Positions 1 to 64,000 of a DNA stretch of 64,000 nucleotides are shown here, in pieces (position 1 is the stretch's first letter; each line of letters starts with the position of its first letter). The stretch comes from Paramacrobiotus metropolitanus (taxonomy: Eukaryota > Tardigrada > Eutardigrada > Parachela > Macrobiotidae): NCBI RefSeq assembly GCF_019649055.1, contig NW_026570224.1, positions 2,480,001 through 2,544,000 on the forward strand. The letters are read 5' to 3'. A program made the position numbers and the translations under genes. The notes below the pieces were generated by a model that was not told the DNA's origin, did no database searches, and saw nothing but the letters and a program-made list of their open reading frames with translations.

Positions 1-1
1 T

Positions 2-3000
2 GCCGTAGCGCTGTACAGTTTGACTAACAGTTCTGACGGCATGTTTGTCATCGAAGAAACTACGGGAATCATCACACTTAATCGCGACAACGACCGGGAT
101 GCCGGGACGGAGATTCCGCTGGAAATCGTGGTGCGGGATGGAGCCTGGCAGTCGAAGTCTTTAGTTATGGTGACAGTGCTACCGGACAGCAATGACCAGC
201 CGGCGTTTGAGGAAGTCCAATACATTTTCTACGCGAATAGAAGCACTGACGTCGGAGCAATTGGCATGGTGTCGGTTGTTAAAAAGAACCTCGAAACAGC
301 TGCAGTTACGTATTCCCTGAAGTACCCAAGTGTTTTCTTCGCTGTTGATCGTGTGAGCGGCCAAATCAGCGTCAAGCATTCGCTGCAGTTTGCGCCGAAA
401 AGTCATCGACTGATTATCAGAGCTGCACGAAATAATCCTGGAGGCAAGAAAGGAGAAGTAGAAGTGCTGGTTACTGTTCTTTCAGGAGATCTCGTATCGA
501 TGCCGCAGTTCACCAGATCCAACTACCTTGTTGAAGTAGCCGGCAATTCCAGCAATGCGCTAGCTCAAATAGATCTCAAAACAGGGAACTCCAGTGAAAA
601 TGGACCGAGGTTTTCCATTTCCCATTCCAAAGTAAGTGTTAAGTGGAAGAAATATTCAATAAGTTAGGCTCTCTGAATTTCGCTTACACACAACATTGGT
701 TGGGTCGAATGCTTATTCAGTAATCGTTTACTGTCTTTACAGGAAATTTCGAAAGATTGTTTTGGTGTCAACACTACAACTGGGACCGTGCATGCAAAAA
801 CGAAAAGTTTCTGTCTACCTGGCGATTACAACCTGACTGTCGATGCTTTCTATACCGATGCCCACTCCAGCAACAGCGCCGTCTTGACCTTACGCATCTT
901 GCCAGCCAACCAAAACGCCTTTATACCACGCTTTCCTGCCGAACATTACGAAATCAGTGTTTCGGAAAGCACACCCATCGGAAGTCTGTTGTTTACGCTG
1001 CCAGTCGACATTAAAGATTCTCCTCCGCACAAAGATCAAGTGCGATATTTGCTGGACGACGCCGCAAATGTCTTCCAGATCGAAACGACAACTGGTTCGG
1101 TATATTTGCGAAAGCAGCTGGACTTCGAAGAGAAACAACAGTACATGTTAATCATTACTGCATCGGATTACGGGGTCAACACACCTTCCGCGACAACGTC
1201 GATGTTGGTATCTGTTGTTAACGAAAATGATAATCCGCCTCAGTTTGCAAAAACATCGTATTCCGTTATTATTCTGGAGACCGAGCAAACCAACCAACAT
1301 ATCGGCCAGGTTATCGCTGCAGATCCAGACGATGCAAATCAGCACATTTATTACACCATTGAACCAGATAGTTCATATTTTGTCATCGATTCCCTTAAAG
1401 GAACGATCACCAACATTCAGGCACTGGATTACGAAGCCCATGCAAACCATACCTTGGTCATTCGAGCCACCGATCCTACAGACCCTTCACTGTACTCCGA
1501 AGTCAACTTTCTCATCAATATAGCAGAGAGAAACGAATATGCGCCGCAGTGTTTAGCCGGTGTCTCCCGGTTTACCGTTTCCGCCAAAGCGCCGGTGGGC
1601 AGTCGGATCGGCCGGGTCATGGGTGCCGATAATGATAAAGGCGTTGCAGGAATGCTGGGATACGCATTGGTCGGACAGTCTAACAGTTTTGAGATCGACA
1701 ATAAAACGGGTGAACTGATTCTCGTCGGTGATTTGGGTGGCTTTGTGTCCAATGAAGTGATTATGCACGTTCTGCTGTCCAACTCGGCATTCCCACCGGC
1801 TGTTGGCGTGGTGTGCGATGTGTTTGTCCATGTGGTGGACGGGAACAACATGCCGTACTTCATGCAGCGCGAATACATGGTGCGGGTGAGAGAGGACGCA
1901 CAAATCGGGTCGACCGTTATCAAAGTGCAAGGTCGAATCGAAGGTGACCGGCGTCTGCAGTATATGTTAGTGGCCGGCGACGAGCACGGACGTTTTGCCG
2001 TGGATGGCCGCAGCGGAAAAATTACCGTTGCGCGGCCGCTGGATCGAGAGGCCAATAGTCAGTACTCGCTGCGAATTCTGGCTAGAGTTTCCGACGAATT
2101 TCAATGGAGTGCCACGGCGTTGGTAAACGTGACAGTTGACGATGTCAACGGTAAGCAGCCGCCTTCTTCCTGTTTGCATATGAACAGTGTAAAATAATGT
2201 CGTTTTCCGCAGATAACGCGCCATACTTCGATCCCGTCCCAGTGGGCCATATCCGCGAAAACTCCCACCCGGGAGCAACTATCCTAAAGCTGGCTGCTCG
2301 GGACGATGACTTGGGTCCGCATATCTTCTCATACCGGATGGTTGCATCCCGGTGGAGCAGCTATTTTAAACTGAATCCTACAAATGGTGTTTTAACGACT
2401 CTGCAGTCATTTGATCGAGAAAAGGATGCGGAGGTCGTGTTGAATATTTCTGTCAGCGATGGAGGCAGCCCACCGCGAACATCGTTCATACCGGTGAAAA
2501 TCTTAGTTGACGACGTCAACGATAGCCCTAGCATGGAACGGCCGTTGACCATCGTCGTCTATTCCGATGTGGAGCAGAGCAATTCGGCAACGTATCGTAA
2601 ACTTGGCAATGTGAGACCCCTTGATGCCGACTCCACAGGTAAAACGACTATTTCCTAAATTTATAACCTTAGTAAACGAAAAGGTAAAACAGAACACAAA
2701 GTAACTTTTTATTCCATGTGTTTCCGGGAAAAATTAAAGGATACTGTTACACAGTATGCTAGTTAGGTGCCTGTTATTCCGTTTGCTAATGGATGATGTC
2801 TTGTGGTCTTTGTAATATACGCACCTAATTATCGCCGTTTTATGTTGAACTTCCAAATTGCGATTCGTCGATTATAAAAATCAACTAGAATTGTCACTGT
2901 ATTCTAAGATATTCTGTGTTATTCTAGGCGAATATCAATGTAAAATTGTGGGTGAAGAAGGCTTTTTTGAAATCGTCGATGGCTGCGATCTTAGAGCTAA

Positions 3001-5373
3001 CCGTTTACAAATCGGCAACATCTACCGCCTGGACATCAGCGCCTATGACGGGAAACATCCACCGGTACAGTACGAAGTTATCGTGAAATACGAGGCTGTC
3101 AAGTCATCTTTCCTGGATCACAGCATCGCCCTTCGGTTAACCGGCATTACTTGTCCAGTTTTTTGGAGAATCATTACCTTCGGCTAATGCAGTCTTTGTA
3201 TTCAACCTTGGGAAACATTGGACAAGGAGTAATTTTTGGCTTAACCGATCTCGATGGCAGTTGTGTTCTGCAGTTAATCGTTCATACTACGAAATCCTCA
3301 GAATTTCTGGATAAAACGCCCCTTATCAATATGTTGACGACAAACCTTACCGAGATCCAGAAACAGGCGGGTATCACAATTGGCAGCGTGGATTACAAAC
3401 CTTGCGAAGCGGACAAGTCAGTGTGCAGTGCGACGACAGCGTGCCGTGATATAATTCAAGTGATACCTCACCAGAACAGCATTATCAGCAGCTCCAACCT
3501 GATAATTTCATCACTGCATTTCGAATATTCCCACCACTGTGCCTGCAGACATCCTTACAGTGGGCCCAAATGTGAACTGCAGTGTGCCGCGGATTTCTGC
3601 CAGAACGGCGGCTCCTGTGACAAAACCGGCAAATGCGAATGCCCACCGGGGTTCTTTGGCTCGCAGTGCCAGTTCGATCTGGATGAATGCAATTTGTGGG
3701 GTGTCACGCCGAGCTGCCTGAATGGCGGACGTTGTGTGAATACTTTTGGTTCCTTCCGTTGTGATTGTCCCCTCGGGTACGCGGGGCGGCAGTGTGAGGA
3801 GGTCGATGATTGTGTCAGCTCGGGTCAACCGTGCGTACGCCCACAGAACGGTATTTTTGGATTTGGACCCGAATCGTCTGCCGAAATATCGGCTTCGCTA
3901 AAGACAACCATGAATGAGATCAGTGTCATTGTGTCTACGGTGAATCGAGATGGAGTACTATTTTTTGCACAACGACAAACGGCCACCGGGAAACCGTCGC
4001 ATTTCATCGCATTAGATGTTAAAAACGGAAGAGTGCATTTTGCGTTCGGGTCGACCGCCCGAGACACCACTAGAATGACTGTTCATCGATTTGTTAGCGA
4101 TGGCCGATGGTATAAAATTGTTGCCGTCAAGGAAGACTTGGTAAGTTAATTCGGCATTACGAAGTAAATGCATTAATAACGCATTGCACTAATAATGTGA
4201 AAGTGCATAGTGAATCAGTGATACACTTTTTTATCGGAATTTTCAAATTTGCAGATCGGAAGTTTAACGGTCACGGAATGCGACGAACTGTCCTGCGCTA
4301 CCTGCTCGCCGGGTGACGACACTTGTTCTACAGTTGTAGTTGGTGTAGTGCGGAAACAAAATTTCTTGGATGCTTCTCTGCATGTCGGAAAAATCCCAAA
4401 CACAATCTCGATTGACCAAAATCGGCTAGGATCCCGACATTTTGTGGGTTGCATTCGTAACCTCTCGCTGAATCAAATACCAGTTATGTCCAAGGATCTC
4501 CATAATTCTGTTGGCATATCCGAAAACCAATGTTTAGCCGCCACGGATAGCTGCCAGTTTGCGTCCTGCGCTTCAAACGAGATCTGTGTTAGCTTATTCG
4601 ACGGTCAGTTCCAATGCGTGACGAGTGAACAGCGTGAGTCCACTGCCACAACAGTGATAGTTATGGCAGTGTTGTTGCCGATCGCCGCTGTCGTTCTCGG
4701 ACTGGTGGCATTTTACCACTTCCGCTACCGGAGTAATAAACTACCGCTATCAAAATCCAAAAGATCGACTAACCTCGATTCTCGTCCGCCGTTCCTGTCG
4801 CCAGTCGGCCTCTTGGAAGCCGGCTACGCCTCAGGATCGTACCAGTCGCGTACTCTGCGACCACCTGGTTTGTACCACAGCCAACACGACGGCAGCATGT
4901 ACAAAAGCGATCTGTGCATGTATCATGCCATGCAGCGATCCAGTCCACATTTTTACTGTGTCCTTCCGGAGAGACCCACATCGTATTATGCAACAGGGGA
5001 TGCAGCCGTGCGCTACAGTCATCACGCGTACGTTAACGATGCTAACTTGTCAAGCTGCACCCGGCATCGAAATACGTTGATATCACCAGCTTCAGCCATT
5101 TCGGAAGAACCCACCTCCTCATGTTCGACGCAACCGGTTGATATTCTGAGTCTGGACTCGATGGAAGAAAGGAAAGCAATGAAACTGAGCAACCAGTTGG
5201 ATGACGATGTATGCAGTGACTGTGAAAACTGCAAAGCGCTGAGCGCCCAGACGGTGGACTGGTCAAGAATACACGCCGATGACCCTGCACGATATTATGA
5301 TGATCAGCCAACCTACGCCGAAGTGAACGATTTTGTGGAAAAGGCCACCGTTTTACGACAGGCACTGGTGTAA
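2..5373 (+). CDS. Fat-like cadherin, 3' part (N-terminus outside window)
   Basis: Single-pass adhesion receptor of the Fat/Fat-like group, which acts in planar polarity and tissue organisation at the cell surface. Exons read: 2-631, 743-2150, 2213-2638, 2928-4140 and 4255-5373, about 1,598 residues. Visible in order: eight or nine cadherin repeats with calcium-binding linkers such as NENDNPPQF and DDVNDNAPYF; a pre-EGF region; an EGF repeat; a calcium-binding EGF (DLDECN); a laminin-G domain split by the intron at 4141-4254; another EGF-like module; a membrane segment around 4653-4725 (VIVMAVLLPIAAVVLGLVAF); and a cytoplasmic tail of about 210 residues. The frame is open at the left edge, so the gene starts upstream. 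One frame jump near 3150 interrupts an otherwise conserved segment (see findings). Dachsous-type cadherins are less likely because they lack EGF and laminin-G domains. Fat versus Fat-like was not resolved. Confidence 0.88.
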
Positions 5374-6147
5374 ATACTTGCGAATCTCCTTGCACTTAGC
5401 GAATTTTGCCGAGATAGTCTTTCAGCTGATTTTTATTGCCAATTGAAAATTGAAAATATGTCTGTGATAACTGTGATGTACAAGTATTAAGCATTCATTA
5501 TGCTCAGGTTGTCTGCATTTATTCATCACTCTTATATTGTTTCGAACATATATTGCGAAATTCCTCCCGTTGCCGTTTCGTGGAGTTTGTTCCAGTCCCT
5601 GGGGGTTTTGTCCGTGCAATGTTTTGACTGTTGTCTAAGTGTTCTTAGAATGGAAATTTGTTACTGTTGATGCTATGATACTGTTGGTATTGTTCAACAA
5701 AACGCCTTATAAGGTACTATTCTCAAATTAAAGGTTATTGATAATTAATTATTAGGAAGGAAATTGGAAATTAATTGCACCTCCATCGTAATCGCTCTGT
5801 TGATTGTGCAGAGTACTGCCAAACCATCAATAAAAGGCAGATAACCAACAAAATAAGCACTTAGTTATCTCCGGATCCTCGTTGAAAAATGCGCTCTTAC
5901 CGAACATGCTCTGCATGATATTTATGCATTAGTTAAAATTTACAGCAATCACCACGAGTAAACCGCGAGCAAGACTTGCCAGATTAAGAAACCCAGACCG
6001 TTTACAAATAATATTTTAATTTGCATATGAATATGATACACGTTTCTGGAAAAAAGCTGCACGTATTTCAAGATTTTTCCCAAGTATCAGCTGCACGGTA
6101 TCATGATCATGTATTACAAAAACCACATTGGTACAATCTAAAAAATT
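5374..6147. other. Convergent 3' region between cadherin and dioxygenase
   Basis: Holds the cadherin 3' UTR and the 3' end of the opposite-strand dioxygenase gene. It is AT-rich, and no ORF resembling a protein was seen. Confidence 0.6.
5829..5834 (+). promoter_or_regulatory. Candidate poly(A) signal of the cadherin gene
   Basis: Canonical AATAAA about 455 bases after the cadherin stop codon. It is the clearest signal before the convergent dioxygenase gene. The assignment rests on motif and position only. Confidence 0.4.
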
Positions 6148-6958
6148 TTACAGACGCTTAAGCTGGTTCTTTGGTGCCGAATAACCCAACTGCAGTTCGG
6201 GGAATTCCAGCGGCACTTCAGTTAACTCTTCCCGAATCCAGGCCATATCGAGAGGCAAGGGAACGCCCATCCATACTGCACGGGTAGTGTGGTCTAGCAA
6301 TTCCATCTTGGTGAGAGGATGGATCAGCACCGTCAAATTTCCACGATTCAGAGCGTAGAAATTATAGGCTTTCTGGAAGGATTCTCTAGGCACCCAGGCG
6401 TAGAAATTGCCAATCATGTGGGGTCCGCGTGGACCGTAGGCCAGGGTGCCGGCACGGGCGGCCAGTTGACCGGACCGGATGCTGGCACTGACGCGGGCAT
6501 GGAAGGCTTCGGCTTCGCGACGGCTGTCAGCATTCGTCTGGACGAAGTAGGTGTGGAAGTGGTACTCTTGGACCAAATCATCCAGCCCAAACTCATCAGC
6601 ACTGGCGACTACAAGTGCAATCAATTTACTTTTTAAAATGCGCTTCATCAGGGAAGTTGTTACTGTATACAGTAATATGTTAGTATGTTATTTTCATTTG
6701 CATTCTTAATACAAACAATAACGGCAGTAATACAATATACACGTATATATTGTATTACTGCCGTTATTGTTTGTATTAAGAATGCAAATGAAAAATAACA
6801 TACTAATGTACTTGAACTGGATTCCGTTACAGTAATTATTTTAGCTGTTTGTTATAAGGATAGTTTTACGTACCAGGCACAGATTTGAAAGAAAACCCGT
6901 GATCATGCGCCGTTATGCAGCCGAACAAAGAAACAACTGCAATTACTGCCAGCATCAT
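6148..6958 (-). CDS. Secreted DOPA 4,5-dioxygenase-like protein (copy A)
   Basis: Predicted extradiol dioxygenase of the small DOPA dioxygenase family (bacterial/fungal DodA type), which opens the catechol ring of L-DOPA to 4,5-seco-DOPA, the precursor of betalamic acid. Two exons on the minus strand: 6958-6874 and 6608-6148, giving 181 residues. Exon 1 encodes a signal peptide (MMLAVIAVVSLFGCITA, then HDHG). The phase-1 splice restores Val29, and the whole enzyme domain lies in exon 2. Family hallmarks: HFHTYF (His45, His47), GPHMIGNF (His92), a VLIHP block (His125) and DHTTRAVWMG (His135) followed by PLPLD. Copy B lies 1.2 kb upstream on the same strand. An alternative ATG at 6648 would give a 166-residue form without this leader. 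Family and splice are well supported; substrate is inferred from the family. The enzyme domain is probably of bacterial or fungal origin. Confidence 0.85.
6681..6805. repeat. Near-perfect inverted repeat (foldback) in the dioxygenase A intron
   Basis: Two arms of 59 and 60 bases (6681-6739 and 6746-6805) are reverse complements, differing by one T in a T-run, around a 6-base centre. The element lies wholly inside the 265-bp intron (6609-6873). The flanks share a 4-base ATGT (6677-6680 and 6806-6809), possibly a target-site duplication. Transcribed, it would form a hairpin of about 59 bp. It could be a foldback MITE or a small hairpin-RNA source; neither can be decided here. Confidence 0.92.
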
Positions 6959-7101
6959 TGTGGATACGGTGGATTAGGGTAAGGGAATTAAGAATAAGTG
7001 AACAAGCGTAAATGCGCGACAAAAATACTGCTTATAGAAGGGCACTTTTGTCGTGTAAAGCGGTGGATTGGAACTGAATACATTTTGCAATTCACACGCT
7101 G

Positions 7102-7110
7102 TTTATATAT
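7102..7110 (-). promoter_or_regulatory. Possible TATA box of dioxygenase A
   Basis: Read on the minus strand this is an ATATATAAA-like run about 145 bases upstream of the copy A start codon. Position suits a TATA element with a 5' UTR of roughly 110 bases. Motif-level evidence only. Confidence 0.25.
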
Positions 7111-7905
7111 GATGACTGCGATTGTTTCGTGGTTAATTAATAGCATAACTTAAAATAAGTCGCATAAGAGTGACAGTTGAATGGTACTAAAGTAAGTATT
7201 GTGCGTACTATCTTGATTAGATAAAAACACGAGACCCGGCTCTAGTGAGAGATACGAATCGGTAAATAGAAGTGCTAGCTTCAATCATAAGATCTACAAT
7301 TATTTTGCGTCATATACGTTTCAAGTCTGGATCGGCTCGCGACGGAAAATTCCTGGAACAAAGACTGCTTACTAACTGCAGTGCTGGACATTCGACGCAC
7401 GCCGGAATGATTAACCCAGTAGGCGTTGCCTGGATGTAGGTAATGCATGCTGCAGTGTAAAATTTGGGTCATTGCCACTTTCCTCTCTAATCGGAGGTGT
7501 AAAGGTCACTGCATACAACTTGTTCGCGCAGCCTTGGCTAACAATAATAAGCAAAAAAGCTGGAGTCTTTGAAATTGTCTTCGGCCAGCCAGCTAAGTGC
7601 GGTGTGCAGTAAATACGTAAATACGTACGCACATAGCTATAGGGCGCCACGGAATACACGGGAAGAATGTGGAATGCGGCGATATCACGTGCAATTTTTA
7701 AATGACCACTGGTCAAGGTAAGTGGGTTGCTGTATACAGTCATGGGAGGCAATTTTAAAACTTGTCCGATATGCATGCAATCTGTTACTTAATGCACTGC
7801 AAGCTTGAATCTAACAGTTGCGTTGTAGTGATCGTACGTTGATAGTTTGTTCAAAATACATATTTCGTCGGTTTCGCGTAGGAAGGAAATTGTCAACTAA
7901 AAGCA

Positions 7906-7916
7906 TTTATTTTATT
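7906..7916 (-). promoter_or_regulatory. Candidate poly(A) signals of dioxygenase B
   Basis: Two overlapping minus-strand AATAAA hexamers lie about 240 bases past the copy B stop codon. Plausible cleavage signals by motif and distance. Confidence 0.4.
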
Positions 7917-8155
7917 GCAACTCACGATCGCTACACTTAATTGCAGCTTACAGAAATTTACTTCGCCTTATGTTACAAAGAAATGCCGATATCGGTAGTG
8001 TAGGACAGTTAAATCTGTTTAACATACTTTGTACTTTTCCTAACTAAGAACACAGACGAAAATATCAAACGAAAAATTATCTGCAACACTGGGAAACATA
8101 AAATCAATGATTTCACAAAAGTGGCTACAACATAAAAAAATTTCCAGCACAAAAA

Positions 8156-8599
8156 TTATTGTTTCGGCACGCTAGAGTATCCTAGCTGCAGCTCCGGATA
8201 TTCGAATGGCGTTTCCATCAGTTCAGCTTTTAACCAGACCATATCCAACGGCAGCGGCGTACTTCCCATCCATACCGCGCGTTCTGTGTGATCCTTGACT
8301 TCCAGTTTTGTCAGTGGATGTACCAGTACAATCAAGTTGCCACGATTTAATAAGTAAAAATTATACGCCTTCTGGAAGGATTCTACCGGTACCCAGCAAT
8401 AGAAATTGCCGATCATATGTGGTCCGCGTGGTCCATAATTAATCGTGCCGCATCGTGCAACGAATACACCCGATTCAATGGCTGCTCTCACTTTGCTGTG
8501 GAAGACTTCCGCTTCGCTTGTGCTGTCCTTGTTGGTATGGAGGAAATAAGTGTGAAAATGAAATTCTTTGATTTCGTCCGTATCGAAACTGCTCGCCAT
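8156..8599 (-). CDS. Cytosolic DOPA 4,5-dioxygenase-like protein (copy B)
   Basis: Paralogue of copy A, 147 residues in one uninterrupted reading frame. It keeps the same blocks: FHFHTYF (His14, His16), GPRGPHMIGNF, NRGNLIVLVHPLTK and DHTERAVWMG followed by LPLD. Most metal-ligand candidate histidines match copy A position for position. No signal peptide is visible: the protein begins MASSFDTDE, so it should be cytosolic. The start is the first in-frame ATG before the conserved domain and gives the usual short length of this family. An upstream leader exon cannot be fully excluded, but I saw none comparable to copy A. Same strand and 1.2 kb spacing indicate tandem duplication. Substrate is inferred from the family. 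Confidence 0.85.
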   Translation of the reverse strand: MASSFDTDEIKEFHFHTYFLHTNKDSTSEAEVFHSKVRAAIESGVFVARCGTINYGPRGPHMIGNFYCWVPVESFQKAYNFYLLNRGNLIVLVHPLTKLEVKDHTERAVWMGSTPLPLDMVWLKAELMETPFEYPELQLGYSSVPKQ

Positions 8600-11085
8600 T
8601 ATACAGTATGAATTTTAAAAAATGCAATAGATAGAGTTTTCACTAAGCCCGGTAGACAGTAACTACAACACTAAAACACATAAAGAAGTGAATGTCTAAT
8701 GTACAAATTTGCTTTCAGCGCATTAAATAAGATGCTAAAAGCGGTAGCCGTTAGCGGACCACGTGAGAGTCGGTGAGACTGAGTCTCGCAAGTTGTGACG
8801 CTGTTTTATCATCGAACTATCGTTATCGATATCGGCTTTCCATGTACCCAGCACGGACATACCGCGACATGTGACATGATGCATCGTGTATAATCGCTTT
8901 GTAAATGTACGATACTACGAACTGCTTGCACTGCAGAATTGTACTTTGACTTATAATTAAGGTAAACTTTGTTAGATAAACTGTTAATTTTTAGTCTTTG
9001 CAATAAAGCAACAAAGTATATTTTACCGTTATATATAAATTGCGCACACTTGTATATTTTGGACGCCTCAACACACGAGGACACCCGAACAGATCAAAGT
9101 TTAACAATAAGTTCCTTTTTAGCCGCATTGTTTGTACATGTGGTTTATGTGTTTTACAATGATTATGACATTACAACAATTATACGTTATTACTGTATCG
9201 TTCAGTTGCGCAGAAGTCTGCGTATAAGAGCTACAGTATATGGTACAGCACATAGTGTGCGCAGTAAAAACGGTACAGTGCAATAAATATAGATATACTG
9301 CGGAGCTACTCAGTAGCGGTTTGTCAGATCCAGATGACACTTAACTTCGATGGAAAAAATGAAGCTTGCAAAGTCAAACAATTAATAGGCTAGGAAGTTT
9401 CCGTGTATCTATCTATTTTGCGACATGCTTGGGACAACCGGAAACGAAAGACGAGAGAATCGATATCGACCTGTTTCATAGGTATCACATTTCACATATA
9501 TATAGTACTGCTTTTTAAACCTTCCAGTTGTATAAAAGTTTCTACAACTAAAACAGCAAATGGTCCATGCATCATATATAGCCTCCAATACTCGTACAGA
9601 TGGAAAATGGGAGCATTGCCATGAAGCCGTCAGCAATAAAAAATCGATCTCTTAAAATGGCCATCCGTTGACATAATGAGAATAATTTATGTAATTTATC
9701 TAAAATTAGTATGACTGTGTCATCGCGAGGGGTCGATGCGCGTAAGTCGCAAAAAACTAATTGTTACCAACAAAAGTATTATTTTAGAACTATAATTGTA
9801 CTAGTGTTTTAGCAATGTCGCACTCTAGCTGCAATATATAAATCATTATTTATCAGAACCCTTACCAGCTACTAAGTACCCGATTCATTCTTTACCGTCA
9901 GAGCGGAACGACGATATTACTATACTCGTAAAGTCTTAACCACTACTCGGTACTCCAGCATAAGGTCACAGACCGCACGCGCACGAGACCTGCACTGGAC
10001 GATGTAGAACTCAAAGTTATTAGAATGCACCATCATGGATATCACATTAATTTTAAAATAATTGCTTGTTATATACTTCGTGCTAATATTGTCGAAATCT
10101 GTAGCCGCAGTAATAGTCTTATAATTATTCAATCCTGTCTATCATGGTGAATTGTACGACATAATTATTATAACAGAAATTTAACGAACCTCAGAATTAA
10201 TAGCTATCGTGTTTTCGATAAACAGTCATCTGACAATAACATATGAACTGAATAAATCTGCAATAAAAATAAACTGCAGTTAACCAGATCAAAGTCTGTG
10301 TCTATAAAATTTGACTAATGCAGGTAAGTACATACTCTTATTGTAACCTGGCTGATTATCGTACGATTAGATATCACACCTTACACCTTCAAGGCCTCAG
10401 TTAAGTACCTACTAGCTACTAAGTACCCGTATGTACCTACATTTTGCAAGGAAAACCCTGCATTAAAAGTTTATTCTGTAAACTTTTTAAGAATCACAGG
10501 AGTACGAGTACTGCGAATTCCAGAAATGGAAAATGAAAAGCGAATTGAACGTATTTTGCACGTAGCTGCACCATGCAGGTTAAAATCTTTTGACAGACCT
10601 CATTGTCAGTGTTCAAACTCCCCCGTTTTCGAAAGAGGAGTGTGGATATCTTAATAATTAATGTCCCCATGCGTTAAAAATTGAATTCGATGCCGTAAAT
10701 TCAAGACGGTACTGAAAGGAGAAATGAAGAGAAGTATCCACTATCCACCACCTCTTTCCGGAAATGTCAGGCGCGAATCGCGATGATCTTTGGTTGCTTT
10801 GGCCTGCTTGACCATTACCCAAAAATATGTCAGCCGCCCACGGCGACAGCGGCCTCGCACTCCAGAGAAAGCCAAACCTAAGAAACCAAAAAGCTTGGAT
10901 TGTTGGGACTGTTCTGTTTTTATTTAAAATTCTCGTAAAAGCAGAATTTTTAAGTGTAAGCTAATAACGATAGTCATCCTTGGATTATACATGCTGTTTT
11001 GAAAAATAGAAACTGTTTATCCAAGAGCCCTCATTTTTCATTGTTATAGCATTGCTGTAGTAAATTGTTACTTAACTGTACCGTG
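8600..11085. other. Gene-free stretch upstream of CPSF3
   Basis: About 2.5 kb, AT-rich, with many short GTAC-containing words. A 16-base word (AGCTACTAAGTACCCG) occurs at 9867 and again at 10414. ORFs here are short and show no recognisable domain. The left part must hold the copy B promoter and the right part that of CPSF3. Confidence 0.5.
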
Positions 11086-14000
11086 ATGTCGCAGAATCCA
11101 GGCGATCCGTTTCGCCAGCGTGGTCCATTTCGACCACGCGTCCAGAGCAATCTCGCATCGTTTCCCTCCAGCAATATCAGTATTCCCACGGGCGCGCGTC
11201 CCCCGTACCGTCCGCCGCCCGGATCAGCGCGCGGACCCGGTCCAGGGTATGGACCGCAGGTGGGACTGTCAGGTCCCCGCATCCTTCAGGGGGATTCCAG
11301 CAGTTTCAGCGCGGCCCACGCCGTCCATTCGGCGGAATTAATATGGGCATGCGGATGCCACCACGTGGTCCTGGTTTTGACGGCGGAATGGGTCATGAGG
11401 GTGCGGGGCAGCATCCGAATGGAGGAGCTGGTGCGAGATTCCCACCGACACGTCCCTATCAACGAGGCGGTCCCATACAGAATCTCGCTCCTGTCGGACC
11501 CACACGGGGACGGGGGAAACGCACGCCGCAGTCTCGACCGGTCGATGAAGAAGATATTCTAACCGTCCGACCATTGTAAGCATGGGGAAAATCGTATGTT
11601 GACGGTGCATTTAAATATAATTTAATGAACGAATATTTTGTGCTTCATTTTCGACATTTATCTTTTATGATTTGTATTTTATCAATAGTTTATCAGATAA
11701 ATAAATTATAAATGTAAGGAAAACGCCGGCGTAGTACGATTATTGAGCTTCTCTTCTCCGCATCGACGTTTTTAAAACCATGTTCATTGTTTTTTCAATT
11801 TTGTTCAGAGGCGCTGGACAAGAAGTTGGTCGTTCGTGTATCTTATTGGAATTCAAAGGCAAGCGAATATTACTGGACATGGGAATACATCCAGCTTTTC
11901 ATGGACATGCTTCGCTGCCTTATTTGGATCATATCAATGTGGAAGATATCGAGCTGCTCCTTATTACTCAGTACGTGCAGAATTGTGACTAATTTTCGGG
12001 TTTGCAGCTTCGCCCAATGCATATTCGCTATTGTGTCCAGTGCCGCTGTGCATGCCTGGTGGCGTATCGTAAGATTGAATTTTTTCCAGTTTTCACTTGG
12101 ATCACTGCGGAGCGCTGCCTTATTTTCTTATGAAAACGAAATTCAAAGGACGAACGTTCATGACGCATGCCACAAAAGCTATCTATCGACTGACTTTAAC
12201 CGATGGACTGCGAGTCAGTCAGGGACAAGAACAGCTCTTCACGGAGGCCGATCTCGATAAAAGTATGGACAAAATCGAAACCGTGGATTTTCATGAGGTA
12301 AAATCAATAGTTGTGCAGAAATATAAGTTAGCTTCGGCTATTATTGGATTTAATTAATTACAGGAAAAAGAAATTAACGGAATTCGATTTTGGTGTTACA
12401 CTGCTGGTCATGTTCTGGGCGCTGCTATGTTTATGATTGAAATTGCCGGCGTCAGGGTAAGAGGATCTTTCGGTATTACGAATGCGAAAAGCAGAGGATA
12501 ATATTGACCAATGTTTTACCTATATAGGTGCTGTATACCGGAGACTTTTCACAAGAGGAAGATCGGCATCTTTGCGCGGCGGAAATTCCCACGATGAGGG
12601 CTGATGTGTGTATTATGGTAAGTAGGGGCTTTTTCGAGTTCTATACTCGTTGGCAGTTGCTAAAATCGGGAAATATGGAAATTTAACAATTTAGCTTACA
12701 TAGTTTATTTCTCATACTTTGACTATTTTCCTTAATCAAACTAAGAAAATATTCAGGAATCTACGTACGGAATCCATGTGCACGAGGATAGAGAAACTCG
12801 AGAACATAGATTTCTTAGTCAAGTGCGGACCATCCTTATGCGTGGCGGGAAATGTCTTATACCTTCTTTCGCACTTGGACGAGCCCAGGAAATCCAGCTC
12901 ATTCTCGGTACGTACAAACGTTTGCGGCACTTCTGTAAATATCTGATTTACATGCACGATTATTAAATTCTGGAAGCAGCTGGCTGTTGGAGTACAATGA
13001 TTCGTTTTGCATTTTAACCAGATGAATACTGGGATTTACATCCAGAAATGCAGGATTACCCTATATATTATGCGTCCGCTTTGGCGAAGAAGTGTATGAC
13101 TGTTTACCAAACATATACGGGTGCAATGAACGACCGTATCAAGAAGAAGCTTTCTGTGCACAATCCATTTAATTTTAAATTCATCCAGCCTGTCAGGGTA
13201 TGGCAATGAAGATGAGGTTAGTGGTTGTTACTGTGTACCATGATTTTTGTTTGTAGGGTCGCGAAGATTTTGATGACAAGGAACCTTGTGTGGTGATTGC
13301 AAGTCCCGGTATGATGCAAAGTGGACTGTCGAGAGAACTGTTCGAATTGTGGTGCGGTGATTCCAAAAATGGTTGTATTATTGCTGGCTACGTTGTCGAG
13401 GGCACTTTAGGCAAAGTAAGAACATCTCGTAAATTGTTTAAAAAATGGAATATAAGCTATAAAGCGTAAATATAACGATGGAGCGTAACGAATTTTTTAT
13501 TTTTTTATTTTACTTTTGGTTTTGCTGTTTTCAGCAAATTTTGAGCGAGCCAAAAGAAATCAAAACATTGGCCGGACAGACGATTCCGATGCGCATGTCA
13601 GTGAACTATGTATCGTTTTCGGCACATACCGACTTTCAGCAAACCAAGGCATTTGTGGAAGCATTGAAGCCTCCTCATATTGTAAGTTGGCTAAGTAAAT
13701 CGTCAGTTTCGCCAACCTCACAGTCTTACGTTTGTTAAGATTTGTTTGTTAAGATTTGTTTGTTGCGTTTTTTGAGTACGTCAAATTCGGTTTTCATGAT
13801 GTGTTATGCTCGTAGATTCTTGTTCACGGTGAGCAAGCTGAAATGAACCGTTTGAAAATGGGATTGACACGAGACTTCGAGAACACGGACTATAAGTTTC
13901 AGCTGCATACTCCAGCTAATACGCGCAGTGTTCAGTTGAATTTTAAAGGAGAGAAAACTGTGAAGGTACTGATGGCTATGTTCTTTATGTAAACCAGATA

Positions 14001-15271
14001 ACATTATGAGCGCTTTCCAGGTTGTGGGAGCACTAGCTGAAAAGCGTCCGCGTGATGGTGATGAATTTTCCGGTATACTGTTGAAGAAGTCCTTCACTTA
14101 TACGTTGGCGGATGCCAAAGACATACCAAGTTAGTACTGTATCTGTACAAGTTAATATCTGCTTCGCTCGGTAATTATCGTATATTACACTTTGCTTGCG
14201 ATTTGCTTTAATAATTCATGCTTTAATTTAGTCACTGTAGTGCCTAGGTATATTTAATTTATTCTAGATGTTACTGATCTTCCTCGCACTGAAATGACAC
14301 ACCGAGTGTGCATACACTATGAAGGGGGATTGGGCAATGTGATAAACTTGATGCAGGAAATCTGTTCTGATGTCAGCGTGATATCTCAAACGGAAGTGGC
14401 TTTCTTTAACTGCTTAAGGATTAAGAAGCAAGAGAGGACGTTAGTTGTAGAGGTACAGTACTGTACCTCATTATTTCCACTTCTAATTCTGATCACGAAT
14501 GCTTTTCCACGAATACGGTCAAAGTTAAACGTATATTGCGCACGGATATGATTCTCGTTTGGGAGAGTTTTTTATACTCGGATCGGTGCTAATTTCCAGT
14601 CAAACTTTGAAATATATAATTTTTTTTATATTCAGTGGGATGCCAGCACGGTTGCTGACATGTTAGCGGATGCTCTCTTGGGCATGCTTGTGCACTTGCA
14701 GGAGGAGAGCCCATGCGATCCGTTACGTAAGTTTGTTTTAGACGCACAATATCCGGAATTTTAAATTAAGTTATGGGTCCAGTTATATATTCAAACTTTG
14801 GTCCTTATTTTAGCCCCTCCTAGCTGGGATGATCAACAAGAACGGCTGCGTTTCTATGACGGGGTCAAGCGTTTACTAACGGATGTTTACGGTGCGGAAT
14901 GTCTCACGCCAAATGACAGTGCCAGGACAATTCATCTGGACGTTAAAGGCAAAACAGCTGAGATCTTAACGGATGAATGCGTAAGCAGGTCTATTGTAAT
15001 GGTGGATCACTCGCTTTTCTTTCAAAAAGAACACTATGCTAAAATCGCATTTTTAAAAAGAGTACTGGTAATAAAATTGAAACCACTAGGCTTTAACAAA
15101 ATTATGTTCAAGAAACTGTGTTATTTATTTACGCTTCGGATTGTTTTACAGAAAGCTGTCACCACCGATCTGGGATTCAAATCCAGTCTGTATACGTATC
15201 TTGCTCGACTTTACCGTTCCATGTTCCCTGTTGATTTTTGGTGCCACACTGATGCTGGTTTGGCTATTTGA
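11086..15271 (+). CDS. CPSF3: CPSF73, mRNA 3'-end processing endonuclease
   Basis: Zinc-dependent metallo-beta-lactamase/beta-CASP nuclease of the nuclear cleavage and polyadenylation complex; it cuts pre-mRNA before poly(A) addition and processes histone mRNA. Exons: 11086-11575, 11809-11970, 12090-12297, 12364-12456, 12528-12617, 12757-12907, 13022-13197, 13257-13415, 13535-13681, 13816-13965, 14021-14129, 14268-14452, 14636-14726, 14814-14980 and 15152-15271. Family blocks: [12 protein letters not shown], the [11 protein letters not shown] zinc motif across the 11971-12089 intron, [53 protein letters not shown] and [14 protein letters not shown]73 fits better than INTS11 because of LSEPKEI and the C-terminal domain ending RLYRSMFPV. 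Unusual: a Pro/Gly/Arg-rich N-terminal extension of about 160 residues where animals usually have about 15. Its frame breaks at a G-run near 11289-11293. With one base added the protein is 832 residues. ATG 11343 would be an alternative start. Confidence 0.93.
14450..14469. repeat. Perfect 20-bp palindrome over a CPSF3 splice donor
   Basis: The self-complementary sequence GAGGTACAGTACTGTACCTC covers the last codon of CPSF3 exon 12 and the 5' splice site (GAG|GTACAG). In RNA it can form an 8-bp stem with a 4-base loop that includes the donor. Functional effect unknown. Confidence 0.85.
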
Positions 15272-15760
15272 AAGATGTTCTGCTTATTTCCGATTGGAAT
15301 TTGTATTTGAATTGTCTGTACAGTTTAAATTGTAACTGTTGGTATTCCTCAGAAATTTTTTTGTTACAGATTTTATGTACAACCGAAGTTGATTTTTTTG
15401 TTTTCTGCCATGTTGCTGATACGCTTTTTTTCACAGAAGCTCCGTCATTGGTATTAAATAATACAGTGAGATTTCCTTGCTTACAGTAGTATTCGTATGC
15501 ATTAATCTATTTGATGACATTTTTGCTTGCCGTTTTTGACATTTTACCTGCAATCAGGATTACATCATTCAAAAGATGCCATTAGAACTGCATTGGCGGT
15601 AACATGAGACCGTGGTCAATAAGGATATGGTCAGCCATTCAGTCATCTGTGAAGAGTCAACCTGTCAGCTTCACCTGCGGTATCCCATCTTGTATGCCCG
15701 GCTGGCGACTCGATAGAGTATGTTTATTCCTCCATTTGGATTTGTTGAGCGCCTGATTAA

Positions 15761-15766
15761 AATAAA
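15761..15766 (+). promoter_or_regulatory. Candidate poly(A) signal of CPSF3
   Basis: AATAAA 490 bases past the CPSF3 stop and 138 bases before the Pax start codon. It is the only canonical hexamer I noticed in this short gap. Confidence 0.35.
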
Positions 15767-15903
15767 CAGGTTAATGTGTTCGTGTAATCGAGTCCAAGCA
15801 GCAACGCACTGGATTGCGTATAAACGCCATGTCCGGATTGAAACTGTGTGGGCGCATTTTATTCATTTGGTGCGTTAGAAATTTTCGTCAGATCTAGTGA
15901 ATC

Positions 15904-16957
15904 ATGGAAAGCCGGAAGAATCCGGAAACGTCCATGAATCAGTTAGGCGGATTGTATCTGAACGGAAAACCGCTACCGGTGGAAATACGACAGCAGATTC
16001 TGTTCTTGTCGGTTTGTGGACTGCGCCCTTGCGACATCTCGAGACAGTTACTGGTATCCCACGGCTGCGTCAGCAAAATTTTGACCAAGTAAGGTTTATT
16101 AAAATTTATACAGCTGATTTTGATACCATTTCACTCGTGTGATACCTGTAGTCCCTATTTCTCAATGTCAGCCTTACTAATTTTTTAAAATTTCATTAGG
16201 TTTAATGGCTGTGTCAACCAATGAAATTGCTAATTTAAAGTGCTTGATTATGAGTTATAGCCTTGGAGTATTTTGTGTGCCGATTGCGCAATTCAGTAAT
16301 TATGTTAAACATTTATATATTGAAAGTTTGCACTTTTTGCCCTAAATTTAAGCACTATGAAGGATCGGTAAATAGATAGTGCTTGTACTTGTGAGTTCTA
16401 TTGTAAATGGTGGAAACATTCGGCGTTGTTGTACGAGTACGTATTGAGAATTTTGAAAGGTCGTTAAGTTGGAAATGTTAAATTTCGGCATTATGCACCT
16501 ATCTTGGGTGTTGCGTAATGGTTTTAATTACCTCAAGAACCGATTTTCCTCAACAGATAATGTTGGAATGACTTTAAATGGTGTCTTTAATAGGTATCTT
16601 GAAACTGGTACAATCCTACCAGGTTGTATTGGTGGATCGAAGCCGAGAGTGACCACCCCGTACATTGTGTCCAAAATCGTCGACTACAAGCGAAAACATC
16701 AAACGCTTTTTGCATGGGAGATTCGTGAGAAGTTGTATTACGATGGCATTTGTCCCAAAGATTCCCTGCCTAGTGTCAGCTCCATTAACAGAATTTTGCG
16801 AAAAGCGCAGAAAAAAATGAAGTCAAGCGGTGTTGGGGAAGGCGAGAAGGTAGTCGAATCCGTAGTGTGCGGAAAACTGGATGCACATAAACAAACAGGC
16901 GTAGGGGAAGGCAGCGCGAAGAGGAAGGGCTTCTTGATTAAAGATCTGCTAGAATAA
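15904..16957 (+). CDS. Paired-domain-only Pax-type transcription factor
   Basis: DNA-binding developmental regulator with a nearly complete paired domain. Exons 15904-16088 and 16594-16957 join in frame through AA|G, giving 182 residues. The PAI half ([33 protein letters not shown]) lies in exon 1. The linker and RED half ([32 protein letters not shown]) lie in exon 2. The protein begins about nine residues before NQLGG. The 55-residue tail carries two GVGEG repeats, a basic KRK and the terminal motif FLIKDLLE, which resembles the eh1/octapeptide Groucho-binding motif. The stop follows at once, and no homeodomain was seen in the next 2.5 kb. This resembles the Pax1/9-Pox meso class, which also lacks a homeodomain, but the orthology group is not settled. 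Start chosen as the first in-frame ATG before the domain. Confidence 0.88.
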
Positions 16958-19489
16958 TCCATCTTTCACTGCGCAAACATTTTGTTTGCCGACAAGTAAT
17001 ATTGTTGATGTGTAATGATGATTTTGTTAATGTGCAGCGACAAGTACTTTATCGCTAGCTGTACATAACAATTGCTGATGAATTTCGTACTAGTGTCTAC
17101 GTATTTGAGTGGTCTACTGTGTTTGGAGAAGAATACTGTTTCGGGATACATTTACTCATTTCGCAAAGGGTTTCCGCAGGATAGCTGACCTTTCAAGTGA
17201 GCAAGGCTCAAGCATTAACCAAGCACAATACGTACTGTGTAGAAATGCGAATATAGCACGGCCTGTTGTGTTGTGCTGCCCAGGTCGCGATATGGTGTTC
17301 AAGATACTTACTTTAACTTCACGTAGAATTCTATCTGCACAGCAGAAATTATAATTAATATTTTTTTTATAAATCATGTCCGATTCACGTACAAATACTT
17401 GTACATAATAAAGATATTTACAATATACTATATTACGTACATTATAGGTTTAAGCCTTCAAGTTTTCGTCACGATTCTGGTATTTCATGTAATTCTGTTA
17501 CATCATTCAAAATATGGTTATTTACCAAATAAAAAGAATTCATATCAATCAATGCGAACGGCATCAGCGAAGAAGCAAACACACGTATAATAAGGTCTGT
17601 AAAGATCGCAAGGTTAATAAGTAATAATTTAACTTTCGAATACAGAGTAGATATGGTCATTATATTTTCATCGGTTACCGGTCATGTACACACAATCAGT
17701 TCTGATGAGCAAACACGCCCATTTTGAACTCCTGGCCGAGTCCTGGGCCTGACAATTTGAAGGGTTATTCCATTGTTCCATTGAAATAAATGTGCGCGAG
17801 CCTGTTGGAACTATCCTGCGGTATTTACAACCTTTTTTTGTGATTTTGTAGATTTTGCAGTTAACGTGCTCTAGTGCAGTACTTGCTAACAATTGCTGCA
17901 GGAAGTATAATTATTTTAAAAACTTAAGCATGAATTCAGACAGTTGCAACAAATTAATTTGTCGTTATTACCCGAAAATAAACAATTAAAGAGGTTACAG
18001 TTTACCACCGGTTTCAAATTGCTTTGTGTTTAATAATTTGCACCGCAGTCGGTCTAAGATGAATTAATGTGCCGCATGATATCCACTACGTTTTTTTCAC
18101 ATGATTGACGTGTGCATCTGCCAGAACATCGATCCGCATCTCCAAACCGAACCATTCGACTCACTCTGTGCCGCCGTTTGCCGACTGTTTATTATTATTG
18201 CCATTTGCCATCTCATCGCAATGCATGTACATACTACATATGCACTTTGTACAGTACGGCAATCCATGTGTTGGTTTCCACTTTGCGGTCGCTACGGAGT
18301 TTGTTTACGATCATTCTTGTGCCCATCAGCAGATGTGAAGTTTTTTGAAAAGTTTCTCATGTTGTCATTAGTTATTCGTCCGCCACACTGGGAAAGCAGG
18401 CCATTTCGGTAAGGTTTCTTCTCGACACATCTCCATATTTTGCGTTGTCTACCTTCAGGATTTGGTACGAGTACTCGTGTCTTTAAAGTGACATACTGTC
18501 ACATGCATAATCGGTATATAGGGCTGTAGTGCAGTTATTATGGCCACGTCCCCTTGTTGTTGTCCTGGTTTATCCCTTTTTCGAATGTACGTGTAGGCGT
18601 ACGAAAGTTTGTAAGGTTTATGGTGTGGCTGTCTCGGGTGTTGAGTGACTAATGACAACAAGAGGGCAGATGCGTAAGTGAGCGTGAAGAAGCGTCAAAA
18701 GTCCCTCGAGGCATCCTGCTTCAGCGCTGCGCAGAAATTCAAGTTTTAGCGGCTAGGTTTTTTTTATTGCGCATGCTGGCGTATAGGCGCTGCTGCGAAA
18801 GATTTGGGGGAAATTGTCCGGTAATTTTGTTTACACGCATTAACGATGCCGTTCCAAGTGTAGACGCGTCGCCGTGGATTATCACGCGGATCTTGTAGTT
18901 TTGCTGTAGTCAGTGTGTAGTAGTGTCATACGATTCGAAAGCATCTACCGTCGATTATAGTCTCGCCATTAGGGCGCAATCGTTCTGTTCTGGAATGGAA
19001 TAATCCCGCATGCAGTGTGTGTAAATCTAATTTTTCACTTGATTTACCAGTGTATGGAGGCTGTGAACGAATTGCTGTAAACCTGACAAGACACCGAAAA
19101 CGACATCACAGATGCCAGTGCGCACAGATCTTTTCCCGCTGTAATCTGCGCTGGTTTAATACGGTACAGTGAAGCTTATTTGCATGTGGCATCCTTTGTA
19201 GAGATCAGCTTCTCCCGGGAGTCCGCATTTATCCTGTTCTGTGACAAAATGAGCCAGGCATCGATTTTTCTCCATCCGCACTCCTTAATTTAGTGTGCGC
19301 CGCACCTGAAGAGCATATTACACACATTCCACTGTTGTGTATTCCCGTCGCAGCCCAACATTTTGTTGGCTGCGTATGCCTTTATTAATGTCTCTGCATC
19401 GATAATTTTGACACTATTACCATTCAGCTGGTTGCGGTGAACAAACAGCGCATCGGCCAGAGCGGCAGAATATAATAATAGCAGAAAAG
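16958..19489. other. Gene-free stretch between Pax and ceramide synthase
   Basis: About 2.5 kb without a recognisable coding exon on either strand. I looked for a homeodomain (WFQNRR-like) that could belong to the Pax gene and found none. The last 600-800 bases probably hold the ceramide synthase promoter and 5' UTR. Confidence 0.5.
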
Positions 19490-22400
19490 ATGGAATTTTG
19501 GAAGCGATTTTCGGGTTTTGTGTGGAATGAGACGTTCTGGCTGCCGCCTAACGTCACATGGATCGATATGAAAACGATGCCGGATAAACAGTATCCGGAA
19601 TTTTATGCCTTGTTTTATCCCATACCATTGGCTCTTGTCATCTTTTTTGTCAGGCTCTTAGTGGAGAAGTAAGTGCTCTAATCCTCCTCGGCATCATTGT
19701 GGAATAACGAAATATATATATCACTTTCCATATGAGTGCCGCTTTTTTTGTCGGACATGTTTTTACGTATGAACGTCTGGCGATTTCTCCGCATTACTTA
19801 GAATTGTCTGCACTTTCAAAGCCACCTTGGCGTAATTTACACACCCACTATCTATAATTTTTGTAATGGTTTCTTGGTTCGGAGAAAGTTAACACTTTTA
19901 TTGTAACATCTTTACTTTCATAAATATATATCCTCACCTAAAATTTTGTAATGTTGTTTAAAATAATATTAGGGTGATGACTATGGCTATGTAGTGTGCA
20001 AAGCGCCGTGAGAATAAGTAATGTTGCATTGAGTTTAACGCCCATTTCAGGGCGTTTGGTTAAATCGGCGGTATTTTAACTTCTGGTGTCTATCGTGTGT
20101 CGGTTAACTTCATTAGTCCTTGCAATCCATAATTTAACAAGTTCAGTGTACGCCAATAGTTGCAAATCACCGATTAGCTGATATCATGACTATTTGTTAT
20201 TATGACAGAACTTGCTTTATCAGTATGAACCTTATCGGTATCCTGAAAAGATAACTATGTGCTCTGGCACCTGCAGCGCGTTTGTTTGTTTTAGAATCAT
20301 CTTTGAGCCTGTGGGAAACTGGTTGCGCATTCCGGGTCGGCGCCGGAAACCAATGCCCAAGCATGCAGCTCTGGAAGCAGCTTTTAACGAATCAAAAAAT
20401 CTACTACATCATGACATCATGGTAAGTTGGGTATTAAGGCTTCTCAGCGAAGAAATGCATTGGTATTGTGGAGAAATTAAATGGTCCCGTTTCCCGGCAT
20501 TTGTTGATATGCTTGTGAGTTGTCGTCTTACCCGTCTGTACCGAGCAGAGAAGTATGAGTGTGAGTTGTCGTCTTACCCGTCTGTACCGAGCAGAGAAGA
20601 AGTACAGAGAAGAAGAAGTATTGTTACTAGTAATACAACACATCACATACATTAGGCACATTTGCAAAACGTTTCCTTTGATCAGTGAATATACATGCCG
20701 TAGAATTTTCGCACGAGGGTCAGGAATTAAAGTATCAAGCATGATTTAGGAAGCTTGACGCAAAAAGCTATGGCTTTGATGTTGGATTTCATTTACAAAA
20801 GCAGCATGGTTCAGCACGTCTGGAGACTCTGGACAGTCAGTTGACTGTGCCTCCGGTCGCAAGTGCTGCAAGTCACGCAATAATATTTTGTTTGTCTGAC
20901 TGGCAGAAATGTTAAATTTCACGTGGTTCAGTGCACCGATAACATGTTTAAGCACTGTTAGCTGTTGGGTTGTGTAGTTAATTTTTTGTAACCAACAGCT
21001 TTGTGTTTCACTGTTGAAAACATTGCTTTTTTTCGCTGTATGAATGCTTTTTCCTGTAAAGAATTACTACTTTTTCCATTTTCCATTTTACCAATATTAG
21101 CCGTTTTATGGTGTTTACATTGAAATCCTTTTCTGGTATAAATACTGAACACTTAATAACCTTTTTATGAGGTACTTTTATGTGTTTTGTACATGTTAAT
21201 TTTGTGCTTTGGCGTGGTGAATGACAAAATCTCAGTGAAGCGTATAGATTGCTTATAGTTAGTGCGTCATAAATGCCCAAAAGAGAAAGCGCATTAAGAA
21301 GGGTTGTGTTTTTTCTTGCCGTTCTAGGGGTTGGCTAAAAGATGTGATATGACGGAGCGGCAAGTCGAGCGCTGGTTTCGCCGACGCGAGAACGAAAGCA
21401 AGGTTCAAGTCACTCAGCTTGACAAATTCAAAGAGACTGGGTAAACTACTGACCGGCTTGGAGCCTTTTTTGAATCAAAAATCGTAATTTGGATTTCTTT
21501 CTTTTGTAGATGGCGTTTTAGTTTTTATTTGGGAATATTCACTTACGGCATTTGGGCACTTTGGGATGTGAGTGCTGTAAATTATGAAATGATATTACTC
21601 GTTTACCAGTGTACATGAGCATGATTTTTATTTTATTAATTCTGGGATCTTTGGGGTAAAACTTTTTCAGTTGTGCATATGATGTCATACGAGTATTTAT
21701 TTGAATGTAATAAAGTAGCTCGCTTGTAAATGTTCATAAAGTTATCTTTAAAAATGTTCAGAAAATAATACTCTTCGTATCCCCTTTTCTCACAGGATTA
21801 ATTTTGGAGATCTATATTTCGGACTTTGATATAATTTTGAATTAGTTTGCTATGACATTAAATTACCTGTAAAATATTCTAAAGAATGCAGCGGCACGTT
21901 TTGCACTTTAGCAGATAGTACGTTAACCGTTTATGTGGCATAATTGCTGACCACATTCAAATTTGTATACAGAAGCCTTGGTTCTGGGATAGCAGCTATT
22001 TTTGGATGGGATATCCTTTTCAGGTAACGTGAAAATCCTGAATGTGGATTCTCCTTCAGGTTTGAAGGTGGTCTTTTGTGTTTTAGGAAGTCAATTCCGA
22101 TATCTGGTGGTATTATATGGTGGAACTGGGATTTTATTGGTCATTGTTGATCTCACAGTTTTTCGATGTCAAACGAAAGGTTTGAAGGCATTGATAGCAA
22201 TGGTAATTATGAAATGAATGAAACCCGTACTTCTAGGACTTTTGGGAAATGTTCTTCCATCATATTATTACGATTTCCTTGATGTGTTTCTCCTGGACGG
22301 ACAATACAATCAGGGTCGGCACGATGGTGCTGGTAATCCATGATGCAGTGGATTTTTGGCTTGAAGTAAGCAGAAATTAATCATTTTCATAAATCGGTTT

Positions 22401-23899
22401 GTGGTCAGCATCATTTGAAATAAAGCACGATCGGTTCAGAACTACTGCTGAAATTAAAACGTTTTATGTCACTTGTTGTGTTTAGTGTATGGGGCAAAAT
22501 TTGTTACTAACGGGGTACGATAACACCTAAAATCGATATGGAAGTTCTGTTGTATGGCATCCTGATAACATCGGTGCTGCTGGTACCATAATTATATTAT
22601 GAAGTGTCTGCACAGCGTGGCTAACAATTTAATCGTTCTTCTCTATGTTTTCTTTGCTGGGGTTTTCGGGCAGGTATTTTATGGATTTGTTGGCTTCCTG
22701 TCGTGCTTCAGAATAATGCTGCAGATAGTCTTATAATTGGCGATTGAAACGATGATAGTGTACGTTTTCAAATATTCCGTAGTTTCCTGTCACAGTGGCG
22801 TCCTTTATTATTATTCAGCTTTGTGAAGTGGTCGATATTTAATATTTGCAAGGTGCTCTATCATTACGCCTCGTCCTTTTACCGTAAATAATGATTATTG
22901 ATTTGGCTCGATACCGCGCACGTTGGTTGTGTTGTATCTGTCGTGCGGTTAAATTAAGTATCTCATGTTACCTACCGTATTAGCTTCGCTTTTTCTTCAA
23001 ACGTTTGTATATTTACACAAGGATAAGGTAGTTGTGACGTTTTCAAATTCATACAATTAAGCTCTTTGATCCAGTCACGGTACATATAAATTGTTTTAAC
23101 TAAAATTTAGCACACGAAATTTCCGGTCAGATACTCTTTAAATTTGTACCAAAATGATAGGAAAAGGGACGTGGCCTATTCTGGCAGACTGCTTACCTAA
23201 AAAATTAAAGGTTGTGTTGTTACTTGTTACTCTGCTAAGCACTTCGTGCTTTCAGGGTGCCAAATTGGCCAAATATGCCCGAAAAGCTAAACTATCATCG
23301 GTTTTGTTCGTGCTTTTTGCACTGGTTTGGGTACTTACAAGACTGTTTGCCTATCCATACCGGTAAGTAAAGACGTTTTGACCTACGATTGTCTCTGGGG
23401 TTTTCACTTGCAGAATGAGGTTTTAAATGATGTTGCAGCGTCTTGCGGTTCACACTACCGTGTCCCATGGGTGAACGATGTTTTCCGGCATTTCATTTGT
23501 ATAATTGCTTGCTATGCAGCCTACAAGTGCTTCACGTGTTCTGGACATTCACCATTATGAGAGTAATATACCGGGCGCTGAATACGGGAAAGGTACGGTA
23601 ACTAATATATTCCAGCAGAAGCTTCTTTTACTTATGTGTTCTCAGTGTCCTGCTTAACTCCCCACTGTTTGTTATGTAATATTTCGCCTCAAGTTTTGCG
23701 CAATTTTTAGACTGAAGACGTTCGAAGTGATACCGAGGATTCGGGAGAGGCCGATAATCACGTGGATGATGGTGTTCAATATGGGCATCGCAAGAGACTT
23801 AGTGATGTCGTGGGCAGTGGCGATAAGGCTGTATTTTTAAACGGAACTGGGAACGGTTTCCATGTGGGTGAGCGGAATGGCGACATTCATGGGAAATAG
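19490..23899 (+). CDS. Ceramide synthase with Hox-like domain
   Basis: ER multi-pass acyltransferase that N-acylates sphingoid bases with acyl-CoA to make (dihydro)ceramide. Exons: 19490-19668, 20295-20421, 21328-21440, 21510-21567, 21973-22023, 22087-22179, 22237-22365, 23256-23362, 23439-23592 and 23711-23899; 399 residues, near the usual length. The N-terminus ([14 protein letters not shown]) is typical of animal enzymes. A Hox-like domain remnant is present ([16 protein letters not shown]). The Lag1p core has the paired histidines ([15 protein letters not shown]) and [19 protein letters not shown]. The last membrane segment reads [19 protein letters not shown]. The acidic C-terminus contains DVRSDTE, matching the DxRSDxE motif of CerS2-6. 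The AG at 23412-23413 would lead quickly to a stop; the AG at 23437-23438 keeps the frame. Acyl-chain specificity cannot be read. Confidence 0.93.
20514..20599 (+). repeat. 46-bp tandem duplication in a ceramide synthase intron
   Basis: A 40-base unit beginning TGTGAGTTGTCGTC occurs at 20514-20553 and again at 20560-20599, identical over that length, in intron 2. It looks like a recent local duplication. Confidence 0.9.
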
Positions 23900-24465
23900 C
23901 ACCTTCGTAGTCCTTTACGAGTCCAGACGGATACTTGCAACATTTACGCAGCTGTGCTCAACGATCTTTGGAAATGCATGCGCTGTGCATTTTGTTTATG
24001 GTAATTCCATACGGCTTTGTACAGAGGATTATGTTTGCCGAGGCATCCCTCCTTCAAATCATCCGTTCGTTTCATACATTCCAATTTTTCGAAGTATATG
24101 ATTGTGCGGTTTTGAGAAGCTTAGCGGATTGCGAATCCTGATTTTGATAAACGGTTCGAAAGTATTAGAAGCCTTTAATAATTCGAATACAGTCAGTGTT
24201 GGGGAAAAGTTTCTTTGTGATTTTCCTATTTGATTTGGCTTGAGGTTTGTGATTCTCATGTTTGCAGTTCCTGAATTGTATGGTTATTTTGGTGCCCGGA
24301 TATAAATTATTCGAATTAAATTTATATCATTCAATATTATTCATTATAAAATTCTATGCTTTTAACTTGAGCAGACATCGGTTTTGCACTTTGAAGCGAT
24401 TGGAATTTCAGTGCACAACCAACGTTCCCACTTCACGGTACACAGTAGTAGAACCATGTAACAAC

Positions 24466-26740
24466 TCATTCTAAACAAAATCGCTGGAGATGGTCAGGTT
24501 TCTTAATCCATTCGGGAAACTGTCCAAAAAACAGACTTCTTGCACTTTGGTAATTTGTGTTGAGGTCTTTTGTTTCGTCATATCTCCAAATCTTATGCGT
24601 ATTAGAGTTACTGCTCGGCAGAGAGGGGAGTCTCTTTGGTACTTTCGCGTATAGCTTGTGAAAACATCGCAACAACTCCAGTTTGCACAACGCAGATCTG
24701 AAACACACAAAACAAAAATTCTGAAATTCAGCAGCCGAACCACGAAAACTCGTATTGCAAGCTACTCGTACAAAATTTACCGAGCTGCGAACGCTGAAGA
24801 TTTCGTTGCTCCTTGTTTGCGGCCGTCGACAAGTACCTCAAAACAAGCACTGCCTGTGCCGTGAGACTCCCACCAAACAAAGCCTAAATCGAACAACCGA
24901 TTAAGCACTTCCGGTCAATCCTGATAGACAAAAATTAATATCATAATTATAAGCAGTTACAATAAGTCGAAAACTGTATTATTTGCAATCCAGTCCTATC
25001 CATATTTCCGTAATGCTTCTCTGTATTAAAAACAAAAGTACAAAAATGTACTTTTAGGTGCTGGTTTAAATTGTGGCAGACTCTTCACATCAGCAGCATA
25101 TTTTCCTTCAGGAAATATGATTTTTGATTGAATTATGCGAAGATCCTGCTTCCTTGTAGGTATGTTTTCTGCTCTTCCCACCAGACTTTCTTCGACACAG
25201 TTTTGTTCAAACGGGCACCTAATAGCATAAACGTTTTCCGTACAAAGAAATCACAATGCATCCCAGTCCAGCATACTTAGCGAAAATGATCGATGACAAA
25301 TGAAGAGGCTGGATGAAGCAACTGAGCAAAGCACCTTGAAGGCCCAGTGCATTCCACTTCATTATCTTGTCCGAGCAGGACAATGACAACGTCGGTGTAC
25401 CTCGACCAGGCTTTCTGCGAAGTAAACCTCGAACGTGATAATCCACTCCCGGCAAACAAGGATCGCATACTGCACTTTGAGGAACACATTTCGCACCGGT
25501 TCTGTGAATATCTGCATCACCCGTTTCGGCTGTTTTCTGGTGTTTATCTGGCATTAACTTTTCGGTGTCGTCCGGTGTCTTTCGTTTGCGTTTTCCAGAA
25601 GGTTCACCCTCATGGAAGGGAAGAATCGATGCATCTCCACCTGAAAACCCATTTTGATCACATAGTTGCCCAAATTTAAACAATAAATATTTTTGCAGTG
25701 TTTGTGGCTTATGGAACACCTATCGTCTTGTATACCGGCGATCGCAATTTAATTATTTCCATTAAAATGCACGTACATTTTCAACACTTACATGGAGTAT
25801 GGCTGGAAACAAGGTGGAACGCCACTTCTGGCTTCACTTGGAATGGAACGCTATTGGTCGAACAATACTCTATCAAGTTGCTCTTCTGACTGATGGCATC
25901 GGAAAGTTCGTCGTACACGAATCTGTAAAAAATCGCTCCAGAAAGAATCACGAATGTCACGGACCATGATTGGATATACTAACACGATGACCACGCCATT
26001 AGCTGTTCTGAAGTAAGCCATGTTAATATAATTCTTAATAACTATTTCACCAATCAACTTTAGCATGCAACAAGCACTAGAATCATAGAATCGATACGAA
26101 AAATTTTCAAACGTTCTACCACTCTCACCAACCATAGAATGAACCACCAAAACCCTTTAAAAATTGTATCCATAACTTATCGCATGTATTTTCGTAATCT
26201 TACGGCTAACCTCAGAAAGGCCCGCCGAGCCAATATTTCCGCATGGCTATCATTAATAACATCCCCACGAGGGGACATTGCGTCTTCTCCAATACATTTT
26301 GTGCCTGTTGCCACACTAAGGATTCTTATCTCCTCACGGTCGTGAGTCGAAGGACAAAGGGCTGCAACAAATGACAGTTCCAACTTAAAAACAATTTAAA
26401 TTACAGGCTTCCAATATCCACGGCGCATCATGCAACCGATTCCAGCGACTGGTATTGCCCTTTTAGAATCTAGCTACAGTTTTACTGCGACTATGAAGGC
26501 GGGGTATCACACGACATCTGCTGCGACGAGTCTTTAGTCTTTACCCCGGTCTGTTGGAAGATCACGTTTCCCGTCGTTTGACACTGCGGAAGGAGGACCT
26601 TCATGGCGAATTGTAGCCACCAGGGCAGCGAAATTCGTCCACTCGTTCGCGGCCAGTCGTGCCGAACAATGCTTGGAAAGAATTTCGTCGTATTTGCGAA
26701 ATGCAGCGGAAACCAGAGCGTCAGCAAAAGAATGCATCAC
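24466..26740 (-). CDS. ADAT1: tRNA-specific adenosine deaminase 1
   Basis: Deaminates adenosine 37 to inosine in tRNA-Ala. Minus-strand exons: 26740-26545, 26361-26211, 25922-25792, 25640-25277, 25218-25042 and 24697-24466; 416 residues, somewhat shorter than the human protein. Editase-domain motifs: GTGTKCIGE, the catalytic [10 protein letters not shown] (zinc His and general-base Glu), SSHTPCGDASI with its Cys codon split across the 25641-25791 intron, the ADAT1 block [19 protein letters not shown], and [20 protein letters not shown] with the second zinc Cys. The C-terminus matches ADAT1 ([19 protein letters not shown]). ADAR is excluded by the RTGAKCVP block and the lack of dsRNA-binding domains. 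The exon 5/6 junction is the least certain. The gene is convergent with ceramide synthase and divergent from ARID4. Confidence 0.92.
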
Positions 26741-27089
26741 AATTAAAGTTAAGCATCAAAACCTCTGGTAACATGGACACATTTATTTGATCAATGAAAA
26801 ACTTAAATATTATAAGAAATTAAAGCAAAAAAATGAAAAAACTAAAAACTCAAAAAACTTCGAAAAATTTGATTTTATAAAAATTAGAAAGCACTGTGTC
26901 ATGGCTTAACCGTATCGGCAGGCCGCTACATGAATAAGTGAAAAATAAACCAGCCAGCTGCGGGATTGACTGTTGTGAACTGCGTATTCGGTATTTCCGT
27001 TTCATTTTGTTTTGAATTCGTCATCCTGGAAGAAGCCGCAGACGACAGGATTGCTGCTCTCCTATAGAAATACGTTTTTGAAGTTTTAG
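26741..27089. promoter_or_regulatory. Shared divergent promoter region ADAT1/ARID4
   Basis: Only 349 bases separate the ADAT1 and ARID4 start codons on opposite strands, so both 5' UTRs and promoters must lie here or overlap. The middle is strongly A-rich; I saw no clear TATA pair. Bidirectional activity is inferred from arrangement. Confidence 0.5.
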
Positions 27090-30000
27090 ATGGCACCGGT
27101 TCGCAATGACGAACCTGCAGTTCTTGAAGTCGGCCAAGAAGTTAGCGCAAAATTTAACGGTGCTTTCTGTGAGGCCAAAATTCGAGCTGTAAGTCACTTG
27201 GATGTTCGCGTGAAAGTGCGGGATTCTGCATCTGGTGAAACGTACACTGTGAAGCATTCCGATGTCCGCTCAGAACTCAAAGATGTCAGAATACAAAACA
27301 CTGCCACAGTGAAACCGCCATCGTCTAACGAATCTGTTGTCGTTAACGTTCTTCAGGTGAGCGCATTTATTTAGAGCATGGTACTTAATTTCAAGTGATA
27401 AATTTATTTTCAGCTTTTTCATATGTGATTCTTAAGATATCTGTTCCAGCCTGCTTATTGTATCATTTTATTATTGTTATTGCGCCATGTGTTTTAGGTA
27501 TTAGACTACAGCCAGTACGAAGTCGAATTTAACGACGGAGATAAGAAGAATCTGAGAAGAACGTCGTTGCATCCGAAGAGTGGGAAGCATTTTGACGAAA
27601 GCACATCCTTGGATAATATGCCATTAACGCAGCCAGAAAAAGCTTCTGCTGCACAGACTGCTAAAGAAGGCTCCGTGGCCAGCAGTGCCAGGTCGAAACG
27701 GCGGAACAGTCCTTCGGGCAGCGAGGCCTCCGACGAATCGGAAAGCGAATCCGTTCGTCGATCCACACGATCTCGTAGGACGACGGTGGTGGGCTCGAGA
27801 CCTGTTGGACGACCGAAACGAGAAAAACAGGAAGGCGAACCTGAATCATTGCAGACTGAAAAAGGTTAGAGATAACATAATTGCTAGGTTTCCTGGATCG
27901 AATATTGAATTTCATAATACATTTCTACGATTATGTTTAGTGAACGGTGCAATTCTGGTTTTCATAATATATTGAAATTTACATCTAGCAAGAATTTTGG
28001 CAATAGTCTGTCGTATCTTTTGCCGGTGTACCGATGCGCCTTGTTTCTTTATATACATTTTCCTTGGTTTTAAATTTTCTCTTTAGTTGCTTTTAAACTT
28101 CAATGATTTCCGTTAGACTCGCCAGAAGACTCACCTAAGAAAGGCCGACCGCCTCGGAAGCCGGTTGCATCTGATAAACCATCTTCCTCAGCACAAGTTA
28201 CCAATCCACCGCCAGTTGTTCCCGAAGTGCGCACTGAACGGCGACAATCGAAGCCAACCATTAAAGAAGAGCCACACTCGTCGCCATCGCGTTCTCCACC
28301 TCGGAAGCGCGTTCCAGTTGTAGAAGCCAAGGTGGAACCAGCAGAAAAGGCGACCGCACAGGTTAAGGAGGCTACGGTAAAGTCCGCAGTAAGCGCCAAG
28401 AACAAGGAAGGTGAGCGTGATGAGAAGGATGCATCGACTGCTCGAAGCCAGAGAGAGAAAAGAGGAAGAGAAGAAAGCCGAGAGGCTGTTTCTCCTCCTA
28501 AGAAGGTCACCCCAAACATTCCTGGCAGCAGCAGCGCTGTTGAGCCGCGCAAAACAGAGGCTGTTCCCAAGCAGGAACCGGGCCTAGATGCGGACTATCC
28601 GCTGAAGTCTATTGTTTGTGTTCCACAAAACGGACGGAAAAAGTTTAAATGGCTCCCGGGATTGGTAGTCCATCCAGAATGTCGCAAGAAGGGTGGAAGA
28701 CTTGATACATCGAAGGAACTGCTTGTTCGTCTTTTTAGCAGTGGGAATTTTGTCAAGGTTAGTTGGTGCATGATTACGGTGTCGCTTTAAAAATCTGGTA
28801 TTATTTGGTGTTTCTCAAAATTGCTTTTTGTATTTAGGTGCTAAAAAGTCAGGTTAAACCATTTTCGGAAAGCTTATATAGCGAACCAGAGGAAGATCGG
28901 ATCCAGACATTTAACCCGGATTACGCTTTATTGTATTTTCGGGATCAGAGCCTTCCTCCCACTTGGCAGCCCACGCTGTTTGTGCCGTTTGACCAACATG
29001 AAGGCACAGACGAAGGTGACGATGGAGAGGACTCTGGAGGGAGGGATGACCCCGATGACGAATCGGAAGCCAACCGTTTTATGATACAGTTCATTAAATA
29101 TCGCGACGAAAGCGGACATCCGTACGACGGGGAGCCGACCGTTCTCGGCAAAACTGTGGATATGTACAAATTGTATCGCGAGGTGCACCACGTTGGTGGC
29201 TTTAATCGCTGTACTCAAGAGAGCAAATGGCCAGAGATCTGCGGAGCGTTGAGTATCTCCAGAGACGGAGCGGACTCGTTAAAAAACATTTACCAAACGT
29301 GAGTTACGTTGAAAAACTGTTATCTTATTTTGTTAACTAGTGACCCCTATTTAGAAGCTCTTTCGCACTACTTATAACGTTTTTTCCCCTCGAAATACAA
29401 CCCCGACCAAAACCTATACGAAAAGATAATGCTCCGGCTCACTGATTGGTAAATTTCGATACCACGCTTAAGTTGCCTGGACGAAAGCTGGTACCATAAT
29501 CAGTTTGACCCTGCCATTTTAGTCGCAGTGTTTTTCGGGGACAGAAGAAATTGTTTGAAGAATGCTTTTTTTATTGTGTTAACGCTTTTCTTATAACTAT
29601 TTATAGGCATTTCCATGGAGGATTCGAGACCTTCTTTCGCACTTTGGCATCCAGTATCAGTGATATACGGCTAGGGAGAAAAAGACACCAGTATACGAGT
29701 CAAGAAGTGCATCCCACAGAACCCGTTCGTCCAAAGCCAGCCGAACCAGCGTTACCTAGTAGCCCACAACCTGCACCACAACCGGTGAAGCGTCCACCTC
29801 CTGGCAGACCAAGAGGACGTCCTCCGGGTAGTACAAAAACCGAAAAGGCGCCTTCCAAGGAAAAGTCAACGGAACCCATTCGGGATGAACCCAAAATGCC
29901 GTCTACTTCCCAGCCGGTTGTTAAAAATGAAAAACCTGATGATGTTAAACCTGCTACGGCAGATACGCCACAAACGACGACCGCGAAAAGTAAAGTGGCA

Positions 30001-32967
30001 CCCCCGGGCCCGGAAACGTATGTAATCCGCGATTTGTTTTGCATTTCCGGCATGATTGCTCTTGCTTTGTGTGATTTGAAGTGTTTTGGCAGACTTGATT
30101 TGTCAAAGCTGCGATCGGGAGCGGTGGTTGAAGTTTTATACCACAATAAGAAAACCAAGAAGGTGTTGGCGTACAACGCAAGGATTTTGGATAATGTCGG
30201 CGATATTGCCTATTACGTGCATTATGCTCATTGGAATAAACGGTGAGCGGCTTAATTTAAGCCCCTCATTTCAGTGAGCCTTTGAATTAATTCAGTTTGA
30301 ACGTTTCTGTAATTAGAAACAAATTTTAAGAACGATATTCATATTCGCTGTGGTGCAGTGTTTGGCGTTTCTTTTGAATGGAATCCATTTAGAGAGTTTC
30401 TGTCATTTAAGCGGTTTGTTGAAGCTGGATGTTGTCGCATGCAGGCGCACAAGGGTTTTGTAACTTGTTTCGTTTGAACGTGACTCGCTTTGCTATTTAA
30501 TAGCATTACTGCCTTTTCTACGCTCTTTCCAGGAAATATATATCGGTTTCTTGCAGGTATGACGAATGGATACCACTTAAAGCTGTTATCAAAATTGTCG
30601 ATACCTCGGAAATTGGTTTCAAGCAGTATGTTTTTAATCCTTCCATGCAAGTCAGGAATAGAAATAAACTGAAAGGACCGGAATGGAATAAATGGCGACA
30701 AGCGTTGGACGCTGCCTTGGGTGAGACCAGCCCCAGTCCCCAGCAGACTATCAGTACAGATCAAAGTTCCACAAAGAGCGGTAGCGAAGTACGCGAGGAT
30801 GCTGGTTCACGACCGGAGCCTAAACCACGCGTTTCGCAGAAAAGGTCTGCCTCAAAAACTGATGAAGAGCGGACAAAGAGTGAGAGTGATTCGAAACAGG
30901 AGCGTGAACCGAAGGTTATTAAACTGGACAAGGCGGCTTCGCCGGGTGTCTCAAAGCCAGTTAAGGTTGTTGTCGAACCGGAAAAAACGGTAAAGGAAAT
31001 TGCAGAGAAAGGAAAAGGTGCGGAGACTGTTACCGTTGTGACAGCGGAGCCGGTATCTGAACCAAAACCGGTCGGAGAAAGCGTTCAAAAGCGCAAGGTT
31101 GTTGCCGTGGACAAATCTTCTGATCCTAGTCGTCACGGGAAAAAGGAAGTGAAGCCGGTGGCGGAAAGTGTTCCTGCAGCACCTTCCGTAGTACCACCCG
31201 AGCCGCAAAGCATAGTTCAGCTGCAGAAAACTGACAAGGGAGTCGAGGAAAAAGAAAAGGAAGTCCAGAAAAACGTAGCAGGTAGGGGTCAGGAAGTACC
31301 GTGTATTATTCATAATGGTTTTTAACGCCGAAAACACATTTACATTTATTGGGGATTTATGTGAACGCTTTTTGTATGAGCAGCCGCGAAAACGATTCCA
31401 AAAATTGCTGATTCATCGGCGCTACCCTCGAACCAGGCGTCTGAAGTGGAAAAGAGTCCTGCTCCAGTAACCCCAGCTAAAAGAGGCCGCCCGAGTAACA
31501 AGTCGAAGCAGTTAAAACTGGAGCAAGAAAAGAAGTCTAAGGAACTCGTTGCACAACCCACTGTGGAACCTGTGACAAAACCTGCGGATGTCCCATTGGA
31601 AAAACTTCCGGAACCTCAGCCCACTGCCTCAGCGCCGGCAGACGCGGAAACTCCTCGAAAGCGCGGTAGATCGAAAAAAGTTTCTGAAATTGATCATGAG
31701 AAAGATGTGGCCGTAGAACCCACCTCGAATCAGCCGGTTTTGCCCACTGCGCCGCTGCAACCACCATCTGCGAAGGTGCAGTTTGCCGACAATTTGCAGT
31801 TGTTAGCTGCCGTTGCGGTTCCTGCCATTGTGGTGGATACGGTAACGGAGCAGAAAGAAGAGAAAAGCAGTACTGGTGCTGCGACGAAGGAAAAGAAACC
31901 TTCCGCCAGAAAGCGCAAAGTGCCTGTGGAAATTTCTAAAGATATTTTGTTATCCGCGCCAGCTTTTGCAGCAAAACACCGGGCCGCTTTAGGTATGAAG
32001 ATTTTCTTTTTCAGTCGCATTGAGCGCTTTCTTTGTAACTTTTTTTTTCTTTGTAGCTTTTACCTGTCTAATTGGTGTAAAATGCATATAAATTGAATGT
32101 AAAACAAAAATATTCATCACGAAATTGAATACTTACACTTACAGTTTACCGTAGCTAGCATAGGATGCCGAGGTAAGGATAACGATAAGTACTTACAGGT
32201 TGTATGTACGTACTCAAGCCTGTACTGTTGATATACATTATGGCGGGAAAAACGTAATTGTTTTCTGTACCGTAGAACATAACGTTTTTGTCAGTTTTAA
32301 AGCGATGTACATGCTATACATACTTCTTCTTAAAATAAATTTTCCGTTTTTTCAGAGCGATTAAAGCTTCCGCTGGATGGGTCAGAGGGATCCGGTGAGA
32401 CGGTCTTCGAAGAAGATGAATGCGGAAATTCTGACTGATGGAAATCATCAAAGTAGTGATGTAAAACTACCTACGTATATGAACGCATCAACTGAAAGCA
32501 GTGAGATGAATCATGAATATGTACGTAATAGGAGGATAGGGCCAGGGGCGTTAACCGGCAGTATTGGGGACCTAATTATAAGATACTAATTATATCACTG
32601 AAGTTTCCAGTTCAGGTTTGTAAGTACAAGTGCGAGAAACGTCCATCCGCATCTAGGCGCTTAATTAGTACAATTCTTGAAATTATTCTGATGATGATTC
32701 TGTACCGTACTAGCTAGTACTATAATATTGTACTGACATTGCGCGTTTAGAATTATTTACATGCGCGCAAGTTGGCTATATTTGGGCGCAGGCTATGGAC
32801 TGCAGGACGTTGGATGAATTGGTTTTTAAATATTAATCTTGTTTCTAGGTTCGGGCTCGAAATCTCCTGAGCCGGATGCGGTGAAAGCTGAGGAAGAAGC
32901 AGCTGGCAGCGGATCCGGTGCCACAACCAGTACGACACGACCGAAGTCGGCCCGGACGAAATCTTAA
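27090..32967 (+). CDS. ARID4: ARID4-type chromatin protein (RBP1 family)
   Basis: Nuclear chromatin reader/DNA-binding protein; in vertebrates ARID4A/B bind Rb and SIN3-HDAC. Exons: 27090-27356, 27498-27864, 28117-28757, 28838-29298, 29607-30017, 30093-30242, 30557-31281, 31384-31992, 32356-32394 and 32849-32967; 1,262 residues. Order: N-terminal Tudor-type domain ([20 protein letters not shown]-like [12 protein letters not shown]); RBB1NT/PWWP-like segment ([13 protein letters not shown]); ARID ([19 protein letters not shown] through FFRTLASSI); chromo-barrel ([28 protein letters not shown]); then a long Lys/Glu/Pro-rich disordered half. AT-hook-like GRP motifs recur ([25 protein letters not shown]). 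The 75-bp intron 30018-30092 has no stop, so its retention would also be in frame. No LxCxE Rb-binding motif was noticed. Reading through the 32394 donor would give an alternative C-terminus ending at 32438. Confidence 0.92.
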
Positions 32968-34892
32968 ATATTTGGGATTGTGCCAGTTTTTTATGAGGTG
33001 GGATGAAATAAATGGATCTTGTGAAAAAGTTTCAGTATTTGTTGAAAATTCAAATTTTTATTAGTATTGTGTTGAATGTTTTAAAGTTTGTGGGTATTGA
33101 TGAATACTGTTTCCTGTTCATCCACTTTCGGTTTTTATTTAAATAAACATTTGACTGTTTTAAAGCGCCCATAAAAAACTTCCAGTTATCAGATTTCATT
33201 GTTATTAAACTCATAACCTGAAATTATGTGATAGGTTTTTCATCTAAATTGTTTAAATAAGGTGGTTATTGCAAAATAAGCGCCGTACAAATGCGACAAA
33301 TCGATTTTAGCGTGCATAAAGTAACAATAGTACAATCACTACAATGCGTAATAGTCACATTAACCGTGGGAATGGCAGGGGCGGCCTGATCGATTCGGCG
33401 GGCGCGCGCGAGCGCGTTCAAGTTTAATTGCATGTTCACTCGAAAATGTAATTGTGGTGGCTGCGTTGGAGCATTTGCGCTGCGCACATCGTTCTTTTGA
33501 TCTTGAGCAAATGAATTTTTATAATTGAGGTTGATCTTTGTGCTCCATTTGCACAGTTGATCTGTGAGTAATCATCCTGTTGGGAAAAAGTTCTCTTTGC
33601 GCCCGAGCAATTGAAAAATCGAAACCGCGGCGTCCGAAGAGTATCGAACAGTTTGTGCCGGGTATTAAGCTGCAGTAGGAGTACACTCTGGCATCGACAC
33701 ACTTTGACCGGCCGGGGAGAGCCCACTCTCCCTTTGGAGGGCCTTCTCAAAGCGGAAATCGAGCTAATTTACATTTGGAATCAATTTCGTAGTCAAATGG
33801 ATGCAGGCTGGCTGTAACAAAACAGTGAAAACACACCGAGCCTGCTTGTGTGAGGCTTTAATCGTATTTTTTCATAACACTGCCGGTCTTTCTTACTCGT
33901 TTATTGGATAAGTGAGTCCCGGGAGGATGTGTTTGTCGGGTTTAGTGGGTGGAACTGGAATCGTATATGTGGGTTTAGCTGTATAGTCATCCAGTGAAGA
34001 CTTTTCACGATTAAGCTGGCAGTGTGAAAAAAGAACGGGCCGGGATGAAGAAATATTTTGTATTTTGCGCCCCATAGTTTTATACGAGGGAGTATTCACT
34101 GCGCTCGCTAACCTACTGCGCGCGGGCGCATCTCAAAAGGAGAGCGTATATTGATCCGCTCTGATGATCGGAATTTGATGTTCGGTTCTGATCGCCCGCC
34201 TAACATTCCCAGCGGACCGCTAGTTTGATCGAAGCCGTGGCTGACAAGATTAATTACTTAAGACGGATCGTTCACTTGGTCGATTCACATGCTCGCAGTT
34301 CGGGTAAACCGCGCGCGGCAGACGGTCAACCGTTTACTCGAGTAGTCCGCGCTTAGTACACTGATAGTACACTGAGCCCTATGTTCATCTGCCACCATTC
34401 TGCCGCAGGTCTAATTCGCCGTTCCTCTCTATTCATTTCTACGGCGCATTATTCCGATTGACAATACACTTACTCCGCATGGGCAGCATGCAGTAATGCA
34501 GTTGCAGCTGACTGTTATCGGCAATGTTGCACTACGCCTGAACACTTGTTTGTGCCTAGAGTGTACACTGTACAAACATTACATCGCTCGATACCGATTT
34601 TTAATATGTCATAATTAAGGAAATCTGTTTTTGGTTGTACTGCCCCGTATATGGAATATTGCACAGCATTAGAGCTGAAGCAGTAGCAAAGAAAGTGTGC
34701 TTCACGCGTGATCGGCATTGGAAGACAGGGTAAATATTTGTATACTTATCATTTATGCCTGCATTCTGGCGTTGCTCAATATGCCTGTCATGTCGCGGGA
34801 TAATATCCTGTACATCTGGAAAGCTCTTGGCCACGCAGGATGGGACCACTTGGTTGTGGATGTGATCGTTGTGTAGTTGTACACCGCCAACG
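32968..34892. other. ARID4-dystrobrevin intergenic region
   Basis: About 1.9 kb. The left 200 bases hold the ARID4 3' UTR. GC-richer islands near 33360-33420 and 34100-34350 contain runs of alternating GC and may be promoter-associated. No supported ORF. Confidence 0.45.
33007..33012 (+). promoter_or_regulatory. Poly(A) signal of ARID4
   Basis: AATAAA 40 bases after the ARID4 stop codon; well placed. Confidence 0.55.
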
Positions 34893-37800
34893 ATGGATGA
34901 CCGAGCCGGGATGAATGCCCTGCACAATGTGCACATGCAGTCGGACGGCGGCGCTCTGCCTAATCCCAAACCGATACTGGACGATTTCAGTGCGTCAAAA
35001 AATGTTTGTATTTCTGGAAAAACATTTCCAATTTTTTTTGTAAAATGTTTAGATGCTCAAGATTTCAATTCCATCCGTTTCGCCGCGTACCGCATGGCCT
35101 GCAAACTGCACCACATCCAGACGAAAGCGTCATGTAGGTCGATTTCTGCCAGTGTGCTTGCTGGTCAAGTGTTGTAGTGAGGCGTGTAAAAAGTGTTAAG
35201 TGCCTGTCAGAGTGTGGCTGATTTGTTGGCGGATTTTGATTGTGTGTGTGTCGCTTTGTTTTGTAACCACTTTCCACTGTACAGTGCATCAGCTGGATGT
35301 GGTCAATGTGATGGAGATGTGTCTGCAGTCCGGACTGGATTCCAATGATCTCCATGCGGAACTGGGCGTCGGACGGCTGCGCGAAGTGTGCGCACGGATG
35401 TACCGGCAGCTCAATCAGCGTCTGCCGTCCACGGCGTCCGTGGACGTCAATACCTCCACGGAATGGCTAGTGTACTGGCTCTTAACGGCCTACGACACCG
35501 CGGGTGGCGGCATGGTCCGGATTTTTGCCTTCAAAATCGCCTTGATATTGCTTTGTCGGGGAAGCCTTGTGGACAAGCTCACGTGTAAGTCGTTAATTAA
35601 TTGCGATTTTTTTATACTTAATTTGTTTTATTTTAATACTTTTTCGACTTTGATCGTATTCTAATTGCGAATTGTATGTATGGTGAATTTGCTTCCGGCG
35701 GAAGTAATTTGCACTTCTGGTTTTCGTATACGACACGTATTCGTAGGTTTTACCGTTTTAATAGAATTGCATTGCACATGCATTACAGTTGTCGCATTAC
35801 AGTTATTTTTAGCCTGATGCAGGTTGCTGCTCTGCTTCGATATCTGTTTTTTTAATTACCGTAATCACATGCCTTTTATTAATTTGCCGTTGATAATTAT
35901 CAGTATATGCGGTTTCTGAATTATTGATCTGTTGACAGACCATTGCATTTGTGTGTTCGTAGTAATTTGTTTGAAAACATAACCGGGGAAAACTGTTTTT
36001 GATTGGACGGAAATTTTGACTGCATTACTGCACAACGTATACCTGTTAGTATTTAGGTTACCGTTTTATTGTTTGTTGCTTGTAACGCGTTATTATGATT
36101 TTATTGCCGTAATATTACGGCCGTTAGCTAGGTTGCTTGACAGTGGCAGGTGGTTTCCGGTCTAAAATACCATGCTGACATGCTGTGATTGAAGCACGGT
36201 ACATCGTTTCTTCTGTAAGCATGCAGGGAATGTTTTGTTCACGGGTTTTATCACATTTTGTTGCAGTATAATATTTGGTGCGATGGGCGTGAAAGCGCTT
36301 ACAATTAGTTGAATATGGATCGTAAAATAGGCTTTGAAGTATGGTTTATGAGATCTCGTTATTGCTAATTTGATATCATGGTGCGCTTTCGAAACCATTT
36401 CCCGTCGTGAAACGATGTTGTCAGAGTACGCATAAGAATTCGCTGTTCGGCATCACCGTATCCCGTGGCCAACGGGAAACTAATTATCGTATACAGTCTG
36501 TTTGTATGTTTGCTAGTTAATGGTAATCTTTTCATTGTTAACAACTTAACATTATGCAAGCTGCACTCTTTATGCGAATTTATAAAAGCACTCTGGAAAA
36601 ATATTCTTTATTGCAGACATTTTTGGTTTGATATCCACGACGGATGGTATTGCTCATGCTAACCTTTTGGATGCATTCCTGCTGGATCTTCTCCAGCTGC
36701 CACGTGCCTGTGGCGAAGGCCCGTCCTTCTCCTACTCGCAAACCACTTATGCCGATTGTTTCGGCAATGCTCAGCAGCTTAGTCTGGATGCATTTCTGGA
36801 GTGCTTAGTCGGCGTGGAACCCGGTCCGCCGCCGGTTGTCTGGCTGACATTGATGCACAATATTAATGACGCACAAGAAAGTAAGTAAGAGCGCCTATGA
36901 ATAATGTGACATTTCATATCGTACACTGGATGGAGCCATTTGAAAAAGTCGTTGCGTTTTAGTTTACTCGAATCCTCTTAACATGCTAACGAGCAGAAAA
37001 ATAGTTGAAAAGCAGTTAGTCTGTCTTTTCGGTATACTTCAGTAGCGTTTAATTGTTCCGCGGCTTTCCATCTTTTTAGATAGGGTATGATTGCATCTTT
37101 TTAGCTAGTTTAAAAAGGTTCCCCGTTTTCTCTTTATGTTTAGAGCTTAGACCATTGAGGTCTAAGTACGTATTTTCGAGTTTGTACATGGCTGAACCTA
37201 GCTAGCCAAAACCAAATAATTCGTGTAGCTTTTATGAACTACAAATACCCTTTATGGTTTAGATGTGTTTATCGTTCCGTTTCATGCAGAAATGGTGAAT
37301 ATGTATTGCTTTAAAAGGTATGAATTTGCAAGGAAAGTACGATAGCAGAATGCGCAGTGGTCAGCATTCAGCTGTATTGGGAAACTTTCGAGACGTAATT
37401 TTATGGCGTTGTTATAATTCCCGTTGTACCATGCGTACGTATTTTGAAAATTGAAAGGTCAAAATTTTTTCTTCTAACTTCGTATTTATTGGAATTCAAT
37501 TATAGTAGTTTTTCATTTAAATCCCTCGATAGTCGGTAACTAATAAGGAACCAGTGGAAAAAAATATTGTTACCGAACTGTCCTGACACTGGATATCAGT
37601 TTTAGTTTGCTCGCACAATATTATGAGATAAAATAAGAACCTGTTTGCACCCTCCTAAAACAGTGCAGCCATACTTTCACGATCTTGAAGTATTGTGAAT
37701 ATTTCTTTTGTAATAATTTTACGCCGTTAAGGAGTCTTATGTCCCCGTGTATTGACAGTCCAAACGACCGGCATTGCTGCTTTTAGTTCTCTGCCATGTA

Positions 37801-40800
37801 AATCATACGCAACGCAACCGGTATTACTTTATTTTGAAAACATGTTGCTAAATACCGACATTTCTTCTTCTAGTTCACCATAACGTCCACTGTAACTCAT
37901 GCCACCGCAATGGTTTCAATGGCTTTCGCTATAAATGTCAGCAGTGTCCAAATTATCAGACATGCCAGGAGTGTTTTTGGAAAGGTCGGGTAAATGGCCG
38001 ACATACTTTGGAGCACGAAATGAAAGAAACATCCAGTACATATGTAAGTGCGCAATTTCTACGCTTGCAGTTGCGTGTACGTATTTTAGACTTGTTTATC
38101 ATTCTTCTGTGGCTGTGACTCCGTGTTGCGTGTTTCTTGACATTGTAGTGATTGTACTATAGCGTATGAAATAAGAATTATGTATGAACTGAATTTAGAA
38201 AGTAGTTGGGAAATGTGGACTATTTATCGCGGTCTATTTTGCAAATTTGATCACCTTCTCTTCAATGCTTTCAAGTGTGTTTGCTTTTAATGATATGCTT
38301 TGATATATTTGATATTTGCAATTAACTTTTGTTGAAAGATTTTTCTTTAAATTAATGTTAATTGACGCTCCTCGATTTCAGTTTTTCTTTCGAAACTGCA
38401 GTTGTTTTTTTCCTTAAAATTTTTTTTTGCTGAACTTATTCAGTTTAACAATCTGATGTGAGTATACATAAGGTGGCTACGTTTAATGATACGTTCCGCA
38501 CAGTAGAAATTTTCACAATGTTGTTTATATTGTATGTCTAGATTCGATGATTCTAAAACTTTCGATGTCTTTTTTTTGACGCTTCATGGTCATGTTCCAA
38601 TTAGAAAATATCTACGTCGAAAGTGTAATGATCTTTATGACATCTCTGTGTCTGTCATCGTATTTGTGGCACACGCAAATACATACTCCGCGTATCGTAC
38701 GCCGTCAACATTAACCAATCCCATTTCGTACTGTGTGGTATCCGTCTATTCTCCCATCCATTACACTCAGTTCCGCCGGGGGAATCAAGCAGTAGCGTAG
38801 AGGAATAAGGTCGGTTAGGCTGCTTGTCAGAGCGCACAAGAGCACTGCGACAGATAGTACTACTGGCCTTCCCAGATACTGGCTGCACACACATATAACT
38901 AACACGTCTGCTGTTCGTTGATTATCGATTAGAAATCACCTGCCAAGCAGTTCGGCGATTCCCTCAGACGCTCATTCCGTCGCAGTAAGAGCAGCCGTCA
39001 GACTCCCAACAATCACAATCGCCAGTCATACAGTGCAACGGCCTCACCGGAACCAGCCAAGCCCATTCATCCCCAGTAAGAGCGGGATTTGTTGGATTTA
39101 TTTGTGTTGATTTATCCCATGTTTTTTCCCGGTTGCCAAAAGGTCGACCAGCAGTCTACCCATGTATAATGGCAATTTTCCCACCGGACGAAGTCCGTCG
39201 GACTTCACTGGACATAGCGGATACGGGACGCTGAACCGTCAGCACAGGTTAGGGTTTTGTTGGTGGTTTTCTCAGTCATTTTTTAACCATGTTTTTTGCT
39301 AGATATTGATCGCTATGACTTTTTCCATTTAGACGACCATCTGGATTTGACACATCCGTGTCGCAAGACGACGAGCACATCCTCATAGCACGCTATGCGG
39401 CCATGTTACAAAATCAACAATCTGGTAAATCGCTCATGCCCACTGCTGCAGCTCGACTCCACCAGCAGATTCCGCTTATTGATCATCATCACGTTGAGCC
39501 AACCGCGCATATCATACAGCATCATGTTCTTCCACAAAATCAGCCTGTTGTCATGCAGATGCAGCCGGAGGTAATGTTGCAGCCGCATATGCATAATGCG
39601 GAAAGCAAGGAGCAGATAATTGCCGATTTGGAAGCCAAAAACAGGTGCGTGCAGTATTCGTCAATTAAATTTTCGCGGGGTAAGCTGCCATTTATTTTCT
39701 ATGCTTCACCATCTGAAAAAACGCGTTTATTCCGTTCATTCCGCGTTGTTAAAAAGTACTTGATAAAATCAGCACTTTGCTTGGAAGCATTCATTACTGG
39801 TCTCTGAGCAATATTTTTTAGCCTTTTACCGATTCGAACACATTTTTAGATTTTTACAAATTGTTTTGCCACTCGGGTCTGTTTTTTGGACTGTTCAATA
39901 CCCTAGAAATTGTTCAGTCCATAGAAATTGTTAATGGAAATATTATGGTTACAAACTCTGCACGTATTAGCTTGGATGTGCATACTGATACTTCTAAGTA
40001 ATTGAAAATGGATTTTCGATTATGCTGTATGGTAATTTTCCTTTTACCTGCAGAGAAATAATGCGGGAGATTGCCAAAATGCGACGGGATCAGATCACTA
40101 ACTCCCAGCTCCTACACTCCACCACATCGTTATCCAGCGCGAATTTACTGAGCGAATTAAAAGCCCTACGTATAAGAAAATACGAACTGGAGCAGCACAT
40201 GAACACATTACAGGACAGCCGGAAGCAGTTGATGGATGTGAGTTCATTCTGGAATTAAAGAGCCGTTATGTTGATCTATCGTACTGTATAAGCATCGTTA
40301 ACAGAGCTGTTAGCGTGGACCATGCGGTGATTAGGGCCAATTATGGACTGTTTACTGTGCAGATGACAATTGGTTCAACTTCCGTTGAGCTGACTTGCAA
40401 CATAATAGTTTTTCCTAAAATTTGCTGCCGTATGTTCTTTTGGGTGCAGTCAGGCGCAGGGATTTGCTTACCGGAAGTTCGATAGAAAATTACCAAGTTT
40501 GTTTTGTTATCGATCGAATGCCGACTGGGCTGATCTGTTCATTGTAAGGTCCTATGCGGAAAACGGATTATGTTGTTGCAATACGCGACATGAGCTATAT
40601 GGGGTCCGTAGGAGCGTTTACAGATGGTAGGAAATCCCTGCTGATTTCAGTCATGGATACACGGGCAATGAGAAAAGACAGCTGGTAATCTTGGGAGAAT
40701 TAAACTGGGATGTTTTTCTCTGCTTAAGCGAGTCATTTGGGATGAAGTTGTCGTGAAATTCAGGAGCGTATTCACCATTTGAAATGGGAAAAAAGGGATG

Positions 40801-42063
40801 ATGACAGTGGTGTGTTGAGTTATTTTCCCTACAGTTAGTATGCGGCGTTTCATAGTTGATTATGCAGATTTAACACACTACAACTTATACAAGGATCCAT
40901 GGGGCATGGACTGTAACAATCCTAATAATTATCCTTACATATTATATATGTTAATAACATTAGATGTGCAAGGAAAATAAATGTAAAATCCACGGTGTGC
41001 TTGGTTTATGATTTATACTTTTTTTGAAACTTTTGAGATTTCGGTTCGTTTTCTTTTTAAAGCGCTGCATGTTACACCTTAGATAATAATCTGCATGTGC
41101 TTTTATTGCGGTATGTTGCGTTTGGAGTTGGTACATTGAACCCGTATATCTAATTGGCATGCTTAATTTGCAGCAACTAGAAATATGGATGAAGCGGCTC
41201 AAGATGTCTCAGTCTTCCCGCTCCACTCCCGTTGGGAGTCCGCGTCCATTGACGCACAGTTTATCCAACCGGAAGTATTCCACCTTACCCAGGATGGGGA
41301 ATCGGCCCAGTCCCACACCACTAGCCGATCGAAGCTACGGCGGCAGTCAGAACTGGCAGCAGGATCTCCTCCATGCCGCCGATTCAGTAACGAACGCGAT
41401 GACGTCACTTGTACGGGAGCTCAACTCAGGTTCGCTCCGCGATATAAACGGGAAACGTTATCGTTATTTAGAAATACTTTCTGTTCTAGGCTTAGTAAAT
41501 CAAAGGTCATCTGTTTCGGCTTAACATGTTTACGACTTCTGGCTTTGTCACAGAAATATGTAATCGACTTCTGGCTTTGTCACAAATATCGCTGAAGTTT
41601 GCATTATAGCATAACTGACCTGCTTATATGCTACGTTATAACAGTTATTTTAATCGAAATACGGTGTGGCGCAATAGAGTCCTGCTCTTCTGCTCGATAT
41701 ATAGATATACACTATACAGCACAGAAGATAAACTGGTATCCGTAGTCAGTCTGATTGGATTGAAGCGTTAAATCAGTTTCCTGTAGTTTTCCGATTCATT
41801 TTTCTATATGTGCATGGTAGAATTTTGTTTGCTTTATACATTTGTGGTTGATGGTTAATTTAGTTAAAATATTATTGGTTACAGAAGATGATAGAGAATT
41901 TGCAACGGCCATGTCACTCCACGGAAATGGCGGTACAGGGAGGAAGACGGTTAAACTGTATACAGTTCCCACGATTTATCCTAGTGACGATGAACACACG
42001 AACGGAATATACAACGCTGCCGGCAATTTGGACAATTCTGCAACGGCTAATTCCTTACATTAA
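34893..42063 (+). CDS. DTN: Dystrobrevin
   Basis: Cytoplasmic scaffold of the dystrophin-glycoprotein complex that binds dystrophin and syntrophin at muscle and synaptic membranes. Exons: 34893-34989, 35053-35133, 35285-35584, 36617-36880, 37874-38043, 38933-39075, 39143-39247, 39333-39644, 40054-40237, 41174-41429 and 41885-42063; 696 residues. Order: paired EF-hand-like region (FNSIRFAAYRMACKL, QLNQRLPS, EGPSFSYSQTT); ZZ zinc finger with CNSC, CQQC, CQEC and terminal histidines (GFRYKCQQCPNYQTCQECFW); a Ser/Pro-rich segment (SPAKQFGDSLRRSFRRSKS); DDEHILIARYAAML, diagnostic for dystrobrevins; and a coiled coil (SELKALRIRKYELEQHMNTL, QLEIWMKRLK). The missing spectrin repeats, WW and actin-binding domains exclude dystrophin. 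The start is the ATG at 34893; the first intron begins 97 bases later. The C-terminal 60 residues are lineage-specific. Confidence 0.93.
41533..41584 (+). repeat. Short direct duplication in the last dystrobrevin intron
   Basis: The 20-base unit CGACTTCTGGCTTTGTCACA occurs at 41533-41552 and 41565-41584 (period 32). Local duplication without obvious function. Confidence 0.85.
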
Positions 42064-43712
42064 AAGATTTTCACGCATCTGAATTGATAACTACGAGATA
42101 TAATGTAGTGGTATTTGCACAAATGTGTCAAATTTTCGTGCCAGATTTTTCTTCCATTGTCTTATCTTTTATCTTGTAATGCATTTTGAGTTTTATGGCT
42201 GAACATTTTTGAAAATGCCACTGTAATATTGGATATGATTAACGAATCGTCAATCGATGATACTCGAGTCAGGCTGAACATGAATAAAAGCTGACTTCTT
42301 CAGTGCCCTTTTTTGTGCAGAGGTTTGTGCTTGCTTGGGCGTAGAAACAGCATGATAACATCGGAAAGAAAAGTATTCCGGCGTCAAGGTATTTTGTGCT
42401 AACTGGCAACTTAAACCAACTGAAGTACCGTAGATTTTGAGTGTCTCTCATTTAGAATGCCATACATCGAGAGGCTCAACAAGGGTTTTCTACTTCGGCT
42501 CGTGCTTCGCGGTCCATCCCCATCTTGCGTTTTCGATTGTGCAATAAATGCTATAAAGGTACAGTATATGCACAGTTACTTCCACTGATCGTACAATTTT
42601 TACTCTGCGTCCTCCTTGATAAATTTTTGATTTTGGGGCGATGCGAGATAACCCAGCGTCAAATTGGTCATTCGTTTTTTCGCACGCCTAAACGAGAAAG
42701 AGCAAATGTGTTGTACATATTAGCAGGAAACTTCACTTCAAAAAATTGCGCTACGAGCTACACAGGTGCAGTGTCGACAACCGCTTGACAATCACTCGGT
42801 CAGAAAGCTAAGCTATTTTGACCTTTCGATTTTTTAGATCATCAAGCAATATAAACAAAGAAAAATGCATTAAGGAAAATAAACAAGGAACGAATAAATT
42901 ATGTCTACCTATTTAGAATATCGGTGCACAATTTCATTAATTTTATCAAGAGAAATTGTAAAAATTTCTAATCCACAGTACGTGCAAATTTGAACCTTGA
43001 TTTAAAACAGTTTACGGCAGAGTACGAGCAGAATATAGACTTTTTGTAATTGCTCACAATCATCTTTTGTTGCACAATAAAATTCGCTACCAAACAGAAT
43101 TTAGGAGCATCTATGTATTTTAAATTTTACTTGATTATGATAGACCGTTTAATGGCGCTTTCACAATATTTATATAGCATAAAAGTCATTGTATTAGTAC
43201 TACAGATAAATTTACAATAACTTATAAAGCATGTAACATAATCCCCACCGAACCATTGTTAACTGGGATGAAATGATACCTTGGCTTTTACACAATTACC
43301 TAGATGGCGGGTTTAGGAAAGCCTATTATACCTCTGGTTCATTATTTTGCTCCCTGCTGTCTTAACGAAAAGCCTCCGCAAAACATCAATTCTTCAAGGC
43401 AACGAAGGTACAGTAACGCTTGGATTAACGTTTTGCGTGGGCCATACGCTAAGGATGCACAATAAAAGAAATCCCGGAAGTAATTTCATCAATCCTTTTT
43501 ATGTAGATCAAAACTTCCTCATAACACTTTTTTGCCCTGTTTGTCCACAGTCAGCGCATCAAATTTCAGTGTTGGCCGTAAACAGTTAAACCACAATCCT
43601 ATGCTTTGCAAGAGTTACCCCATTGTCGACGCATGTGCGGCCTGTTTTACAGCGGACGTAGCAAAACTATCAGATTCATCAGTGCAACTATCTCCGTAAA
43701 TGTACCTGCACA
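42064..43712. other. Dystrobrevin-guanylate cyclase intergenic region
   Basis: About 1.65 kb, AT-rich. It holds the dystrobrevin 3' UTR and presumably the cyclase promoter. ORFs around 42525-43589 show no family resemblance. Confidence 0.45.
42283..42288 (+). promoter_or_regulatory. Candidate poly(A) signal of dystrobrevin
   Basis: AATAAA 220 bases past the stop codon; the first canonical hexamer I noticed downstream. Confidence 0.4.
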
Positions 43713-46700
43713 ATGTGTAGCTGCATAACCTTTGTGGCAGTTATAGCAGCAGTTTTACTCCAGGATTGTAGCTGCTTAAACGTGAGCATCGTTAGCTTTT
43801 TGGCACAGAATCGCAATTTTTTGTCTGGCTTATCGTATTGTGCTCCTGGATTTGAAGTAGCAGCAGAAGAGCTCAGCGTACAGTATGGGTTCGACATTCG
43901 ATCAGAAGTTGTCACCAGCAGCAGTTTGATGATTTGTGATGACCTTATTGCAAACGTGGATCTCGTTGCTAAATATATCTTTAATAAAAACGGATCCGCC
44001 GAAGCGTTAGCCATTTTTCCAAACGGTGTGTGTTTACTGCAATTACATTATTATTTGTACCGATTACCGAATTACTTGCGTGAATAGGCTACACTGATTA
44101 CAGATACAAATGTTGCTTTCAAACGCTTATTTAAGCACATAAGGCACTCCATTTACTTGTTGCTCTCAGGTTGCGAAGAAGGTATCGAAATTGGACGACT
44201 TGGTCGAGGTAAGAGTAATGTGTATGTATGCATTAAGTATACATGCAATAACGAAAACTGTGAGAAATTCAGAAAGGATTTGTAACATTACAGAATGGAA
44301 CGTGCCAGTACTTCCGGTGTAAGTTGTTTTTAATCTGTCGAAATTTACTGAAGCATTTCTGTAATCTTTTTTAAAAATGATGTTATCTTACGACCTTACA
44401 GAGCGGTATCATATACAACCCAAAAACAAGTCCAGTTTTTTCCAACACTCGTATCATTTGCGCCTGTGAATATTACTGCACTTTATCAAGCACACATGGA
44501 TCTATTCCAGTTATTCTCGTGGACCAATATTGTTGTGATATACGATTCCTTCGTCAAGAATGTCTTTTACTCCCAAGTTGGCGAATATATGCGTCAAGCC
44601 GCTTTATTATATCCGAACATGAAAATGTACTATTACAGTTTCGATACCTCAAAGAATTACAGCTTCACTGATACACTAGCGCAAATTAAACTGCAAACGC
44701 GAGGTAAGTCAGTAATCAACGAACGCCACGTTGTCCATGAGAATTAACATTACAAAAACTTCGAATTTAATGTGGTGCAGAAGTCGGTTTTAATTGTACC
44801 ATTTTTATTTTAGTTGTTGTACTCGGGTTTCACGCCAGTGTTATCCGCACATTTATGGTACATCAATCAAATCGTTTTTTTTTGCATGGACTGGAATGCA
44901 GCGCAACTTAATATTAACTTGACTATGTCTTTGGGATTGTTAGATCGCCGCGCACCACTTAAACATGACCAATGAATACGTAAGTGCGTACTGCGTAGTC
45001 CATACGGTTGTTTAAATTCTGCCAAATGAAAGCTAATAACGGGTCTAGCTGTGGTGTCACAATATACGAACTTAGCCCATATTTTGCTACCGAAATCCAA
45101 GGCTTTCTTGTTATATTGAAATGCAGTAGTTCCGCAATTAGTCAAGCCAACTTTGACGATTACATGGAAGGTCAAAAATTACTATTCTATGTTACTACCA
45201 TTTACAGTTAAAAGTTTGCCACTTCTTAGCGAAAACTTAGTCTGTTACCCAAAAATGACAGAATGTATGCTGCACTTATATTACAGGTGTATGTGACCAC
45301 GATTCCATTTGACAATAAGCCACGCTATGGGATTCTCAAAGCTCGCGAAGAAAGAAATAACATTTCCAATGAGGTGCAAATTTAATGACCTTTGGCAGAT
45401 TTTTAGTTTGCTGGAAAGCTTAAAGCTCTGTATTAGAAGATTTCCAACTACCGTACTTCTATATGAAGTATCTTTATCACCACAGGAGGCTGTAGCATAC
45501 AGAAGCCTTTTCCAAATATCAACAAGTTGTACAAGAAGAAACCAACAAAGCGCCTTACAAAGTCTCCAACGCAAAATTAAACTTCATGGTATTAGGAAGT
45601 ACAATGCCTTGTACGAAGCAGAAGCGGAAGATGATCAGGTAATTTTATTTAACAGCCTAAAACTGCAGAGAAAAGTAAACTAAACATGACAAAACCTGAA
45701 GATTATATTTTTAGCCCAGTGCTATCGCCATGGCTGGCTACTTTGGGACCAAAGCTTATGGTCAGGTATGCATAAATAAGATGAGATTTGTGGCTAAATC
45801 AAGTTCGCAATCTAATGAGACCAAACCAAGTTTGTAATTTACATCTGGTATCGCCACGTAAAAATGGGGTTGAACGCTTTGCTCTACGTTAAGGTTTTGT
45901 ATGAAACTATTCTGAACGGAGAGGATCCTTCGGATGGAGCCGCACTACGCAGCCGATTCCTTAATCGAACGTTCACCTTCTCTGGCCAAAACATTCATAT
46001 TGATGAAACCGGAACCAGACTTACGGATATCTGCATCAAAGATTATGTTGCGGAGCTGAATGATTTTGAAGTACAACAATTATTTAGGCACAGTTCATAT
46101 AACACTAGATTAAATTACTTATAATTACTAATAGTGCCGCTTGCGATCGTAATCGTTTGTTGTTTCATGTAAATGAAAAATGTGCACATCAAGTCAATTA
46201 ACATTGTGCCTATAACACCCTTGCAGCCAGCGATCTTTTACGATTCGGACCTGGCTGGAGCATCCAGTGCACTGAGCTTTATAAAAACCATAGACTGGGG
46301 AACAAGTGACAACAATCCTCCTTTAAACGAACCACCCTGCGGCTACGCCGCAAAATCCAACAACGATTTCAGCTGTCGACGTAAGACAGGCACTTGAATC
46401 CTAACATCCAACTGTAAATTCCTCAAACAATGATCATTTTTGTTGACGATTCACAGAGTATATTGTAAAGGCTTCAGGAATGTTATTGAATACGCGTGGA
46501 AAAAAGTGCAATAAAATCGGGTTCTATTAAATGTATTTATCGCATTATTCCAACAACTATTACGCTAAATACTTTTATTTGTGAGCACTTGATTAACTTA
46601 TTAATTATTAACGTTTAATAATTTGTAAACGCTTTTATTATTACTTATGTAGGCGAAGGATCCCAAACGATCGCCATCCCGTCCACAATTGTGCCTGTCG

Positions 46701-49700
46701 TCGTGATCCTGGCGGTGCTTTTGTGGTACGAGTATCGGAGTATGCATAAATGCCTACGGATGCAATGCTCTCTTTCGCTCCTTTCCGTTGCGTGATAGTC
46801 GCCGATTTTGCAGTAATAATTTTTTGTGTCGCGGTTGTGTTTAGGCAGATTCGAAGATATAACGCCGCCGGTGACGACGAGTGGTGGAAAATTCATCCCG
46901 TTGAACTTCGTACATCCAGTGATGAAACGGAACTGAATGTAAGTAATGATTAAAAACAATACATCCCTGGAGACGATATCCGAAAAACGTATTTAGGGTA
47001 AATGTTACTGTTGCAATAACGACATCTATTTCAAATTTTATGTTTATATTAAACATACAGTGTTGATTCAACCGCCTAGTTTGTGGAATGTCCATCACGT
47101 GTTCTTTCGTTACCAGGATGGTGCCACTAGGATAGCCGTATCTCAAAAACCGCGTTCCCATGCCATATTATGGTACAAGGATCTGCCAGTGCATGTGAAG
47201 AAAATTAAAATATCATCTAAAATGTACCCCTCTACGGCTGAAGCGATCGCACTGAAAAAGGTGAAATTTGACATTTCCAAACGGTTGTAATGTGCAATAT
47301 AAATTATATAATAATCGTGAACTGTTTGTAAAATTGCTTTGCGGCAGATATCCACAATTACTCTTTTTGAGTCCGGGTAGTTATCAGTAGACAGTAATTT
47401 ACTTTTCATTCCACGTTGTAGTGACCTTTATTTTACTCATAGATGAAAACGCTCGCGTACGACAACCTGGTGCGTATGTTGGGAATCAGCCTCAATCAAA
47501 GCGAACTTACCATAGTACACGAATATTTCCCCAAAGGAAACGTCGCGCAAATTTTAAAAACCGTTCATCTGGATTGGACTTTTCGAACATCATTTATCAG
47601 TGACTTATTAAAGGTATTAAAGCGAAATCGTATATTGGGCTTCCGTATGCATACTTTTACATTGTTTCTGGAAGCAGTAACGCTGCTTAATTATGCTGAC
47701 TCGCGTATGAGTACAAATTACTTAATCTTTTTGTCTTGCAGGGACTGAAAGTTATACATTCTTCTTCCTTGTTCCATCACCATGGTCATATTTCTTTATC
47801 CTGCTGTTTAATGACGCCAGTATTTACGTTAAAATTAACTGATTTTGAACTACACAAAATCGTCATTTATCCAGAACTGGTACAAAAAGAAAGTGTTACC
47901 AGTATTTCGGACCCAGACGCCGGCTTCATCGCTCCCGAGCTCGCTGAATACGTAAAGTTATATCCATATCATCTCTGGATGCTAGGGAAATATGCAGATC
48001 CTTCCGCTGATATATATTCAGTGGGTTGTTTTATGGAGTATCTCTTGGAAGATGCTCATGCAGAGGATAATATACACATAAATGAAAATGCAGTGAAAGG
48101 TTTGGCTAACTTGTGCAAAAGGTCACCGCCACATGAGCGGCCACAAATTAATGCCGTGCAGAAAGAATTCCAGAGTATAACCAATTCCAAGAATGATTTA
48201 ATAATGGATTATCTGCTAAGGAGAATGGAAATTTATGCTAATAAACTGGAAACCATTGTACATGAACGAACAGTGGCGCTTCAGAAAGAAAAGGAGTTAT
48301 GCCACCAATTATTATTGCAAATGCTGCCCAGGTGTGTGTTAAAGAGCTGATGAAATCAACTGGCACAAAATAATTTTTGAAGATTAACTGGAGACAAGCT
48401 TAAAATATATATTTTTATAAATAGAAAAAATCGTTGAAAAAATTGATTTCTGTATAGCATTTGAGCTGTCAAGCATTTTACAATCGAGCAGTTAACTTTT
48501 AAAACTTTCGTATATGATAACACTGGCAATTTATAAAAACATTGTATTGATTTTACCAACAAACATAAAAACCAAAAATTTTAAAGTTACTTTGGAGTTC
48601 CAATAAAGGTTTTAAAACTGTGTAATGTTCGAATAAAACTTTGGCTAACTATAGGAAAGTTCCATCAAATTGCTGGCAATAATCAACCAATTCAATGAAA
48701 TACGTACGTTTACGGTATATGTTTTTATGCAGATCCATTGTCAACCAGTTGATCGCAGGACACCAAGTCCAACCACAGATATATTATGGAGTGACAATAT
48801 GTTTCAGCTCTTTAGTAGGATTTGTGGAGCTACTTGCAGTCCAGACTCCATTTTTCGTCGTCCAACTGCTAAACACCGTCTTTTCCACGTTCGATAGCTG
48901 TCTGAGCGGTTTTGATGCATACAAGGTCGAAACAATTAGCGATAGCTATATGGTTTGTACAACTGACCGATGGTCAGTGCATGAAAATTATTTAAATGCT
49001 GGATTCTGTTCAAGGGACCACATCGTAACTTTTGTTTTGATATCTGAAATCACAATTTTTGTGTTCAGGTAGCCAGCGGCTTGCCGGAGCCAAATGGAAA
49101 TCAGCATGCCACAGAAATTTGTTCTTATGCCGTTTTGTTAATGCGTACTTTTTACTCACGGGTATCGAATGGGCAAGACATCCACATGAAGATCGGAATT
49201 CATTCCGGTAATGCAGAATTTAGCAAATCGTCCAGTTTTTCGTACTTTATTTTAAACATAGACATAGATTACTAATCAAATTGCAATTGGTTACAGGAGC
49301 ATGCGCGGCTGGCGTCGTTGGAAGCAAATGCCCTCGATACTGTTTGTAAGTTGTACAGCTTTATTACGCGTAATTCCAAAACATACGTGTATTACAAAGT
49401 TAAGGCGGCATCAGAGTGTACCATTGAACACTTGTCATACTTCTACTCCAACAGAACTACCACTGCAATATGAGAATCTGGTGCGCAAAATGCTGAAAAC
49501 ATGCTATAAACAAGTTTCGATGCTACAATAAGTCTTCGGTTTCTCGTTGCGGTAGACTATGTACAGTATATTTGGTCTTGGCTCTTCTTTCAGGTGCACA
49601 TAAATTAACAAACTGGTAAAAGGTCATACAATCGAGTTCCGAATAATGAGGTATTACGTCGTTACAGGTTTGGAGATACGGTAAATTTGGCGTCTCGCCT

Positions 49701-50000
49701 GGCATCCCATGGATTGCCATCGAGAATACATCTTAGTTCAGAGACAAAAAATTATACGGAATTGAGTGGTCGTAAATCTGGTCTCAAATTCGTTTTAAGG
49801 GGCGAAACTGAACTGAAGGTTTGCTTTGATTCCAAACGATTCCTTGCGTGTTATCGTTTTTCAGTCAAATCCGTGCAGTGCAATACTTATAGACTGATTG
49901 AAACCACTTTTCCTAGGGTGCTGGGAGAAAACTGACCTACTGGCTGCTACACAGTCCTGGCGACCTGACTTCGCTCGAATTTCTACCCGCAGTGGAATAA
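43713..50000 (+). CDS. Receptor-type guanylate cyclase with altered metal site
   Basis: Single-pass receptor of the natriuretic-peptide-receptor/GCY class, which makes cGMP from GTP in response to an extracellular signal. Confident exons: 43713-44025, 44170-44208, 44294-44318, 44402-44703, 44814-44857, 44944-44979, the cyclase-end exons 49668-49818 and 49917-50000, plus others between. Order: signal peptide (MCSCITFVAVIAAVLL); ligand-binding ANF fold (GCEEGIEIGRLGREWNVPV); membrane segment near 46680-46725; kinase-homology domain (ENARV.. to LTDFELHKIV, where DFG reads DFE, near 47440-48180); dimerisation helix (HERTVALQKEKEL...QMLPR); cyclase domain ([45 protein letters not shown]). The C-terminus GAGRKLTYWLL matches the family. 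The first catalytic Asp (normally FSD) is Ser; the second Asp, the guanine Glu and Cys, and the Asn/Arg pair are kept. Exon joins at 45000-45860 and 46740-47070 are unresolved. Confidence 0.85.
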
Positions 50001-50001
50001 A
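49996..50001 (+). promoter_or_regulatory. Poly(A) signal overlapping the cyclase stop codon
   Basis: GAATAAAT: the TAA stop at 49998-50000 lies inside an AATAAA hexamer. If used, the 3' UTR would be only a few tens of bases long. Confidence 0.4.
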
Positions 50002-53000
50002 TTATTAACAAGTGGAAACTCCAGCCTTTTTTAAATTTTTGTTTATGAATGGCAGATTTAGAAATAAGATGACGATGTGGCCGAGTAACGAAGCATCGAA
50101 TCTGAAGGCAGCCTTACGGGTTACTCACTTAATGTTCACTCACTTAATTCTTGACGTATATGCTACCGTCTGGCGCCTTGTACCTGGAAACCATAGAATT
50201 ATCCCTATAATTATGTACTGTATAACATTTTTAATGCTATTGCCCATTTTGTTGTGTTCTGAATTTTCTGCTCAGGCTTATGATCATATATATAAAATCT
50301 GAGAGAGGCTACTTTTACCGGTATATTATCGGAGCATTATTAAAGGTGCAGTTCCAGCGTCGTACAGGGAGTTTTACGCGCCGCATGCAGTGATCGAATA
50401 GGCTGCTGCAGAATGATAACTTGTCGGCAAGTGATAGGTCAGCAGTTGCAAGGAAATGCTTGTAAGAAAGTACGTTTGATTGTGTTTGATTTTTACGGTG
50501 CAACAGTAGTTGGATTAGTTTCGGTTTGTCACTTTGTAAGTGCCTGTGCAAGCCTGCAAGGTGCTACGATGCACAATGCATACATATATATATGTTTGCC
50601 CTTATGTGGGACTGTGGTCAACTGCGTCCGTCTTTCACAGCGAGGATGTTTTTCTCGATCGCTTAATAACCTCTCTGATAGCAATACTTGCACAAGTCAG
50701 CGCACTCGATATTTGTAATTATTTACGCTTTTGTTGTAATCGTAGCTACGCCTACAATTGCATATGTAGAGCATGTTTAAAATATATATATATATGTAAG
50801 TAATGTAACTTTTCCTGCCGTATTATTGGAATACCTGTTGATACAATGACTTTGAATAACTCGTTATTCTTCGGTTAACATTGCAGCGCTAGCTGAGCTG
50901 TCAAATTTACGTGTATAATATATATCTCCTGTCAATGTGCACCATGAATCCAGATTTGTATGGTGTCATTTTACGACAACCCAGCAGCGTCATAGAACAC
51001 GGCCATCAGAGTTATAAAAAATGCATACAACAAATCTGGAGAAAAGCTAATTGTCTTTACAGATGTATTTCCCTGTAGAGAACTGCCAGTTAAATAAAGC
51101 ACGAGAATAGTCATGAAGCTGTTGTAGTATGAGTGCCGAAGCAATTCGCTCTCAACGAGCCATCCAGTTCTCAAGAGACTCATACACAGCCCTTTAAAGG
51201 ACTTATCAAGTCGCAAATCTTATCCGTTTATTACACGAGCTTCGTCCGGCATAGTTCTAAAATCACATGTAATAATTTGTCAACAATACCTTCACAAGGG
51301 TTGACAAAATAATTAATGAACTGCGAGATTTTTTCACAAGCTTTAATAAACTTCATATTAAAGCTTCATAAACTTCATTTTTCACAAGCTTTAATAAACT
51401 TCATATTAAACTTTAATAAACTTTTTGTATGACTGTTGCAGTGGTGCGCTGTAGTAGTACTGATGTATGTGAAGTACGTTGAAAAAGTTTATCTATACTG
51501 TAGATTATTACATATTGTTTATGGTGAGATTCTAAGTTTTTACTCTAAATTTTAGAGGGGCGTGCCGAGCCACATGTAATATTAAAGGATTAATTTAAAA
51601 CTGTGCAAGTATACTGAAATTATTAACTACTTTACGGCTTACGCAAGTGTTTTTAACTAGGTTTTCATAAATTCCGCTGTTCACATCGAAATTTCTCGTC
51701 GCAAAGAAAACACAAACATTTTTCGTTTTTAGTGAGTAAATATACCGGAGCCTTCATATTTTAGTTATTATACTTATGCTAACCTACTGTTTGTTCGCCT
51801 GTTTTGTTTATGCTAACCCATGAATTATTGGGGTATTTGCATACGTAGTTCTGATGTCATCGCATTTCTGACCTATGTTTGTGCGACCCATTAAAATCTA
51901 ACAGCCTGGAAAATGACAGTGCGGCATCACTTCGCAAAGAATGGCCTCTCGAATAAAAATAACAACAATCAGCTTCGCATTTGCATTACGGTTACATTGA
52001 ATTTTGCGGCAATTATATGCATGGTGTAAATAAATGCTCGCTGTAGGCATTTGAGCTACTTCTAGCGATAATATGAACCATGAATGAGATGTATATGCAT
52101 TTATTTATGGAATAAATTGTAACTGGTATGCTATTCCTAACTGCCTGTAATAACCGGCCATTACTCAAAAATTAAAATTACACGTTTTTGGTTGATGCAT
52201 CAAAGCAGACATTTCCCATGTTTTCCTCTTCTTACGAATATTGTTACATGATTACTAAAATGGTACGTGTTTTACGGTGTTTATCATTATATAGATGTGT
52301 GGCATTCTTGTAAGTAATTTCGAGCAGTGTGCTAGAAAACCCATCAGCATTCAATTGTGCGGCATAATCAGATTTGCTCTAACAACTTTATTACGAGCGT
52401 TAACGCCTGTAAAATTCAGATAATTGGATAGCAATAAATCTTTAAATAAATGTTTCCACAGTTCACTCTGACCGTATACGCAATATATACCATTTATTAT
52501 ACAAACACCATTTGAGGAGGATGTTCGGCACGGTGTGTGATGTAAAAATGTGTTATGCGTGGCACGCAATGTACGGTGCTACACGGGGTCGGCAACATCT
52601 TTAAAAAGGCATGAACCCTTACCACTGCCATACAATCGAATAAACGAATTAATGCATGGGTTTCGATGGATTAATTCATTTTCATTTGGTTGAACATCGA
52701 TCTTCCCTAACTCGAGAATCCAGTCAGGACACCATGATGTCACGAGTGTTGTGCAGTGTGTAAGGGTGTGTGTGTGTATATATGCATGCTCCCGTGCTAT
52801 GAAAACATGCATAAATACGCCGTGTCCCGTGTCGGTTGTTGTTGGTCGGGACTCTTGTGCCCAGTAGCGTATGGGATTACGCCATAGTAAGCCGAATTAG
52901 GCTAAAGTTTCCCTCCCCAAATCAGTCTCTTTCCGATGTACGCTTTTTACTGATATGGAAATGGATTTAACCATTCTCGTGCTAATCATCAGTCTAACTC

Positions 53001-54624
53001 TATAACCCTCGGAGGATGTCCTGATCGGACGGAGTGATAGGCTTCATTTTTTAAGCAGCTTTTTATGCGTAATTAGTATCCGCAAATTTACTGGCGTCCT
53101 TGTGTGCATGTTTTTTTTTAAAAAAAAGATTTATTAAAGAAATTTTGTTGTCAAGAAATACTACTATTAGATCGACCATTGCTCAATGGCGTACTAAATT
53201 TAAGAAAAAACTAATAACTGGATTGCGTGCTTCCGCCCTGTCACCATTACAAAAATACACTGTGAAATGAATTGGAAGGTCATTCACAAATTACAGTAGT
53301 AAGCAATCTGCAAGCGAGCGCGTACAAATGTAAATGCAGTTCATTTAGTGAAGTTTTAAAATCTTCTAACTTCTGTAAATAGTATACTGTAATACTGTTC
53401 AAACAGAGAAGCAGTTGGATTGTACAATACTTAGCAAGAAATGCATTCTGTACGCAAACTTTAATTTACGTATAATCATTTTTGTGCTTTGTTATTTTTA
53501 AAAAAAATTTAGCTCCTTAGAAGTTGTGTAAGTTTATACAGAAGAGACTTAAAGAAAAGCAAACATAGCTTTTATACTGTCATACGAGTCAAAACCTGAT
53601 CATCAGCTGTAACTTCAGGAGCTAGAGAGCGGATCGGTTTTCACTAAATCGGCAAATATGTCCATTATTTTGTGTCAACAGCCAAAGTGCATACTGGAAA
53701 TTGCCTAGGCGTATCGCATTTATAAATGTAAATTTGTTACACCTAAACTTCTGAGTGTTGTGCTTCATAAAATCTTATGTTAAATCAACACATTAAACAG
53801 CAGCAGCGGCTTCATCCGGCCACAGATATCTTTGCAGCCGAATCAATTTACAAGTGCATTTGCATTTCTGTCGGGCGTGCTGTCTCTGGACCACAGATAG
53901 TATTACGTAGCTGATACAAATTTTTTGTGGATGTAGAGTTTATTTAATCTCCGTCTGTCTGCTCACAAAGATGTGAACCACAGCATATGCCGGCCACATC
54001 CCAGAACATGGATAATGCATTCTTTTGATCGCGAGCAATATTAACACTCATAATTTATACACAGCTAATTCGTCGTTATATATATATATCGTCTCCTAAC
54101 ATTTGCAACAAAACACCCGAGTGAGACTTGAAGAGGTCACACGGGAGATTTCATATACAATTTTGATCACAATATTAAACCAACAAGTAGCGTGTAATGC
54201 CTGCAAGGCATTGAACAATTTGAAATTTGACAAAAAAGCGGAAGCGACACTAGAAGCTATAGACTGGCGCCATGAAAGTAACTTTATCCAGAACCGCGGC
54301 TGTATTGCTTTGTAAGTGTTGGCGGATGAACAATTGCTCGATGGGAGTAAATAGTGACTTTCGCAATTTTTCAGTGCGTCCATTTTCTTTGAAGCTGTCA
54401 GATAAAAATATTGATAGCTTTCATGAAGAAAGGGGCGAAGTACAAGTAAAATTTAAACAAGGAACAAGAATATCAAAAATTAATTCACTGTTTATAATAA
54501 ATGAATGCTAAGACGAGAGAATTTGTTTCAATAAAATGAGTTTAAAAATTTCCTACAGCATTCCGAATGGTGCTTACCGCATTTGTTAGCAGGATTGGTC
54601 CACGCTGAAGAATGTACAAAATTT
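50001..54624. other. Gene-free stretch between cyclase and GPCR
   Basis: 4.6 kb, AT-rich, with microsatellite-like TA and GT runs (for example near 52768 and 54079). Small ORFs show no recognisable domain. No RNA gene was recognised. Confidence 0.5.
51331..51410 (+). repeat. Two-copy direct repeat, period 48
   Basis: The 32-base unit beginning TTTTCACAAGCTTTAATAAA is present at 51331-51362 and 51379-51410, with further partial CTTTAATAAACTT copies on the right. Local tandem duplication. Confidence 0.85.
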
Positions 54625-57061
54625 TTATAACCGTCCCATATCGGATTCGATAACCGTGGCAAAGGATCCCCTTCGTTCATCCGATTTGGTCACGGGAAAG
54701 TATGTAAAAGTTCTCTCTGTCATTGTATAACCCGTACTTTCCAACCGGTTAACACCGCCGCGCTGTGCCTTCCATTTCTTCCAGCGCTGTGTAATGACCT
54801 TAGGCACAAACATATGACAGAATGTCTTGCGGAACTGCCGGCTCATGGAACAGTACAGGATAAAATTGACGGAACTATTTATCAATGCCAGAATATCCAT
54901 TAGATCGCCAAGTGGTACGTAGACGTTGCCGAAAAAGTCCACGGAAAAACAGCTAAGCAGCGCCACTAATCCCGAAGGAAATTCGGTTATTAGGAAGAAC
55001 ACCAATATTGCTAATAACATTCGCGTTGTACGATCTCGGCCAGCTGGCCGGCCGCCTCCCTGAGGACCATGCTGGACAACAGGTTTCGCTGGGGGCGGGG
55101 CTAAAAAACGTGTCGTCTCCGTGGGGTTGGCCACGCAATTTGGTCCATTGGCCGATGACGGAGCCGAGGGGATCGTGGGACGCCGGGGCTGCTGTACTCC
55201 GTTGGGGTTTTTCAGTTGAAAGCGACGTTGTTCGGCTTGGATCAATGCTTGGACCAAGCGAATGCTAATAATATTATGGTAATACATGTACTTGTCGAAA
55301 AACTTCCTAGACAGTGTTTTATGCACACTTATACAGGCATAATTCAGCTTCCCACATTTGACGTACGTACATCTAAGTGATACCAGTGTATGTCTTTACA
55401 ATGGGCATAAATTAATCAGGCTTATACATCTTTGTGCACACTTCCCGTCATGTTTATAGCTCTTTAGTTTTGAAAACAATGCGCCATTACTCATTGTATA
55501 TTTTCACACCTGCTGAATGTCTCATACGATTTTTATAATAAGAAAAATAATGATGTATACTGGTAATCAATACGTTATAATATGAACAAAAGTTATTGCA
55601 CAACAGCAGTACTTTGTAACGTGTGAAAATTTTTAAAGCCTTCATCATTGTGCTAAAAGCCTACTGCAATGATCTTTTACCTGAGGTAGGTCAGGACGAA
55701 ACATGGTACTAGTTTGGCCAGAACGGAAAATGCGTAAAATGAGATAATCCTCGGAATGTGGCCATTTTTTAATGAAAGATCCGATTCGTCAATGCGGTAC
55801 ATCGTTACATTATAACCGGTCTGGTACATGTGCTCTAATAGCTCAGTATCCTAAAAAATTGTGAATGAAAAAATCAAGGATCATATATGTAGACAGGAAC
55901 AGAAATCAGGCTGATAAAAATAAAGGATTATAAAGTGCAACATACCTCAACGACCCCAACTTGTACACTAAAAGGAAGAAGAAACCTTTTGAAAGGCCAG
56001 CATATACTGTATTTATGCAGCTGCAGAAATCATGTTGATGTTTTCGTTTCCCGACTCGGTACATATAATAGCGTGCTAAGAATACATATATGGAGCCTTT
56101 AATCAAATTGTATTAGACAGCCGCAATTGATTATTGAGAACATGCGAGTGTAAATGCTTGACAGCCGTTATAACTTCAGTGTTTATGTATATACGCGTCA
56201 ATATAAAAGTAATAATCACATTATCTATCGATAATCAGCATATATATGTCGCAGACGCAGCCGACTTAAATCCCTCTTTAAAAATCAAAATTACCTCAGA
56301 TATGAAGGCGTGCACATTATGGCGGTGCATATCCAGGCAGCCGCTATCGCCATCAGAGCCCGTTCCATTGAGCAATAAGTTGCCACCTTATTAGGGAAGG
56401 TAACAGCAAAGTACCGGAACACCGCCAGTGTAATTGTTAGCCATACGGATATCGTATGGCACACGATAGTAAAGTGTATATTAAAGAAGGTAAACGCCAT
56501 CCATGAATAACTCCTCCATTCGGCGATGGGTAATGATAATTTCAATATGTACTGGTGTATGGCAAACGGCACATAGGTCATCATCACCAATACATCCACA
56601 ATGGCCAGTGCTGTCAAAATGGCGTTGGTGGGAGTAATCATGGACCGGCGCGTCAATACGGCGATATTGATGAGATTGGAGAGAATGCCAAAGACACTGA
56701 TAATCAGCGCCAGGTAGCCGTGAATGCGAACGTAGGCTCCGTGTAATGACCAGAAAAAATCCCCATAAAACGGTAATGGCCCCGTGGAGCCGTTAGTCCC
56801 ATTGGCGGTGTTGGTGTCATAAATTAATAGACCATCTGTAACAGCACTACCGGAAGCTGTTCCTGTATCACCATAGCCGGCCAAACCGGGACCGAGGATG
56901 GTCTGATTGATCAGCATCATCATCTCTTCGGAATCCCACAACTCGGCAGGACTACTTGTGCCATTCCAGCTTTCCCACAGACGCGAATGGAGAAATTTGG
57001 CCAGCAGTAGCTCGGTGCCTAACAAATGATTTTCCTCGGCGGCTGTCGGCTTATAGTTCAT
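54625..57061 (-). CDS. Myosuppressin/FMRFamide-type neuropeptide GPCR
   Basis: Rhodopsin-class receptor of the insect DmsR/nematode DMSR type, which binds RFamide-like peptides such as myosuppressin. Minus-strand exons: 57061-56295, 55967-55946 (22 nt), 55850-55681 and 55264-54625; 532 residues. A long extracellular N-terminus with several NxT/NxS sites precedes seven membrane segments. TM1 and TM2 include GILSNLINIAVLTRRSMITP and NAILTALAIVDVLVM. TM3 ends in FRYFAV in place of DRY, as in DmsR receptors that have WRY. TM6 reads RTTRMLLAILVFFLITEFPS, and TM7 has SSVNFILYCSMSRQFR in place of NPxxY. The third intracellular loop is long and rich in Pro, Gly and Ala. The microexon is needed to restore frame between exons 1 and 3. 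Ligand identity is inferred from the family. Confidence 0.9.
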
Positions 57062-60000
57062 ATTGGCGATAGGGCTCTCTTGTGTTTCCTTGTCGCGGTA
57101 CTGTATATATTAACCCTTAACACAGTCAACACTGTGTATACCCGCTCTGCTCACTGGCTCACACAACACGCAGACGTCCCGGCCCGGTACAGTTACTTCT
57201 TTCCGGTACGTACGCCACTTAACCACTTGAATAGCCCGCCAGCAATGGATGGAAATGGATGGGCATCAGCATTCCAGTTTTCCCGGCATGTTATCCAATA
57301 AATGTTCTTTGGCCTGTCAGATCACTGGCCCCACACACACCAACAACAGCAGCAGCACAGCACAATCCACTCCCTATTTGACAAATCTCCAGTCAAAGTA
57401 TATCACATATAAAGTATCATCATCATCACCGAACTACAAAGTGCAATAACAATCCGTCAAGTCAGTGTGTGTATTGTGCATGTGTGCGCTGCAAGGGCAC
57501 GATTCTTTAAAAGTTTTCCTTACGATGAAAATCTTAGTGTTGCAGCCTGGTCACAACTTATTCGTTTCTCCCATCAGTTATCCGACCGCTTTCCCGATAG
57601 ACGAAGATTAGTCAAGTCAGAATGCGATAGTTGTTGTCCACTTGAATACTACTTTAAACTACAATCATCCTGTAAGAAGAAGCCGGGTGGATGAGACCAA
57701 AAGATTTCTCGAGCGACTGGTACTTTACACCGCCAGCGACGTTAATGCGCATTAGTGCTAATCGGAATAATATACAGGCCGCTTAAAGCCGAAATGCGGG
57801 CGCATTAAGTTCTCTAACCGAGACGCTGTCGCTACAACGTTACAACCTTGAAATCTGTAATAGTAATCGAATGATCGAACCCGCACATCAACAGTACTTG
57901 GCCAGCCTCGAAAGCCCCCATTGCACTGACAAAATCACTAGTCAATGTTGTTAAAATGTACTGACAAAATCGTGGAAGTATGAAGGTTGAGGTACTCTTC
58001 TGACCATTAATACAGTACTACTTTTCGATAAGAGTTTTGACTAAAAAAACAACGTGATCGGGCCTAACTCACATACAATTGGCAGCGTGCTGTTGCACGG
58101 GAATACAATACCGGCAAATCCAGCGAGAGCAAAGGAGAAGTGCAGCAAATCGTAGGTCAGCTCCTGTGGGATACGCAGCCAGCAAACAAGTTAGCGGCAA
58201 AATACATAAGACGCTATATGCTCCGTATGCCGGTCATTAATGAGCATAATACCAGCGGGGTGCGCGCAGTCTGTACGATCCCAGGGAATTCACAGGATGA
58301 TCCCGGGCAATTATGCGGCTAATCCTCTTGTCTCGGACTGGTATGCGGCCGGCTGACGATATATCATTCTAATGACAAAACATATTTATCACAGATTACC
58401 CCCAAAATATACAGCACAAATCCATTTACGATAATTGAATTATTACACATACACACGTAGACACACGCGCGCAAGATCAAAATGTCCGCTAAGGTTTATT
58501 TAAGTGAAAAAGGGGGAGTCGAGTTGGGCGCACACACTGCGACTGTAACAGTAGCAATTTTCCCAGGATATAACCGTGACGAGTGTAATAACTGTAAGGA
58601 GCAGTTAATGAGGAACGAGTAGTTTTCTAAGCACATAGAGAGCACGGCTCGGGACTGATTGTCGAGGACAGTGATTTGCGGGTGAGCGCGCGCATGGAAT
58701 TGAACTTCCTTTTCTAGTTGAAGCGAGCGAGCGCGCGGGGAATCTGCCGGTTAACGAGCGGGGCTTAACCTGATATTTTACTGCATGTTCTGACACCTCC
58801 CAACTAATCTAAGGCCTTCTCCGTCTGCCCATTTTATTCCATCGTACCTCCATGTCCAATCAGTGTTGTTTAACTTTTGCATGGGCGAATTTGCCCCAGG
58901 TTGTGATGCGGGCAGTGTACCCCTGTACGCGGGTGTTTATCAATTAGCCAAACTTGCCACAATTCTCCCGCGGACATCGTTTGGCGTTTGTATGTGTGCA
59001 TATATAATTGTGCAATGTGGCAGAAAGTTTTCCAGCCGCCTGCCCCGGCATGAGAGGCCCGACCTTAATGTTCTTGTATTTTTCCGCGCGCACTGGCCCT
59101 CTTACAGACCAGCAAAAAAGGACCCCGGGTGACGGCGGTAATGCTCGGATGAATCTTGGATGTTGAACTGCACAACTTCATCACAGCGCGCGTCTATCCA
59201 TCACTGTCAGGTAAAAAGTGCGCTATCCCATACTGTACCGCACTTCCCTATACACACACGCAACAGCTCTATCAAAGCCAAGAGAAATAGTGGCTGTCAG
59301 TGCGTTTCCGGTTGGCGATAACATCTCTCACAAACAATTGCCGGGATTTTTCTCCCAGCTGTATTGCGCTCTTCGCGCGCCCGCTTCAGCCGGCCGTATA
59401 GCGCACGGTTGTACCATGTTCCATCAAACTAAATTACTTGTATCTACATGCCGTTATCTTAATTTAACATCGCGGTGGTACAGGCAATTTTTATGGATTT
59501 TTACAGTGTCTTTTCGTCCACGGGATTATTAACACCGGCAATAGACGTCCGCGACGAATGCTTCCAGCAAAATAACTGGAATTATTGAGAGCTCACAAAG
59601 CGACAAATAATCTTCTTTTTTGTGCGACGTTGCGGAAGTAACGCTGCCGTCACAGTGCGCCGACGAGAGCCAACTTTTAACTAGGAAAGTTTTAAGTGCT
59701 GACGATGCCGTTTTGTGATTTGCCTATATTGTTAAGAGTTAATTCGAAGCAAACGGTCTATTGTACACTCTTCCTCCGGACCAGGATCTTACCCGCCGGC
59801 AGCATTTGGGATCGTCACGACTAACTCGCATCGTTAAATTAGGGAGATTTACGCAACCCGGCCTGTTTACGTGGAAACTCAATGACTACCGCCTAGCATA
59901 CTGACGGTGGAGTTAAGAAACAAACCAAGAAGCACTCCGTGTTTATGAAAGTTGACGCTGTATGGGAGACGGTATCAATCAAGTCCACAACGGATATTAA

Positions 60001-63000
60001 AAACTGCTCAGAATAAACTTGCAGTTACTGTAGTGCGCAAGACCTTCTGTTGAAAACTTTTGACTTGGAAAGGTAAATCGGCAAGTGTTGAACACTAGTA
60101 CCGTACTGCAGTAGATATGTAAATTACATTTATCTGGAATATTCAAAAAGGACATTCTTGACAACCATTTATTTAAAAAAAATATAAACGCTTTACTGGA
60201 GAATAATTTGCGCAATCATTGGTTGCATGTAAATACGCATGTGCTGACAGCAGAATAACATGACTCTTGCGCAAAGGCGCCGATAATCTGTGGCGATCCG
60301 GCGGATAATATACCATTCGCTTCCTTATGTGCTTATACTGACGAGAGTCTATAAAATCTATCAATAAGATCAAGCTTGTAGGACGATGTTGACTGGAATA
60401 ATTTCAATTCCCAATGGAATACAAAAAACACGCCCTGCTGGTATCGCTCGACCTGGCAGAGAGCACACGGGATAATGTTAACACGCTACAAACTGGCTCG
60501 CTATTACCAAGTTCCTATTTGGTTTAGGATGTTCAGTCAATATGGCGCAGACACCATCCTGTGCGTACTCACAGACAGGCGTCGAATTACTTACACGAAA
60601 TTCATTATACTTGCATTAAATTCATTATACTTCTGGGTACTTCTAGGGACCTATGGATGCGACTACATAAATATTTCAAGCAAACGGAAGCGCACTTTTT
60701 GCACCGCATCGACGTATAAAAAACTGACCGGATCTTGGATAAAGTGTTTCTATAAATTTTCATTTTGCGTATAAATTTGCAACTGTCAACAGTAGTTTAT
60801 GTCTGAAACGACCGTGATTGTTCTCTTGCAGTATATTGCATAACATAAATATTGTGTCTGCACAGGGAATGTGCCGTGGCAAGAAAAGGTCAACAGAGCA
60901 TAATAAATATCGATATTGTGTAGTCAATGCAGCAGTACAAGTATTAACTTTAATCTCTCAATATGTATACAGCGAGCTTCGCTCAATGATACCAATCAAA
61001 TGAAGAATTTGAGGGTATTAATTAGGGTATAAGCGCCAGTAATTCTGCTAGGGTAAAACATATGTTCCTACACGTCTAAGCAGGTTTTCTAAAGCAGATC
61101 ACTTATATTTTACCTTGCCTATTTTGATTTTTATTTTCAGTTTTACACTTGCTTTGAATGGAACATTAGCAAAAAGTAAACGAGCTATTTAATCCAGAGC
61201 GCACAGACATAATGTCTGTATATGCAGATACCGGTACGTACGTTTTTGGCGCTATCTAACATACATTTAAAAAGTTGCTTGGTTTGAAAGAATTTTTTTC
61301 ACATAGCAGCTGGTACCACTTATAAAATCTTATGTAACGGAAGAGTCAAAGTTCTTCTTTAGCGCAAAAAATATCGCGTCCAAGCGCTTAAAGAGTAGCC
61401 CAAACAAAACGTTGTAAAGGTGAAAGGCCGATCAAACGTTGCTGTATCTTCTACGCGCCCTACAGGTTTGATAAGCATAAACACCTCATACAGTATATCG
61501 CTCCAAGTGGGCATATATGTCGGCATCCGGAGTTACATGAAGGAGCAGCAGGAACACGGGCAGACAATGCTAATTACAAGACACTGATTGGCGACCGGTC
61601 GGATCTGCTAACAAGCCGGAAATTAGTCTCCCGCTTCGGCTTCCGCTTGCAGACCTCGAATAGATACTATATATGTTACGCTACGATGACTGCTGACTAC
61701 TGGCAGCACAATTCGAATAAATCAACCTTAATCAAGCTGATCCAGCGCTTCCCATTTGAACGCCCAGGTTGTGCACCCCGTAAAGCTTATGAATACTTAC
61801 AAGAAATATTATTGAATAAGCGCCTTTCACTGCCTGCAATTGTTACCCGCATTGCGGGCTATCGCGCACTTTATCAATGTGTAATCCAACCGTAAGCAAG
61901 GTATAAGCATGAAGATGCTGCGAACAGTTTGTGCCCTGTATACCTAAAGTACTAATGCATATTTCGTAAGCTTCTGTCTGGCTATCATATTGTACTCGCA
62001 CAGTACTTTCATACTCGCATTATAAATCATTTCCGATTTCGCAACTACAGAAAAAATAAATGGTGTAGGTCACTTTATGTAAAAATGGCCGCCTTAGATT
62101 GTACACAAACAGCATGTGTGTTGAATCCACACCACTAAACAGTAAACAGTAAATTTTAAACCCAGTTAAATATATGCATTATTAGACAAATGCAGGTTGA
62201 TTGCTGATATAAAAGTGTGCAGCGGCAACTGCCTTTAAGTTGCACAAGAAGTTTTCAAAAAACTGCAAAGCATCCTGGTTAACCTAACCCTCTTTGAAAA
62301 TGGCAGCCCGCTGCTTATTATCACATATATCGCAAGATATTAGATGAGAATGTGCTTTAAGGGGTATCAAGGATACTATTAACCTAGCTAATAAATTATT
62401 ATGTATGTGCTGGGTAGTGCAATTCGCATATGTGAAGCAATGTTTACTTACCGTATTCGTTCATTCATCAGAGAAAGTGATGCATTAAAGGATTTTGACA
62501 AATGCAAAATCTTTCATAATGGGCGCACATACCGTATGCAAGTTAATGGCACGCATTACACACATCGTCATTATGTGAAATAGTTTCCTGCAAGATTTGC
62601 GCTCTCGAGTAAAATATGCTAATCAATTTATGAGTTATTAATGCTCCAGTTATGAATTACGGTCGTCACAGAATGCAGAATCACATTGGAGAAAGCTTAA
62701 TCCACTTTGAACTGACATTATTATGCTCAGTACTGGCACACATGCATCATCCATTACAGTTGGCTCTATCGCTATAGCACCTGAATATTTATTCAAGGAT
62801 AGATGTCCAAATTCCGGTTTTGTAACATTTACAATTGGGAGCGACTTCCGCTGTCCATAGACCCCGATCAGAAACTGGATTCCACAAAGAACACAACGAC
62901 TACTTACCGGTAGTGTCAACTACCTGTCATTTGTTCTGCTGTTGATGAGTAGAACAACATTTGTTTCAGTTTCAACTGCCAACTTACGGTATACTTATTA

Positions 63001-63437
63001 GAGCAAAGCGCCGGCAAGCCGACAACGTGCCGTTTTACCGTGTTAATTTTCGAATCATACTGCCACGCGACTTCGTTTTCTGAACTTTAGAATGATCGTG
63101 ATGATGTTATTACTCAAGAACGATACCTGACTGTTTCCTATAAAAGTGACAAAACCATATTACTTCGGTCAAAAGCAACCTAAAGCAACACCATGGAGTT
63201 GTAATTAGTAATCTGAAGGCACCTTTCTTCCATTACGTATAATTTACATGAACCGTCACGTTAAATTCCCTAAAAAAGCAATAAAAAATCAAGGAAGTGT
63301 ACAAGTTAGAGAACTCGAGCTCGGCGTAAACTGTGAATACACAAGTGGAATCCCCAGAAATCACGAGCCTAGTCTCGAGACATAATGGAAGGCTGTGCGC
63401 GTGCGGACATCTGTACCCGCATAATTATCTCTTAAGA
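57062..63437. other. 6.4-kb gene-free stretch at the right side
   Basis: It begins with the GPCR 5' side (short CAGCAGCAGCA run near 57348) and ends at the last exon of the minus-strand gene. GC-rich patches (58690-58740) alternate with AT-rich DNA. A small tandem of AAATTCATTATACTT lies near 60600. None of the ORFs resembles a known family. Confidence 0.5.
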
Positions 63438-64000
63438 CTATGTTTTGCCGTCATCTGTATTACTTTTCGAATCACCGGCTTTTTTTGCCTGTAGTTCATT
63501 TAGTTGGGCCTGTATGGCGGTGAGCTGTTTCAGTGCCGTGGACAGCATCCCGCCCAATTCCATTGTGACCTGCTGCATACGGTCGGGTGTCCAGTTGACA
63601 TAGGCTTCACCCGCCACCGCCGAACTGTCAATCACCAAGCGTGGTGATTTTGCAAAGGACACAGTAGACTGTTTCGTGGGCGTAAGGGGCGGGGCGGGCG
63701 TAGTAGGCGTGCCCCCGCCGGCGGCTGTCAGCTTTTCGGCCTCTTTGGCCGCTTTGCCGGCCGCTATGAGTTTCTTCCATGCCGACACTTCCGTTGCGCC
63801 ACCTTGGGCCTCCTTCGCGGCGGCGGTCAGGCGTTTCCAGCCGCTGAGTGCGTGCTGCTCGGAGTTTTCAGAGATGCGCGTGACCTTTACCGGGCTGGCT
63901 TCCGATACCTGCCCGATGGTGTCCGGTTTGGGGATGCTGTTGCGGTGGGAGGGTGTGGCTGGGGTTGTTTCCATATCACCGGGGGTTGGAATGAGGGAGC
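63438..64000 (-). CDS. C-terminal exon, possibly of an EAG-type (KCNH) potassium channel
   Basis: The frame is open from the right edge to a stop at 63438-63440, about 187 residues of low-complexity Ala/Thr/Pro/Lys sequence. Two Trp-centred basic repeats occur (SGWKRLTAAAKEA and SAWKKLIAAGKAA). Near the C-terminus a heptad-like helix (LGGMLSTALKQLTAIQAQLN) is followed by a Ser/Asp/Lys tail. EAG channels end with a similar layout: a GWxRxK..A / W.K..A segment, then a short tetramerising coiled coil. That resemblance is only by pattern. The ATG at 63974 could be the start of a small protein, but the frame stays open upstream of it. No channel pore is in the window. Confidence 0.4.
   Translation of the reverse strand, partial: SLIPTPGDMETTPATPSHRNSIPKPDTIGQVSEASPVKVTRISENSEQHALSGWKRLTAAAKEAQGGATEVSAWKKLIAAGKAAKEAEKLTAAGGGTPTTPAPPLTPTKQSTVSFAKSPRLVIDSSAVAGEAYVNWTPDRMQQVTMELGGMLSTALKQLTAIQAQLNELQAKKAGDSKSNTDDGKT

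Follow-up and report, generated by a model that had tools for sequence, protein, structure and literature searches.

An old tandem pair of DOPA dioxygenase genes in the macrobiotoid tardigrade Paramacrobiotus metropolitanus, with probably divided targeting

Two genes that resemble DOPA dioxygenases lie next to each other in the genome of the tardigrade Paramacrobiotus metropolitanus. This raises the questions of whether both encode such enzymes, what these could do in an animal, and from which source the genes came. We analysed the surrounding window, that is, the whole 64-kb stretch of DNA at 2.48-2.54 Mb on contig C4. The genes, here called A and B, are both on the minus strand and sit between a Fat-like cadherin gene and a CPSF3-like gene (Table 1).

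Further along the window, we observed two other regions with domain matches on the plus strand. In the open frame at 16457-16957, the match to the PAX paired box is confined to its second half (positions 52-125 of the 125-position profile, E 9.2e-29); the frame may represent a single PAX exon or half a paired box. At 28107-30246, adjacent frames match the RBB1NT and Tudor-knot domains, and we take them to resemble an ARID4-type chromatin protein.

Table 1. Features of the DOPA dioxygenase locus and its neighbours (positions within the window).
Feature	Position	Strand	Evidence
Left neighbour, Fat-like cadherin exons	677..5373	+	Cadherin, FAT4-type, EGF and Laminin-G domains (Pfam) in frames 677-2197 and 3049-4149; frame 4222-5373, which has no Pfam match, assigned by eye
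Exon 2 of gene A, with the PF08883 domain, a C-terminal extension and the stop codon	6148..6608	-	PF08883, 98.1 bits
Gene A intron, 265 bp; donor CTG/GTACGT, acceptor TTGTAG/TC	6609..6873	-	Direct sequence reading
Adjacent inverted repeat within gene A intron; arms of 52 nt each, 98% complementary and not separated by a spacer	6691..6794	.	Self-comparison
Exon 1 of gene A, with the start codon and a likely signal peptide (MMLAVIAVVSLFGCITA/HDHG...)	6874..6958	-	Hydropathy, donor, control windows
Gene B, one exon; PF08883 DOPA dioxygenase lacking a signal peptide	8156..8599	-	PF08883, 91.2 bits; AlphaFold2 mean pLDDT 87.1
Right neighbour, CPSF3-like exons	12079..13738	+	RMMBL domain at 13463-13738; CPSF73-like peptides and the CPSF3-like name by eye, the 12079-12357 peptide having no Pfam match

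Genes A and B belong to the PF08883 (DOPA 4,5-dioxygenase) family. Both score well above the cut-off of 25 bits, and a profile search of the 169.8-Mb assembly (169,799,020 bases on 533 contigs) returned exactly two matches, both at this locus (two candidates, two scored). The same search of a control set of 14 genomes gave a single match, which fell under the cut-off. An earlier note on this DNA had described two open reading frames of the DOPA dioxygenase family, with conserved histidine blocks, as tandem duplicates flanked by animal genes for a Fat-like cadherin and CPSF3. We confirm each part of this description: the proteins of A and B are 67% identical, the genes are neighbours and the sole PF08883 matches of the assembly, and the genes on either side are animal. 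The count of two copies is likewise true for this assembly.

Other searches of the same assembly recovered gene sets known from this species. We found seven trehalose-synthase matches on three contigs (G000:C67:338225-341317, C84:82535-84453 and C208:25210-26681), which is consistent with the three TPS-TPP genes described for P. metropolitanus (PMC8277472). Of the five matches from a DM-domain search, two lie on contig C5 (2.135 and 2.163 Mb); for P. metropolitanus, two DMRT genes near each other on scaffold 5 are described, in a region drawn at 1.96-2.37 Mb (PMC11191345).

The products of A and B are each predicted to fold into a small dioxygenase domain. Their AlphaFold2 models (mean pLDDT 84.9 for A; Table 1 for B) are confident in the core but poor in the final 18-19 residues. 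The model of B, on which the structural comparison was made, matches the solved putative dioxygenases PDB 2peb, 2p8i and 2nyh with TM scores (by target) of 0.90-0.93 and a best E value of 2.3e-10. Furthermore, five histidines of B (H14, H16, H61, H94 and H104) show no variation across the 31 aligned rows, which comprise A, B and 29 of 84 bacterial loci. Gene A carries counterparts of these five histidines, and the motifs are HxH, GPH, HP and DH. The 29 bacterial loci are those of alignment A3, from which L018 (stop) and L033 were left out; alignment A4 also omits L074 and L077.

The two genes differ in structure and probably in the targeting of their products. Gene B reads as a single coding exon of 147 amino acids. 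Its N-terminus reads MASSFDTDE and has no hydrophobic stretch, and its product is probably kept inside cells. A signal exon for gene B was considered and rejected, as the donor scores of the upstream candidates reach at most 3.3, compared with 5.3 for gene A.

Gene A extends beyond its core reading frame, with a likely 5' exon on the far side of the intron. The predicted spliced product has 181 amino acids; among the eight in-frame splice combinations listed, this one was picked for its donor. Exon 1 likely encodes a signal peptide, with a peak hydropathy of 3.03 and a small residue at the candidate cleavage site, the call relying on simple rules for hydropathy and donor quality instead of a trained predictor. 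None of 17,968 control windows (overlapping, non-independent, drawn from both strands of this 64-kb window, with no acceptor demanded) equals exon 1 in both the hydrophobicity of the start and the quality of a donor in the same phase, and 127 of them pass under looser limits. An unspliced alternative start at 6648 reads MKRILKSKLIALVVASA, which is also signal-like but less hydrophobic (2.16 versus 3.03). Thus, both models of gene A suggest export, and from the sequence of exon 1 we predict that its product is probably exported.

The intron of gene A contains a near-perfect palindrome. It is a head-to-head structure of 104 bp, and a longer, imperfect form at 6680-6806 matches its own inverse at 97%. 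The near-perfect arms suggest that the palindrome is of recent origin, perhaps as a foldback insertion. It was also considered as a member of a repeat family, and this was rejected because the assembly holds no second copy at the sensitivity of the search.

The duplication that produced A and B is old. The two copies differ with a dN of 0.277, and their identity at codon positions 1, 2 and 3 is 73, 78 and 40%, which together indicate this age. At the DNA level, the two gene regions share only one significant match, a 307-bp stretch of the coding core (E 5e-29). Neither NG86 nor YN00 returned a dS value for the pair, which we read as saturation. Because of this, the case for purifying selection is built on the codon-position identities, and these point to such selection on both copies.

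This animal can probably make L-DOPA, judging by the presence of a TH-like gene. Aromatic amino acid hydroxylases occur at four loci in the assembly: an exon on contig C300 fits TH best (E 7.8e-26, versus 1.1e-17 to PAH), for the exons on C57 and C18 the best fit is PAH, and the fourth locus is on C40. Searches of the assembly for tyrosinase and hemocyanin-type phenoloxidase gave no matches; these searches had no positive control, and the control genomes also gave none.

Betalain-type chemistry is plausible in this animal. The DODA of G. diazotrophicus, which is 46% identical to 2NYH, is described as forming betalamic acid and muscaflavin (PMC6426604, PMC12186922). Human cells with Amanita DODA and L-DOPA are described as producing yellow betaxanthin, and human TH can provide the L-DOPA (PMC7337513). 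It is the products of these two enzymes, taken together with the TH-like gene, that make the chemistry plausible here.

We lean towards a reading in which A and B are two tandem extradiol DOPA dioxygenases of the PF08883 type, B cytosolic and A secretory, that open the ring of L-DOPA toward betaxanthins. A TH-like enzyme would supply the L-DOPA. Both dioxygenases would then open its ring, or perhaps that of another catechol, in an O2-dependent step that yields seco-DOPA; this would close spontaneously to betalamic acid, and perhaps also to muscaflavin. Condensation of betalamic acid with amines would give betaxanthin-type antioxidants. B would carry out its step in the cytosol, and A in the secretory pathway or extracellularly. 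Substrate, product, secretion and physiological role are all parts of this reading that we infer. If exported, A would depend on a supply of L-DOPA outside the cell, for which the searches described above, lacking a positive control, found no enzyme.

A different role would be a catechol cleavage that breaks down or detoxifies compounds from the diet or the cuticle, with no part in betalain formation. Neither the profile nor the fold fixes the substrate of A and B, and an exported copy would suit extracellular substrates. Furthermore, transfer-candidate clusters described for Hypsibius dujardini and Ramazzottius varieornatus include tandem intradiol ring-cleavage dioxygenases (PMC5531438). Cleavage of aromatic rings is thus already known in tardigrades. 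However, the PF08883-type enzymes with a described activity act on L-DOPA (PMC6426604, PMC7337513), and reviews (including PMC13389832) report betalain synthesis for a tardigrade gene named DODA1. We regard a purely catabolic role as possible, but on balance unlikely, and retain ring opening of L-DOPA as the preferred reading.

The bacterial relatives of A and B are distant. A pattern-limited scan of genome contigs gave at least 594 pattern matches and 558 confirmed relatives, of which the best 80 were kept; with four from plasmid records, these make up 84 bacterial loci (L005-L088). Motifs were counted in 83 of them, as L048 matched none, and the first open reading frame was taken where a locus gave several. 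The relatives are 26-40% identical to A and B, 40% being the best value among the matches listed, and six plasmid records show 29-34% identity. The spacer from the HxHxY motif to the GPH motif is 40 residues long in both A and B, compared with 32-34 in the 83 bacterial loci. None of these 83 homologues (80 of the 84 loci being the best of 558) has the tardigrade spacer length, and none has the LGYS tail.

Wider scans also returned no close relative. With the conserved peptides of the tardigrade pair alone, genome contigs gave 137 pattern matches and no confirmed relative, and two conserved-peptide scans of viral contigs gave 109 and 58 pattern matches, again with none confirmed. The A+B profile matched 61 times among Pseudomonadota (61 of 398 genomes) and 24 times among Cyanobacteriota (23 of 386 genomes). 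No match out of these 85 passes position 133 of the 154-position profile (784 bacterial genomes, two phyla), and there is no close donor among these Pseudomonadota and Cyanobacteriota genomes.

No tree built here puts A and B inside bacteria with support, and none points to a donor. In an unrooted tree of 119 columns with long branches, A and B branch together outside the 83 sampled bacteria, their stem being 4.8 changes per column long. All comparisons with the sequence that we take to be the Amanita muscaria DOPA dioxygenase (P87064) are leads only. This sequence shows 41% identity over 136 amino acids, has a similar spacer and carries a C-terminal YPxLxLGYSS. When included as a row, it joins A and B at 99/93, a value from 119 columns with an unsettled bootstrap and a long-branch warning. 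We infer that A and B descend from a eukaryote-type (fungus-like) source and not from a recent bacterial one.

A eukaryote-type origin could also mean that no horizontal acquisition by tardigrades took place, and that A and B represent an old eukaryotic gene passed on by vertical descent and lost in many animals. The position of the pair outside all sampled bacteria and its very long stem would fit this history, as would the layout common to the pair and the presumed Amanita sequence. Transcripts with PF08883 are also described from two longidorid nematodes, although the same source lists these genes themselves as transfer candidates (PMC5664137). A review likewise calls tardigrade DODA1 putatively transferred (PMC13389832). 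We consider unbroken vertical descent a tenable history, yet one that we doubt.

A recent transfer from a bacterium is highly improbable. When the fungal row is removed, the pair joins one burkholderial sequence, with a support of 28 (quick method); the collections searched comprise bacteria and archaea, so only bacterial neighbours were possible. Against such a transfer stand the low best identity among the matches listed, the spacer and tail that set the pair apart from the counted loci, and the point at which every match to the A+B profile ends. A bacterial source, one of the options left by the earlier note, is not supported, the spacer length and the C-terminal motif of the tardigrade pair being found in none of the 83 bacterial homologues. 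The view of that note that contamination is unlikely does hold: we consider contamination or a chimeric assembly an almost negligible explanation, as A and B have animal genes on both sides and are over 2.4 Mb from the start of a long contig, a likely intron and signal exon are present in gene A, and the GC3 of gene B (0.51) resembles that of two cadherin exons (0.52 and 0.53), with gene A higher at 0.62.

A fungus-like source is the origin that we prefer, and it can be combined with the predicted targeting into a broader, more speculative picture. Macrobiotids would have a two-compartment DOPA dioxygenase system of fungus-like origin, in which one enzyme works in the cytosol and a second, exported copy makes betalain-type antioxidants in the body fluid, the cuticle or the egg coat. 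Such a system would go back either to an acquisition of its own or to an old radiation of the gene within tardigrades. We put this forward as a rather improbable extension of the preferred reading. The new detail here is that a macrobiotoid tardigrade has two DOPA dioxygenases in tandem that arose by an old duplication, with targeting that is probably divided. Two paralogues kept for a long time, one of them probably exported, allow a test of whether betalain chemistry is general to tardigrades, and of where in the body it takes place. The pair also lets a fungal and a bacterial origin of the genes be tested against each other.

Li et al. 2024 is reportedly the source study of Hypsibius henanensis DODA1. 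Among the titles listed on DODA in tardigrades or Paramacrobiotus, a scope that leaves Li et al. 2024 and supplements outside, none concerns this tandem pair. The words 'DOPA' and 'dioxygenase' are absent from the main text of two P. metropolitanus papers. Among the papers listed on PF08883, longidorid nematodes are the only animals, and none of those listed under soil-animal terms contains 'DOPA dioxygenase'.

The name 'DODA' covers two protein families in print, the small PF08883 type and the LigB type (PMC12186922). Both candidate families are present in this genome. A LigB-type (PF02900) gene at G000:C14:312123-312767 (locus L003, 1333-2238 on the plus strand) scores 33 bits, over the cut-off, and has an apparent signal peptide; its best match among solved chains is 5hee (E 1.8e-12). 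It is the only LigB-type match over the cut-off in the assembly, a second, weak match of 14.8 bits being on contig C83. This C14 gene could be confused with tardigrade DODA1.

Comparison with known systems places the pair among the PF08883-type enzymes. Bacterial PF08883 dioxygenases (G. diazotrophicus DODA; PDB 2nyh/2p8i and 2peb) share with A and B the same predicted fold and the HxH, GPH, HP and DH motifs. They differ in being mostly 110-125 amino acids long, as well as in the identity, spacer and tail described above. The presumed Amanita muscaria enzyme is unlike A and B in being fungal and longer at both ends. LigB-type DOPA dioxygenases, such as plant DODA and E. coli YgiD, belong to another protein family and are about twice the size of A and B, although the reaction reported for them is the same as for the PF08883 type (including PMC12186922). 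NiDODA of Neolecta (33 kDa) is grouped here with the LigB type by size alone.

The closest parallel in name is found within tardigrades. A 2026 review describes DODA1 in several parachelan clades as putatively horizontally transferred (PMC13389832), and betalain-forming enzyme activity in an animal is described for one tardigrade species (PMC13263728). Like A and B, the DODA1 of H. henanensis comes from a tardigrade and is named as a DOPA dioxygenase; it is called putatively transferred and is linked to betalains (PMC13389832, PMC13263728, PMC12669191). Compared by description only, A and B differ from it in forming two tandem copies, one of which has a likely signal peptide. Thus, genes named DODA1 are already known in tardigrades, and the present pair adds useful detail rather than a new type.
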